41,383 nt of DNA, taken from IMG/VR virus record IMGVR_UViG_3300015374_000022, positions 1 to 41,383 of that record. The stretch is one strand, 5' to 3'. A model generated the notes under the pieces. It did not search any database. It worked only from the letters and a program-made list of their open reading frames with translations, and was not told the DNA's origin. Below are positions 1-41,383 of the stretch, piece after piece (the first letter of the stretch is position 1; each line of letters begins with the position of its first letter). Both the position numbers and the translations under genes were made by a program. The DNA is from a virus.

Positions 1-483
1 AACACGACTACCCCAACGAACACCAACTCAACACTCCGGGCCGAACGGCCAAGCGCGGACCAGCGCGGACCAGCAGACGGAAGTCGGCTCACCGCACACA
101 GTGGCCAGGACCCCCGGAAACCGAGTCGTTGTTCAGGTCCCCATGCGCACCAGGGCTCCAATCCCCGGGCGCACAAGCGATGAGACGAGAACGCCAGCGG
201 GCCGGATACGGACACACGGGCGAGATACGCGGCAGCAATGTCGAGGTAGCGCACCGGTTGGATCCCCGGAGTCGTGCACAGGGTGCGTCAGTCGCGACAT
301 AGAGAGTGCGTCGGAAGATATTACCGACCTGCGGACTCACGGATATCCGCAGGCGACCACGCGTGGCAGCGATCACGTAGGGAACGGGACGGCGCCGCTG
401 GGGCACCCCCAGTAACAACGCGGGTGACGCGCCACTGAACGGATCGTGAGAGGGCCGTTAGAGAGTGGCAACGATTCACGTTT
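1..483. other. Left flank without a convincing gene
   Basis: No reading frame here has both a plausible start with Shine-Dalgarno and actinobacterial third-position GC bias; the two roughly 105-codon open frames lie opposite each other and look like GC-driven noise. The stretch has a short tandem direct repeat (GCGGACCAGC, near 55-74) and an 8-bp inverted repeat CCTGCGGA/TCCGCAGG at 328-353. It may be the non-coding end of the phage early arm or a regulatory gap before the small-gene cassette. I see no terminase, cos hallmark or promoter that would decide this. Confidence 0.5.
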
Positions 484-511
484 GGGCACGGCAACTTAGG
501 TTTCCGTGCCC
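484..511 (+). promoter_or_regulatory. GC hairpin before the first small gene
   Basis: Perfect 8-bp inverted repeat GGGCACGG/CCGTGCCC with a 12-nt loop, 31 nt before the start at 543. It matches the first hairpin of the composite leaders found before the following genes. The second small hairpin is weak here (CGT/ACG around 515-523), so this is a marginal family member. Confidence 0.5.
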
Positions 512-542
512 ATTCGTGAGACGTTCTAAGAAGGGCAATGAA

Positions 543-791
543 ATGCGAATTTACAGAGTGTTGGTGTGCGCTGGTGAGCGGCCCGGCATCGTACTTTTCG
601 TTCAGGCCTGGGACATGGTCGGGTTGCGCCGGACGCTGGACAACGCGACCGGAATCACGCTCCCCGGGGTTAAGGGACTCGTTCAGAGCTGGACTTTGTC
701 CAGCGCGCGGGTGGTGAAGCGCATTCCTCGCTACGCGCGGGTTGCGAACCCTGGACAGAAGGCACCCGTCTTGCACGCAAGTGGTGCGTGA
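543..791 (+). CDS. Small hypothetical protein, 82 aa
   Basis: The ATG at 543 is preceded by AAGAAGGG and starts a peptide MRIYRVLVCAG.... An earlier in-frame ATG at 465 would run through the upstream hairpin and has no Shine-Dalgarno. The protein has a beta-strand-like hydrophobic start and a basic C-terminal half. I recognise no domain. It opens the plus-strand cassette of small genes with hairpin leaders. Confidence 0.6.
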   Translation: MRIYRVLVCAGERPGIVLFVQAWDMVGLRRTLDNATGITLPGVKGLVQSWTLSSARVVKRIPRYARVANPGQKAPVLHASGA

Positions 792-815
792 GCTGGCCCA
801 ATGAACAACGGTGCA

Positions 816-856
816 GCACGGGCTACGTCCGTGCCGTGCCGTGTCCGTTGGGGACG
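816..856 (+). promoter_or_regulatory. Two-hairpin leader element 1
   Basis: Hairpin 1 is GCACGG/CCGTGC (816-834). After 8 nt comes hairpin 2, GTCC/GGAC (843-855), then AGAGGAGG and the ATG at 875. It shares order, spacing and orientation with eight more copies downstream. Confidence 0.55.
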
Positions 857-874
857 CATAAGAGGAGGCAGACA

Positions 875-1060
875 ATGTCCGGTTACCCCTGCGCACGGAG
901 CGTCCGCGTCGAGTTCGCCGACGACTCTTTCGTTGACGGGATCGAGGGACTGAACCCGGGTCACGCGATGTGGCGTGCCCGATGCAACTGGGACGGCGCC
1001 GTGGTCACCGATCTGGGCCCGTTCGACCCGGCGGAGCACCCGTTCGAGTCGGTGAACTGA
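875..1060 (+). CDS. Small hypothetical protein, 61 aa
   Basis: The ATG at 875 follows a strong AGAGGAGG at proper spacing. An in-frame start at 788 would read through the leader hairpins and is rejected. The protein MSGYPCARSVRVEFADDSF... is acidic, with aromatic/Asp patterning as in small beta-rich phage proteins; no family recognised. The next gene follows after another leader element. Confidence 0.65.
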   Translation: MSGYPCARSVRVEFADDSFVDGIEGLNPGHAMWRARCNWDGAVVTDLGPFDPAEHPFESVN

Positions 1061-1077
1061 ACACAACGCTCTCAGTG

Positions 1078-1118
1078 GGGGACGGCGTGTCCGTCCCCTG
1101 CTGTGTCCGTTGTGGACA
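1078..1118 (+). promoter_or_regulatory. Two-hairpin leader element 2
   Basis: Hairpin 1 is GGGGACGG/CCGTCCCC (1078-1098). Five nt later hairpin 2 is TGTCC-GTTGT-GGACA (1104-1118). GAAAGGG and the ATG at 1133 follow. The second stem differs in sequence from most other copies but keeps pairing. Confidence 0.65.
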
Positions 1119-1132
1119 GAAAGGGAACGCAA

Positions 1133-1231
1133 ATGATCGAAAGCTTCGCGGTTCGGATCATCGCCTGGGCGATCACCGTGCTTGTCCTGTTGGCGGGCTC
1201 GGCGGCAATCCAGTACGCGGCAACGCACTAG
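1133..1231 (+). CDS. 32-aa single-pass membrane microprotein
   Basis: ATG at 1133 after AAAGGG, preceded by a leader element. The peptide begins MIESFAVRIIAWAITVLVLL and ends ...IQYAATH. Residues about 6-28 form one hydrophobic helix, so it is a predicted membrane peptide. It is too short for default gene callers, but start, leader and tight spacing to the next gene (11 nt) support it. Function unknown. Confidence 0.55.
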   Translation: MIESFAVRIIAWAITVLVLLAGSAAIQYAATH

Positions 1232-1242
1232 GGAGAGTGGAA

Positions 1243-1734
1243 ATGAACATCACCGACCGCGTCATCCGGCACATGGGAAGCCCGGACCGGCGGTACCACG
1301 TGCGGCACGCCAACACGTCGCCCGACTCGTGGACGCTGGAAGCACTCGACGGCCCGAGCAAGGGGCAGGCATACGCGGCACGGATCAACCCCGCCGCATA
1401 CGAGGTCTACGGGCCCGACGGCTGGGCCCGGCTCCCGTGGGTGGGCGACACCCCGGTCACCGAAACGCTGGTGAACGGGCGCACCCGGCAGGACGCGACC
1501 GCCTACGGCGCGGAGAAGTTCGCCGCGCTGCGGGACCTCGGGTACCGGCTGGGCCTGTGCTGGTTCGAGGCATGCGCGGTTGCCGCGTACACGGTCGAAC
1601 GGCACCCGCGGGAGGCACTGAACGTGCTTGAGAACCGCTACGGGCACTTCAAAGACGAGTGCTGGCGCGACATGGCACGCGGCTCGTTCTGGTTCCACTT
1701 CTACGGCCAGCAGCCGTCGCACCCGCGCTACTGA
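1243..1734 (+). CDS. Hypothetical protein, 163 aa
   Basis: ATG at 1243 after GGGAGAG, 11 nt past the microprotein stop and without its own hairpin leader, so probably co-translated. The sequence is soluble. The N-terminal part (about 1-75) is beta-rich with VYGPDGWARLPW, and the C-terminal half (about 85-163) is mostly helical with Cys and Trp. No known domain recognised. Strong GC3 supports coding. Confidence 0.75.
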   Translation: MNITDRVIRHMGSPDRRYHVRHANTSPDSWTLEALDGPSKGQAYAARINPAAYEVYGPDGWARLPWVGDTPVTETLVNGRTRQDATAYGAEKFAALRDLGYRLGLCWFEACAVAAYTVERHPREALNVLENRYGHFKDECWRDMARGSFWFHFYGQQPSHPRY

Positions 1735-1750
1735 CGTAGCCGCTTTGGTG

Positions 1751-1790
1751 ACGCGCGGGCAACCGCGCGTGCGCCATGGCTGCTAGGCCA
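1751..1790 (+). promoter_or_regulatory. Two-hairpin leader element 3
   Basis: Hairpin 1 is ACGCGCGG-GCAA-CCGCGCGT (1751-1770). Six nt later hairpin 2 is TGGC-TGCTAG-GCCA (1777-1790). GAAAGGAGAG and the GTG at 1808 follow. Confidence 0.7.
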
Positions 1791-1807
1791 AACGAAAGGA
1801 GAGAACC

Positions 1808-2068
1808 GTGTGTGAAGTCACGGAAAGGTGCACGCGGCGTGCCCTGTTCTGGGTGCAGTCGCGCCGGGAGATCCAGCACCCCGGGAACCCCGAAATCGGT
1901 GTCGAGCCGTTCAGGTCCGGCGTCAACGTGAGCGCGTGCTCCCGGTGCCTCCCCGTGGCCGTGCGCCGCATCGGGGAGATGAACCGCGAGGCGGCGAACG
2001 GGCTGCACTTGCCCGCGTCCGACGGCGTGATCGTCAAAACGAAGATGCCGAACGGTTCTTGGCAGTAG
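1808..2068 (+). CDS. Hypothetical protein, 86 aa
   Basis: GTG start at 1808 after GAAAGGAGAG. The peptide starts MCEVTERCTRRALFWVQSRR and has five Cys in its first half (CE.. C.. later ACSRC), suggesting a metal-binding or disulfide fold, though no classical zinc ribbon is clear. Preceded and followed by leader elements. Function unknown. Confidence 0.65.
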   Translation: MCEVTERCTRRALFWVQSRREIQHPGNPEIGVEPFRSGVNVSACSRCLPVAVRRIGEMNREAANGLHLPASDGVIVKTKMPNGSWQ

Positions 2069-2085
2069 TGCTAGCGCTTTCGGTG

Positions 2086-2124
2086 GCGCGCATGGGGGTG
2101 CGCGCACGCCGTGACCGCTAGGTC
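2086..2124 (+). promoter_or_regulatory. Two-hairpin leader element 4
   Basis: Hairpin 1 is GCGCGCA/TGCGCGC (2086-2105). Seven nt later hairpin 2 is GACC-GCTA-GGTC (2113-2124). GGAAGGGG and the ATG at 2149 follow. Confidence 0.65.
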
Positions 2125-2148
2125 TAGCTCAACGGAAGGGGAACACCA

Positions 2149-2607
2149 ATGCGAGTGGTTGAACTGGTTATGCAGTGGTGGGCGGAGATTGACGGCAACT
2201 CGCCCGCATACGACGAACAGAGCGCGGACCGGGTGGACGCTTTCACCGAAGCCGGGGATCACGTGTTCACCCTGTATCGGTACGGGACGTCCGGCCGATG
2301 GGTGAACGTGCGCCCCGAAGACGTCGGCGCCGACACCCCGTTGTGGTCGGACGTCGACACCTACGCGGTGGACCCGGACGGGGCCAACCTGGGGCCGGTG
2401 TACTCCCTGAAACGGAACGAACTGAGTGGCACCGTCCACGTGTTCCGCGACGGCGAGCGAATCGGCCACCTGTGGCCGGACCCGAAGTCCGAAGGGTTCG
2501 CCGCGTTCCGCGTGGACAGCTCGAAACCCATCGCGCGTCCCAAGACGGAACGCACGTGCGTCCTCAAGATCACCAAGGGCGAGTGGGACGGCGGAGACCA
2601 GCTGTAG
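2149..2607 (+). CDS. Hypothetical protein, 152 aa
   Basis: ATG at 2149 after GGAAGGGGAAC. A soluble acidic protein rich in Trp, Tyr and beta-type segments (VFTLYRYGTSGRWVNV; IGHLWPDPKSEGFAAFRV). No catalytic motif or known family is visible. It lies directly before the DUF932 gene and carries the same leader type, so the two are likely co-regulated. Confidence 0.7.
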   Translation: MRVVELVMQWWAEIDGNSPAYDEQSADRVDAFTEAGDHVFTLYRYGTSGRWVNVRPEDVGADTPLWSDVDTYAVDPDGANLGPVYSLKRNELSGTVHVFRDGERIGHLWPDPKSEGFAAFRVDSSKPIARPKTERTCVLKITKGEWDGGDQL

Positions 2608-2641
2608 AGCGGGCACCTGGCCGCCCGTGCGCTATCCGTGG

Positions 2642-2684
2642 GGAACGTCCCCTCCGGACGTTCCTGCGCGGTCACCGCACGGCC
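2642..2684 (+). promoter_or_regulatory. Two-hairpin leader element 5
   Basis: Hairpin 1 is GGAACGTCC-CCTCC-GGACGTTCC (2642-2664, 9 bp perfect). Five nt later a weaker hairpin 2, GGTC/GGCC with one G-T pair, lies at 2670-2684. The start of the DUF932 gene is 34 nt further on. Confidence 0.6.
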
Positions 2685-2718
2685 AAACCATGCGGGCACA
2701 CAAGAGAAAGAGGCAGAA

Positions 2719-3738
2719 ATGTCCAAGGAAACCAAGCTGTGGCTGAACAACAACACCCTCATCGGGTACACCGCCAAACGCGGGAACGCGTGGCACTACC
2801 GCGCCGCGGACCAGGGTGAGCAGTCCAACCACTACCCGGGCGCCGTGCCCGTGGAAGACGTGCTCTCCCGGCTGTTCTACTGGAGCGCCGCGAAGGGCAC
2901 CGCCAAGGCCACGTGGATCACCGAGAACGGCGTCACCAGCCGCGAGGACACCAAGCGCTTCCCCGTCGGCAGAGTCGACACGGGCGACATCTTCGGGTAC
3001 TTCGCGGACGGATACGAGATCCACCAGTATCGCGACTGGCTGGTTACCCAGGTCGGGAACATCCTCGACGACGGGTTGGGCATCGGCTCCGCCGGCCTGC
3101 TCAAGAACGGCGCACAGGCGTGGGTGAGCGTCGAGGTTCCCGACACGATCCGCACCCCGGAGGGTGTCGAGTTCCGCCCGAACCTGCTGGCCTGCACGAG
3201 TCACGACGGGAGCATCGCGACGACGTACAAGCGCGTCGTGACGAACGTCGTGTGTGACAACACGATGGCGGCCGGGCTCTCGGAGAACGGCCAGGCGATC
3301 AAGATCAAGCACTCCCGAAACAGCAAGCTCAAGCTTGCCGAAGCACGGGATGCACTCGCCATCATGCACACCGTCACGGAGGACTTCGCAGCGCAGGTCA
3401 AGGCCCTGTGCGAAATCGAGGTCACCCCGCGCGAATGGTCGAAGTTCCTCAACGTCCACGTGCCTACGACGGACGCGGACAGCAAAACCAAGCAGACCAC
3501 CGCGGCGAACAAGCGCGCCGCGCTGTCCCGGCTCTGGAACAGCGACAACCGCGTCGAGCCGTGGAAGGGCACCGCGTACGGCGTGCTCCAGGCCGTCAAC
3601 ACCTACGTGCACCACGAAGGCACGGTGCGGGGTGCCTCGCGCGCCGAACGGAACATGTCCAGCGCCGTGCTCGGCAAGTTCGACGTGCTGGACCTGGAAA
3701 CCGTGAAGACGCTCGACCGGGTGCTCGCCGACGCCTGA
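2719..3738 (+). CDS. DUF932 phage/plasmid-like protein, 339 aa
   Basis: Resembles the DUF932 (phage/plasmid-like TIGR03299) family: a conserved N-terminal stretch with YWSA..., the central block GIGSAGLLKNGAQAWVSVEV, then RPNLLACTSHDGS and RVVCDNTM-type segments, and a helical C-terminus. Length about 340 aa is usual for the family. Function of the family is not established; it is common on actinobacterial plasmids and phages, often near replication genes. The ATG at 2719 follows GAAAGAGG; an earlier in-frame start lies inside the leader hairpin and is rejected. The next gene encodes a clamp-like protein, which hints at a DNA-metabolism role (inference). Confidence 0.85.
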   Translation: MSKETKLWLNNNTLIGYTAKRGNAWHYRAADQGEQSNHYPGAVPVEDVLSRLFYWSAAKGTAKATWITENGVTSREDTKRFPVGRVDTGDIFGYFADGYEIHQYRDWLVTQVGNILDDGLGIGSAGLLKNGAQAWVSVEVPDTIRTPEGVEFRPNLLACTSHDGSIATTYKRVVTNVVCDNTMAAGLSENGQAIKIKHSRNSKLKLAEARDALAIMHTVTEDFAAQVKALCEIEVTPREWSKFLNVHVPTTDADSKTKQTTAANKRAALSRLWNSDNRVEPWKGTAYGVLQAVNTYVHHEGTVRGASRAERNMSSAVLGKFDVLDLETVKTLDRVLADA

Positions 3739-3754
3739 CCGTGCGCACTTGGTG

Positions 3755-3798
3755 GCGGGCCGCCTTCGGGCGGCCCGCGCGCCATGGCTGCACGGCCA
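3755..3798 (+). promoter_or_regulatory. Two-hairpin leader element 6
   Basis: Hairpin 1 is a 10-bp stem GCGGGCCGCC/GGCGGCCCGC closed by a TTCG tetraloop (3755-3778), a very stable RNA fold. Six nt later hairpin 2 is TGGC-TGCACG-GCCA (3785-3798). GAAGGG and the ATG at 3825 follow. Confidence 0.75.
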
Positions 3799-3824
3799 AC
3801 CCCAACGTGACGAAGGGATTCACC

Positions 3825-4475
3825 ATGACTGCCATGATGGAAACGACGAGCACCGAAACCGGCACCGTGACCGCGTTCACGGCGAACGGCAAGGGCGCGC
3901 TTGTCGGGATGCTCGCCGACTTGGCGCTTACCGCCGACACGGGCCGAGGCGCCCTGGAACAGTTCACGGTCGTTCGCCTGCACACCGAGGGTGGGCGGCT
4001 TCACGGCTGGTCCTCCGACCGGTACCGCGCCGCACACGCGGCCGTGGACGGCGGAGAGCTGCCCCACGCCGTGACCATCGGTGCGGAGGACGTCGCGAAC
4101 CTGGAGAAGACGTTCCGGCAGGCCCTGACGGTCACGGTCACCGTGAACACCGGGGAGATGACCGCGGAATTCGCCGGCCTCGGGGTGACGCTGGCCGTCA
4201 AGCTGCGCCCGAAGTCCTCCAACGACCTCGGGGACATGCTCCCGCGCATCGCCGTCGACTCCCTGCCCGACTCCGCAACGCACGTCATGTTCAACGCGGC
4301 GTTCCTGGCGGACTTCGCGAAGGTCGGCAAGCGACGCAAGGAGTACGTGCAGATGTTCGCGGGCGAGACCGGCAACCGCCCGGCGCACATCCGCATCGGT
4401 CCGGACTACCGCGCGTGGCTCATGCCGATCCGCAATCAGAACGGGACGGACGGCTGGCTCCCGTCCGTGTTCTGA
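3825..4475 (+). CDS. Shortened sliding-clamp-like protein, 216 aa
   Basis: Two stretches recall bacterial DnaN (DNA polymerase III beta). LHGWSSDRYRAAHA at residues 59-72 is like the clamp's ATDRYRLA strand, and RAWLMPIR near the C-terminus (196-203) is like the terminal VIMPVRL strand. Between them, AAFLADFAKV recalls the YLxDALK helix. Host clamps are about 370 aa with three domains; at 216 aa this could keep only about two. If so it may be a phage-specific clamp or decoy for polymerase and clamp loader (inference). Start chosen at the ATG at 3825 after GAAGGG; earlier in-frame codons lie inside the DUF932 gene. Confidence 0.7.
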   Translation: MTAMMETTSTETGTVTAFTANGKGALVGMLADLALTADTGRGALEQFTVVRLHTEGGRLHGWSSDRYRAAHAAVDGGELPHAVTIGAEDVANLEKTFRQALTVTVTVNTGEMTAEFAGLGVTLAVKLRPKSSNDLGDMLPRIAVDSLPDSATHVMFNAAFLADFAKVGKRRKEYVQMFAGETGNRPAHIRIGPDYRAWLMPIRNQNGTDGWLPSVF

Positions 4476-4508
4476 GCCCGCACGCCAACCCGCGCGTGAC
4501 ATCGGCGG

Positions 4509-4554
4509 GGCACGGGCCACAGTGGCCCGTGCCGGCGCCGTGACCGCACGGTCA
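4509..4554 (+). promoter_or_regulatory. Two-hairpin leader element 7
   Basis: Hairpin 1 is a 12-bp perfect inverted repeat GGCACGGGCCAC/GTGGCCCGTGCC (4509-4533). Seven nt later hairpin 2 is TGACC-GCAC-GGTCA (4541-4554). GGAAGGGAG and the ATG at 4570 follow. Confidence 0.75.
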
Positions 4555-4569
4555 ACGGAAGGGAGAAGC

Positions 4570-4830
4570 ATGACAGGGAACAGCACCCCGCGTAAGCGGC
4601 TGAGGGGCACGGTGCCGGGCATCCTGCCGGGTGTCGCCGACGACGAGGCGCACGTGTCCGTTGCGCGGAGCACCTGTCGCGGTTGCCCGGAGTCGTCCGC
4701 CTGGGAACGGGAAGTGGACGGCGTCGCGGAAGGGGTCTACGCCTGGCAGCACGAGCACGCCGGGAAGACGGGGCACCGCGACTTCTACCTGTGGACGGCG
4801 ACTCGAAGTAGGGCCCGGGTCGTCAGCTAG
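4570..4830 (+). CDS. Small putative metal-binding protein, 86 aa
   Basis: ATG at 4570 after GAAGGGAG. Contains CRGC at residues about 36-39 and, some 30 residues later, QHEHAGKTGHRDF. This CxxC ... HxH...TGH.xF arrangement resembles small actinobacterial DUF7848-type proteins found in phages and Streptomyces. The Cys/His spacing suggests a zinc site, but this is not proven. Function unknown. Confidence 0.65.
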   Translation: MTGNSTPRKRLRGTVPGILPGVADDEAHVSVARSTCRGCPESSAWEREVDGVAEGVYAWQHEHAGKTGHRDFYLWTATRSRARVVS

Positions 4831-4846
4831 TCCGTGTAACCCCATT

Positions 4847-4910
4847 CGCGCCTGCTCGGTGTTCTGGCATGACAGAACACCGAACAGGCGCGGGCGTGGC
4901 TACACGGCCA
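4847..4910 (+). promoter_or_regulatory. Two-hairpin leader element 8
   Basis: Hairpin 1 is the longest of the set: CGCGCCTG + TCGGTGTTCTG pairing with CAGAACACCGA + CAGGCGCG around one C-A mismatch (4847-4892). Four nt later hairpin 2 is TGGC-TACACG-GCCA (4897-4910). GAGAAGGGATG and the ATG at 4929 follow. Confidence 0.8.
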
Positions 4911-4928
4911 ACCGAGAAGGGATGAGGC

Positions 4929-5303
4929 ATGGAATCGAAGGACTTCCACAAGACCAATGCGTACGCCGCCGAGCTGACCGAAAAGCACGGGGCGTCGTAC
5001 GCCGCCGTGATCCGGCTCGCTGGCAACCTGCACCAGACGCTGACAAGTCAGACGACAACAACCGATCAGATGTACGTCCCGCACGTAGAGGGCCGATACC
5101 GCGCACTCCTGCAGCTCGACGGCATGAAGGCAGCAGCCATCGCGATCGGCACCGACGTACACGGCCTGTCTCACGGAGAAGCAGAGCGCGGAGCCGACGT
5201 GCACATCGCGGCTTTGGCAAAGTGCATCCGCGAAGACGTCGACGACAACTTTGCGAGAAAAGCCCGTGCCACCCGGAAGGCCGACGGCGTGGTGTCGCAA
5301 TGA
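4929..5303 (+). CDS. Hypothetical helical protein, 124 aa
   Basis: ATG at 4929 after GAGAAGGG. Largely helical (MESKDFHKTNAYAAELTEKH...). It resembles small phage proteins of unknown role; no motif is decisive. Its TGA overlaps the next ATG (ATGA), indicating translational coupling with the 96-aa product downstream. Confidence 0.75.
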   Translation: MESKDFHKTNAYAAELTEKHGASYAAVIRLAGNLHQTLTSQTTTTDQMYVPHVEGRYRALLQLDGMKAAAIAIGTDVHGLSHGEAERGADVHIAALAKCIREDVDDNFARKARATRKADGVVSQ

Positions 5304-5590
5304 GCGGCCAGGAATTCCCGGCCCCGGTGGCGGGACGGATGTTCCTCGCGCGGAACACCACGCGGAAGGTGCATTTCGCGTACACGCAGGGCCGGGCGCT
5401 GCTGTGCCTCCGCAAGTTTCAAGCGCTCTACCCGGTCAGCACGCTGCCAGTGGGATCACGGCTGGACGAAGACCCCGGAACCCGCCGGCGGCTGCTGCTC
5501 GCCGGGGTGAAGCCGGAGGAGCTGTGCCTCGTCTGCTTCTGCGATCAGTTCCGCAGCGAGTACGCCGAAGCGTTCAAGAAGTCCGCGTGA
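5300..5590 (+). CDS. Hypothetical protein, 96 aa
   Basis: The ATG at 5300 overlaps the previous stop by 4 nt. Basic protein with RNTTRKVHFAYTQGRALLCLRKF and a C-terminal LCLVCFCDQF Cys cluster, possibly metal binding. No recognised family. Coupled to the preceding gene and followed by the last clear leader element. Confidence 0.7.
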   Translation: MSGQEFPAPVAGRMFLARNTTRKVHFAYTQGRALLCLRKFQALYPVSTLPVGSRLDEDPGTRRRLLLAGVKPEELCLVCFCDQFRSEYAEAFKKSA

Positions 5591-5600
5591 TCACGCTCGC

Positions 5601-5642
5601 GGCCACCGTGCACGCGGTGGCCCCGGGCGCGGCCACACGGCC
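5601..5642 (+). promoter_or_regulatory. Two-hairpin leader element 9
   Basis: Hairpin 1 is GGCCACCG/CGGTGGCC (5601-5622). Eight nt later hairpin 2 is GGCC-ACAC-GGCC (5631-5642). GAGAGGAACC and the ATG at 5670 follow. Confidence 0.7.
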
Positions 5643-5669
5643 GAACCCACCAACCGAGAGGAACCGACC

Positions 5670-6377
5670 ATGAGCACCGCCGACTGGAACGCGGCCGACT
5701 GGGCGCGCTACATGCTGGGCGTGGCCGAGCTCACACTGTGGGCTTCCGACACGCTCGCCGACGAGGGCATCGCGACCGACGTCGAGGTGACCCGCGCGGC
5801 CGCCAGCGTGGCGCTGGAGCGCGGGGAGTTCGCGCCGCTGCACGAGTGGGCCGCCCGGGTGCTGGAGTCCGACGAGCTGGCCGCGGACGGGCCGTACAAC
5901 CGCCTTGCCGCTGACCTGGTCATCACGCAGAAGGTGCTGGTCCCGGCAGACAGACCCGTGTTCACCGAGCCCCACCCGGAGGTGATGCCGGGGGGTGACG
6001 TGGGTGGGGATGTCCAGGCCGGCGATTCCTACTCCCGGCGGTTCGTCGCCCCGTTGGCGGATAGCCAGCACTGGGCCGTGGTCGACGTCCACACCTACCT
6101 CGGCACCGCCGACGTCACCGGCGAGGGCGACCTGGTGTTGTGGCGGCAGGACGAGTACAGGGTGTGCGCGAACCCGTCCCGGCCGGGCGACGCCGAGGTC
6201 ATCGCGTCGCCCCCGGTGGCGGTGGACACGGGGACGCCGTCGCCGTGCGAGGACGACGCGTACGACTACTGCGCGGACCTGCCGCTGGCGGCGGTGGTGT
6301 GGCCGGCCGGGCTCTGGACCCCGGGTGGCCGGCGCGGGACGATGGGCACCGAGACGGACGGTGACACGGTCGAGTAG
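5670..6377 (+). CDS. Hypothetical protein, 235 aa
   Basis: ATG at 5670 after GAGAGGAAC. The N-terminal 100 residues are helical and acidic (STADWNAADWARYMLGVAEL...). The middle is beta-rich (SQHWAVVDVHTYLG; DLVLWRQDEYRVC), and the C-terminus is acidic and Gly-rich with a YDYC motif. No domain recognised. Strong GC3 and a leader element support coding. Confidence 0.75.
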   Translation: MSTADWNAADWARYMLGVAELTLWASDTLADEGIATDVEVTRAAASVALERGEFAPLHEWAARVLESDELAADGPYNRLAADLVITQKVLVPADRPVFTEPHPEVMPGGDVGGDVQAGDSYSRRFVAPLADSQHWAVVDVHTYLGTADVTGEGDLVLWRQDEYRVCANPSRPGDAEVIASPPVAVDTGTPSPCEDDAYDYCADLPLAAVVWPAGLWTPGGRRGTMGTETDGDTVE

Positions 6378-6419
6378 GACCACGCCTATTCGACAGTTTC
6401 GACGGAGGGTGAGGGTGCT

Positions 6420-6716
6420 ATGGCGGACGCCGAGAAGCCGGAGGTGCTGACGGAGCCGGCCTCCCTGGAGGACCTTGACCGTGCGGTTATGAGGGTGGCC
6501 AGGGCAAAGGAGGCCTCCGAGCGGACGCGAGAGGCAAAGGCGCGAGCCGATAAGGCACACAAAGACAGCCTGGAAGAAGAACGGGCGGCATTCGCCGAGC
6601 GTGCAGCTGTTCTACGCCGTTTGGGTCCCAGCTATCGGGTGACGGACCTCGTGAAGCGCTCGGGCATGAAGCAACAGCAGGTCAGCACCATATTGAACGA
6701 CGCTGACGCGACTTGA
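6420..6716 (+). CDS. Coiled-coil protein with C-terminal HTH, 98 aa
   Basis: ATG at 6420 after GGAGGGTGAGGG. Residues about 20-62 form a charged Ala/Glu/Lys/Arg-rich coiled coil. Residues 68-95 (YRVTDLVKRSGMKQQQVSTI) fit a helix-turn-helix of the iteron/sigma-like type. Likely a small DNA-binding or regulatory protein. The facing 240-nt gap downstream holds dyad repeats. Confidence 0.65.
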   Translation: MADAEKPEVLTEPASLEDLDRAVMRVARAKEASERTREAKARADKAHKDSLEEERAAFAERAAVLRRLGPSYRVTDLVKRSGMKQQQVSTILNDADAT

Positions 6717-6848
6717 CCCACCCCCTGATAGCGGTTGTGGATTATTCCTGTTACTCCCTCGATCGGGCGGCATAGCCAGCGGATACTACGCTCCGTCATG
6801 ATCGATTACGCCCGAATGGAGCAGTGCAAATAGTAGAATTTGTCATGT

Positions 6849-6890
6849 GTCGGGTCTAACGTTCCCGAACGTCGCAACCCGACGCGTTAG
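6849..6890. promoter_or_regulatory. Nested dyad, operator candidate
   Basis: Concentric inverted repeats sit 70-110 nt before the XRE gene at 6957. The outer one is GTCGGGT (6849-6855)/ACCCGAC (6877-6883), the inner one ACGTTC-CC-GAACGT (6859-6872), and CTAACG (6856-6861)/CGTTAG (6885-6890) interleaves. The gap 6717-6956 is otherwise non-coding and unusually AT-rich around 6825-6845 (TAGAATTTGTCA). Binding by the adjacent XRE protein is inference. Confidence 0.45.
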
Positions 6891-6956
6891 CTCGAACACT
6901 GACGGACAGCGGACTCCGGGCATTGCCCTCTACGGAGTCAGAACGGAAATTTACGC

Positions 6957-7460
6957 ATGACGAGCAGGTGTCAGCGGGATCGCCGCGCGAAGGCAGTAGC
7001 CGAGTACGTGCGAGAGTGCTTGAAGCTGCGAGGCATGACTCAGGAAAGACTGGCTCAGACGGTCGGGCTTGAAACTTCGGCCCTGCGAAGCAAGCTAATC
7101 TACCGGACCGGTGCCGTGCCAGACGCGAAGATGTTGGCCAGCGTATCCGTAGCCCTCGGGTTCGACGCACGTTGGCTGCCCGGCCTTTTCGATGGCACGT
7201 ACTCGTTCACGGACGACCCGCAGGACCTTCCGGAGCCGGAGACCCGCAAGGTTCAGCCGAAGAAGTGGCAACCACCCGCGACAACTCCCGAGACGAGGGA
7301 AGCGGCGCGGGACCGCGAACTCCGGGTAGCGCAGGCCAAAATCAGGATTCTGGAATCCCGGGTCGCCGAGCTGGCCGAGCTGGCCGGCCTGGCGTCCCGG
7401 CTCGCCGAGCTGGAAGCAGTCATCTACGCCCAGCCCGGTGTGCATCGCCGGGCTGGCTGA
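6957..7460 (+). CDS. XRE-type HTH regulator with coiled-coil tail, 167 aa
   Basis: Residues about 10-75 match an XRE/Cro-type helix-turn-helix (LKLRGMTQERLAQTVGLETS, then KMLASVSVALGF). A linker follows, then a leucine-patterned coiled coil at 120-158 (VAELAELAGLASRLAELEAV), suggesting oligomerisation. The ATG at 6957 opens after a long gap with dyad repeats, so autoregulation is plausible. It reads toward the exported protein gene 15 nt downstream. Confidence 0.8.
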   Translation: MTSRCQRDRRAKAVAEYVRECLKLRGMTQERLAQTVGLETSALRSKLIYRTGAVPDAKMLASVSVALGFDARWLPGLFDGTYSFTDDPQDLPEPETRKVQPKKWQPPATTPETREAARDRELRVAQAKIRILESRVAELAELAGLASRLAELEAVIYAQPGVHRRAG

Positions 7461-7475
7461 GAGAAAGGGGAACCC

Positions 7476-7820
7476 ATGAGTACGGCAATGGCAGTCATGT
7501 TCGCGGCCGGCCTGCTCGCCGCCAGCGTGGTCGTTGTGCACGCTGCCGCTGAGCCGGACCTCGCCGAGGTATCCGGGACCGTCGTCGCCTCGTGCGAGAC
7601 GCTGCAAGCGAGACCGATGCCCGAGGTATCCACTGTGCAGGGTGGACACCTCGACGGTGAGCCTTACCTGGGGATCGTGCTCGGGACCGGCCCTTGTCGA
7701 GCGGGGTTCCGGGTTGCCGGGGTGGCGCGTCAGCGCCAGTACCGCGTGACGATCGGGCCTATGTCGACAATTGTCGATGAGGTCACGGCGTCCGGTTCGG
7801 TGAAGCTGGTGGAGCCCTGA
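7476..7820 (+). CDS. Exported or membrane-anchored small protein, 114 aa
   Basis: ATG at 7476 after GAGAAAGGGG. Residues 3-25 form a hydrophobic N-terminal segment (MAVMFAAGLLAASVVVVHAA), either a signal peptide with an AxA-like end or an anchor. The rest is a beta-type soluble domain with two Cys. Family not recognised. Its 3' end overlaps by 38 nt the convergent 65-aa gene on the other strand. Confidence 0.65.
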   Translation: MSTAMAVMFAAGLLAASVVVVHAAAEPDLAEVSGTVVASCETLQARPMPEVSTVQGGHLDGEPYLGIVLGTGPCRAGFRVAGVARQRQYRVTIGPMSTIVDEVTASGSVKLVEP

Positions 7821-7980
7821 ACGGCGAGGAAGCGCATTCCGGGCCCGGCTGCGGCGGCCGGAACCCCAGTTCGAACTGAGGTCCGGCCGCGCCCGGCCCA
7901 GGTGTGATGGGCTCGGACTCCTCGGCGCTGAAGTCGACGGCCACGAGCTCGGCGCCGAGAACGTAGATAGCGATTCGCAT
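7783..7980 (-). CDS. Small protein, 65 aa, MRIxxYVLGxELVAV type
   Basis: Begins MRIAIYVLGAELVAVDFSAE, a short beta-alpha start seen in many small actinophage/actinobacterial proteins of unknown role, followed by a Pro/Gly-rich tail. The ATG lies two nt from the 5' end of the tRNA gene on the opposite strand, so both could use one divergent control region. Overlaps the 3' end of the exported-protein gene. Confidence 0.5.
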   Translation of the reverse strand: MRIAIYVLGAELVAVDFSAEESEPITPGPGAAGPQFELGFRPPQPGPECASSPFRAPPASPNRTP

Positions 7981-7982
7981 AA

Positions 7983-8058
7983 GCCGCCTTAGCTCAGTCG
8001 GCAGAGCGCGCCTTTTATAGGGGTCAGGTCGCGGGTTCGAGTCCCGCAGGCGGTACCA
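7983..8058 (+). tRNA. tRNA, anticodon UAU (Ile) by canonical numbering; unusual
   Basis: A 73-nt cloverleaf plus encoded CCA. Acceptor stem GCCGCCT/AGGCGGT with one G-T pair, D stem GCTC/GAGC, perfect T stem GCGGG/CCCGC with loop TTCGAGT, variable loop AGGTC, discriminator A. Standard numbering gives loop TTTATAG and anticodon UAU (codon AUA). The anticodon stem is poor (CGCCT/GGGTC). Sliding the stem to GCGCC/GGGGT pairs slightly better, gives loop TTTTATA and anticodon UUA, which would read the ochre stop. Most bacteria read AUA with a lysidine-modified CAU tRNA, so either reading is notable. Confidence 0.8.
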
Positions 8059-8067
8059 ACCATCCAG

Positions 8068-8256
8068 CTACGCGGCGTCGCCCTCGCTGGATGTCAGCAA
8101 TTGCCAGCGCAGGTCGGCCAGGCCGTTCCGCGTGATCGCATACCGGTCACCGTGGCGGTGATGTTCGACGTGTCCGGCGTGTGCCAGCTCGGCGAGTAGC
8201 TTGGCGCGGACGTTGAGGAGGGTCGCGGCACGAGTTAGCGAGATGCAATCGCACAT
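8068..8256 (-). CDS. Small winged-helix-like protein, 62 aa
   Basis: Sequence MCDCISLTRAATLLNVRAKL followed by AELAHAGHVEHHRHGDRYAITRNGLADL fits a small winged-helix DNA-binding fold: helix-turn-helix, then a wing ending in an ITxxGL helix as in MarR/PadR-like proteins. GAGGG precedes the ATG at 8256. Transcribed divergently from the zinc-ribbon gene at 8296, with only 39 nt between the starts. Confidence 0.5.
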   Translation of the reverse strand: MCDCISLTRAATLLNVRAKLLAELAHAGHVEHHRHGDRYAITRNGLADLRWQLLTSSEGDAA

Positions 8257-8295
8257 ACACCCTCAACCCAACATGCGAGAAAAGATCAGCAGAAC

Positions 8296-8859
8296 ATGAA
8301 AGTCATTACGGTAAGTGCTAAATGCGACAGGTGCGGCGAACCTGGCGCCGTGTACGAGGAACAGGTAGGCATCTACAGCAAGGTCCACCGATTCGACCTC
8401 TGCGAGAGTTGCCAGATCGCCCTGGCCACCTTCATGAGCATGTACACGGCGCGGGCGGAGATCCTCGGGGTGTTCAACCCGTTGGATGTGCCGGACGACC
8501 CGTTCCCGGCGATCGGAGTCTATGGCCCTGGCGGTAACCGCCTCCCCGATCCGCGACCCGGGGTTGCCTGGTGGGTGACGCCGACGGACCCGAACCGCCG
8601 GGAGAAACAGCTGTTCTCCGACGCGCGCCGGCCGATCTGGGATTGGGGGCACGCGCAGAAGGATGGCAAGGGGAAGCCGCGGTTCCCGAAGCTGTCACAG
8701 GCCTGCGTGGGGGCACTCCCCAAGGAGGTGGGGTTCGCCTGGACTAACGAGGTCTGGCTGCCGACGCAGGGGGCCCCGCCGGAACCGGCGGATGAGGACG
8801 AGCAGGACGAGCAGGCGCTGATCCCCGCGCCGCCGAAGCCAGCACGGAGGCGACGATGA
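8296..8859 (+). CDS. Zinc-ribbon protein, 187 aa
   Basis: N-terminal CDRCGEPG (residues 10-17) and CESC (36-39) form a typical CxxC...CxxC zinc ribbon. The middle has Trp/Pro-rich segments (GVAWWVTPTDPNRREKQLF). The C-terminus is acidic (DEDEQDEQ) then basic (KPARRRR). Probably nucleic-acid binding; family not named. The stop overlaps the next ATG (ATGA), so the two proteins are coupled. Confidence 0.75.
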   Translation: MKVITVSAKCDRCGEPGAVYEEQVGIYSKVHRFDLCESCQIALATFMSMYTARAEILGVFNPLDVPDDPFPAIGVYGPGGNRLPDPRPGVAWWVTPTDPNRREKQLFSDARRPIWDWGHAQKDGKGKPRFPKLSQACVGALPKEVGFAWTNEVWLPTQGAPPEPADEDEQDEQALIPAPPKPARRRR

Positions 8860-9317
8860 CCACGAAGGGCACCGCTCGTCCCGTCGAGGTGACCGACAAG
8901 GCCGAGTACCTGCGGAACAAGATCTTCCGCAGGTGCCGCAGGGGACATCTCTGGAGTGACGAGGTCTGGGAACGGCTGTACAACGACGCCGAGGCCAACT
9001 GTCAGTACGTAGCCCGGTGCACCCGCGGCTGTGGCTACGAGGTCGCCGAACTGTGGTACCGGGATCCTAAGACGGGCGAGAAGACTCTTATCCGGCGACG
9101 CAGCGCCTACACGGATAAGTCGTACCTCGCGAGGCGCGTTCGGATCACGTCCCGCGATGCGAAGGAAGCGGATATCGACGAGATCTTTGAGCGCGAGGCC
9201 GAGGACCGGCGGAAGCTCGCCACCCGGAAGCGCCGCGCCTCAGGTAAGGCGGCTGCACCGAAGGCCGGAGGCTCTAGCCGAGCCGCTTCCACGACGCGCA
9301 AGCCGAGGTCGCGCTAG
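8856..9317 (+). CDS. Putative zinc-binding basic protein, 153 aa
   Basis: Starts at 8856 in an ATGA overlap with the previous gene. It has C-x-x-x-H at residues 27-31 (CRRGH) and RCTRGCGYE at about 54-62, compatible with a CHCC metal site. The C-terminal 50 residues are Lys/Arg/Ala/Ser-rich and disordered, like DNA-binding tails. Function unknown; coupling suggests partnership with the preceding zinc-ribbon protein. Confidence 0.7.
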   Translation: MTTKGTARPVEVTDKAEYLRNKIFRRCRRGHLWSDEVWERLYNDAEANCQYVARCTRGCGYEVAELWYRDPKTGEKTLIRRRSAYTDKSYLARRVRITSRDAKEADIDEIFEREAEDRRKLATRKRRASGKAAAPKAGGSSRAASTTRKPRSR

Positions 9318-9324
9318 CTGCTGT

Positions 9325-9350
9325 TTTCGCGCAGGGGGTACCGCGCGAAA
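9325..9350 (+). terminator. Hairpin after the zinc-ribbon pair
   Basis: TTTCGCGC/GCGCGAAA perfect 8-bp inverted repeat with a 10-nt loop, starting 8 nt after the stop at 9317. No long T tract, but position and symmetry fit a bidirectional terminator. Confidence 0.5.
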
Positions 9351-9414
9351 CGTTACCACCGTGCACACCCCCTGCGCACCACTCCGCGTCCGCGCCATCT
9401 CATAACGGCGTGTC

Positions 9415-9443
9415 TTGACGCATATTGTCTCAATTCACTATTC
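9415..9443 (+). promoter_or_regulatory. Candidate promoter
   Basis: TTGACG at 9415-9420 fits a -35 box. With 17 nt spacing the -10 region reads CTATTC (9438-9443), a weak match. The segment is AT-rich compared with its surroundings and lies 28 nt before the ATG at 9471. Confidence 0.4.
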
Positions 9444-9470
9444 GGGGGCGCAAGAACGAGAGGCTTTCGC

Positions 9471-9800
9471 ATGTGCAAATTGCGGTTGGTTCCCTTCTGC
9501 GTTTCGCCGAAGCGCCTTCGCCCGAGTGAGCCGCGCTTGCGTCGACTGCAAGCGATCGCCGCCGGCGAGCTGAAGGCGTTCCTGGTGAACAGCGTGCGCA
9601 ACGGCCAGCCGGTCAAGACGTGGATGCCGCACGGAGACAGCTGGACTGTTACCTGGCTGCTTGAGGTTCCCGAGCTGTGGAAGATGGCGGTGGATATCGC
9701 TCCTTTGGGCGAGATGCACCGGATGTTCCTCACCGAGCAGGGCGAGAACGTCCTGAAAGAAATGGAGCGGGCGTTGACCGCCCGGAAGGGAAGGGGATAG
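9471..9800 (+). CDS. Hypothetical protein, 109 aa
   Basis: ATG at 9471. Basic N-terminus (about 1-35), then a mixed region, and a C-terminal helix GEMHRMFLTEQGENVLKEME resembling the last helix of winged-helix regulators. The start is uncertain, since the first 20 residues may lie upstream of the true start. Followed by a membrane-protein gene 2 nt away. Confidence 0.6.
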   Translation: MCKLRLVPFCVSPKRLRPSEPRLRRLQAIAAGELKAFLVNSVRNGQPVKTWMPHGDSWTVTWLLEVPELWKMAVDIAPLGEMHRMFLTEQGENVLKEMERALTARKGRG

Positions 9801-9802
9801 CG

Positions 9803-10072
9803 ATGACGGAAACCTCGAAGCTGTCTAAACTGTCGACTCCGTTGCTGGAGATCGGAGTCGCGCTGCTGATCATCGGATCCATCGTGGCAGTTGTGCCCCA
9901 CAAGGACAACGCGGGAGCGCCGTGCGGCAGCGTGTTGTTCTCCGGCTCGGTGCATGAGAGCAGGGTTCTGCTGTGCGAATGGGCCGTCCGCGGGGCGACG
10001 TGGTGGCTCTGGCTTCTGGTCGTGGTCGGCGGGATCTTCTTTCTGAGCGGCGTGCTCCTGCGGCAACGGTGA
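9803..10072 (+). CDS. Two-helix membrane protein, 89 aa
   Basis: The ATG at 9803 follows GAAGGGAAGGGG, which lies in the end of the previous gene. Two hydrophobic helices are visible: about 14-31 (LLEIGVALLIIGSIVAVV) and about 66-84 (WWLWLLVVVGGIFFLSGVLL). The connecting loop carries two Cys (APCGSVLF, VLLCEW). Possible superinfection-exclusion or envelope protein (inference); family unknown. Confidence 0.65.
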   Translation: MTETSKLSKLSTPLLEIGVALLIIGSIVAVVPHKDNAGAPCGSVLFSGSVHESRVLLCEWAVRGATWWLWLLVVVGGIFFLSGVLLRQR

Positions 10073-10147
10073 TTGCCGGGCGGGGGTAGAAGGGTTCTGC
10101 GGCGACGAGGATTGGGTGGGTCTTGTCCTCGCGCGTCGTAGAGCGGT

Positions 10148-10185
10148 GCCGGGGCTCGGTGTCCAGGGGGACGCCGAGTCCCGGC
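10148..10185 (+). promoter_or_regulatory. Hairpin leader related to the cassette elements
   Basis: Long stem GCCGGG/CCCGGC, CTCGG/CCGAG and GTCC/GGAC with symmetric one-nt G-T style interruptions and an AGGG loop. It is followed by GGCCAACCGA, the same string as in leader element 8, and then the start at 10212. The small second hairpin is not clear here. Confidence 0.5.
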
Positions 10186-10211
10186 CAACCGACATGGAAT
10201 AGGTGAGCAGC

Positions 10212-10454
10212 ATGAGACTCCATCGGAGCCGCTACGGCGTCGGCCACGCCAAGCCCCGAAACGGCCGCTGGTACATCTGGGACGGAACCCGCCTTCTCGG
10301 ATTCGCAGATCGCAACATTGCGAGCGCCGGACCGAACTGGTGGGTGTCGGCGTGTACGACACCACCCTATGAGCCGCTCCCAGAGGCCGTGGGGGCGCGC
10401 AGCGTGGACGAGGCGATCCGGATGTTGGCAGCGACAGTGGACGACGCGAACTGA
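10212..10454 (+). CDS. Hypothetical protein, 80 aa
   Basis: ATG at 10212 preceded by AGGTGAG at ideal spacing; a GTG three codons upstream is the alternative. Basic N-terminus and Trp-rich core (NGRWYIWDGTRLLGF), then a helical acidic end. No family recognised. Preceded by a long hairpin. Confidence 0.6.
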   Translation: MRLHRSRYGVGHAKPRNGRWYIWDGTRLLGFADRNIASAGPNWWVSACTTPPYEPLPEAVGARSVDEAIRMLAATVDDAN

Positions 10455-10465
10455 AAGGGACGGAC

Positions 10466-10738
10466 GTGGGAGACGGAAACCCGGCGGAGTTCGTGAAGGC
10501 CAGGTTGGCTGTTGCGGGGATCGTGGCTCAAGTCTCGGCGCGCACGGTGGCGTACCAGCGGACGCCAGCGGCGGATTGGTCGGTCTCGGTGTACTGCGCG
10601 GCGGAGTCTGCGGATCGGATGGCGGCGACGCTGGAGGGACTGGGGTTTCACGGCTACCACCGCGAGGCCATCAACGAGGCGCAGGTGTGGGTGCAGCTGC
10701 TGCTGTCCGCGGAGACGTGGGCTGGCATCCGCACGTGA
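10466..10738 (+). CDS. Hypothetical protein, 90 aa
   Basis: GTG start at 10466 after AAAGGGACGG. Alpha/beta pattern (SVYCAAESADRMAATLEGLGFHGYHREAINEAQVWVQLLL) without recognised motif. Convergent with the early operon: its stop is one base from the stop of the MerR-like gene on the minus strand, so transcription units end face to face here. Confidence 0.65.
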   Translation: MGDGNPAEFVKARLAVAGIVAQVSARTVAYQRTPAADWSVSVYCAAESADRMAATLEGLGFHGYHREAINEAQVWVQLLLSAETWAGIRT

Positions 10739-10739
10739 T

Positions 10740-11108
10740 TCACTGCCGCTTGCGGCGCTGCGCCCGCTGCCGGCGCTGGTCGGCGACGAACCGGTGGAGG
10801 TCGCCGACCCGGTACCGCGGGCCATCCGGCGTGGCGACGACGGGGAGGCCCCGCTCCCGCCAGGCGTAGATGGTGCGCCGGGCGACGCGCATCTCGTCGG
10901 CCGCGAGGTCGGCGGTCAGTAGGTCGTCGTCCGCGTGCACGCTCGCGCCGGGAACAACCCAGGGCTGCCCCATCGCGATCAACTGCGCATCGAGGGATGC
11001 GCAGGTGGCGGGGTCGGCGCGGTGCAGGTGGTGGCGGTACATCTGTGCTACCCGACGAGATTGGTCAAGGGTCGTGTCGGCCGGCCACGGCCATGCTCGT
11101 TGGGTCAT
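10740..11108 (-). CDS. MerR/excisionase-like HTH protein, 122 aa
   Basis: Residues about 62-108 (DDLLTADLAADEMRVARRTI then YAWRERGLPVVATPDGPRYR VGDLHRF) match the helix-turn-helix plus wing of MerR-like/HTH_17 proteins common in actinophages. The N-terminal 55 residues have no assigned fold, and the C-terminus is strongly basic. The start at 11108 overlaps the previous stop (ATGA). Last gene of the leftward early operon. Confidence 0.75.
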   Translation of the reverse strand: MTQRAWPWPADTTLDQSRRVAQMYRHHLHRADPATCASLDAQLIAMGQPWVVPGASVHADDDLLTADLAADEMRVARRTIYAWRERGLPVVATPDGPRYRVGDLHRFVADQRRQRAQRRKRQ

Positions 11109-11302
11109 GCCCAGGCCTGCGGGGGAACCGGCGGGGGGAACACGTCGACGACGATGCCGCGAGGGAACAGTCTCCGGAACGCGGCTACGGCCTCCCGCGG
11201 GTCTGCGGCGTGCAACCCGAAGTACCGGGGGGTTTGCCCTCGGCTGGTCGACAAGTACTTGATTAGGTAGTAGTCGTTCGTCGAGTCGGCGTGGATCTTC
11301 AT
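11105..11302 (-). CDS. Hypothetical protein, 65 aa
   Basis: MKIHADSTNDYYLIKYLSTS opening with a later Pro-rich tail. Start and stop overlap neighbours by 4 nt. Small alpha/beta protein; no family recognised. Confidence 0.65.
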   Translation of the reverse strand: MKIHADSTNDYYLIKYLSTSRGQTPRYFGLHAADPREAVAAFRRLFPRGIVVDVFPPPVPPQAWA

Positions 11303-11466
11303 TCGTCACCTCCGCTGCGGGCTTGCGCGCGGCCTTCACGACGTTCGCGTCGGTTGCCGATGCGCTTGATCTTCCGGACGGCGCCGGCCTTCTGTGTCCA
11401 GCAGTAGAGCCGGCGCCAACGACCGTGGACATCCCGCTCCGCGGCGTAGACGGTGCGCCGCTTCAC
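11299..11466 (-). CDS. Small basic protein, 55 aa
   Basis: GTG start at 11466 in a GTGA overlap with the upstream stop. Begins VKRRTVYAAERDVHGRWRRL and is very Arg/Lys-rich throughout, suggesting nucleic-acid binding. A longer in-frame start upstream is rejected because it overlaps the preceding gene. Overlaps the next gene by 4 nt. Confidence 0.6.
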   Translation of the reverse strand: MKRRTVYAAERDVHGRWRRLYCWTQKAGAVRKIKRIGNRRERREGRAQARSGGDE

Positions 11467-11657
11467 CGCATGTCCTCTGGCACGGGAATGCCCGGAGCCG
11501 CCTGGATGTGCAGGCGGTAGCCGAGGTCCCAGCCGCACACGCAGTTTCCCGCCCCCGAGTGGACATCGCGGGCATATACGTGGGGCTTGCCGTATTCGCT
11601 GGGGAACGGGCCAACCGCTCCCTCCCAGCCTGGAATGATCTCCCGTGGTCGGTTCAT
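11463..11657 (-). CDS. Hypothetical protein, 64 aa
   Basis: The ATG at 11657 overlaps the upstream stop (ATGA). Sequence MNRPREIIPGWEGAVGPFPS... with NCVCGWDLGYRL has a CxC motif and His residues that could bind metal. No family recognised. Confidence 0.6.
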   Translation of the reverse strand: MNRPREIIPGWEGAVGPFPSEYGKPHVYARDVHSGAGNCVCGWDLGYRLHIQAAPGIPVPEDMR

Positions 11658-12367
11658 GCGACGTTCAGGCCCTTCTCTTCGCGGTCGACGAGGATCAGGC
11701 AGAGGTGCTGGTACTCGTCCCATGTGTACTTCTTGGTGCAGTCACGGCACTCGATGATGTCGCTGCCGTCTTCGCGCACGAGGTCCATCGCGTCGCAGCG
11801 GGGGCACGGCACCGGGAGTCGGTGGATGAGCTTCGTTTGCCCGAGGAAGAGCTGGGCTTTGTGGCTGAGCGACATGAACTTCAGGCCGCCGTCGAGGCCG
11901 TCGCGCGCGGCAACGTAGCGGTGGCCGTATTCCCAGATGATGTGCTTCTCGTCGCGGAGGGAAAGGAACGCGGTCAGTGCACCGCAGATGAGCCGGCATC
12001 CCCGATCGAGGCGCCAGCTCGGCCGGGTGCCGCCAGCCTGCCAGTCGACGTTGAGGACGCGGGACAAGCTGTGCGCCCACGCGTCGGTCTCGTCGACCAT
12101 GTTCCGTTGCAGGGCTTCGATGTGGAGCCGGATGGGTACCGGGAGTTCTTTGGTCATTCGGACCGGTTCGCCGCCGACGGTGCGGCCCTTCCCGAGGATG
12201 AGGTTGAGCCGGACGTAGTCCTGGGGTAGGTCGTGGACGGCGCGCTCCACCTGCCGGGTGCAGGCGTCGCAGAAGCCGTGTTCGGCGTGGATGGCGCGGC
12301 CCACCACCGCGCCGTCGACTGTTTCGCGGTTGTCACAGTACTGTCCTCGGCGGCACCGGTGGTCCAT
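11654..12367 (-). CDS. Actinophage zinc-ribbon protein (DUF7341-like), 237 aa
   Basis: N-terminal Cys-containing motif (DHRCRRGQYCDNRETVDG...FCDACTRQVERAVHDLPQDYVRL) and C-terminal classical zinc ribbon CPRCDAMDLV...CRDCTKKYTWDEY (about residues 188-220). The middle is helical. Similar two-finger proteins are common in actinophage early regions (DUF7340/7341-like, from memory); role unknown. Start chosen at the ATG at 12367, preceded by GGAGGACGAA. A longer frame to 12430 would begin against a terminator hairpin without Shine-Dalgarno. Confidence 0.75.
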   Translation of the reverse strand: MDHRCRRGQYCDNRETVDGAVVGRAIHAEHGFCDACTRQVERAVHDLPQDYVRLNLILGKGRTVGGEPVRMTKELPVPIRLHIEALQRNMVDETDAWAHSLSRVLNVDWQAGGTRPSWRLDRGCRLICGALTAFLSLRDEKHIIWEYGHRYVAARDGLDGGLKFMSLSHKAQLFLGQTKLIHRLPVPCPRCDAMDLVREDGSDIIECRDCTKKYTWDEYQHLCLILVDREEKGLNVA

Positions 12368-12430
12368 TTCGTCCTCCGTAGGGTAGGCTCCGAAATGGTT
12401 CATTGGCTGGCTGCCGATAATCCCCTTCAT

Positions 12431-12466
12431 GCGAACCCCCCGGCCCCCCTTCCCCGGGGGGTTCGC
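12431..12466 (-). terminator. Terminator-like hairpin within the early operon
   Basis: 13-bp perfect inverted repeat GCGAACCCCCCGG/CCGGGGGGTTCGC with a 10-nt loop, 4 nt after the stop of the 47-aa gene. Nearly the same stem, with an A/C change, recurs at 27744-27784. It may attenuate early transcription before the distal five genes. Confidence 0.7.
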
Positions 12467-12470
12467 TGTG

Positions 12471-12614
12471 TCACGCCTTCTTTGTGGCGACGAGGTGTCC
12501 GAGAATCGTCAACGCTTGGGCCTGGTCGAACCCTGCGGCCAGGAGTGCAACGTACAGCTCTCGAAGCTCGTGCGCAGCCATGCGGATCTCCGCTCGCGGC
12601 TCAACATTGTTCAT
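12471..12614 (-). CDS. Small helical protein, 47 aa
   Basis: Starts MNNVEPRAEIRMAAHELREL and continues YVALLAAGFDQAQALTILGH, a two-helix UBA-like pattern seen in small phage proteins that end in a short helical pair. ATG at 12614; a longer in-frame extension overlaps the membrane peptide gene and is rejected. Followed by the terminator-like hairpin. Confidence 0.6.
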   Translation of the reverse strand: MNNVEPRAEIRMAAHELRELYVALLAAGFDQAQALTILGHLVATKKA

Positions 12615-12628
12615 CGCAGGTCGTCCTC

Positions 12629-12775
12629 TCAGTACCTCTCGCATCGCAGAAAGCACAGCATCAACGCAATTCCTCCCAAGATGAGCCACCACACGCCACC
12701 GAATACCGTCCAGAGGAACAGGCACAACACCCATAGGACAAAGCCGAGGCTGGCGTAGAAGCCAGTTCGCGTCAT
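12629..12775 (-). CDS. 48-aa membrane microprotein
   Basis: The ATG at 12775 overlaps the previous stop (ATGA). Sequence MTRTGFYASLGFVLWVLCLF then LWTVFGGVWWLILGGIALML gives two hydrophobic helices with many Trp and a Cys-containing cytosolic end. Open, in the operon register and between coupled genes, though very short. Function unknown. Confidence 0.6.
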   Translation of the reverse strand: MTRTGFYASLGFVLWVLCLFLWTVFGGVWWLILGGIALMLCFLRCERY

Positions 12776-12942
12776 TCGTCGATGTGCCTTTCAGCTCGCG
12801 GGCGGAGCCAGTGCCCCTCGGGGAATCGGTGGTACCTCAGGCCGCACGCTTCGCACATCCAGTAGAGGACGCCGTCGTAGACGCCTCGAACCTCCACGCC
12901 GATCACGTCGCCTGATTCACATCCCGGGCAATGCGGGTCCAC
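12772..12942 (-). CDS. Zinc-ribbon protein, 56 aa
   Basis: GTG start at 12942 after GAGAGGAGGAC. Contains CPGCESGD at residues 5-12 and CEACGLRYHRF around 34-44: a compact CxxC...CxxC zinc ribbon. Its 5' end lies inside the last 40 nt of the resolvase-like gene. Likely nucleic-acid associated. Confidence 0.7.
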   Translation of the reverse strand: MDPHCPGCESGDVIGVEVRGVYDGVLYWMCEACGLRYHRFPEGHWLRPRAERHIDE

Positions 12943-13445
12943 GTGTCCTCCTCTCCGTATCCTGCGTCGATCAGCAGCTCGACCACGTCGGCGAGCAGCA
13001 TCCGCACGGGCGGCATCCGCCGACCGGTGAACGGGTAGCGGTATGGGTGCCGGCCCGGCCCGAGGTTGTAGCGGCCGGAGCTGGCCAACTGGCTGAGTTC
13101 GTCGAGGTTGAGCCAGGCCCACCAGTGGCCGGGGTGTGTCTTGCCCTGGCGGCGCTGGACGAAGATCCCGTAGGCCGCGCCCGCCGCGTAGGTCTGGTTG
13201 CGGGTCTGCTCCAGGATCTCGATCACCTGGGTGTCCGACAGGGTGGCGACGTGCTTGCACTGCCAGACCACGTTCCCGGCCCCGCGGATATCGCCCTGGT
13301 CGGCGCTAACGTGCTCGCCGGAGCGGAAGCCGGTGACCACGGCGCGCTCGGCGTCGGGCCACCAGGTCCGCAGGTATGCCGCCAGGTCCCGCTCGGCCTT
13401 GATGCCCTTGATCCGAGCTGCCCGGCCGATCGCCTCGGGGGTCAC
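12903..13445 (-). CDS. Holliday-junction-resolvase-like nuclease, 180 aa
   Basis: N-terminal region fits the PD-(D/E)XK nuclease core of Hjc-type resolvases and VRR-like nucleases: KAERDLAAYLR (Glu18), then GDIRG (Asp52) and WQCKH (Gln62, Lys64), followed by a helix and a further beta strand (YGIFVQRR). A Q-x-K in place of E-x-K occurs in some family members but should be tested. GTG start at 13445 overlaps the upstream stop. Likely resolves or trims replication/recombination intermediates, in keeping with SSB, loader and Erf-like genes in this operon. Confidence 0.6.
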   Translation of the reverse strand: MTPEAIGRAARIKGIKAERDLAAYLRTWWPDAERAVVTGFRSGEHVSADQGDIRGAGNVVWQCKHVATLSDTQVIEILEQTRNQTYAAGAAYGIFVQRRQGKTHPGHWWAWLNLDELSQLASSGRYNLGPGRHPYRYPFTGRRMPPVRMLLADVVELLIDAGYGEEDTWTRIARDVNQAT

Positions 13446-13633
13446 GGCTCGGGCTCTTCCTGTGCTTCGGCGAGCACGTTCAGGATCTCGCCGGCCACGC
13501 GGTCGCCGCGTTTGTTCATGTACAGCAGCGCACTGTAGATCTGCTGAAGAATCGTCACGGTCATGCGGGTATCCACCTGGATCTGGCGGAGGATCGCGGT
13601 TGGAGACTCCGGGGTGGAGCCTGCGGAGCTCAC
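13442..13633 (-). CDS. Small helical protein, 63 aa
   Basis: GTG at 13633 after AAAGGAG. Starts VSSAGSTPESPTAILRQIQV; residues 12-58 are one or two amphipathic helices. GTGA overlaps at both ends couple it to its neighbours. No family recognised. Confidence 0.6.
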   Translation of the reverse strand: MSSAGSTPESPTAILRQIQVDTRMTVTILQQIYSALLYMNKRGDRVAGEILNVLAEAQEEPEP

Positions 13634-13881
13634 GTCGGCTCCTTTCGTTTCGTCAGCGGCCCTATCAGGCCGCGGTGGTAGTTGCAGATGTGGCGATCCA
13701 CGGCGTCGATGCACCGTCGCCACGGGTGGGTGTCGGGCCGGTACCGGATGCGGTCGGTGAAGCGGTCGAAGTGGTGCGTCCCCGTGCTGTGCGGACAAAT
13801 GTCGCAGCGCCAGCGGTAGGCCGCACCCCGGTTGCCCCACGTGTGGGACCGAGGCACGAACCAGATCCGGATGAAGGCCAT
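13630..13881 (-). CDS. Putative Cys/His metal-binding protein, 83 aa
   Basis: The ATG at 13881 overlaps the SSB stop by one base (TGATG). Contains RCDICPHSTGTHHFDRFTDR at about residues 28-47 and a late H-x-C-x-x-H, suggesting a treble-clef or similar zinc site. Aromatic and basic. Function unknown. Confidence 0.6.
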   Translation of the reverse strand: MAFIRIWFVPRSHTWGNRGAAYRWRCDICPHSTGTHHFDRFTDRIRYRPDTHPWRRCIDAVDRHICNYHRGLIGPLTKRKEPT

Positions 13882-14300
13882 CAGAACGGGGGGTCGTCGC
13901 TCGCCCACTGATCCGATCCGGCTGCGCCCGCGGAGCGCGTTGCCTTCTGGATCTTGCAGGTGGCGTAACGCAGCGACGGGCCGACTTCGTCAGCGCGCAG
14001 CTCCACCACGGTCCGCTTCTCGCCCTCAGAGGTGGTGTAGGAGCGCTGGACGATGCTGCCGAGGACAACGACGCGGGCGCCCTTGGCGAGGCACTCAGCG
14101 ACGTTCTCAGCGGCCGTGTTCCAGATGCTGCATCGGAGGAACAGCGGTTCGCCGTCCTTCCACTTGCCGGCCTGGCTGTCGAAGGTGCGCGGCGTCGACG
14201 CGACGGTGAAGTTCGCCACCGCCGAACCCCCTGCGGTGAAGCGGATTTCCGGGTCGGCGGTCAGGTTTCCAACGATGGTGATCTTGGTTTCTCCGGCCAT
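13881..14300 (-). CDS. ssb: Single-stranded DNA-binding protein
   Basis: OB-fold [23 protein letters not shown] (7-26), VANFTVAST (28-36), the dimer strand [21 protein letters not shown], then [20 protein letters not shown]. The C-terminus ends SDDPPF, the acidic tip that binds partner proteins. At 139 aa it is shorter than typical host SSB (about 170-180) because the Gly-rich linker is brief. The start overlaps the preceding stop (TAATG). Protects ssDNA during phage replication and recombination. Confidence 0.95.
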
Positions 14301-14584
14301 TACAGGAACTCCGTCTCGGGGCACTCGGCCCAGGCAATCACCTTCTGGTCGTACAGGGCGCGCAGGATTTCCAGCTTCTCGCGGAGGGTGCCGCGGGCCT
14401 CGTCCGAGACCGCCACGGCGATGCACGCGTTCTGGTACGGCGAGTCCGGTGCGGAGTACCAGTCGCCGTGAATCTCCGTGGCGAGCAGTCGCATGATGTG
14501 GCGGAGCTCCTGGACGTAGGTCGCCCACTTCAGCTGTGGCAGCCGATCATCGGAGTTGCCGATGGAGACGTAGACCGTGCTCAC
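14300..14584 (-). CDS. Hypothetical protein, 94 aa
   Basis: GTG start at 14584 in a GTGA overlap. Begins [20 protein letters not shown]; alpha/beta pattern with conserved-looking [18 protein letters not shown]. Similar proteins of unknown role occur in actinobacterial elements as far as I recall. It sits between a membrane peptide and SSB. Confidence 0.65.
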
Positions 14585-14772
14585 TTGGCTTCCTCCCCGG
14601 CCTTGCGGCGCGCACGCTGGGCGTGGACGAGCTTCTCCATGAGGCCGTCGTCCTCCGCGACGTCGCGGACGAGTTCGCGGGTATTGCGCGCCAGGGCCAG
14701 GCCGGCGCTGATGCCCATGAGGACGGCCGTGGCCAGGCGAACGACGTCGGTGGCGTTCTTGATGAACTTCAT
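14581..14772 (-). CDS. Small membrane-associated protein, 63 aa
   Basis: The ATG at 14772 overlaps the loader stop (ATGA). Starts MKFIKNATDVVRLATAVLMG; residues 10-29 are moderately hydrophobic, the rest is an acidic-then-basic helix ending RRKAGEEAK. Could be a membrane-tethering or coiled-coil accessory factor of the replication proteins (inference). Confidence 0.55.
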   Translation of the reverse strand: MKFIKNATDVVRLATAVLMGISAGLALARNTRELVRDVAEDDGLMEKLVHAQRARRKAGEEAK

Positions 14773-15425
14773 GCTGATTCCTGTTCTGCTCGGTGGATGT
14801 TGCGGCGCCGGTCGGGGCCGGCGAGGACAGCACGTGCAGCCATTTCGACGAGCCGGGACGCGACCCGGTCGCCGAGGTCGGCTCTGAGCTGTCCCGCAGG
14901 GACGTTGCTGGTGATGAGGGTCGCCAGCTGACGTTCGTAGCGGTGGTTGATCAGGCGGTAGTTGACTTCCTCGGTCCACTCGCTCGCCTTCGCGGCGCCC
15001 AGGTCGTCGAGGACGAGGACAGCGACGTTGGCCAGGCGGAGGAACGTCTCCTCCTGGTCGACGGTCGGGCGGGGCCGGAGTCGGGCGTAGGCGTCGGCGG
15101 CGGTGGTGAACGCCCAGGAGAACCGCGCGCCGGCCAGCGCCAGGTATCGGATCGCGCCGTAGGCCTGGAATGTCTTGCCGGTTCCGGTCGGCCCGAGGAG
15201 CAGCAGCGACGGGCCTTCGCGAAGCACCGGGTAGTGATGCTGCTTCGCGCCGGCCACGACGTCCGTCACCCACCGGTGAACCGCGGGGTCGGTGGGCTCG
15301 GCGGTCTGGTAGCGGCTCGGGATGGTCTTCGCCAGTCGCGCCTCGGCCTCGCTGATGTTGTCGGCCACGATCGCGGGGTCGGCGCCCAGCGCGGCCGGCA
15401 AGCTCGGCACGGGCATCGTCATCAC
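14769..15425 (-). CDS. DnaC/IstB-like helicase loader ATPase, 218 aa
   Basis: AAA+ ATPase: Walker A GPTGTGKT (78-85), Walker B LVLDDLG (137-143), sensor-1 TSN (172-174), and an Arg-finger region DRVASRL (186-192). Size and order fit DnaC/phage P-like loaders that deliver the host replicative helicase. The start (GTG at 15425 or ATG at 15422) touches the stop of the upstream initiator gene, the usual initiator-loader arrangement in phages. Confidence 0.88.
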   Translation of the reverse strand: MMTMPVPSLPAALGADPAIVADNISEAEARLAKTIPSRYQTAEPTDPAVHRWVTDVVAGAKQHHYPVLREGPSLLLLGPTGTGKTFQAYGAIRYLALAGARFSWAFTTAADAYARLRPRPTVDQEETFLRLANVAVLVLDDLGAAKASEWTEEVNYRLINHRYERQLATLITSNVPAGQLRADLGDRVASRLVEMAARAVLAGPDRRRNIHRAEQESA

Positions 15426-16219
15426 TAGAGCTCTCCGTAGTAGTCGTTGGGGTCGGTGGGGTTGCGGAACCCGAGGTGTCCCTGGGTTGGTCGGGGCTGT
15501 GGGTCGTCTTCCCAGCAGCCCTGGTTGAGCCAGGTCGCGGGCTGTTTCGTGTATTGCGGGTTCTGGCCCGCTCGTTCGTCCGCGTAGCGCTTCGCGCCGG
15601 CGATGATGGCCTGTGGGTCAGCTGAGTGGGTGGCCTTCTTCCAGGCCGTCTCTGCCGCCTTGCGCCCCACGTGCTTCGGGTAGGCGGCGTAGAACAGTTC
15701 GAACTCAGGGTCTCCTCGGGTCTTGGTCGTCCGCCGGATCGGTGGTGAAGGTTCTTCGTCAGAAGAACCTTTGGGTACGGGTACGGGTCGGGGGTCGCGA
15801 AGTTCGCGCGAACGTTCGCGGGTTGTGACGGCGAAGTTCTCGCGAAGTTCGCGCGAACCATCTGCGTCACTACCAGCAATTATCGTTTCTTCGCGGCGGG
15901 CTTCGCGGAGTTTTCGCATCCGTTTGCGCGCCTTCTCGCGCTTGTCGGTCACGGTCTCCGCGAGCGGGTTGTAATCCTGCCAATCGTGGAACTGAAAGCC
16001 TCCGCGGGTTCGTCGCCACAACCTGCGATCTACGAGTTCTCGAACAGCTGTCTCGGGGTCGCCGCAGAAACGGGCGGGCAGGTTGGACGGGACGAAACCG
16101 TCAGTGGTGTTTCGCGAAGCCCAACTGCCGGCCCGAGTCCAGAGCGCCACAGCGCTGTCCGATAGATCGAAGACCTTGGGGTGGTCGTAAAACCCGTCGT
16201 CAACCTTGAACCACACCAC
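15425..16219 (-). CDS. Phage replication initiator-like protein, 264 aa
   Basis: N-terminal winged-helix-like domain (1-90: MVWFKVDDGFYDHPKVFDLS... FHDWQDYNPL), a charged repetitive linker (about 92-165) and a C-terminal DnaD/DnaB-binding-like domain (FELFYAAYPKHVGRKAAETAW ... TKQPATWLNQGCWEDD). This is the usual layout of actinophage replication organiser proteins. It lies directly before the DnaC-like loader. The linker-coding DNA holds a dense repeat cluster that may be the replication origin, as in lambda O. GTG start at 16219. Confidence 0.8.
   Translation of the reverse strand: MVWFKVDDGFYDHPKVFDLSDSAVALWTRAGSWASRNTTDGFVPSNLPARFCGDPETAVRELVDRRLWRRTRGGFQFHDWQDYNPLAETVTDKREKARKRMRKLREARREETIIAGSDADGSRELRENFAVTTRERSRELRDPRPVPVPKGSSDEEPSPPIRRTTKTRGDPEFELFYAAYPKHVGRKAAETAWKKATHSADPQAIIAGAKRYADERAGQNPQYTKQPATWLNQGCWEDDPQPRPTQGHLGFRNPTDPNDYYGEL
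15748..15892. other. Origin-like repeat cluster inside the initiator gene
   Basis: Contents in order: a 10-bp perfect hairpin AAGGTTCTTC/GAAGAACCTT (15748-15771); GGGTACG tandem units (15773-15790); two identical 19-mers TCGCGAAGTTCGCGCGAAC at 15795-15813 and 15840-15858; a 14-bp palindrome CGCGAACGTTCGCG (15807-15820); and an AT-richer tract (15876-15892). Each 19-mer is itself two overlapping palindromes. Iterons, dyads and an AT tract inside an initiator gene match the design of lambda-type origins. Direct replication evidence is absent. Confidence 0.6.
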
Positions 16220-16277
16220 CCGACGTACCTCATCCTCGATGCCTCTAAGGCGGCTGTGTGAACATCTGTGCGCCCGT

Positions 16278-17075
16278 TCAGGCGGCCTCGCGCCACTCGG
16301 GGATGCGCTTGGTTCGCCGCCCCTTGTTCACCATGCCCACGAGAACCTCGGCCATGGCGTCGGCGATGTTGGCGCTGCGCAACCGGCGCAGCTGACGGGC
16401 GTCGCCGATGACGCCGAGCGGTCCGCCGTCGTGGGTGGACAGGTCCGTGGCCAACTTGCGCAAGTCGAGCTCGTCCCCGTACCGGAGAACCACCAGACCC
16501 AAGCCCTTGATCAGTTCGGCCCGGACGCCGTTCTCGTTCATACCGAACGCCACGGTGAGCACGTTGACCACGGTCTCGCAGGCATCGAGGTTGCCGCTCT
16601 CGTAGATCTTGGCACCCTCGTAGACCCACTCCAAGGCGCTCACGGCGCTGAAATGCCCCCGGCTGACGGCGCCGGTGACCTTCCAGCCGTTGCGCTCCAG
16701 TACCTGGTTCATGGCGACGGCCTTCGCCTCGCCTTCGACCACCCGGATGATGAACTTGGTGGTGGGCTTGACGGTCTTGGTGTTGTTGTACAGGCGGAAC
16801 AACCGGGCCTCTTCGGCGAGCGTGAGGCCGGTGAAAACTTTGCAGTCCGCCTCGTACTCGCCGTGGCCGGCCTCCTTCAGCGCTGCCACCCGGGTCTGGC
16901 CATCCACCACGTGGTAGGTGCCGTCCTCGCGGTGGCTGACGATGAGGGTTCCGAGTGCCGCAAAGTCGAGCTCCGCGGCGATGCTGCGCGCTCGGCCGGT
17001 GTCGATGGTGCGCTGCACGCGGCGGTCCACCGTGAGGTGGTCCACCCGAATGGCCTCGATCTTGGGTTCTTTCAT
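16278..17075 (-). CDS. ParB-like (DUF6551-type) protein, 265 aa
   Basis: N-terminal ParB/sulfiredoxin-like domain: VDHLTVDRRVQR, then IVSHREDGTYHVVDGQTRVA (about 45-64), where the DGQTR motif corresponds to DGxHR of ParB-type CTPase/nucleases. The C-terminal 150 residues are helical. Matches actinobacterial DUF6551-like proteins as I recall them. The ATG at 17075 overlaps the stop of the second ParB-like gene. Possible roles are segregation, regulation or nuclease activity. Confidence 0.75.
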   Translation of the reverse strand: MKEPKIEAIRVDHLTVDRRVQRTIDTGRARSIAAELDFAALGTLIVSHREDGTYHVVDGQTRVAALKEAGHGEYEADCKVFTGLTLAEEARLFRLYNNTKTVKPTTKFIIRVVEGEAKAVAMNQVLERNGWKVTGAVSRGHFSAVSALEWVYEGAKIYESGNLDACETVVNVLTVAFGMNENGVRAELIKGLGLVVLRYGDELDLRKLATDLSTHDGGPLGVIGDARQLRRLRSANIADAMAEVLVGMVNKGRRTKRIPEWREAA

Positions 17076-17938
17076 GGCTGCCCTTCTTCGTTGACAACCC
17101 GCAGGCACCTGCGGATCTTTGACAGTGCGCGAATCCCCTTCGTCAACGCGCGGTCGAACGCCTTCCTGTCCTCATCGGACAGACCGGGGTCGGCGGTGGT
17201 GATGCCCTTGACCGCCAGCTCCAGGCCGTTCATGTCGGTGGCGATGGCCTGGAGCGCGTCTCGCGCAATGACGCCTGTGTCCTTCTTGGCCGGTGTGCGG
17301 AGGCGTCGGGTCCCTTCGAGGCCCTCCTTCTCCGGTGGCGCAGCGCCGCGGGGGCGCATTCCGCCGCTGACCTTCTTGACGAACTCGTCCTGCTCGGCAG
17401 CCGGCAGCCGGACAACGCGGTCCGCGGTGGCGAGCGGGACCTTCCCTTCCTCGACGAGCGCCGCCATCGCGGGTGTGCCCCGCTGGAGCACGCTGCGGGC
17501 ACGCTGGACGGCTGAGCGCGAGACCTTGAGCAGGTCTGCCGCCTCCTTCTGTGCCGGGGCGGGGTGTTCAAATGCCTCAGGTGAGGCATTTGAATCCCGT
17601 TCACGTTCCCCGGGGCCGCGGCTCGCGATCTTTCCCGCGACGACGGCCCGCTGAGTGTCGGTGAGGTGGCGGCGGTGCAGGTTGGCGCTGATGACGAAAA
17701 TCCAGGGGTCGCCGGCGTGCGTTGAGAAGGTCGGTTCAATGCCCGCCTCACGGCACGCCATCAACCGGTGTCGGCCGTCGAGGACCTGCCCGGACGGGGT
17801 CAGGACGATTGCTTCCAGCAGCCCGTTCGTACGGATGTCTTCGGTCAGCTCGTGAAACTCGTCCTCGGACATCAGGGGAAACAGCTCCGCCGCGGGATGC
17901 GCGATTGCGTCTTCGGGGCGCCACACCAGGGCCGTCAC
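17072..17938 (-). CDS. ParB-like nuclease-domain protein with HTH, 288 aa
   Basis: Typical ParB start: HPAAELFPLMSEDEFHELTE, then IVLTPSGQVLDGRHRLMACR (44-63) with the conserved GRHR box, followed by ISANLHRRHLTDTQRAVVA (ParB/KorB-like). A helix-turn-helix follows (EAADLLKVSRSAVQRARSVL, 133-152), and the tail is charged. GTG at 17938 overlaps the HNH stop. It carries a 28-bp palindrome within its own coding sequence, a candidate binding site. Common as phage DNA-binding/regulatory proteins. Confidence 0.82.
   Translation of the reverse strand: MTALVWRPEDAIAHPAAELFPLMSEDEFHELTEDIRTNGLLEAIVLTPSGQVLDGRHRLMACREAGIEPTFSTHAGDPWIFVISANLHRRHLTDTQRAVVAGKIASRGPGERERDSNASPEAFEHPAPAQKEAADLLKVSRSAVQRARSVLQRGTPAMAALVEEGKVPLATADRVVRLPAAEQDEFVKKVSGGMRPRGAAPPEKEGLEGTRRLRTPAKKDTGVIARDALQAIATDMNGLELAVKGITTADPGLSDEDRKAFDRALTKGIRALSKIRRCLRVVNEEGQP
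17567..17594. repeat. Perfect 28-bp palindrome inside the ParB-like gene
   Basis: TTCAAATGCCTCA-GG-TGAGGCATTTGAA: 13-bp arms with a 2-nt centre. It encodes part of the linker between the ParB domain and the HTH. It is AT-richer than its surroundings and unlike the universal chromosomal parS (TGTTTCACGTGAAACA). The arms are too long to be chance. Confidence 0.75.
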
Positions 17939-18303
17939 GCGATGTCCTTTCCCTGCCTACAGGCGGTTTCGGTGAAGTCGACGGGGTTCCAGCTGCCGTC
18001 GTCGCTCAACCAGACGTAGATCCGGCCGAAGTGCTTCCACAGCAACGCGGGCATGTCGGCGGGCGTGAGTGCTCCGCGCACGCTCCACCCGTTGGCGTAG
18101 GCCTTGAGCGGGTTCGCATGGATGTAGCCGTGGCATCCGGTGGTACCCGACCCGCAGACGTGCAACAGGTTCGAGATGTCCCACGTGCCACCCTGCGAAC
18201 GGTTCTTCCGGTGCTGGATGTTCGTCGCCTTGGCTCTACCGCACACCTCGCAGAGTCCGTCGCTACGCGCGGCAACCACGCGGCGGGCCTGCGTGCTGTT
18301 CAT
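17935..18303 (-). CDS. HNH endonuclease, 122 aa
   Basis: HNH/McrA-like zinc nuclease: CEVCGRAKATNIQHRKNRSQ (18-37), TWDISNLLHVCGSGTTGCHG (40-59) and YIHANP. The catalytic His31, Asn45 and His58/His62 are present, with structural Cys18, Cys21, Cys50 and Cys57. In phages such enzymes assist packaging, recombination or homing; here it lies in the early operon, upstream of the ParB-like pair. Stop overlaps the next GTG. Confidence 0.88.
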   Translation of the reverse strand: MNSTQARRVVAARSDGLCEVCGRAKATNIQHRKNRSQGGTWDISNLLHVCGSGTTGCHGYIHANPLKAYANGWSVRGALTPADMPALLWKHFGRIYVWLSDDGSWNPVDFTETACRQGKDIA

Positions 18304-18740
18304 GCGCAGTCCGCCCCGTCGACCCCGTAGTCCTCCGCGGTCGTGGCCTCCAGCATTCGGGGCATCTGGGAGGCATCCCCACCGGCCAGTTGCACCAGCC
18401 GAACACGGAATTCGTGTAGTTCGCCGTTGGCCCGCAGCAGCTGACCGGCCAGGCGCAGCCCGCGCTCCTGCAAGTCCTCGTTGCGGCGCTCCAGGCGTTC
18501 GGCTTTCCGCTTGAGTTTGGCGATCTCATGCAGCAAGCCGCCAACCTCGATGTCCGCCGGTCGGCCGTCGTTGGCGAGGTGCAGGTGCAGCGCGTTGTGA
18601 TCGAAGACGATCTGCTCTGCGATGGCGCGAGTATGCGCCGTGAAGATCGGTTCGTCCTCGTCGTCGAACTTGTCGGCGTTCTCGGCGTAGCCGTGGATGC
18701 CGTAGTGGGTGCCGACGCGCCAGCGGCGGGTGTCGGTCAT
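18300..18740 (-). CDS. Coiled-coil protein, 146 aa
   Basis: The ATG at 18740 overlaps the lipoprotein stop. Residues 1-60 are a mixed alpha/beta module (WRVGTHYGIHGYAENADKFD). Residues 65-115 form a long charged coiled coil (LLHEIAKLKRKAERLERRNE). No enzyme motif. An upstream in-frame extension runs through the lipoprotein gene and is rejected. Confidence 0.7.
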   Translation of the reverse strand: MTDTRRWRVGTHYGIHGYAENADKFDDEDEPIFTAHTRAIAEQIVFDHNALHLHLANDGRPADIEVGGLLHEIAKLKRKAERLERRNEDLQERGLRLAGQLLRANGELHEFRVRLVQLAGGDASQMPRMLEATTAEDYGVDGADCA

Positions 18741-19027
18741 CGGCCACCGCCAATGGTTGCCGTCGCGGTCGTGGACGGGGCAGTGGACGGCGCCGTGACA
18801 ACGGGCGGTGGCGCGTCGCATCCAGCCGGGACGAAGAATTCGAACTGGTCGTGGTCGCCGTCGACCTTGGAGAAGTAGATCAGGTTCGCGCCGTCGCAGA
18901 ACCGGTACAGGCTGCTCGTTCCGGGAACGAGTGTGGCGTTCGTGGCGGCCGGGTCGATGGTGCGGGCACACGCCGTGACGCTGCCCAGCAGTACGACAGC
19001 AGCAGCGACCCCGATGAGGATGCGCAT
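18737..19027 (-). CDS. Phage-encoded lipoprotein, 96 aa
   Basis: N-terminal signal MRILIGVAAAVVLLGSVTAC ends in a lipobox (V-T-A-C20), so it should be lipidated and exposed on the membrane. The mature part is about 76 aa, with two Cys and a Thr/Pro/Ser-rich C-terminus. Small phage lipoproteins sometimes block superinfection, though nothing here proves it. It sits inside the early operon, coupled by ATGA to the next gene. Confidence 0.75.
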   Translation of the reverse strand: MRILIGVAAAVVLLGSVTACARTIDPAATNATLVPGTSSLYRFCDGANLIYFSKVDGDHDQFEFFVPAGCDAPPPVVTAPSTAPSTTATATIGGGR

Positions 19028-19047
19028 GGTATGTCCTTTATGGATCG

Positions 19048-19413
19048 CTAGATGCCCGCGCGTCCTTCAGCGTGCATCTTGTCGACTTCTCGGGCTGAGG
19101 CAACGAACGTCCTGCCGTTCGCGACCTGCTCGCGGAGCTGGAGCAGTTGCGCTTTGTGCGCTTCTGCTTCAGCTGCGGTGACCAACCGAGTCAGGTAGAG
19201 GGAGGCGATCTGGTCGTCGGCCTCGGCGATCGTCTCGGCCGTCGCGTGGGAGACGCGGTCACCCTCGGCCTTGGCGCGCAGAATTGCCTGTGCCCGCGCG
19301 GACTTGTGTGCGGCTTCGGCTTTTGCCGCGGAGACAAGGACTTCGCGGTACTCCTGCGCCTTGAGCTGGTACTGGCGGCTGACGTTTCCCAGGTGGTCCA
19401 GGGGTTCGGTCAC
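19048..19413 (-). CDS. Helical/coiled-coil protein, 121 aa
   Basis: GTG start at 19413 overlapping the upstream stop. Long Ala/Glu/Lys-rich helices (residues 15-110) resembling small actinophage early proteins of unknown function. No motif for an enzyme. Confidence 0.65.
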   Translation of the reverse strand: MTEPLDHLGNVSRQYQLKAQEYREVLVSAAKAEAAHKSARAQAILRAKAEGDRVSHATAETIAEADDQIASLYLTRLVTAAEAEAHKAQLLQLREQVANGRTFVASAREVDKMHAEGRAGI

Positions 19414-19637
19414 GGCGTCGCCTCTTCCGCCAGGATCACCAGCCCACGCGGCCTGTTGTGGTCACGGCGGATGTGGCCGAGGGCTTCGAGGGTCCGCAGC
19501 TGGTACAGAACCGACGACTTGGAGCGGAGCTTCACGCCGTCGGCGATCTCCTGGACGCTGGGCGGGTAACCCACATCCTTGATGTAGGTACGCAGGTAGT
19601 GCATGATGCCCTGCTGCGTGTGAGTGAGGCCGGTCAT
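19410..19637 (-). CDS. LexA DNA-binding domain without peptidase, 75 aa
   Basis: Nearly complete match to the LexA N-terminal winged-helix: LTHTQQGIMHYLRTYIKDVG, YPPSVQEIADGVKLRSKSSV, then YQLRTLEALGHIRRDHNRPR. The C-terminal S24 autopeptidase domain (Ala-Gly cleavage site, Ser/Lys dyad) is absent: the protein ends at residue 75. It could bind SOS-box-like operators but could not be cleaved after DNA damage. Its neighbours are the Erf-like gene and a coiled-coil gene. Confidence 0.85.
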   Translation of the reverse strand: MTGLTHTQQGIMHYLRTYIKDVGYPPSVQEIADGVKLRSKSSVLYQLRTLEALGHIRRDHNRPRGLVILAEEATP

Positions 19638-20206
19638 GAGGCCTCCTCGCCGCTGGCGAGCGAAACACCCATCCCGACAGCACGGAGGTCTGTCAGGAAG
19701 CGCGTGAGCTCCTCTGCTGACGCGTCACGGATATCGCCGCCGGTGTGCAGGTCGAACTCATGCGCAACGTCGCGCAGCGGCCACTTTCGCACGGCGGCAA
19801 GGGCCTTGATCTGGGCTCGCAAGACTTCCGCTTCCGGGTCGACGTCCCGTTCGGCCGTGCGGTTGCGGACTTCCTCGTGGGAGGCAACCCCCTTGCGGGT
19901 ATCAGCCGCCAGCGCAGCGACGATCGCGCGCCCCCACGCGGCGGTCTCCGCGTTCTGGAGCTCAGAAAACTTCGTGTAGGGCGTGCGGCCGGGTACGGGC
20001 TCGTAGGCCATGCCAACACCAGGGGTCGGATCCTCGGGGGTCCGGTACGCGGCAGCCACGACGACGATGTACGCCTGCTCTCCGATGTGCTCGATGGCGT
20101 ACGGCGTGTCAAGGTCCGCCGGCCGGAGGCAGCCTTCGGGCCACTTCGTACGGAACTCCGCGATCCGCGTGGCGACGTCGTTGTAGTCGCCCAGGTCGAC
20201 GGCCAT
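19634..20206 (-). CDS. Erf-like/ssDNA annealing candidate, 190 aa
   Basis: Contains the stretch YTKFSELQNAETAAWGRAIV then AALAADTRKG. The NAETAxxGRA pattern is found in Erf/Sak-like single-strand annealing proteins, where it follows a beta core; the preceding segments (AYIVVVAAAYRTPED) fit such strands. The C-terminal 70 residues are helical. The position beside SSB- and nuclease-coding operon members suits recombination. Overall similarity to named families is only moderate. Confidence 0.55.
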   Translation of the reverse strand: MAVDLGDYNDVATRIAEFRTKWPEGCLRPADLDTPYAIEHIGEQAYIVVVAAAYRTPEDPTPGVGMAYEPVPGRTPYTKFSELQNAETAAWGRAIVAALAADTRKGVASHEEVRNRTAERDVDPEAEVLRAQIKALAAVRKWPLRDVAHEFDLHTGGDIRDASAEELTRFLTDLRAVGMGVSLASGEEAS

Positions 20207-20688
20207 CAGGCCTCACCGTCCAACAGGCGGGGGCCGACGAGCTCGTGCCACCGCTTGGCCACAATCTCCTGGTAGCCCGGTTCACTGCGGAAGCTCACGT
20301 ACGGGTCGCCGTGTCGGGCCTCGATCCCGGGAATGACCTCACCAGTGCGAACGTCGACCGGCGCTCCGTGCGTCTTGAGGGAGTCAAAGATCCGGGCGAG
20401 GAACGCCGGCCGGACGGTCGGCTGGATCTCGCTCGGGTAGTTCGTCTGGACCCAGCGCAGGAGGGCGGCTTCGTCGGTAACCGTGGGGGTCACGCGGCCG
20501 CGGGTCTTGGTGATCTTTCCGAGCCGCACCCCGTCGGGGAGGGTCGCGGCCTTCGAGTCGCCTTCGTCCAAAATGGACAGGAAGGCCTCGGAGATCTGGA
20601 TTTCAAGGTCTCGGATGCGAGACTTCAGAGCCTTCAGTACTGCCAGCTGTGCCGCTTGTTCGCGGGTGTCGAGTGCCTGATCGGTCGT
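20206..20688 (-). CDS. Early protein with apparent ACG start, 160 aa
   Basis: The standard starts in frame give only TTG at 20571 (121 aa). The frame upstream is plainly coding: TDQALDTREQAAQLAVLKAL then a helix to EAFLSILDEG. The natural start appears to be ACG at 20688, preceded by GGCAGGGA at good spacing; homologs I recall begin MT.DQ. No ATG, GTG or TTG lies between this point and the upstream stop except the internal TTG. The protein belongs to a common actinophage early family of unknown function with GEVIPGIEARHGDPYVSFR. Confidence 0.65.
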   Translation of the reverse strand, partial: TTDQALDTREQAAQLAVLKALKSRIRDLEIQISEAFLSILDEGDSKAATLPDGVRLGKITKTRGRVTPTVTDEAALLRWVQTNYPSEIQPTVRPAFLARIFDSLKTHGAPVDVRTGEVIPGIEARHGDPYVSFRSEPGYQEIVAKRWHELVGPRLLDGEA

Positions 20689-20733
20689 ATCTGATCCCTG
20701 CCTGCGGGTCGTAGTTGGGTGGGGTCGGCAATG

Positions 20734-21021
20734 CTAGCCGTCGAGGGGCAGCGGGACCTCTCCGGTTCGCTGCTCTTGCAGCTCAGTCAACAGCTTCTGA
20801 AGATCCGCTGCGGCGTCGGCCCTCATGTTGGGATCCGGTGCCTCGATCGCCGTCAGGCACACCTCTGCGGTGATGGAGCCATCCTTCGCGAGCTTGGTGG
20901 TCTTGCTGCACTTGAGGCGCGCGACAACGTAATGCTCGTGCCCCGGGTGCTCCACGAGGGTGTAGAGCAGGTCGGCGAGACCGTGATTGGCGGGCAGACG
21001 CCCTGAAAGCGTGACGGGCAT
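20734..21021 (-). CDS. Hypothetical early protein, 95 aa
   Basis: ATG at 21021 after AAGGAGTACC. Beta-rich start (MPVTLSGRLPANHGLADLLY) with HYVVARLKCSKTTKLAKDGS and an acidic helical end. It lies beside the Erf-like and ACG-start genes, typical of actinophage recombination modules. No domain recognised. Confidence 0.7.
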   Translation of the reverse strand: MPVTLSGRLPANHGLADLLYTLVEHPGHEHYVVARLKCSKTTKLAKDGSITAEVCLTAIEAPDPNMRADAAADLQKLLTELQEQRTGEVPLPLDG

Positions 21022-21093
21022 GTGGTACTCCTTGAAGGTGGGAAGAGGTGGGGCGTGCGCGGTCGGGGCACAACACGCCCCACCTCGGTCTTG

Positions 21094-21510
21094 TTAGCTG
21101 GCCGCAGCCAACGTGGAGATCGCGAACGCGTGGCTCGCAGGGATCTCTACGCCGTTGGCCTTGAACAGCCCCTCAAACTCGCGGTCCGTGGCGTCGTAGC
21201 CGGCCTTGACCAACAGCGACCACGCCTCGACGGGGTCGAGCTGGGTCCACGCGAGAATGAAGACGTCCTCCACAAGGATGGTGGTGGAAGCGCGGACGAA
21301 GATCGTCGTCGGCTTGAGCTGAAGGGGGGTGCCGAACCGGATGCACCAGGTGATCACGTCGTCGAGCCGCAGGAACTGCATCCGGACGCCGGTTTCGCCT
21401 GTCCCCTTGACCTCGGTGGTGTGCGGGCGCGGGAGGTCCGGGTAGTCGCGGACGACGTCACGGAAGGCTTGCGCTCGAACGTCAAGGTCATCGTGGAACA
21501 TGATGGTCAT
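21094..21510 (-). CDS. Hypothetical protein, 138 aa
   Basis: ATG at 21510 overlaps the previous stop (ATGA). Mixed alpha/beta protein with VRMQFLRLDDVITWCIRFGT and a helical C-terminus. No recognised domain. Good GC3 coding signal. Confidence 0.7.
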   Translation of the reverse strand: MTIMFHDDLDVRAQAFRDVVRDYPDLPRPHTTEVKGTGETGVRMQFLRLDDVITWCIRFGTPLQLKPTTIFVRASTTILVEDVFILAWTQLDPVEAWSLLVKAGYDATDREFEGLFKANGVEIPASHAFAISTLAAAS

Positions 21511-21746
21511 TGCTGGGAAGCCCCTTCTGAGCTGCTACGTCTGTCCTTTGTGGTCAGCGGGTGGTCGTGATACCAGGTGTGTGCTTCGTACCGCGCGCAG
21601 GCATAGCCGAGGGTGCTATGCCGGTTGTTCTGCTGGATGGCGATCCGGTGGGGAAGGGGAAGGCGATACCAGCACTCGTTGCACGCGTAGAGATGTCTCG
21701 GGACGCGTGCCTCACACCCACCCGGGCACTCGTGGGTGCGGCTCAC
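21507..21746 (-). CDS. Zinc-ribbon-like protein, 79 aa
   Basis: Begins MSRTHECPGGCEARVPRHLY and continues ACNECWYRLPLPHRIAI: CxxxC...CxxC typical of a short zinc ribbon or finger. The same layout (ECPGGC...RHLYACNECWYRLP) is frequent in mycobacteriophage/actinophage small proteins. Basic C-terminus. Coupled to the next gene. Confidence 0.75.
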   Translation of the reverse strand: MSRTHECPGGCEARVPRHLYACNECWYRLPLPHRIAIQQNNRHSTLGYACARYEAHTWYHDHPLTTKDRRSSSEGASQQ

Positions 21747-21749
21747 GGC

Positions 21750-22073
21750 TTACCGGTCTTCGGTCGGTTCGTCGCCGGGATTCGGGGTCGCTTCCGGCTC
21801 GGTGAACTCTGGTGTCGGGTCCTGCGGGGCGTCCGTCTGCGGAGCATCCGGTTGCGGGGTCGCTTCCGGCTCGTCAGCTGGCTCCTGCGGCTCGCCCGCC
21901 GGGTCGGTCGCGACAACCGGCCACACCTGCTTACGCAGTCGCGTCACCCGAGTTCCGTGCTTGGCCAGGACGCGGTTGAAGACGGGGGTGCTCGGCTGCT
22001 TCTGGAGGATGCGGCGGAGGTCGGCCGGCGCCACGAGGTCGCTGACGTCGATCGGGGCTTCGGTGATGGGCAA
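21750..22073 (-). CDS. Protein with acidic Pro/Glu repeats, 107 aa
   Basis: TTG at 22073 preceded by AAAAGGAAG is preferred over GTG at 22100, which lies inside the upstream gene. Residues 1-60 have a putative small helical domain (DLRRILQKQPSTPVFNRVLA). Residues 62-107 are a disordered Pro/Glu/Asp/Thr tail with repeated EPEATP. At DNA level an 18-mer occurs twice (21784-21801 and 21856-21873). Confidence 0.65.
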   Translation of the reverse strand: MPITEAPIDVSDLVAPADLRRILQKQPSTPVFNRVLAKHGTRVTRLRKQVWPVVATDPAGEPQEPADEPEATPQPDAPQTDAPQDPTPEFTEPEATPNPGDEPTEDR

Positions 22074-22087
22074 TGTGCTTCCTTTTC

Positions 22088-22276
22088 TCAGCTGGACCAC
22101 ACGATCGCGATGCTCGCCATCAAGATGACGAGCAGCACGGCGGCGGCGATGAACATCTTCACGGCCGCTTGGCCGATGCGGGTGTAGACCGCGTCGACGT
22201 ACAGCAACCGCGCCTCGTCGAGGCGCCGCAGCCGGCGGCGAAGGACATGCGTGACACGAACACGGGCGTCGGTCAC
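22088..22276 (-). CDS. Small tail-anchored membrane protein, 62 aa
   Basis: GTG at 22276 overlaps the upstream stop (GTGA). The first 38 residues are basic and helical (RVRVTHVLRRRLRRLDEARL). The last 22 are hydrophobic (MFIAAAVLLVILMASIAIVW), a C-terminal anchor. Function unknown. Confidence 0.65.
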   Translation of the reverse strand: MTDARVRVTHVLRRRLRRLDEARLLYVDAVYTRIGQAAVKMFIAAAVLLVILMASIAIVWSS

Positions 22277-22497
22277 TGGGAACTCACTCCGTCCTCGGGC
22301 AAGTACACCCGCCGGCGCGACGCCGACGCCGCATGCCGCGGGGTGTAGTTGCGCAGCCCAAGATCCCGGATCGGGTCGGTCGGCACACCGCAGTGCAGGC
22401 GCTCCCACATCGCGGCAACACACCTTGCCTCGATATCGTCACGCTGCCGGCGATGTTGGCCACCCTGCCGGGGGATGGAATGATGGGTCTGGGTCAT
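22273..22497 (-). CDS. Small basic hypothetical protein, 74 aa
   Basis: ATG at 22497 after AAAAGGAAT. Arg/His/Gln-rich N-terminus, then a helix (DDIEARCVAAMWERLHCGVP) and a basic C-terminus. A more distal in-frame start is rejected because it overlaps the preceding gene's end. No family recognised. Confidence 0.6.
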   Translation of the reverse strand: MTQTHHSIPRQGGQHRRQRDDIEARCVAAMWERLHCGVPTDPIRDLGLRNYTPRHAASASRRRVYLPEDGVSSQ

Positions 22498-22561
22498 CCG
22501 GATTCCTTTTCGGGGGTCAAGCGCGGCCGGGCATGGGTAGCAGCCAGCCCGGCCGCGCGGA

Positions 22562-22831
22562 TCACTGTGCACGTTTGGCTGCGCGCGCGGCCCGACCCTG
22601 CTCCCTCGTGGCCGCGTCGATCAGCGACTGCTCGTACTCCTCGATGGACCGCCGGGTAATCCACGTCCGCCCCCCATGCTTGATCTTGGCGAGCTTCCCG
22701 TCCTCGATGTAGCGGTACGCGGTCGAGCGGTCGATCCGGAGGTAATCCACCGCCTCGTCCAGCGGCATCGCGCTGTTTCGTAGGAATTCGGGCATAGACA
22801 CGTGCCGCGTCTCATCCGCGGTGGCCAACAC
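22562..22831 (-). CDS. Excisionase-like HTH protein, 89 aa
   Basis: HTH_17/excisionase-type domain: MPLDEAVDYLRIDRSTAYRY, then IEDGKLAKIKHGGRTWITRR and a SIEEYEQSLI helix. This is the winged-helix typical of phage Xis and MerR-like DNA-binding proteins. GTG at 22831 follows GAGAGGAGG. First gene of the leftward early operon, divergent from the repressor, so it may serve as Xis and/or Cro-like early regulator. Confidence 0.8.
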   Translation of the reverse strand: MLATADETRHVSMPEFLRNSAMPLDEAVDYLRIDRSTAYRYIEDGKLAKIKHGGRTWITRRSIEEYEQSLIDAATREQGRAARAAKRAQ

Positions 22832-22967
22832 GGGGCCCTCCTCTCGTCCTGTTCCCCTCCTCTGGGATCGACGGGCCGCGCGTGCGCTGTGGGCGGTTGG
22901 TGTCTCCGTCGATCGGCCCGGGAGGGCTTCGGTGATGACCTTGCACGGGGACACGCCGAAGATCAAG

Positions 22968-22982
22968 AAATCTGACAGATTT
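22968..22982. promoter_or_regulatory. Operator candidate in the immunity gap
   Basis: AAATCTG-A-CAGATTT, a perfect 7-bp dyad in an AT-rich segment (22965-23055) of the 395-nt gap between excisionase-like and repressor genes. The gap has no convincing gene on either strand. Position fits an early-promoter operator; no matching second copy was found. Confidence 0.45.
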
Positions 22983-23172
22983 TACCAAGATTGCGGTATT
23001 GCGCCTGGTCAAGCGACGACGTGCGATGCATGGCGGCGCTAAGTAATATCGAAACTGACCCGATCGGGACGTCCCTGCGCAGGCGGTGACTGAGAGATGC
23101 TGGAAGCATGGATGCGACGCCGTGCCAAACTGTCCGACGAGCATGTCCACGACGGGTTTCCATCAGGCCAAG

Positions 23173-23203
23173 GCGGGGGTTTGCCTGGATGGCAAACCCC
23201 CGC
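23173..23203 (+). promoter_or_regulatory. Leader hairpin before the repressor
   Basis: 13-bp perfect stem GCGGGGGTTTGCC/GGCAAACCCCCGC with loop TGGAT, ending 24 nt before the repressor ATG at 23228. AGGAGG lies right after it. Could act as operator, attenuator or transcript-stabilising leader; no T tract follows, so a simple terminator is less likely. Confidence 0.6.
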
Positions 23204-23227
23204 AGAGCAAGGAGGAAGGTCGATAGG

Positions 23228-23716
23228 ATGTCGAATCCCAGTTCGACGGGGCCCAGTGAACTGTCCCCAACGTGGAATAGATTGGCGAAAGTCCGACAGC
23301 TCTTCGTTATGTACGACGCCTGTAAAAGCAGGTCGCGCCGGGCAGTGGCCCTAGGTGTGGATGTCCACACGATCGACCGGATCTTCAAGCGCGGAGACGC
23401 CACATACCAGGGGATCCCCAAGAGTGACAAGCTCTCCGATATCGCCAAGTTTCTCGGATGTGGCTACAACGAGGTTTATCTGGCATTCACTGAGGACTTA
23501 TACCCGGAGACGCAGAACTGCGCCCCGGCTATGCAGAAGATAGCGAAGCTTGCCGCTCCGATGACGGACAGGCAGCGGCGTGCACTTGTTGAACTTGCAA
23601 AGGTGACTCTGGCGGGCACCACGGAGCAGAACGCCGATGTGGTGCGCTACGCCAAAAGTGTGGTTCCCTTATGGGAGACGTCCGCCGATCGTGTCAAATC
23701 GGATGACTCTGAATAA
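23228..23716 (+). CDS. Immunity-repressor candidate, 162 aa
   Basis: Residues about 30-90 form an HTH: DACKSRSRRAVALGVDVHTI then DRIFKRGDATYQGIPKSDKL and DIAKFLGCGYNEVYLA, an XRE-like arrangement with an unusual middle. The C-terminal 70 residues are helical, possibly for oligomerisation. No peptidase motif, so it is not a LexA/CI-type self-cleaving repressor. The location between integrase and divergent excisionase-like gene supports the immunity role. Start at the ATG at 23228 near AGGAGG; earlier codons lie within the leader hairpin. Confidence 0.7.
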   Translation: MSNPSSTGPSELSPTWNRLAKVRQLFVMYDACKSRSRRAVALGVDVHTIDRIFKRGDATYQGIPKSDKLSDIAKFLGCGYNEVYLAFTEDLYPETQNCAPAMQKIAKLAAPMTDRQRRALVELAKVTLAGTTEQNADVVRYAKSVVPLWETSADRVKSDDSE

Positions 23717-23763
23717 CTGTCGACCCGCAACGTCGTGTGATATTAGTGCATGTGCATCAAACG

Positions 23764-24057
23764 ATGCCGCCCGTCTGGGTGCTATGCAGCACCCCAGAGA
23801 TACTCGTGGTGCCACCCGGTGCAGAGAGGTGGTCGGTTACGTTGACCGCGCTAAGGCTCGTCGTGGGACGGGCGAACCAGAAGCGCGCCGTAGAGCTGCG
23901 TGCTGGAAGCGAAGGCGAAATCACGGAGCTGTTCCTACGTCCGTGCGGCGATGTCATCGTGCTCAGTCCGATGGACCTGAAGATCATCAACGATCTTCAG
24001 GGGGTCGGCGACGCCGAGAGCGACCCGGATCTCAGCCCCGCCGAGCCGCAGGGCTGA
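23764..24057 (+). CDS. Hypothetical protein, 97 aa
   Basis: The ATG at 23764 is chosen; a GTG at 23737 is possible. Beta-rich start (VWVLCSTPEILVVPPGAERW), then SVTLTALRLVVGRA and an acidic C-terminus. It lies between repressor and integrase, convergent with the integrase, ending 13 nt from it. No family recognised. May be part of the lysogeny unit. Confidence 0.6.
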   Translation: MPPVWVLCSTPEILVVPPGAERWSVTLTALRLVVGRANQKRAVELRAGSEGEITELFLRPCGDVIVLSPMDLKIINDLQGVGDAESDPDLSPAEPQG

Positions 24058-24070
24058 GACGCTGCCGGGC

Positions 24071-25417
24071 CTACGCCGCGAGGTCGAGGTCCTGCCGCAG
24101 GAGTCCCCGCCGGCCGAGTTCCGCAACGATGGTGATCACCGCATCGGCATCGAGGCCGACGGAGGTTGCCAACTGGTCCAGGGTGGTGGACTCGGGCTCC
24201 GGGGTAGGCAGGTAGCTCACGGGCGCCACCTCGTGCCGCTGGGCCACGACGTTCATCCACGCGGCGATCTCCGGGAGCTGCGCATCCCGCAGGTACCCCT
24301 TCGTCATCCTCGTGCTGCTGTGTCCGAGGATATCCATGATGACGGTGATCGGCGCCCCGGCCGCCGCCAGGCCGGTCCCGACGGTGTGGCGGAGGTCGTG
24401 AAAGCGGGGCCGCGGGCCGGTGACCTCACCGAGTTCCGACGCTCGACGCCAGGCAACCCGGAACCGGCGGCCGAGGTACGCCGCATACACCGGGTTGTTG
24501 CGGCTGTTGCGGATCACGAAATCCTCCGGACCGTCGCCGCGCCAATCGCGGATCCCCCGGAGGAGCTGCACCGCGTATGGACTGAGACTGACCCTGCGTT
24601 CCCCCTCCTCGCCGCCACCCTTCGTATTGGGTCGGGTGGTGAGGTCGTTCTCCATGACGTCGCGGACGAGCACGCTGGGGTTAGGCCCGTCGAGGTCGAT
24701 CCGCTGCCAGGTGAGGCCGGTGATCTCCCCTGCCCGCATCCCGCACTCGTAGGCCAGCACCAGAGCCGGAAGAGCCCAGAAGTCCAGGTGATACGTCAGG
24801 GCGATGAAGTTGGAGAACGTCAAGATCTCCGGTCGGATGGTCCGGCGAACGCGGATCGCCTTCATGTCCTCGGTGAAGTCGTCTTTCCGCCACTCCTTCT
24901 TGACGGCCCACCGGATGATCTGCCCCATGTAGATCAGCCGCTGAGATCGGGTCGACGTCGACCGGCCGGCATCCTTCTCCGCGAGGTCCCACTTCACGTA
25001 GGTGTCTTTGTCCAGCTCATCGATAGGCAGGTCGGGCCACTGCCGCTTGAACGCCCCCACCACGGACGTGCGGGTGGCGCAGGTCTGCTTGGTACCGTCC
25101 TGAAGCGGCAACCACGCGTCGATCACCTCGGTGACTGTGGGGACGTTCGGCCGGTGGGTCTGGCGCTGCACGGGGACACCCTGGGCGATCAACGCCCCGT
25201 CAAGCCGGGCCTTGAACTCCTCCCGCGCCAGAAGGGCGGACTCGGGCGTGGGCCACGTCCCGCGGGAGCCGGGCTCGGGGTTCCGGACCCAGATCTTCTT
25301 CTTCTTGATCGGGTGCCAATAGTAAATGCGGTACCGGCCGCTGGGGTGCAGCTGCTCCGGCCCGGCCTCCTCGCTCTTCGGCGCGGGCTTGCGGCGGGTC
25401 TTGGTCTTCGTCGTCAT
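24071..25417 (-). CDS. int: Tyrosine-type site-specific integrase, 448 aa
   Basis: SAM-like core-binding domain (about 92-190) and catalytic domain (about 195-385) with Arg228 (CGMRAGE), Lys266 (NTKGG), His340 and Arg343 (FHDLRHT), His366 (LGHSS) and Tyr375 (KGYL), the complete tyrosine recombinase set. The N-terminal 60 residues form an arm-binding-like domain (SGRYRIYYWHPIKKKKIWVR). An extra C-terminal segment after 400 has an HTH-like end (LDQLATSVGLDADAVITIVA). Catalyses phage integration and excision with an Xis. Start at 25417; TTCCCACG repeats lie upstream. Confidence 0.95.
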   Translation of the reverse strand: MTTKTKTRRKPAPKSEEAGPEQLHPSGRYRIYYWHPIKKKKIWVRNPEPGSRGTWPTPESALLAREEFKARLDGALIAQGVPVQRQTHRPNVPTVTEVIDAWLPLQDGTKQTCATRTSVVGAFKRQWPDLPIDELDKDTYVKWDLAEKDAGRSTSTRSQRLIYMGQIIRWAVKKEWRKDDFTEDMKAIRVRRTIRPEILTFSNFIALTYHLDFWALPALVLAYECGMRAGEITGLTWQRIDLDGPNPSVLVRDVMENDLTTRPNTKGGGEEGERRVSLSPYAVQLLRGIRDWRGDGPEDFVIRNSRNNPVYAAYLGRRFRVAWRRASELGEVTGPRPRFHDLRHTVGTGLAAAGAPITVIMDILGHSSTRMTKGYLRDAQLPEIAAWMNVVAQRHEVAPVSYLPTPEPESTTLDQLATSVGLDADAVITIVAELGRRGLLRQDLDLAA

Positions 25418-25492
25418 CGCGGGCTGCCTTCTCGCTTGCGCACGCGCGGCGTCCCGTGGTGACCGTAGCCCGGCCGCTGGGAGTGGATCAAG

Positions 25493-25519
25493 CTCCGTGG
25501 GAAATGTCTTCCCACGGAG
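25493..25519. repeat. Inverted TTCCCACG pair upstream of the integrase
   Basis: 11-bp perfect inverted repeat CTCCGTGGGAA/TTCCCACGGAG with a 5-nt loop, 76 nt before the int start. The box TTCCCACG recurs twice at 25742-25759. It may be an int transcript hairpin, an arm-type integrase site or a Xis site. Confidence 0.6.
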
Positions 25520-25740
25520 GGCGCATCCAAGGGCTCGTTGATCATCTTCGAGCCTCTGACCTGCGCCTTTGCTGATACTCTCCCGTTCGCCGAGCCTGGT
25601 CCCGTGAATGGCCCTTTGCGGGACTTGCGCGAGCTAACCTGGTGTTTCCTGAGAAGTAGGGTCTCACCTGCGGGTTTGTCGTGTCAACGTGTCGGACCGT
25701 GTCGCGCCACGTAGACCCAAAAGGCGCGATACCGGAGCCT

Positions 25741-25760
25741 GTTCCCACGCGTTCCCACGA
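25741..25760. repeat. Tandem GTTCCCACG boxes, attP arm candidate
   Basis: Two adjacent 10-bp units GTTCCCACGC and GTTCCCACGA. Together with the inverted pair at 25493-25519 they make four TTCCCACG boxes within 270 nt. The 408-nt gap 25418-25825 has no convincing gene, so it is the likeliest place for attP. No core could be identified without a host sequence. Confidence 0.5.
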
Positions 25761-25825
25761 ACCCGGGGGTGGCGGACGGGGCAGCCATCCCCTCATATGA
25801 GGGCATCGGGTGGCACACTCCGTAC

Positions 25826-26032
25826 ATGGGATCGAAGGCGAAGGCGAAGGCGCGGGCCGAGCGCGACACGTGGATCGCGCTCGGCCTCGTGGCCGCGTCG
25901 GGGGTATGCCTGGGCTTCTGGATCGGCCAGGCCGCCGCCGGCGAGTACCGATGGTCGTCTATCCCCGTATTGGCCATCCTGACCGGCTACCTGGTGTACA
26001 GGTTTGGGCAAAGGTTGTCCCGACGCAGGTAG
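25826..26032 (+). CDS. Two-helix small membrane protein, 68 aa
   Basis: ATG at 25826. A short basic N-terminus (MGSKAKAKARAERD), helices at about 15-33 (TWIALGLVAASGVCLGFWIG) and 43-58 (IPVLAILTGYLVYRF), and a basic end. Probably an inner-membrane protein. No strong Shine-Dalgarno; it may be leaderless. Next to the presumptive attP region, so possibly a lysogenic-conversion gene. Confidence 0.55.
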   Translation: MGSKAKAKARAERDTWIALGLVAASGVCLGFWIGQAAAGEYRWSSIPVLAILTGYLVYRFGQRLSRRR

Positions 26033-26086
26033 ACCGCCTACCCCGCGTCCGCCTGGACGCACGTTCGACGGCGGAGTACTCTCGTC

Positions 26087-26303
26087 GGCGTCCCCGCGAG
26101 AGCGGGGCTGATCCGAGGGTCCACATTCGCTTGTGGTCCGGAAGATCGACCTCCCCGCGTCAGCGGGGCTGAACCTGAGGCGCTCGTTTGCTAGGGGCGG
26201 TCAGGATCGTGGTCCCCGCGCAAGCGGGGCAGCGGGACTCTCTGGGACCCGAGGATCGCAACGCACGTAAGTGCACGCTCCCCGCCTACGCGGGGCAGGA
26301 ACA
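26087..26303. CRISPR. Degenerate type I-E-like CRISPR array, 4 repeats
   Basis: Four units each with the stem-loop TCCCCGCG..AGCGGGGC (starting at 26091, 26152, 26213 and 26279). Repeats of about 29 nt are at 26087-26115, 26148-26176, 26209-26237 and 26275-26303. The first two periods are exactly 61 nt, giving two spacers of 32 nt; the third spacer is 37. Repeat length, spacer length and the CCCCGC/GCGGGG stem agree with actinobacterial type I-E arrays. The last two repeats diverge at their 3' ends. No cas genes in the window. Confidence 0.65.
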
Positions 26304-26305
26304 TC

Positions 26306-26338
26306 AGAAGGCCCCCGGTGTCGCACCGGGGGCCTTCT
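26306..26338 (+). terminator. Terminator 1 after the CRISPR-like array
   Basis: 15-bp perfect stem AGAAGGCCCCCGGTG/CACCGGGGGCCTTCT with loop TCG. Starts 3 nt after the last CRISPR-like repeat. Stem is shared almost exactly with two terminators downstream. Confidence 0.75.
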
Positions 26339-26369
26339 GCATCGGCTGTCGGAGGCCCCGAACCGCGGG

Positions 26370-26458
26370 TATGATCGCCAAAGCCTCCACCTGTTGATCC
26401 GTGCTCCGGATGACTTGCGGAGACAAGAAGGCCCCGGCGTTGTACACCGGGGCCTTCT
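26370..26458 (+). ncRNA. Candidate small RNA between two terminators
   Basis: TATGAT at 26370-26375 fits a -10 box (its -35 is weak). The 50-nt interval to terminator 2 has no open frame with a start and SD. A terminator immediately before and another right after imply a short separate transcript of about 80 nt. No known RNA family recognised. Confidence 0.35.
26426..26458 (+). terminator. Terminator 2
   Basis: 12-bp stem AGAAGGCCCCGG/CCGGGGCCTTCT with a 9-nt loop, followed by GCTTT. Lies 45 nt before the initiator-tRNA-like gene. Confidence 0.75.
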
Positions 26459-26503
26459 GCTTTGCCGGGGCCCGGCCCGCTCCGGTAGCCTGTTGATCAT
26501 CGG

Positions 26504-26577
26504 AGCGGGGTGGAGCAGCTCGGTAGCTTGCTGGGCTCATAACCCAGAGGTCGCAGGTTCGAATCCTGCCCCCGCCA
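26504..26577 (+). tRNA. Initiator tRNA-like gene (fMet, CAU)
   Basis: Acceptor AGCGGGG/CCCCGCC leaves positions 1-72 unpaired (A-C); D stem GAGC/GCTT; anticodon stem CTGGG/CCCAG with three G-C pairs next to the loop CTCATAA; T stem GCAGG/CCTGC; discriminator A. The 1-72 mismatch, A11-U24 and the GGG/CCC anticodon stem are the hallmarks of bacterial initiator tRNA. CCA is not encoded (A followed by CAG). A possible -10 TAGCCT is at 26486. Terminators flank it on both sides. Confidence 0.85.
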
Positions 26578-26578
26578 C

Positions 26579-26612
26579 AGAGGCCCCCGGCGTCGTAAAC
26601 CGGGGGCCTTCT
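26579..26612 (+). terminator. Terminator 3 after the tRNA
   Basis: GAGGCCCCCGG/CCGGGGGCCTTC stem with a 9-nt loop starting 2 nt after the tRNA, followed by TGCATTACC. Sits tail to tail with the minus-strand gene ending at 26616, so it may serve both strands. Confidence 0.7.
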
Positions 26613-26615
26613 GCA

Positions 26616-27047
26616 TTACCTTGATCTAGCTTTCCAAGCCTCCGGAGGTCCCTCGGGGCGAGTCTCCCAGGCCCGGATCTGCGCCGGCGAAGGCGGGAAC
26701 CGCCGGGTCGACGTCCAGTAGGTCGGGGCGACTGGCCCGCGATCCGGCCCCAGCCGCCGCACCTTGTGCACCACCGCCTCGGCGAAGTACAGCTCAACCT
26801 CCGCCAGGACCGTCGTCTCATCCTCCAGCGGCGTCACCCGCAGGCGCCACCAGGCCACCGGGCCGCCGCGCTCCTGGAACCAGGCCTTCAGTAGAGCCGC
26901 CAGGTCCACGCCGGCCGGGGGGCCGCCGATCAGCTCCTCCTGTGGCGCCCAGCGCTTGTCCGCGGGCTTGAAGCTGATGGTCCAGCGGTACCGCTCCCCG
27001 TCTGTGGCCGACGGGCACCAGCCCGGAAAGGTCCATGTCGCACCCAT
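26616..27047 (-). CDS. Hypothetical protein, 143 aa
   Basis: ATG at 27047 (MGATWTFPGWCPSATDGERY). Contains WTISFKPADKRWAPQEELIG and PVAWWRLRVTPLED, a beta-rich core with Trp, followed by a helical/proline-rich end. Two other ATGs lie a few codons away. I recall similar proteins of unknown function in actinobacterial genomes. Ends beside terminator 3. Confidence 0.6.
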   Translation of the reverse strand: MGATWTFPGWCPSATDGERYRWTISFKPADKRWAPQEELIGGPPAGVDLAALLKAWFQERGGPVAWWRLRVTPLEDETTVLAEVELYFAEAVVHKVRRLGPDRGPVAPTYWTSTRRFPPSPAQIRAWETRPEGPPEAWKARSR

Positions 27048-27403
27048 GTCGCACAGTCGAACATTTGTGCGAGGACGACGCAACCCTGTCCGGAGTTGTC
27101 CGGATGCTTGTCCGACGATGGCCGGACACGTTCGTGGATGCTTAGCTGTGGTGGCGTGAAGCGGGTTCGGTCTCCGTGTGCGCGGGTGAAATGGAGTTCG
27201 GCAAGCTGCAACGCGCCGAACTCAGCATGGGGCCGGGGTGCGGCCTCGGGGCAAACGAGGTTCATCCCGGCTCCATGCACACCCCGGACGAACTCGTCCC
27301 AGCGGCTGTCCTCGCCGTCGAAGACGACCGGGACGCCGTGAGGGCCAGCCTCCCGGGCTCGCCACCAACGACCGCGCTCGCAATGCCGGCGGTCACTCGT
27401 CAC
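26930..27403 (-). CDS. Doubtful frame overlapping two genes, 157 aa
   Basis: GTG at 27403 overlaps the stop region of the 97-aa gene. Part of the peptide (VPVVFDGEDSRWDEFVRGVH) resembles the C-terminus of DUF397 domains, but the remainder is Arg/Pro/Ser-rich with weak third-position bias and runs 118 nt into the next gene. It may be a decayed DUF397-like relic or no gene. The plus strand offers no better candidate. Confidence 0.25.
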   Translation of the reverse strand: MTSDRRHCERGRWWRAREAGPHGVPVVFDGEDSRWDEFVRGVHGAGMNLVCPEAAPRPHAEFGALQLAELHFTRAHGDRTRFTPPQLSIHERVRPSSDKHPDNSGQGCVVLAQMFDCATWVRHGPFRAGARRPQTGSGTAGPSASSPRTSAGRHRRS

Positions 27404-27686
27404 CCGCCTGCGGGGTGTACGCCTTCTTGTCGCGGGTGGCGTAGTGGCGGTCCAGGTGACTTCGGCCAGCATCGGTCAGGACGAAGACGCCACCGTCGGC
27501 AATCCGGACGAACTCGAAGCTCGCGTAGGGGTCCAGTGCGCTGAGCTGGGGTGGCTCCGCCCAAAACGTCATGATCGAGATCCCGTCCGGTTCCTGGCGG
27601 ACAACCCCGGCCTCGACGGCGGCGAGGAGTTCGAGGCTTTCAGAGATCGATAAGCGTTCCGACCGGGGTTCTGGGCTTGGCTGCAT
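27393..27686 (-). CDS. Hypothetical protein, 97 aa
   Basis: ATG at 27686. Helical first third (SERLSISESLELLAAVEAGV), then a beta region ending FEFVRIADGGVFVLTDAGRS, recalling winged-helix-type wing and helix. Could be a small regulator. Precedes the doubtful frame; the terminator at 27744 separates it from the DUF397 gene. Confidence 0.55.
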   Translation of the reverse strand: MQPSPEPRSERLSISESLELLAAVEAGVVRQEPDGISIMTFWAEPPQLSALDPYASFEFVRIADGGVFVLTDAGRSHLDRHYATRDKKAYTPQAGDE

Positions 27687-27743
27687 GACCTGGGATGATA
27701 GCGACCGGCCGGGGAGTCATGCGTGTCGATCCGGCCCGGACAC

Positions 27744-27784
27744 AAAGCGAACCCCCCGGCGGACTCGGCCGGGGGGCTCGCTTT
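27744..27784 (-). terminator. Terminator of the XRE/DUF397 unit
   Basis: 17-position stem AAAGCGA-CCCCCCGGC/GCCGGGGGG-TCGCTTT with one A/C mismatch and a 7-nt loop. Downstream of the DUF397 stop on the minus strand, and T-rich on the plus strand (CTTTCCCTTTCC), so possibly bidirectional. Its core resembles the hairpin at 12431-12466. Confidence 0.75.
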
Positions 27785-27810
27785 CCCTTTCCTATTACCT
27801 GATATAGAAC

Positions 27811-28020
27811 CTAGGCGGCGCCCGTCTTACGCAGGAACGCTACATACCCTTCACGGCCGACCTGAAGCGCGCCGCCCGCACGGTTCTTGGTGTCACGCAG
27901 CTTGGCACCCTTGGAGCCAACCGCCACCTCAACGCAGGCCGTCTCCCCCTCGGAAGCACTTGACTTCTTGTAGGGAAAGAAACCCTCCTCATCCGGGAGA
28001 GCTGGCTGCTTTAGATCCAT
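27811..28020 (-). CDS. DUF397 domain protein, 69 aa
   Basis: Classical DUF397: FFPYKKSSASEGETACVEVA, then VGSKGAKLRDTKNRAGGALQ and a final VGREGYVAFLRK. This family is restricted to actinobacteria and usually sits beside an XRE/DUF5753 gene, as here (4 nt between the genes). The pair belongs to the WhiJ/BldB-type regulatory modules, some of which have been proposed to act in a toxin-antitoxin-like way. ATG at 28020. Confidence 0.9.
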   Translation of the reverse strand: MDLKQPALPDEEGFFPYKKSSASEGETACVEVAVGSKGAKLRDTKNRAGGALQVGREGYVAFLRKTGAA

Positions 28021-28024
28021 CTAG

Positions 28025-28888
28025 TTATCTCCACTCACTGATGATGTTGGCGATGAACGCGGCAGACTTGGCCGCATCCAGCGCCTTTTCGTTGAGCACC
28101 GCCATCTGCAACGTGGTTCGCTCAACCAACGCCGGATCTTCAAGGAACAGCCCGACGTAGTGGAGATCCGAGTGAACCAGTGGCGCAGCATCCGGCGACT
28201 CGATAACGAGACGTTGCCCATCTTGCAACGGCGTCTTACCTGCCGCGAAGGGGACAACACGAATTGTCACGTTATCAAGTTTGGTTTGCAGCTCGATGAG
28301 GTATTCGAGCTGTTCAATCATGACCGAGATGTCACCTATAACGGTGCGTAGCACGCCCTCGTGGAAGTACGCTACGAGGTGAACCGGGTTCTCGCGGCGT
28401 TCGAGGATGTTCCGTCGACCAATGCGCTCCGCAACCCATCGACGCGCGTCTGCGGGCGATACGCCGTCCGCTTCCATCTGGGCGCGAGCGTAGGCAGCCG
28501 TCTGGATCAGTCCTGGAACCATCAGTGCGGCAAAGTACGTGATGGTCTTCGCTTCCTCTTCGGCGGCCATCACGGCGCCGATCATGTGGTCGCGCTCCAC
28601 GGCCCGGATGGCAACCCAGGTGGACTCGTCGAGATCGCCACCCTCCGGGTTCAGGAGGCGGAGTAGGCCATCCGTCTCCTCGGGAGTGGCGTTCGCAAGC
28701 GCAAGCGCCTTGATCAAGTTAACTTGGCTGATCTTGCGCTTGCCGTTGAAGATCTTCGAGATCTGGCCCTGGCTTAGCCCCAGCTCGGCGGCCAGAACAT
28801 AGGTGGTCAACCCGGCCCGCTCCGCGATCTTGCGCAGCCTCCCGCCGAGGCGCTTGTCGCGCATATCCGTCGCCATGCGGTTGAGCAT
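28025..28888 (-). CDS. XRE HTH + DUF5753 regulator (WhiJ-like), 287 aa
   Basis: N-terminal XRE helix-turn-helix, residues about 14-70 (GGRLRKIAERAGLTTYVLAA then ELGLSQGQISKIFNGKRKIS). DUF5753 domain, about 105-282 (ALMVPGLIQTAAYARAQMEA; VAYFHEGVLRTVIGDISVMI; RVVPFAAG). Typical length 280-290 aa. Paired with the DUF397 gene downstream. Start at 28888; an ATG four codons later is possible. Neither has a Shine-Dalgarno, so the mRNA may be leaderless. Regulates its own operon in characterised relatives. Confidence 0.9.
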   Translation of the reverse strand: MLNRMATDMRDKRLGGRLRKIAERAGLTTYVLAAELGLSQGQISKIFNGKRKISQVNLIKALALANATPEETDGLLRLLNPEGGDLDESTWVAIRAVERDHMIGAVMAAEEEAKTITYFAALMVPGLIQTAAYARAQMEADGVSPADARRWVAERIGRRNILERRENPVHLVAYFHEGVLRTVIGDISVMIEQLEYLIELQTKLDNVTIRVVPFAAGKTPLQDGQRLVIESPDAAPLVHSDLHYVGLFLEDPALVERTTLQMAVLNEKALDAAKSAAFIANIISEWR

Positions 28889-28917
28889 AGTGCGGCTTCG
28901 ACCTCCGAGTCCGGCTA

Positions 28918-29030
28918 CGTGGCGTGATGTTGCATGTCACCCACGCGGAGTATTGCGTGCGTCACGATGCCACACCATGCTTGCGCGTGGCATTAGTTGG
29001 CATCACGCGGAATCGAGTCGCGGCGGGTGC
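28918..29030. promoter_or_regulatory. Control region with TGCCA/GTGxTG-type repeats
   Basis: Between the XRE gene and the divergent zinc-ribbon gene. Contains GTGATGTTGCATGTCAC, GTGCGTCACGATGCCAC and GCGTGGCATTAGTTGGCATC, related motifs with GTG...CAC ends and repeated TGGCAT/ATGCCA. Such repeats suit XRE operators. No -35/-10 pair is certain. Confidence 0.4.
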
Positions 29031-29055
29031 TCGGATCACAAGTTGGGGAGGCGAG

Positions 29056-29361
29056 ATGGCCGAGAACCCGGCACTCACGCCGGACGACGTCACTCCGATG
29101 ACCTGCGCGCGGGACGGCCTCGACCATGCCGTCAGCACCGCGGCCTTCGCCGAGGGACGCAGGGCCGGCCTGGGGATTTACAGGGCAGCATGCGGAGGGA
29201 TGGTCGAGGTCACATCCATGACCTGCCCGCCCGGCCCGCTGTGCCCGCTGTGCGTGCGTGCACTCAACCCGCGGGTCGTCGCGATCCCGGACCAGCGGGG
29301 ATCGCGCCAGGGCGGGCTGGTTGGCCTGATCCGCAGGCTCCACCACGGGAGCGCGGCATGA
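29056..29361 (+). CDS. Small zinc-ribbon-like protein, 101 aa
   Basis: ATG at 29056 after GGGAGGCGAG. Central AACGGMVEVTSMTCPPGPLC then PLCVRAL: a C...C-x-x-C pattern common in short actinobacterial proteins near XRE/DUF5753 genes. The stop overlaps the next start (ATGA). First of a run of accessory genes. Confidence 0.7.
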   Translation: MAENPALTPDDVTPMTCARDGLDHAVSTAAFAEGRRAGLGIYRAACGGMVEVTSMTCPPGPLCPLCVRALNPRVVAIPDQRGSRQGGLVGLIRRLHHGSAA

Positions 29362-29606
29362 CCCTCAACTTCATCTTCGTGCCCGGCGACACACAGGACC
29401 CGCGTCCATCTCGGCGGATCTGCCGCCTCAAAGCTCCAGCGCCCGCGCCCCCCCTCACGCGGGCCCTGGGGAAGCCTCGCGATCTCCCGGGGAGTCCCGA
29501 CAACTCGGGAGATCGCGAGGGCAAGACGGCCGGGTGCCGCTGCTGTGAACTACGACGCAGCGGCACCCGGCGCACCAGCTGGCGGGCACGGCGGGTGGGC
29601 GAGTGA
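29358..29606 (+). CDS. Doubtful small protein with hairpin-rich 3' half, 82 aa
   Basis: Starts MTLNFIFVPGDTQDPRPSRR in an ATGA overlap and could be a true short gene with a CRCC motif near its end. The second half is coded by two consecutive 15-bp perfect hairpins (29475-29571), so this part of the frame may be dictated by DNA/RNA structure, not protein. The stop overlaps the next GTG. Confidence 0.45.
   Translation: MTLNFIFVPGDTQDPRPSRRICRLKAPAPAPPLTRALGKPRDLPGSPDNSGDREGKTAGCRCCELRRSGTRRTSWRARRVGE
29475..29571 (+). repeat. Two tandem 15-bp perfect hairpins
   Basis: Hairpin A: CCTCGCGATCTCCCG (29475-29489)/CGGGAGATCGCGAGG (29506-29520), loop 16 nt. Hairpin B: GCCGGGTGCCGCTGC (29529-29543)/GCAGCGGCACCCGGC (29557-29571), loop 13 nt. 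Only 8 nt separate them. The sequences of the two stems are unrelated. Much stronger than expected by chance. Confidence 0.8.
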
Positions 29607-30058
29607 CTCCTACTGAGCGCTTCCGCCCAATCGCGCCGGGCATCTGGCTGCGTTCCCCGCGAACACCCAAGGGTGCTCCGCCCTGGTTCTGGCATTTCAT
29701 GCCTCGCGGGTCCTACGAAATCGGTCGCCTCTTCCGCGCTGCTTGCGGCGACCTCGTCTGGGGAGATCCTGATGATGCACCGACCGACCGACGGCCCTGG
29801 ACTCCAACTTGTACCGGGTGCTCCGGATGGCTCCGGACGGCCCGAGCTCAGCGTGTTGCCGCGCGTCGAGCCGCCGCCTACCGCCATCTCCGACGAGGAC
29901 TCGCAGGCCCTGATCGAGAGGCAGTACCGCCAGCGGCTCGCCGAGGAGTTCGCGGGTGTCCTGGACTGCCTGAGGTCGCACGGCATTACGCCCATCGTGG
30001 CTCATGTATCCCGCGGCGGCTTCGCCATCGTCTACGAGGACACCTGCGAAGACGCTGA
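29603..30058 (+). CDS. Zinc-ribbon-like frame, C-terminus doubtful
   Basis: GTG at 29603 in a GTGA overlap. The first 95 residues look real (TERFRPIAPGIWLRSPRTPK ... FRAACGDLVWGDP ... CTGCSGW), a C...CxxC motif like that of the gene at 29056. Beyond about 29900 the frame shadows the next gene and is Arg-rich. A frameshift or early stop in relatives is likely. The reading overlaps the gene starting at 29772 for nearly 290 nt. Confidence 0.4.
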   Translation: MTPTERFRPIAPGIWLRSPRTPKGAPPWFWHFMPRGSYEIGRLFRAACGDLVWGDPDDAPTDRRPWTPTCTGCSGWLRTARAQRVAARRAAAYRHLRRGLAGPDREAVPPAARRGVRGCPGLPEVARHYAHRGSCIPRRLRHRLRGHLRRR

Positions 30059-30125
30059 GCCTGTGTCACCGGTCCCGCCAGAGGCCGGTGTGCACGAACC
30101 CCCGTCCCCGTCTGCCACCCCCTGA
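29772..30125 (+). CDS. Hypothetical protein, 117 aa
   Basis: ATG at 29772 (or GTG nearer to the VEPPPTA segment). The part from PPPTAISDEDSQALIERQYR to EEFAGVLDCLRSHGITPIVA has clear coding bias and alpha/beta character. N-terminal 35 residues overlap the preceding frame and may not be translated. C-terminal acidic/Pro-rich tail. No family recognised. Confidence 0.6.
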   Translation: MMHRPTDGPGLQLVPGAPDGSGRPELSVLPRVEPPPTAISDEDSQALIERQYRQRLAEEFAGVLDCLRSHGITPIVAHVSRGGFAIVYEDTCEDAEPVSPVPPEAGVHEPPSPSATP

Positions 30126-30157
30126 AATCCCTTTCCGGGTCGGCGGCGGGGACGGGG
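30100..30157 (+). terminator. Long-loop hairpin at the end of the 117-aa gene
   Basis: CCCCGTCCCCG (30100-30110)/CGGGGACGGGG (30147-30157), 11 bp, loop 36 nt, spanning the stop at 30125. May act as terminator or processing site. Confidence 0.45.
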
Positions 30158-30204
30158 CCCCCTCAAGTTCGCGTGCGGTTACTGGCGGTGCGCACGCGTT
30201 AATC

Positions 30205-30254
30205 CCCGGCCCGTCGCCGAACTACTCAGTCCACCCCTCAGGCGACGGGCCGGG
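30205..30254 (+). promoter_or_regulatory. 14-bp perfect hairpin before the DUF397-like gene
   Basis: CCCGGCCCGTCGCC (30205-30218)/GGCGACGGGCCGGG (30241-30254) with a 22-nt loop, 18 nt before the ATG at 30273. Resembles the hairpin-before-gene design of the 0.5-6 kb cassette. Confidence 0.6.
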
Positions 30255-30272
30255 CTCCACACCAGCGAAGGG

Positions 30273-30569
30273 ATGACTTTGCCCGACGACAACTCCGAGC
30301 AGCTTTCCGACGCGACCGCGTTGATCCGTGCCGTTGCGGACCTCGCCTCCTCAGAGGTGGCCGGCTGGCAGACGTACGGCCCGCCGGAAGACCGCGTGCA
30401 GATCGCCAAGGTCAAGTTCCTGGGTGACGAGTACACGCTGCTGCGCGGAAGCGGCACGTATATGGCTTTCACCCCCGACGAGTGGAAGGCCTGGGTGGAC
30501 GGAGTCCACAAAGGCGAGTTCGACAGGGACGCAGGAATCCCTGCGTCGACCGAAAAGGAGAGATCGTGA
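30273..30569 (+). CDS. DUF397-like protein, 98 aa
   Basis: ATG at 30273 after GAAGGG. Residues 30-85 end with YTLLRGSGTYMAFTPDEWKA and WVDGVHKGEFD, the usual C-terminal box of DUF397 (FTPAEWxAFxxGVxxGEFD). The N-terminal part (about 30 aa) is extra. The stop overlaps the next start (GTGA), pairing it with a second DUF397 protein. No XRE partner directly adjacent. Confidence 0.75.
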   Translation: MTLPDDNSEQLSDATALIRAVADLASSEVAGWQTYGPPEDRVQIAKVKFLGDEYTLLRGSGTYMAFTPDEWKAWVDGVHKGEFDRDAGIPASTEKERS

Positions 30570-30760
30570 TCGGCAAGAAATGGTTCGACGGCAGCGTCAA
30601 GTTCCGCGGAGCGTCGCGGTGCACCAAGGACGACCACGACAACTGCGTCAACATCGGATCCGCGGACGGTCGGGTCGCCATCCACGACACCAAGCAGCCG
30701 GGTTCGGTGATCGACGTCAGCCAGAAGACGTTCGCGCTGTTCCTCACCGGCATCGCCTGA
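30566..30760 (+). CDS. DUF397 domain protein, 64 aa
   Basis: GTG at 30566 in GTGA overlap after AAAAGGAGAG. Core SRCTKDDHDNCVNIGSADGR then VAIHDTKQPGSVIDVSQKTF follows the DUF397 pattern (C-V-x-V-G...VxDSKxP). Ends FALFLTGIA without the acidic tail. Co-translated with the preceding DUF397-like protein. Confidence 0.8.
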   Translation: MIGKKWFDGSVKFRGASRCTKDDHDNCVNIGSADGRVAIHDTKQPGSVIDVSQKTFALFLTGIA

Positions 30761-30782
30761 GCCTGAAGGGAAGTCGACCGAC

Positions 30783-31079
30783 ATGGCCGATCTGCCGCCT
30801 CTCACTCAGTCCGCCGTTGAAGTCGCGGCCACGATCGTTCAAGGCAAGTGGGCTGTCAGGCCGGACGAGTGGTCCGAGCTGGACGGCCAATCCGCCGAGG
30901 TTTGGCGCGAGGGCGTTACTTTGGTCTGCGAACAAAATGGCGTGCCGGTCGAGTTCGAGCGGTTCGCGGACGAGGAGATGACCGTGGCCGTGAACCCGGA
31001 ACGGCCACCTTCGGGCGATCAGTTGATGCACTCCATCCACTACATGCTGAAGGTACGTGAGCAGCAACGAAAAAGCTGA
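30783..31079 (+). CDS. Hypothetical protein, 98 aa
   Basis: ATG at 30783 after AAGGGAAG. Soluble, acidic; AVEVAATIVQGKWAVRPDEW at the start, VEFERFADEEMTVAVNPERP in the middle and a helical end. No family recognised. Probably in one transcript with the two DUF397 genes. Confidence 0.6.
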   Translation: MADLPPLTQSAVEVAATIVQGKWAVRPDEWSELDGQSAEVWREGVTLVCEQNGVPVEFERFADEEMTVAVNPERPPSGDQLMHSIHYMLKVREQQRKS

Positions 31080-31094
31080 CCGCGGCAAACCTGA

Positions 31095-31298
31095 GTGATG
31101 AGATATCCCCTTTCAGGCCGCCACAGGCGGGCTCCGGGACCCGAGTTGGACCCGGAGCCCGCCCCCTCCGAGTTCCAGACCACCGCTGATTTGCAAAAGC
31201 ACCTCATGGAGTGCCGGCGGCGCCCTGGCCACTGCATCGTGGTGGTCCTCGCCGGCCTGGTGCTCCTGATCCTCGCGTCCATCGTGACGCAGCTCTAA
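31095..31298 (+). CDS. Small tail-anchored protein, 67 aa
   Basis: GTG at 31095 or ATG at 31098. The N-terminal 40 residues are Pro/Arg/Glu-rich. Residues about 48-66 (CIVVVLAGLVLLILASIVTQ) form a C-terminal membrane helix. A 13-bp hairpin lies inside the first third (31126-31163), so the true start may be further downstream. Confidence 0.5.
   Translation: MMRYPLSGRHRRAPGPELDPEPAPSEFQTTADLQKHLMECRRRPGHCIVVVLAGLVLLILASIVTQL
31126..31163 (+). terminator. 13-bp perfect hairpin
   Basis: GGCGGGCTCCGGG (31126-31138)/CCCGGAGCCCGCC (31151-31163), 12-nt loop, 46 nt after the stop of the 98-aa gene. Could terminate the DUF397 unit. It overlaps the start of the small membrane-protein frame. Confidence 0.5.
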
Positions 31299-31315
31299 CC
31301 CCGAAGGACGGCACC

Positions 31316-31795
31316 ATGATCACCGCGACGCGAGAAGAGAGAACCGGCCGGTCGCTGATGGACCCGGCGGACTTCGCGGACACCGTCTCGAAGATCTGCG
31401 GCATCTACGACACCGCGGAGCATGACGCGGAGACCTTCCTCGACCAGGCCATCGCGTTGGTCATGACTGCCGCCGCCGCATCCACGGCTCGGCGGGAGAA
31501 CCTTTGGGTCAGCGTCCCCGTGGACCAGGCGTGGCAGGTCTGGCGGTCGGACCCGTTGCTGTACAGCAAACTCGCTGTCGTTGCCGGAGTGTACGTGGAC
31601 AGAATCCCGATGATCGACCCGGCCGAGCCGGGGCAGCTGGTCCGTACCTCCGAGGTGATCCAAGAACACGGGTTCATGATCGACCGGTATGCCTGGCACG
31701 GCCGGCCGGGGGCCGGTGCGGTTGCCTTGGTGAAGTCTCATCTTCTGTCTCCGGCGGCGAGAAATCGGAGGCCGGAGGTGCTCCGCCCGGCTTGA
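31316..31795 (+). CDS. Paralog A flanking the lipoprotein, 159 aa
   Basis: ATG at 31316 after GAAGGACGG. Helical N-terminal 60 residues with FLDQAIALVMTAAAASTARR, then VSVPVDQAWQVWRSDPLLYS and VAGVYVDRIPM. The block VDQAIALVxTAAA...A.W...V......Y..L....G..VD..P recurs in the gene at 32889, so the two are paralogs. Family and function unknown. The two copies bracket the substrate-binding lipoprotein gene. Confidence 0.7.
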   Translation: MITATREERTGRSLMDPADFADTVSKICGIYDTAEHDAETFLDQAIALVMTAAAASTARRENLWVSVPVDQAWQVWRSDPLLYSKLAVVAGVYVDRIPMIDPAEPGQLVRTSEVIQEHGFMIDRYAWHGRPGAGAVALVKSHLLSPAARNRRPEVLRPA

Positions 31796-31855
31796 GGTAA
31801 CACGGCCGGGGTTCGCTCACACTCCCATCCCCACCGAAGGAAAGAAGGCAGAAAT

Positions 31856-32860
31856 ATGTCTGGCAGACGTTGGAAAATGTTGCCCTATATAGCTTTCGCG
31901 GCCATCGTGAGCCTCAGCGGTGCGTGTTCTGCCCTTGGAGACTCCGGCGATGAGCCGGCGAAACCCGGCCCCGGCGGGCTGGAGAGAACGTCGCTGACGG
32001 TAGCCATCCAACCGTCAGTGGATGCCGCGCCGTACTGGATGGCGCAGAAGCTGGGCTTCTTCCGGGATGAGGGCCTCGACGTGAAGACCACCCTCGCGGA
32101 GAACCCCAACATCTCGCGGTCCAAGGTGATCTCCGGAGAGGCCGACCTGGCGGAGCTGACGTACCCGCCGTTCGTCATCGCGGTAAAGAAAGGGGAGGAC
32201 CTTCGGATCGTTGCCGACGGCACGGCGGCGAACCCCAACAGCAACGTGTTGATCACCGTCCCGAACTCTCCGGTGAAATCGGTCAACGACTTGCCGGGTA
32301 AGAGGATCGCCATCACGTCGGCCAACTCGACATCCCAGCTCTTGACCCAGGCTGTGATGGCTGCTCACGGCAAGGACTACCACCAGGTCACGTGGATTCA
32401 GCTGGGGCTGTCCGACATGGCGGCGGCACTGCAAAACAACCAGATCGATGCCGCCTACCAACCGGAGCCGTTCATACACAAAGCGGCTCGAACGGTCGGC
32501 GCGACGCCGGTCATCGATGTTGCGGCTCGGGGAACGAGCACAGACGACTTCCCGATCCTCGGGTACGTCGCCACAACAAAGTGGACAGAGCAGAACCCGA
32601 CCACCATGGCCGCGTTCCAACGCGCCATGCAGAGGGCATCACGGCTCGCGGAAGCCGACCGCAGCAAGTGGGAACCCTTGGTCGTCGAGTTCGCCAAGGT
32701 GGAAGACGCGGACGCGAAGCTGATGGTTGCGCCGCGCTTCTCCTCGACCGCCGACGCGAGGCGCCTTCAGCGCGTACCAGACCTGATGGCGGACCAGGGG
32801 ATCATCCCGAAAGGCAGCATCAAGATGGACACGCTGATCGTCAAGCAGGTCTCCCCCTAA
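31856..32860 (+). CDS. NitT/TauT-type substrate-binding lipoprotein, 334 aa
   Basis: Signal peptide with lipobox LSGAC (Cys24). Periplasmic-binding fold of the NMT1/SsuA/TauA type: TVAIQPSVDAAPYWMAQKLG, FFRDEGLDVKT, SGEADLAELTYPPFVIAVKK, NVLITVPNSPVKSVNDLPGK, IDAAYQPEPFIHKAA. In known systems it delivers sulfonates, nitrate or thiamine precursors to an ABC permease. No permease or ATPase gene is present here, so it may serve a host transporter or bind a ligand for another purpose. It lies between two paralogous genes, on a phage-like element, which is unusual. Confidence 0.88.
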   Translation: MSGRRWKMLPYIAFAAIVSLSGACSALGDSGDEPAKPGPGGLERTSLTVAIQPSVDAAPYWMAQKLGFFRDEGLDVKTTLAENPNISRSKVISGEADLAELTYPPFVIAVKKGEDLRIVADGTAANPNSNVLITVPNSPVKSVNDLPGKRIAITSANSTSQLLTQAVMAAHGKDYHQVTWIQLGLSDMAAALQNNQIDAAYQPEPFIHKAARTVGATPVIDVAARGTSTDDFPILGYVATTKWTEQNPTTMAAFQRAMQRASRLAEADRSKWEPLVVEFAKVEDADAKLMVAPRFSSTADARRLQRVPDLMADQGIIPKGSIKMDTLIVKQVSP

Positions 32861-32888
32861 CACTGCGGGAGCTGACAGAAGGAGCCAC

Positions 32889-33329
32889 ATGGGACGGCAG
32901 CTGGACCGCAAGGCAGCGTTCGCCCTCATACCGGCGAGCGACTACCAGGCTATTGTCCAGGACTACGACGCACGACGGCGCGGCAGCACCCTCAAGCCCG
33001 CCGGCCTCGTCGTAGACCAGGCGATCGCGCTGGTGGCGACGGCGGCGGCGATCGCCTCCGAGGGCCGCTGGCAGCAGCTGCCGCACGCCCTGGTTCCGTG
33101 CTGGGACGTCGCGGAGGCGTGGACGGTGCTGATCAAACACACCACCGTCTACCGCCTCTTGACGGACAAGCTGGGCACCTTCGTTGACTGGCTGCCCTGT
33201 CCGGGGGCTCTTCAGGCTGACGTCGAGGGGACGATCGCGGCCATCGACGCCACCAACTACGTGGTACACCACGAGGTTTGGACCCCTGAAGAACCGGCAG
33301 ACGCGCGGGCCGGTATCGTCGGCCTATAG
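32889..33329 (+). CDS. Paralog B flanking the lipoprotein, 146 aa
   Basis: ATG at 32889 after AGAAGGAG. Shares VVDQAIALVATAAAIA with paralog A, then DVAEAWTVLIKHTTVYRLLT and LGTFVDWLPCPG at matching positions. An extra N-terminal segment and a C-terminal acidic end differ. Mostly helical. It may form a unit with the lipoprotein and paralog A. Confidence 0.7.
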   Translation: MGRQLDRKAAFALIPASDYQAIVQDYDARRRGSTLKPAGLVVDQAIALVATAAAIASEGRWQQLPHALVPCWDVAEAWTVLIKHTTVYRLLTDKLGTFVDWLPCPGALQADVEGTIAAIDATNYVVHHEVWTPEEPADARAGIVGL

Positions 33330-33433
33330 GTACCCACAGATTTGTAGCTGCACAATAATAGGTTGGGGCTTTCTTCCCCGCGAGACAATGTCCCTGCGTG
33401 GCAGTCAGTCAAAGTGGAGGGTAACCCGTTGAC

Positions 33434-33598
33434 TGATTCACCCGAAGAGGAAACATAGTTGTGCAGCGAAAGCTTCGGGCTGTTTTTCCATTTTCGCCCG
33501 GAGTGATACCCCGTGGTGTAATTGGCAGCACGGCAGGCTTTGGTCCTGTCGGTTCAGGTTCGAGCCCTGGCGGGGTAGCAGTTGATTCACTGATTCAC
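33434..33598. repeat. TGATTCAC direct repeats around tRNA-Gln
   Basis: TGATTCAC at 33434-33441, 33583-33590 and 33591-33598; the last two are tandem and lie just past the tRNA. Longer match: ACTGATTCAC upstream and CACTGATTCAC downstream. An inverted pair GCTGCACAA (33347-33355)/TTGTGCAGC (33459-33467) and CAGTCAA/TTGACTG (33406-33435) also lie in this non-coding gap (33330-33506). Confidence 0.5.
33507..33578 (+). tRNA. tRNA-Gln (UUG)
   Basis: 72-nt cloverleaf: acceptor TACCCCG/CGGGGTA, D stem GTGT/GCAC, anticodon stem GCAGG/CCTGT, loop CTTTGGT with anticodon TTG (codon CAA), T stem TCAGG/CCTGG, discriminator G as usual for Gln. A complete CCA is not encoded (GCAG). CAA is rare in high-GC hosts, so the tRNA could help phage genes, or be passenger DNA. 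Confidence 0.9.
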
Positions 33599-33638
33599 GC
33601 ATCCATCCCATCCACCTGAGGAAGCGCGCAGGCTATTA

Positions 33639-34286
33639 ATGAGCCTAGATGTCCCCGCACGAGCCGCCGCATGTACAGTTGACGACCTGATTGGCGCCAT
33701 TCAGCGGCTCGGACCCAAAGCTAGAGACGACGAAACAGAAAAGCCCCGGCGAACGAGGCGTCGGCGGCGTGCGCCCGCAACTGAAGGTATGATTGCAGCT
33801 TACGAAGCTGGTTTGTCGCCGAGAAAGATCGGCATCCTGTGGGGCGGCATGGCACCGTCCACTGTGCGCAGCAAGCTGCAACAAGCAGGAGTGACGATGA
33901 GGTTGGAGAACTACCAGCCGGCCCCGCCGCCAGCTGTCATTGATGAGTATCGTGTCGTCGCGGCACGGGAAATAGCTAGTGGACTTTTCCGGCATCCGAC
34001 GCTGGACAAGCGTGCGACGACGGGCATGGTCGAGGCACACAACGCAGGTCTTCCTAGGCATGCTATCGGAACCTTGTGGGGTGGCATATCTGCGGATGTC
34101 GTCGGCTTTCGACTGCGGGCCTCGGGCGTCGAAATGAGAGCCAGAGGAACGGCAAGGATTGACCCCGAATTAATGGTCGCGCTTATGGATCGTTTTAGGC
34201 CAATCGCGGCGGCGGAGATGGCGGCAAGCCAAGGGCCCCCGCCGCTCAACCCGGGTGACGACGACACTGGTCAGGAATGGAGGTGA
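33639..34286 (+). CDS. Protein with two tandem HTH repeats, 215 aa
   Basis: Two related HTH segments: residues about 48-88 (TEGMIAAYEAGLSPRKIGIL; WGGMAPSTVRSKLQQAGVTM) and 127-167 (TTGMVEAHNAGLPRHAIGTL; WGGISADVVGFRLRASGVEM). The shared G-L-x-x-x-x-I-G-x-L-W-G-G pattern shows internal duplication of a Hin/resolvase-like HTH. Basic stretch RRTRRRRRA at 38-46. No catalytic recombinase domain. Probably a DNA-binding regulator with two half-site readers. Ends PPPLNPGDDDTGQEWR. Confidence 0.75.
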   Translation: MSLDVPARAAACTVDDLIGAIQRLGPKARDDETEKPRRTRRRRRAPATEGMIAAYEAGLSPRKIGILWGGMAPSTVRSKLQQAGVTMRLENYQPAPPPAVIDEYRVVAAREIASGLFRHPTLDKRATTGMVEAHNAGLPRHAIGTLWGGISADVVGFRLRASGVEMRARGTARIDPELMVALMDRFRPIAAAEMAASQGPPPLNPGDDDTGQEWR

Positions 34287-34369
34287 TCGGAGTGATGGCG
34301 ATAGGACCGCGGAAGGACGGGGAGATCGTCGGTGACCTGGGCGATGACTGGGTCACGACGGGTGGATAG
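34283..34369 (+). CDS. 28-aa coupled microprotein candidate
   Basis: GTG at 34283 overlaps the previous stop (GTGA); internal ATG at 34295. Peptide VIGVMAIGPRKDGEIVGDLG then DDWVTTGG. Good Shine-Dalgarno (GGAGG) and overlap support it, but the length is minimal. Confidence 0.3.
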   Translation: MIGVMAIGPRKDGEIVGDLGDDWVTTGG

Positions 34370-34398
34370 TAGGACCGGCGGGCTTCCTGAACGCGAGG

Positions 34399-34453
34399 AG
34401 AGCCCCCCGCCGCTCAACCCGGGATCGAGTACCGGGGAGCGGCGGGGGGCTCT
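34399..34453 (+). terminator. 17-bp terminator hairpin
   Basis: AGAGCCCCCCGCCGCTC (34399-34415)/GAGCGGCGGGGGGCTCT (34437-34453) with a 21-nt loop. Its 5' arm contains a 20-nt string also found at 34236-34255 in the 3' end of the preceding gene. No T tract. Confidence 0.7.
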
Positions 34454-34505
34454 GGGTGGGCCGGCCTGGGGGGAGGCCGGCCCGTCTCAGGTGAACAAGG
34501 GGCTC

Positions 34506-35147
34506 ATGAAACGAAACGTAAGCCGGCGCATTGTGTGGCCAACGATTGGTGAGGAGATCGCCGTTCGTGCGGCAATGCAAGACCGCCGGGTTGACGTCGA
34601 CTGGCTAGGGAGAACCCTCCGCCCGGAGGACTACCAGCTCTACGTACCCCAATGCCAGCACAACTCTTTCGCTGTGTGGGCCGCAGTCGAGCTGTACGCC
34701 CTGGGCTGGAGTCTGAGGGACATCGGAGAAGAGCTCGGCGTCGCCTTCGGTGCCGTCCGGTGGTGGATGATTCAAATCGGGCATCCCCGACGCCCGGTAA
34801 AGCGCGGACGCAACAGGCGCGGTGGGAGCAACAGGAAGCAGGGTGTCTGCCAGTGCTGTTCAGGCTGCCGGTCGAAGCTCTGCCGTGTTCCGGACCGCGT
34901 ACACCAGGGCCGCGCCGAGGCCGGCGGTGACGAGCTGCCACCACGGGGTCGGGCCCGCGTCGGTGACGAGGTTCGCTGCGGCGGTGAGGCCGGCCATGAT
35001 GGCGGCGACGATGAACTTGGTCACCGACGCGCCGGGCACGTTGGGTGCGGCGAACACCGCGAGGGCGGCGGCGATCGCGGTCAGGATGTTGATCCACTCC
35101 ACGCTGTCGATGGTCTGGTCGCCGGTGAGCGCGGCGACGACGGCTGA
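34506..35147 (+). CDS. Third HTH-repeat protein, with long antisense extension
   Basis: ATG at 34506. The first 115 residues look real: DYQLYVPQCQHNSFAVWAAV then ELYALGWSLRDIGEELGVAF and GAVRWWMIQIGHPRRP, one HTH related to those in the 33639 gene. The frame stays open for 290 nt opposite the holin gene, giving a Gly/Arg/Asp-rich tail of shadow character. A functional gene may end near 34860, or the phage truncated it there. Confidence 0.5.
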   Translation: MKRNVSRRIVWPTIGEEIAVRAAMQDRRVDVDWLGRTLRPEDYQLYVPQCQHNSFAVWAAVELYALGWSLRDIGEELGVAFGAVRWWMIQIGHPRRPVKRGRNRRGGSNRKQGVCQCCSGCRSKLCRVPDRVHQGRAEAGGDELPPRGRARVGDEVRCGGEAGHDGGDDELGHRRAGHVGCGEHREGGGDRGQDVDPLHAVDGLVAGERGDDG

Positions 35148-35189
35148 GGCACCCGCGGCCAGGATCGCGGCGGCCGCCTTCGCGTACAT
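34860..35189 (-). CDS. Holin, 109 aa
   Basis: Directly follows the endolysin (TGATG overlap). Sequence MYAKAAAAILAAGASAVVAA, then WINILTAIAAALAVFAAPN, FIVAAIMAGLTAAANLV and WWQLVTAGLGAALVYAVRN: three to four hydrophobic helices in about 100 aa, as in actinophage holins (DUF7439-like). Forms membrane pores to release endolysin at the end of the lytic cycle. Last gene of the late operon. Confidence 0.8.
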   Translation of the reverse strand: MYAKAAAAILAAGASAVVAALTGDQTIDSVEWINILTAIAAALAVFAAPNVPGASVTKFIVAAIMAGLTAAANLVTDAGPTPWWQLVTAGLGAALVYAVRNTAELRPAA

Positions 35190-35998
35190 CACTGCTTGCT
35201 CCCGTAGATCATCAGCGACGAGGACGGGCCGGTGCACACGTAATCGAAGCTGATGCTGTCGCAGCCTTCGGGGACCTTCCATTGGTAAGGCTGGTCCTTG
35301 GTGATCTTGTCCATGTGGATCGGCGCCTGGATCTTGTTGAAGTACAGGTTGAGATCCTCAATGTCGTGGTAACCGGCGGACAGCTCGAACCACGTGCCAC
35401 CCATCACCACGGCACTGTCCACAGAGGTCTGGATGGCACGGTGGTGATACTGGCGGCTGTCGCTGGCGGGGTATTCGTGATCGATGAAGTGGCCGGCCAT
35501 CTCTTCCTCCTTGGGGGGTGACGGCTTCCGGGCGGCGGTCAGGTGCATGAGGACGTCGGCGCAGCGGCTCTCTGACGCGACGATCTCGAAGTGCATGGGA
35601 TCGGTCCGGCCGCTGTAGTCCCCGCCCCAGCGAACACAGCCATTGGTGGCGCGGATGATGGCGCGGATGGTGGCGCCCTGGGTGGCGCTGAAGCTGGCCA
35701 GCGGCGGGGTGCCGAGTGGGTGGCGGGTGGCGTTGAGGTCGATGGCTGTGCCGGAGCTGTGGTTGGACAGCTGGGTTCCGCCACGGATGGGACGTTCGGC
35801 GTAGCCCCAGTCGTCGAGCTGGCCGGGGTCGATGTCCTCTACGCGGGCGTCAAACTGAGCGGCGACCCACAGCAGCAAGTCTCCCGCGGGTCCTTTTCGG
35901 ACTCGGACCTTGCGTGAGGTGCCCGGGATCTGGCGGGTGCTGGTGGCGTTGATGTCGTTGGCTGAGTAGCCGTTTTGGGAGACCGCCATGACTCTCAC
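35189..35998 (-). CDS. Endolysin, M15 (VanY/LAS-type) peptidase, 269 aa
   Basis: LAS metallopeptidase motifs: SNHSSGTAIDLN (His80, Asp87) and DPMHFE (His136), the zinc ligands of M15 D-Ala-D-Ala carboxypeptidase/endolysins. The C-terminal 100 residues (from about 166) are beta-rich and Tyr/Asp-rich, possibly a cell-wall-binding or other accessory domain. Cuts peptidoglycan cross-bridges. GTG at 35998 overlaps the upstream stop (GTGA). Upstream membrane genes plus the downstream holin make a lysis cassette. Confidence 0.9.
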   Translation of the reverse strand: MRVMAVSQNGYSANDINATSTRQIPGTSRKVRVRKGPAGDLLLWVAAQFDARVEDIDPGQLDDWGYAERPIRGGTQLSNHSSGTAIDLNATRHPLGTPPLASFSATQGATIRAIIRATNGCVRWGGDYSGRTDPMHFEIVASESRCADVLMHLTAARKPSPPKEEEMAGHFIDHEYPASDSRQYHHRAIQTSVDSAVVMGGTWFELSAGYHDIEDLNLYFNKIQAPIHMDKITKDQPYQWKVPEGCDSISFDYVCTGPSSSLMIYGSKQ

Positions 35999-36420
35999 TT
36001 CCCGATCTGGGCGCAGTCCCTAGGCGCGTACGTCTTTTCCATGTAGGCCCGGAAGTCGGCGAGCTGCCTCTTTCGGTCCGGGGTCTCGTTTTCGGGCTGC
36101 TTCGCGGCCACGTCGAGGATGTAGTTCCAGAGTTCACGGCTGGTTTGGCGCGCGACGTTGCTGCTGTTGCACGTCTCGATCTGGGAGTTGCGGTTCGCGG
36201 TCGCGAGGTTGTTGGCGTCGCGGGCCTGGCCGGCGACGATGACCACGACCACGGTGAGGACGACGTCCAGGAGCAGCGACACGGCGAGGGCCCAGATGTA
36301 GTGCCGGTTCTGCTTGCCGTATGTGCGCAGCGCGCGCATTTCGCCGCCCAGGTTCTCCATGGACTCGTTCAGGCGCAGTGCGGCGGCGAGAGTTGCCTGC
36401 CGTTGGGTGGGATCAGTCAT
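35995..36420 (-). CDS. Single-pass membrane protein of the lysis region, 141 aa
   Basis: Residues 1-40 helical, one membrane helix at about 41-63 (YIWALAVSLLLDVVLTVVVV), then a soluble helical segment with two Cys. Looks like the short membrane protein often found beside actinophage endolysins (second holin, antiholin or chaperone-like). ATG at 36420 overlaps the preceding stop. Confidence 0.75.
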   Translation of the reverse strand: MTDPTQRQATLAAALRLNESMENLGGEMRALRTYGKQNRHYIWALAVSLLLDVVLTVVVVIVAGQARDANNLATANRNSQIETCNSSNVARQTSRELWNYILDVAAKQPENETPDRKRQLADFRAYMEKTYAPRDCAQIGK

Positions 36421-36593
36421 TTCTCTTCTGTCCTGTATGCCGACTGGAGCATGGAGCTCATTTCCTTTACGACGCCGTCCAGCTCTTCGAGGATGAGGTC
36501 TGCACGTGCCGTGAGTCGGGCAACCTCGGCATCCTGCGAAGCTGTCCGGCTAGGACCTGCGTTCCGCTCCATGAATCGCCGATTCCATTTCAT
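36417..36593 (-). CDS. Small coiled-coil protein, 58 aa
   Basis: ATG at 36593 in ATGA overlap. MKWNRRFMERNAGPSRTASQ then DAEVARLTARADLILEELDG and VVKEMSSMLQSAY: one amphipathic helix. It resembles the 54-aa product of the next upstream gene and looks paralogous. Overlaps its neighbours at both ends, and is too short for default gene finders. Confidence 0.6.
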   Translation of the reverse strand: MKWNRRFMERNAGPSRTASQDAEVARLTARADLILEELDGVVKEMSSMLQSAYRTEEK

Positions 36594-36754
36594 GGCTTTT
36601 CTCCCACGAAGCTATTCAGCCTTCGAGCCATCTCGCTCATGACTTCATGGAGTTCATCGAGGAGCCGGCTCGCCCTCTCGGTTATGGCTTGAACTTCATC
36701 CGGGGTGTATTCACGGCTGACGTTTGGGTCGTCGCCGCTTTTCGGGGGCGGCAT
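36590..36754 (-). CDS. Small coiled-coil protein, 54 aa
   Basis: ATG at 36754, inside the end of the membrane-protein gene. Sequence MPPPKSGDDPNVSREYTPDE then VQAITERASRLLDELHEVMS and EMARRLNSFVGEKP. Helical heptad pattern similar to the 58-aa product. Starts with a Pro-rich stretch. Function unknown. Confidence 0.6.
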   Translation of the reverse strand: MPPPKSGDDPNVSREYTPDEVQAITERASRLLDELHEVMSEMARRLNSFVGEKP

Positions 36755-37094
36755 GCGTTCCTTCGTTCGTTCGGATGATCTCCTGAAGGATCGGGATCAT
36801 GGCCTGCAGTTGCTGGAGTTGCTGCAGCACAGGGAGTAGAGCGCGGGTGGTGGCGATGAAGTCCCCGACGACGGGAAGCAGCTTTTCCTGGAGGACCCGC
36901 GCCATGGCGTCGCGTTGGGCGTCCGCGAGTTCCTTTTCTTTGATGATCCGGTCACGTTCCTGAAGGAGCTTGTCCACGGAAGGTTTCGTCCAGAATGCGC
37001 CCACGAGAAGCCCGAAGACAACGAGTCCGAGTACGCCGTAGTTGATCCACGTCGTGACGTCGTTGATGTTGGCAGACTCCGCGGCGATGTTCAT
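36711..37094 (-). CDS. Membrane protein with coiled coil, 127 aa
   Basis: ATG at 37094 overlaps the upstream stop (ATGA). Membrane helix at about 19-37 (GVLGLVVFGLLVGAFW), then a long coiled coil (DKLLQERDRIIKEKELADAQ ... PVLQQLQQLQAMIPILQEII) and a basic tail. Typical of actinophage genes between minor tail and lysis genes. Earlier in-frame starts would run across the previous gene and are rejected. Confidence 0.7.
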   Translation of the reverse strand: MNIAAESANINDVTTWINYGVLGLVVFGLLVGAFWTKPSVDKLLQERDRIIKEKELADAQRDAMARVLQEKLLPVVGDFIATTRALLPVLQQLQQLQAMIPILQEIIRTNEGTHAAPEKRRRPKRQP

Positions 37095-37648
37095 ATCGCC
37101 GAGATGTATTGGAGGTGGATCGACGATGGGACACCGAGTGACGCTTGAAGCAGGGTCCCCGTTCCGCTGGTGAAGACGCTCCAATACACCGAATCCCCCG
37201 CATAGAGCGAGACGCGGGGGTTGATCGCGTCGAGAGTGGTGCCTTCGGGGGCGCCGGTGCTCTTCGCTGTGGCTGCCGCCATCGACGGGTCCACCGAGTC
37301 GGGGGCCTGGTGTACGTGGGCGGCGAGGGAGTCGCCGGCGCCGGCCCCGGCGATGGTGACGTGGTAGTGGATCGAGTAGTAGCCGTCGGTTTGGGCGACG
37401 AAGCGGGGCGGAACGGCGAACTCGTCGAACCAGCCCAGATCGACGGAGACGCCGGGGCGGGCAAAGACGCTGTCCCGGTAGAACGCCCACTGGGTCACGA
37501 AGTTGTCGCCGCTGGCCAGCGGGACATCCTCGACCATCCGCGATTCCGAGTAGGCCGGCCCCGCGGCTGGTACGCGCTTGGCTTCGGCGATCTGCTTACG
37601 GAGGTCGTTTATCTGCTCGGCGAGGGTGCCGGACCCGGGGAGCGTCAC
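37091..37648 (-). CDS. Minor tail / receptor-type protein, 185 aa
   Basis: N-terminal helix (GTLAEQINDLRKQIAEAKRV) followed by a beta-sandwich pattern (FVTQWAFYRDSVFARPGVSV; YYSIHYHVTIAG; SLYAGDSVYWSVFTSGTG). This resembles C1q/TNF-like head domains at the tips of tail fibres. It could bind the host surface (inference). Overlaps the upstream gene by 4 nt. Confidence 0.65.
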   Translation of the reverse strand: MTLPGSGTLAEQINDLRKQIAEAKRVPAAGPAYSESRMVEDVPLASGDNFVTQWAFYRDSVFARPGVSVDLGWFDEFAVPPRFVAQTDGYYSIHYHVTIAGAGAGDSLAAHVHQAPDSVDPSMAAATAKSTGAPEGTTLDAINPRVSLYAGDSVYWSVFTSGTGTLLQASLGVPSSIHLQYISAI

Positions 37649-38793
37649 AGCACCTCCAGGGTGGATTCGACCTCAAGGGTGATGGTCGCGTCGGTGTCGC
37701 TGCTGAATCCGACGATGCGGCGCCGGTACAGTCCGTCGGGGATCCACGGGTGCCGGGACACGCCGAAGAGGACGGCGTCACCGAGCCCGATTCCGCCGAT
37801 CACGGCGTTCGGGTACCAGGACTGTTCGGTGCTCTCGATCCGGATGCCGCATTTCCACGTCTCCGTGGGGGCGGCGAATTTCGCCAGGTCCGCCGTGGCG
37901 TAGTTGTTGAGGGTGGACAGCTCCACGGCGGTGGTGTGGTCGGCGTCGACGAAGTCGGCGGCGGGGAACCCCAAGCCGGTCAGGGTCGGGTCGGTGGCGT
38001 AGCCGACGATGAGCGCGCGTTCCGCGCCGCTGCCGCGGGCCCACACCGTGGTGCACGGCGACGCGGCCCCGTTGACGTCGACGTCGATGGCGCCGAGGGC
38101 GCCTCCGTAGTCCCAGACTGCGGGGGCGTAGGGGTAGCCGAGCTGCCCGCTGGAGTTCCGGGCGACCCTCATGGCCCAGGACACGGACGTGCCGGTGTCG
38201 TCGAGGCTGGGCGCGAAGTCCATTTCGGGGCCGGCGTCGTTCTTGGCCAGGTCGGTGAGGCGGTCCCACACGGTGGCCAGGTCGTAGCCGAGGTAGTTGC
38301 GGACGTGCCCGACCGAGGTCACGGGGGTGGGAATCTCGATGGGCAGGGCGTAGCCGTCGCCGGCGACGGAGTTGGCGACGATTTGCAGCGCGATGTCCCC
38401 GAGGGTCTGGCCCTGCAAGCTCAGGTCGTTGTTGACGTGGACGATGTTGTGGGGTGGCCCGTCGAACTTCCGCAGCACCCGGCGGTCGAGTAGCCCCTGG
38501 ATTCCCGTGCCCGAGACGCTGAGGTTGCGGGTGTGCTCGTCGTACTGGTACGTCGCGACCGGTCCGCCCTGCATGACTTGTTCGTCGTGGAGAACGAGCC
38601 AGCTGTATTTCCCCGCGGAGGTGTAGGTGTGCAGGTCCAGGGCGGCGTTGTCCCGATCGTCGGGCAGAACGTTGATGGTCCAGGAACCCTTGTCCGTGAC
38701 CTTCCGCGAGAACGACGGGAGGTCCCGCGGTGACACGTCAGCGACGATTACTCCGGTGATGGTCTCCGCGATCAGTGTCCGCCAGGTTCCCAT
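37645..38793 (-). CDS. Minor tail protein, tail-tip hub-like, 382 aa
   Basis: ATG at 38793 with TGATG coupling. Sequence layout FSRKVTDKGSWTINVLPDDR, YSWLVLHDEQVMQGGPVATY and ISVSGTG-like strands (NLSVSGTGIQGLLDRRVL) matches siphophage tail-tip proteins of the Gp37/Tal-like group in actinophages. Later AERALIVGYATDPTL and DATITLEVESTLEVL fit the C-terminal beta domain. Located where tail-tip proteins are expected. Longer upstream frames shadow the next gene. Confidence 0.75.
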   Translation of the reverse strand: MGTWRTLIAETITGVIVADVSPRDLPSFSRKVTDKGSWTINVLPDDRDNAALDLHTYTSAGKYSWLVLHDEQVMQGGPVATYQYDEHTRNLSVSGTGIQGLLDRRVLRKFDGPPHNIVHVNNDLSLQGQTLGDIALQIVANSVAGDGYALPIEIPTPVTSVGHVRNYLGYDLATVWDRLTDLAKNDAGPEMDFAPSLDDTGTSVSWAMRVARNSSGQLGYPYAPAVWDYGGALGAIDVDVNGAASPCTTVWARGSGAERALIVGYATDPTLTGLGFPAADFVDADHTTAVELSTLNNYATADLAKFAAPTETWKCGIRIESTEQSWYPNAVIGGIGLGDAVLFGVSRHPWIPDGLYRRRIVGFSSDTDATITLEVESTLEVL

Positions 38794-39989
38794 CACACCG
38801 CCGGGGGCTGGTTGGTGGACGGGAAGACCAGGCAGGACAGCACGTTGTGGTTCGCCTCGGCCCCGGTGTTGCCGTAGAACCCGAAGCCCTCGGACGAGCT
38901 GTGGCTGACGCGGATCGCTGCGAGGAGAACGATGTCCACCCCGGCCGTGAAAGGCCCGTAGTGCATCGGGGGCACGCCGACGACGTGATCGGTGTCGCCG
39001 GAGGCGCCGAAGGAGTCGAACCGGACCCAGTTGACACCCGGTCCGCCCACGGACCCGACAGCGATGACGAGGTCGGCGGCGCAGTTGGCGGAGATGGTGA
39101 TCTTCGCGCGGGCGGTCGGGTACACGAAGAACGGGACACCGGGGTACGGGATCGTCACCCGGCACAGTTCGGCTGCCGTCCCGTATCCCGGGAACCAGGA
39201 GAATCCGCCCTCGGGCGCAGTGGCGTAGTACCTGATGCAGTTCATGACGCCGCGCCAACCGGTGTCGCTGCCGTAGTAGATCTGGTGCTGGAAACCCGGC
39301 GCGTACACGAAACGCTGGTCGCCGGGGTACGCCCCGGCCTCCAGGAACGCGGAGCTGGTTGTCTTCGCGTCGTTGCCGTAGAGCGACCGCATTCCGCCGC
39401 GGGCCACCAACCCGGGTCCACGCAGGTCGGTGATCATCGACGTCGTGATCGTGGCGGTGTCCTTGGCGACGAGGACGGCCGCGAGGGGGTGCCACCCGTT
39501 GGTCGGCTCGGGGGTGGGTTGGACCGGCGTCCCGGTGGTGGGGTCGCCTTGCCAGACTTCGACGGTGAACTTGCGTTCGCCGCTTTCGCTGGCGATGGCG
39601 GTGTTGTAGTCGTCGTAGACCCGGGCCACCACGAGGTCGATTCGGTTGGTGGTCGGGCTGGCGGCGGCCAGGGTGAGGGTCGCTCGACTGTCCAAAGCGC
39701 ACATGTACGCGCCCTGGCCGGGTGAGTTGATGACCGCGTTGCCCATCTCGACGGTCACCGCGAAGGCGCCACCGGTGGCCGGCTGAACTTTCATGGCCAT
39801 ATGGCCGGGGGTGCCGGAGCTCGCGGAGTCCCCGGAGGCCATGACGCCGCTGCGGAAGTCGATATAGGACAGGTTGGGACGCGGCATGAGGACCGAGTCG
39901 AGGGCCAGCCGTGCGTCAGTGAGGCCGATGCGGCTCTGCACGGCCCACGGGTCGTAGGCGGATTGGACAACGGAGCCGAGGGCGACCAT
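38793..39989 (-). CDS. Minor tail protein, 398 aa
   Basis: ATG at 39989 preceded by GAGGAGGC. N-terminal GSVVQSAYDPWAVQSRIGLT, then MASGDSASSGTPGHMAMKVQ and RIDLVVARVYDDYNT, the N-terminal module of many actinophage minor tail proteins. The C-terminal 200 residues are a beta-rich, Gly/Tyr-rich domain likely to be the fibre part. Coupled to both neighbours. Confidence 0.8.
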   Translation of the reverse strand: MVALGSVVQSAYDPWAVQSRIGLTDARLALDSVLMPRPNLSYIDFRSGVMASGDSASSGTPGHMAMKVQPATGGAFAVTVEMGNAVINSPGQGAYMCALDSRATLTLAAASPTTNRIDLVVARVYDDYNTAIASESGERKFTVEVWQGDPTTGTPVQPTPEPTNGWHPLAAVLVAKDTATITTSMITDLRGPGLVARGGMRSLYGNDAKTTSSAFLEAGAYPGDQRFVYAPGFQHQIYYGSDTGWRGVMNCIRYYATAPEGGFSWFPGYGTAAELCRVTIPYPGVPFFVYPTARAKITISANCAADLVIAVGSVGGPGVNWVRFDSFGASGDTDHVVGVPPMHYGPFTAGVDIVLLAAIRVSHSSSEGFGFYGNTGAEANHNVLSCLVFPSTNQPPAV

Positions 39990-40282
39990 TACGCCTCCTC
40001 GGGGAACGTGCCGGTAACGGGACGCAGGCGGCTGGCGCGGAGCACGGCATCGCTCATTGGGGTGGTGCCGTTGAGAAGCCAGTCGCCGACGTGCAGTTGG
40101 TAGTAGCCGTACCAGCGGACGATTTCGCCGTCGAGACGGGCGCCGGTGTCGGAGCCGTAGGCGCGGTTGATGCGGTCGATGAACCACTGCGCTTGGTCGA
40201 CGTCGGTGTACCGGACGCAGTCACGGGTATCAACGACCTGGTAGTAGACCGGCGGGTCCGGCTGGTCGGAGTACGTACCCAC
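39989..40282 (-). CDS. Small tail-region protein, 97 aa
   Basis: GTG at 40282 (GTGGGTACG). Trp/Tyr-rich (YYQVVDTRDCVRYTDVDQAQ; WYGYYQLHVGDWLL). Between distal tail and minor tail genes; position suggests a structural or assembly role. No domain recognised. Confidence 0.65.
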   Translation of the reverse strand: MGTYSDQPDPPVYYQVVDTRDCVRYTDVDQAQWFIDRINRAYGSDTGARLDGEIVRWYGYYQLHVGDWLLNGTTPMSDAVLRASRLRPVTGTFPEEA

Positions 40283-40312
40283 GCGTTCTCCCTTGGTGTG
40301 GTTGACGTTTGC

Positions 40313-41254
40313 TTAGAACCAGCTAGTCCGGTAGCTGGCTTGGACGTAGCCCCCGTCGGTGACGGCGCCGGAGTGTGAGAGGCCGACGGTGAGTTCCCCG
40401 GGAACCCCGCCCTTGGCCGCGGGTACGAAGAACTCGTCGAAGTGGGTGGGGAACATGGAGGCGCGTACGGAGTACAAGCCGCCGTAGAGCACGCTCGGGG
40501 CGGCGGGGTCGACGACGATGTAGCGGCCCGCGGCGAGCGCGTTGTTGTACCGCATGGTGAACCCGGTGTTGGTGGTGAGCACCGGGATGTTCAGCGGACC
40601 GTAGAAGGTGTAGACGGGGCTGGCCGGTGCGGTTCCGGGGTTGCTGAGCGTCATGAAGCCGGACCCGGAGAACGTCCCGAACTGGAGGCCGTCAGCGGGG
40701 GCGCCGGAGCCGAAGAACAGGCCGGGGTCGGTCTCGGGTGCAACCACGGTGGTGAAGTCCAGTCCGTCGCCGTCGTCTTGCGGCAGGCCCGCGGTCCGGG
40801 TTTGCACGACGTCGGCGTACTTGCGGGGATCCGGCGCCACAAGCTGAAGCGAGAATTCGATCCCGGGCTCGCTGACGATCTCCAGTGGTGTGCAGATGAT
40901 CGCGTCGTCGAGGAACACGTCGAGGCACATTGGACCGAGCTCGGAGTAGCAGGTGAGCTTGCCGGGCTTTGTTGGGTCGGACAGGATCCCGAGAAGGTTC
41001 GCCTCGGCTTGCCGCAGGGCGGTGAAGCTGTCGGCGTACATTCGGCCGGTGAGGCTGACGATGCGTTCCTTTTTCCAGCCGGGGCTGCGGTAGGCGCCGT
41101 GCCGGTTCAATCGCGGCGTCAGGTCGGCGGCCGGGGCGGGGGTGCCCCAGAATCCTTCCTCTTTGGTCAGGATCCATTGCACGCCCGCCGAATCGCGGAC
41201 GTTGGGGCTGTAGTGGAAGGTGATGTCTTCGAGGGTCCAGACGGTGCCCTGCAT
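40313..41254 (-). CDS. Distal tail (Dit-like) protein, 313 aa
   Basis: N-terminal domain with YRSPGWKKERIVSLTGRMYA and an upstream TPRLNRHGAYRS pattern, followed by LLGILSDPTKPGKLTCYSEL: the distal-tail/SPP1-type N-ter domain. The C-terminal galectin-like part (RYNNALAAGRYIVVDPAAPS; LYGGLYSVRASMFPTHFDEF) completes it. Follows the tape measure gene, as in siphophages. ATG at 41254 after GGAGGGCC. Forms the hexameric ring at the tail tip. Confidence 0.85.
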   Translation of the reverse strand: MQGTVWTLEDITFHYSPNVRDSAGVQWILTKEEGFWGTPAPAADLTPRLNRHGAYRSPGWKKERIVSLTGRMYADSFTALRQAEANLLGILSDPTKPGKLTCYSELGPMCLDVFLDDAIICTPLEIVSEPGIEFSLQLVAPDPRKYADVVQTRTAGLPQDDGDGLDFTTVVAPETDPGLFFGSGAPADGLQFGTFSGSGFMTLSNPGTAPASPVYTFYGPLNIPVLTTNTGFTMRYNNALAAGRYIVVDPAAPSVLYGGLYSVRASMFPTHFDEFFVPAAKGGVPGELTVGLSHSGAVTDGGYVQASYRTSWF

Positions 41255-41262
41255 GGCCCTCC

Positions 41263-41383
41263 TTACAGCCGGGTCCCGATGGCGAGGCGCCGATCGATGA
41301 CGCTCGCGATGTGCTCAGGGGACGCGTCGGTCTTGGCGTTGACGGTGATGTTGCGGCTGCCGCCGCGGTCTATGCCGGCGATG
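41263..41383 (-). CDS. Tape measure protein, 3' end only
   Basis: The last 39 codons of a larger gene cut by the window edge: IAGIDRGGSRNITVNAKTDA then SPEHIASVIDRRLAIGTRL. A C-terminus with ...ITVNA.TDA.P..IA..I.RRL matches actinophage tape measure proteins. The next gene (Dit-like) confirms the position. The stop at 41263 is 8 nt before the Dit start. Confidence 0.8.
   Translation of the reverse strand, partial: IAGIDRGGSRNITVNAKTDASPEHIASVIDRRLAIGTRL

Follow-up and report, generated by a model that had tools for sequence, protein, structure and literature searches.

Known hairpins and repeats at gene junctions

The early mRNA of bacteriophage T7 is cut at five sites, and one of them, R1.1, is a hairpin of 60 nt located between cistrons; it has a 4/5 internal loop, and a single cut divides it into fragments of 47 and 13 nt (PMC6121014, PMC4858673). 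The T7 RNase III sites (R0.3, R0.5, R1, R1.1 and R1.3) are all irregular hairpins of about 60 nt, made of an upper stem, an internal loop and a lower stem and placed one at each junction of the early operon, and they have no sequence in common with the elements described below. In Streptomyces coelicolor, the intergenic rpsO-pnp hairpin, with a near-symmetric 4/4 internal loop, is cut by the host RNase III on both sides of that loop, the 5′ side being preferred (PMC10126417). This actinobacterial site is a single host locus without a phage family, and it is likened to the present elements by structure.

Repeats ahead of gene starts are also known from actinophages. The SAS and ESAS of cluster K mycobacteriophages and of Microbacterium cluster EF phages precede many small non-structural genes, the ESAS being an inverted repeat with arms of 17 bp and a variable spacer of 4–13 bp; the authors who described it found RNA pairing unsupported, given the departures in its arms. 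The 17-bp dyad repeats of cluster O phages are likewise symmetric, numerous in each genome and in part located between genes, but they are near-invariant palindromes of inconsistent orientation, a third of them within genes, as would suit DNA sites.

Nine elements between small genes of an actinophage

The window analyzed here is a viral record of 41,383 bases and belongs to a phage of Amycolatopsis-like soil bacteria. Its first-pass annotation had reported nine copies of a composite leader, and these were confirmed, all on the plus strand, by a covariance model for which three phages supplied 30 copies (c2–c7 and c9 of the window included, c1 and c8 left out). The model recovered the nine elements with E-values, which are rough, of 5e-3 to 3e-14, and up to E=1 it found a single further plus-strand match in the window, at 6199, which is marginal (E 0.1). 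A looser relative that had been proposed at 10148 found no match in the model, and its hairpin was rejected as a member.

The elements occupy 0.8–5.7 kb, each lying in a gap that separates co-directional small genes, 15–33 nt upstream of the start codon in all nine cases. The genes that they delimit (875..6377, plus strand; ORFs with a Shine-Dalgarno sequence) start at 875, 1133, 1243, 1808, 2149, 2719, 3825, 4570, 4929, 5300 and 5670, as called by an in-house script. There are thus eleven ORFs in nine units, and not one element for each of nine genes as first described, because no element separates 1133 from 1243 or 4929 from 5300. The gene at 2719 encodes a DUF932 protein (1.2e-48, Pfam/PHROGs) and that at 1133 a small transmembrane peptide, whereas the other delimited genes gave weak matches or none besides. 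A promoter search called no sigma-70-like site.

That random sequence might give the two-stem layout as often had been raised beforehand as an objection. A mechanical scan for the order of the parts in 501–5700 found 8 occurrences, against a mean of 1.2 and a maximum of 3 in 30 shuffles, whereas a permissive, structure-only scan of the whole window did not discriminate (35 matches versus 32 in shuffles). The evidence therefore rests on sequence, structure and relatives together.

Relatives in other phages and in host genomes

Using a pattern taken from the 3′ arm, further arrays were located in three phages: 17 copies in G001 (IMG/VR 3300036783_000204), 11 in G002 (2917736166_000001) and 12 in G004 (3300036773_000110). 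The G002 sequence is also found as a prophage in Amycolatopsis dendrobii (genome record NZ_JACGZW010000003), so that a host is known for it. With the window, this amounts to 49 copies in four phages, 9–17 per phage, all of them in the transcribed orientation. The covariance model also recovered the twelve copies of the held-out fourth phage, with scores of up to 70 bits.

Beyond the arrays, 15 of 297 genomes of the host family carried matches at E≤1e-3, and several of these flank a DUF932-like gene, just before and just after it, as in the window; elsewhere in the Pseudonocardiaceae, the element occurs singly around DUF932 genes. It is rare outside the family, since a class-wide sample of 296–297 genomes gave one match besides A. 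dendrobii at E≤1e-4. An initial genome-wide pattern scan had returned 32 matches, mostly due to chance, the one real match being the A. dendrobii prophage. In viral contigs with relatives of the DUF932 protein (L002–L010), the gene was not accompanied by the consensus. When two arrays were compared with annotated phages by BLAST, only short matches over genes for hypothetical proteins were returned, and no annotated phage with an array; above the gathering score, Rfam recognized the tRNAs of the window and nothing in the G001 and G002 arrays. The element is an RNA family that appears to be undescribed in the literature searched and is absent from Rfam 15. What appears to be new is the family itself, its copy number and arrays, the fusion with the stop codon and the two competing, covarying folds, while the kind of site, an intercistronic hairpin of phage mRNA that is probably processed, is already known.

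Two comparable gaps of G001 hold, instead of the element, tRNA-like acceptor/T-arm folds (GTCCTGC...GGTTCGACTCC...GCAGGAC). A search of viral contigs for more minihelices of this type found only these two. They are only suggestive of another processing-type signal, because neither ARAGORN nor Rfam recognizes these folds, whose energies are unremarkable.

One long hairpin and a competing small stem

The leader had been described as two independent hairpins, a strong one followed by a small one. Folding of the 110 nt upstream of each start led to a different picture, that of one irregular hairpin of about 64 nt (median 23 bp), formed between a conserved 5′ arm that begins at the upstream stop codon and the conserved 3′ part. 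It consists of an outer stem of about 7 bp, an internal loop, an inner stem (GGTG/CGCC) and a variable apical stem of 6–20 bp, usually with a bulge of one or two nucleotides between the two latter, and apical hairpins of 17–52 nt separate the arms. In c6, for example, the conserved 3′ part CGCCATGGCTGCACGG at 3780 pairs with the conserved 5′ part CCGTGCGCACTTGGTG at 3739. Across the 49 copies, the paired region begins a median of 1 nt past the upstream stop codon; from the end of the element to the next start, the median distance is 21 nt. Neither fold includes the Shine-Dalgarno sequence.

The small stem (TGGCT GCAC GGCCA) is an alternative fold that competes with the outer stem for one and the same 3′ strand; since its loop and two G residues are common to the outer stem, the two are mutually exclusive. 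The long fold lies a median of 7 kcal/mol below the best small-stem fold, and most copies of the 3′ fragment, taken in isolation, adopt the small stem; formation of the latter should therefore require that the 5′ arm be cut away or covered.

Fold, location and covariance-model (CM) score define the window elements, which fall into four classes. Two belong to the GTTG class: c1 (793..856; CM 24.5 bits, outside the training set), with its small stem at 842–856, and c2 (1058..1118; 41.7 bits), with outer stem CACAACG/CGTTGTG and small stem TGTCC/GGACA at 1104–1118. The GCTA class comprises c3 (1733..1790; 58.7 bits; small stem TGGCT/GGCCA, 1777–1790) and c4 (2064..2125; 63.7 bits), in which the outer stem is CTAGCG/CGCTAG and the small stem GACC/GGTC (2112–2125). 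The GCAC class is that of c5 (2619..2685), upstream of the DUF932 gene and, at 72.9 bits, the best match of the window; c6 (3736..3798; 65.6 bits; MFE z −5.4), between the DUF932 gene and the next one, with outer stem CCGTGC/GCACGG and small stem at 3785–3798; and c7 (4486..4554; 62.2 bits; small stem TGACC/GGTCA, 4541–4554). Finally, c8 (4828..4910; 31.2 bits, outside the training set), which has the longest apical stem, outer stem CCGTGTA/TACACGG and a small stem at 4897–4910, and c9 (5582..5643; 48 bits; small stem CGGCC/GGCCG, 5630–5643) form the ACAC class.

The small stem had been assigned to all nine copies, and it is convincing in eight; in c5, although this copy is the strongest member of the family, it amounts to −0.3 kcal/mol. 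It is weak or broken in c5, a3–a5, a8, a9, a12 and b9 and absent around the chromosomal DUF932 genes, and therefore it cannot be essential. Nor are the strong apical stems wholly unrelated in sequence, as had been thought: they form classes common to several phages, many of them ending in CGTCC-loop-GGACG.

Such GC-rich, strong hairpins past nearly every stop codon would be expected if each gene had its own transcription terminator or attenuator. However, there is no U tract, the 10 nt past the element holding a mean of 0.4 and a maximum of 2 T, no terminator-like site was called at the elements, and serial terminators would silence the distal genes. Among the roles listed by the first-pass annotation, classical termination is thus quite unlikely, whereas RNase processing, as a putative function, has become the preferred reading.

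Covariation of both folds

Compensatory changes had been taken as a sign of selection on structure, with covariation in related phages as the check set beforehand; it proved strong there. In the 30-copy alignment, 91.3% of the cells of the long hairpin are paired versus 70.9% after shuffling, and changes on both sides are counted in 17 pairs and 111 cells (29 cells expected). For the small stem, pairing is 86% versus 76%, with 17 both-side changes against 5 expected, and its third pair is A-U in 10, G-C in 10 and U-A in 3 copies. As relatedness inflates shuffle statistics, within-class, slid and held-out tests were added. In the slid controls, pairing of the long hairpin collapses to 28–48%. 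When arms were swapped among the 49 copies, Watson-Crick pairs of the small stem fell from 203/245 observed to 165±4.4, and the outer-stem energy changed from −429 to −330±13; swaps restricted to loop classes still lowered the pairing of both helices (p≤5e-5 for the small stem, p=0.001 for the outer stem). The outer, inner and apical helices thus all covary, and so does the small stem that excludes the outer one.

Individual comparisons illustrate these changes. Between c1 and its closest copy, e1 of phage G004, pairs change from CG to TA and from CG to GT, and between c7 and its closest copy, e9, from GC to AT and from GC to TA; e2 and b2, relatives of c3, keep the small stem with T-A to C-G and T.G to C-G changes.

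These results bear out the opinion that the layout differs from that of the cluster K repeats. The 13-bp SAS GGGATAGGAGCCC, which marks ribosome binding sites in cluster K, has 14 matches with up to 3 mismatches against 14.5 expected, and zero in 816–5642. Identity with SAS/ESAS was accordingly rejected, given SAS matches at chance level, arms 17–52 nt apart and strong covariation, the opposite of what was concluded for the ESAS.

The part of the element that remains constant is a core, YTTCGGTG...CGCCGTGRC; the outer and apical sequences are free. Of all parts, the internal loop and the conserved inner stem make up the most general core, a statement subject to the bias that the model's own preference imposes on what was found. 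Because this core is conserved even in the chromosomal copies, and because one operon carries many copies, the element, like nut or put RNA, might be a site for a phage or host RNA-binding protein, an antitermination factor or translational regulator that would recognize the inner stem and the internal loop. We regard this as unlikely: no candidate regulator was identified, the loop of the small stem covaries with the 5′ arm (GCAC/GTGC, GCTA/TAGC, ACAC/GTGT) and is thus not a fixed recognition loop, and a copy ahead of nearly every gene is more than antitermination needs.

Selection on the sense strand

Selection on either RNA or DNA structure had been left open by the first-pass annotation. 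Departures from Watson-Crick pairing in the inner and apical helices comprise 47 G.U cells and 0 A.C cells, and 23 of 30 copies have U.G at one pair of the inner stem. The outer stem shows no G.U excess (G.U 11, A.C 14), with a recurrent C.A. Nor was there an excess when all one-by-one mismatches of the long fold were pooled regardless of helix (23 versus 21), because the conserved mismatches of the internal loop are then counted in; preference was given to a count made helix by helix on alignment A1. Tolerance of G.U with exclusion of A.C speaks against double-stranded DNA or a structure of the opposite strand, which would not discriminate between them, and, together with the fixed gene orientation and the placement from stop codon to Shine-Dalgarno sequence, it indicates that the sense strand is selected. 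This strand almost surely acts as RNA. Folded single-stranded DNA of the top strand would show the same asymmetry, RNA being far more likely.

The idea of a DNA-level element, either a recombination site for gene cassettes that acts as a folded single strand or an operator for a dimeric protein, draws on the observation that the genes between the conserved elements are mostly unrelated among phages, and on a plan (stem, loop, stem, variable stem) comparable to that of integron attC sites. It is nonetheless highly improbable, considering the G.U/A.C asymmetry and the constant orientation and placement just mentioned. Integron attC sites have conserved R boxes (GTTRRRY/RYYYAAC) and are served by an IntI recombinase. 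Inspection of the 49 copies by eye showed no fixed core like GTTRRRY, GTTG being confined to the class of that name, and the integrase of the window belongs to the ordinary Phage_integrase family. Cassette exchange, as suggested earlier, would fit the turnover of genes and is unneeded to explain the structure.

A putative intercistronic processing site

Selection on the sense strand fits any role at the mRNA level and not processing alone. Our preferred reading, held tentatively and by analogy with the T7 and Streptomyces sites, is that these elements are intercistronic processing sites of the RNase III type, which would cut a polycistronic phage message into separate mRNAs. Like such sites, the copies examined are irregular, intercistronic hairpins, some two helical turns long and interrupted by an internal loop. 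They depart from the T7 sites in their GC-rich actinobacterial host, in their 9–17 copies per phage, in a 5′ arm fused to the stop codon, in a second covarying fold and in that their cleavage is putative only.

Briefly, the host double-strand RNase (RNase III) would recognize the hairpin and cut at the internal loop. The upstream mRNA would retain the strong apical hairpin, which would cap its 3′ end, while the freed 3′ strand would refold as the small stem. This stem would then lie at the 5′ end of the downstream mRNA or close to it, immediately before the Shine-Dalgarno sequence, and could shield the message from 5′-dependent decay. As the 5′ arm lies within the footprint of the terminating ribosome, folding and cutting would await clearance of the upstream gene. 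The position of cutting is not readable from the element's sequence, and it is by analogy that we infer cleavage at the loop. For the refolding step, the internal loop would have to be cut on its 3′ side, against which stands the preference of the S. coelicolor enzyme for the 5′ side of its loop.

A more specific proposal, which we consider possible although doubtful, is that of a self-refolding punctuation RNA, in which one 3′ strand would serve as a side of the processing hairpin and, once cut loose, would cap and protect the 5′ end of the next mRNA, the switch being gated by termination at the overlapping stop codon.

The same position at the stop codon could also be explained with no cutting at all. 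A hairpin that begins a median of 1 nt past the stop codon, and whose 5′ arm is consequently covered by the terminating ribosome, might block the sliding of ribosomes to the next start and thus act as a translational insulator, or as a termination-coupled switch in which refolding between the long hairpin and the small stem follows the ribosome. The two mutually exclusive, covarying folds suit such a switch, as does the finding that the two closely coupled ORF pairs of the window have no element between them. However, with the Shine-Dalgarno sequence outside both folds no direct on/off switch is visible, and a plain insulator would need neither the conserved core nor the second fold; we hold this explanation to be rather unlikely.

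Conserved boundaries and differing genes

For 38 of the 49 copies, including 9 of the 9 in the window (c8, for instance, is closest to e10), the closest copy is in another phage, and therefore the copies are old, distinct lineages. The genes that follow the elements are, in turn, mostly unrelated between phages. It may be that the copies diverged in sequence, and so avoided recombination with one another, while their fold was kept. Regulatory boundaries are conserved while the intervening genes turn over, which bears on how the mosaicism of phages stays functional. If the reading as a self-refolding punctuation RNA is true, a self-contained module at nearly every junction would make unrelated genes exchangeable between conserved RNA boundaries, leaving the expression of their neighbors undisturbed.

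The elements are also candidate modular junctions for polycistronic constructs in actinomycetes. SAS/ESAS and other start-associated repeats have long raised the question of what role intergenic repeats play in the accessory regions of actinophages, and an RNA family with arrays in actinophages of Pseudonocardiaceae and two mutually exclusive covarying helices opens it to testing.

Genes and folds accompanying the hairpin arrays

The intercistronic hairpin is also found on either side of a gene of about 335 aa in three Pseudonocardiaceae genome sequences (L102, L103 and L109), this gene having the size and position of the DUF932 gene that lies between elements c5 and c6 of the window. The gene neighbourhood is conserved around it, and the outer arms of the flanking elements differ in sequence (GTTGTG/CACAAC, CTCGC/GCGAG). 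Among the few genes common to three arrays is that of a tiny membrane peptide of about 30 aa with an AIQYA-like end (window 1133-1231; 4968-5057 in L082, from phage G001; 996-1094 in L088, which carries another array).

In G001, two intergenic gaps (L082 4159-4252 and 4435-4507) are occupied by tRNA-like folds, both of which start at a stop codon and comprise an acceptor stem and a T-arm with a TTCGA loop, without normal D or anticodon arms. Neither was recognized by ARAGORN or Rfam.

The long near-perfect hairpin at window 10148-10190 (GGGGCTCGGTGTCC/GGACGCCGAGTCCC), upstream of the gene at 10212, folds strongly (z -4.4); the first-pass annotation had proposed it as a looser relative, and it was rejected as a family member.

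Other features of the viral record

A tRNA gene at 7983-8058 (Rfam tRNA, 56.9 bits) has a TTA anticodon predicted by ARAGORN, which would decode the UAA stop codon; it is possibly a suppressor tRNA, or its anticodon arm may be altered. An NMT1/THI5-like substrate-binding protein gene (31856-32857, plus strand) also lies within the record. It would be either a cargo gene or part of host DNA, and prophage and host sequence may be mixed in this record.

A tyrosine integrase (24071-25417, minus strand) is encoded near a tRNA-Met gene (26504-26578, plus strand) and an HTH/DUF5753 regulator (28025-28888, minus strand). From these three genes, the record looks like a temperate phage, possibly with a tRNA attachment site.
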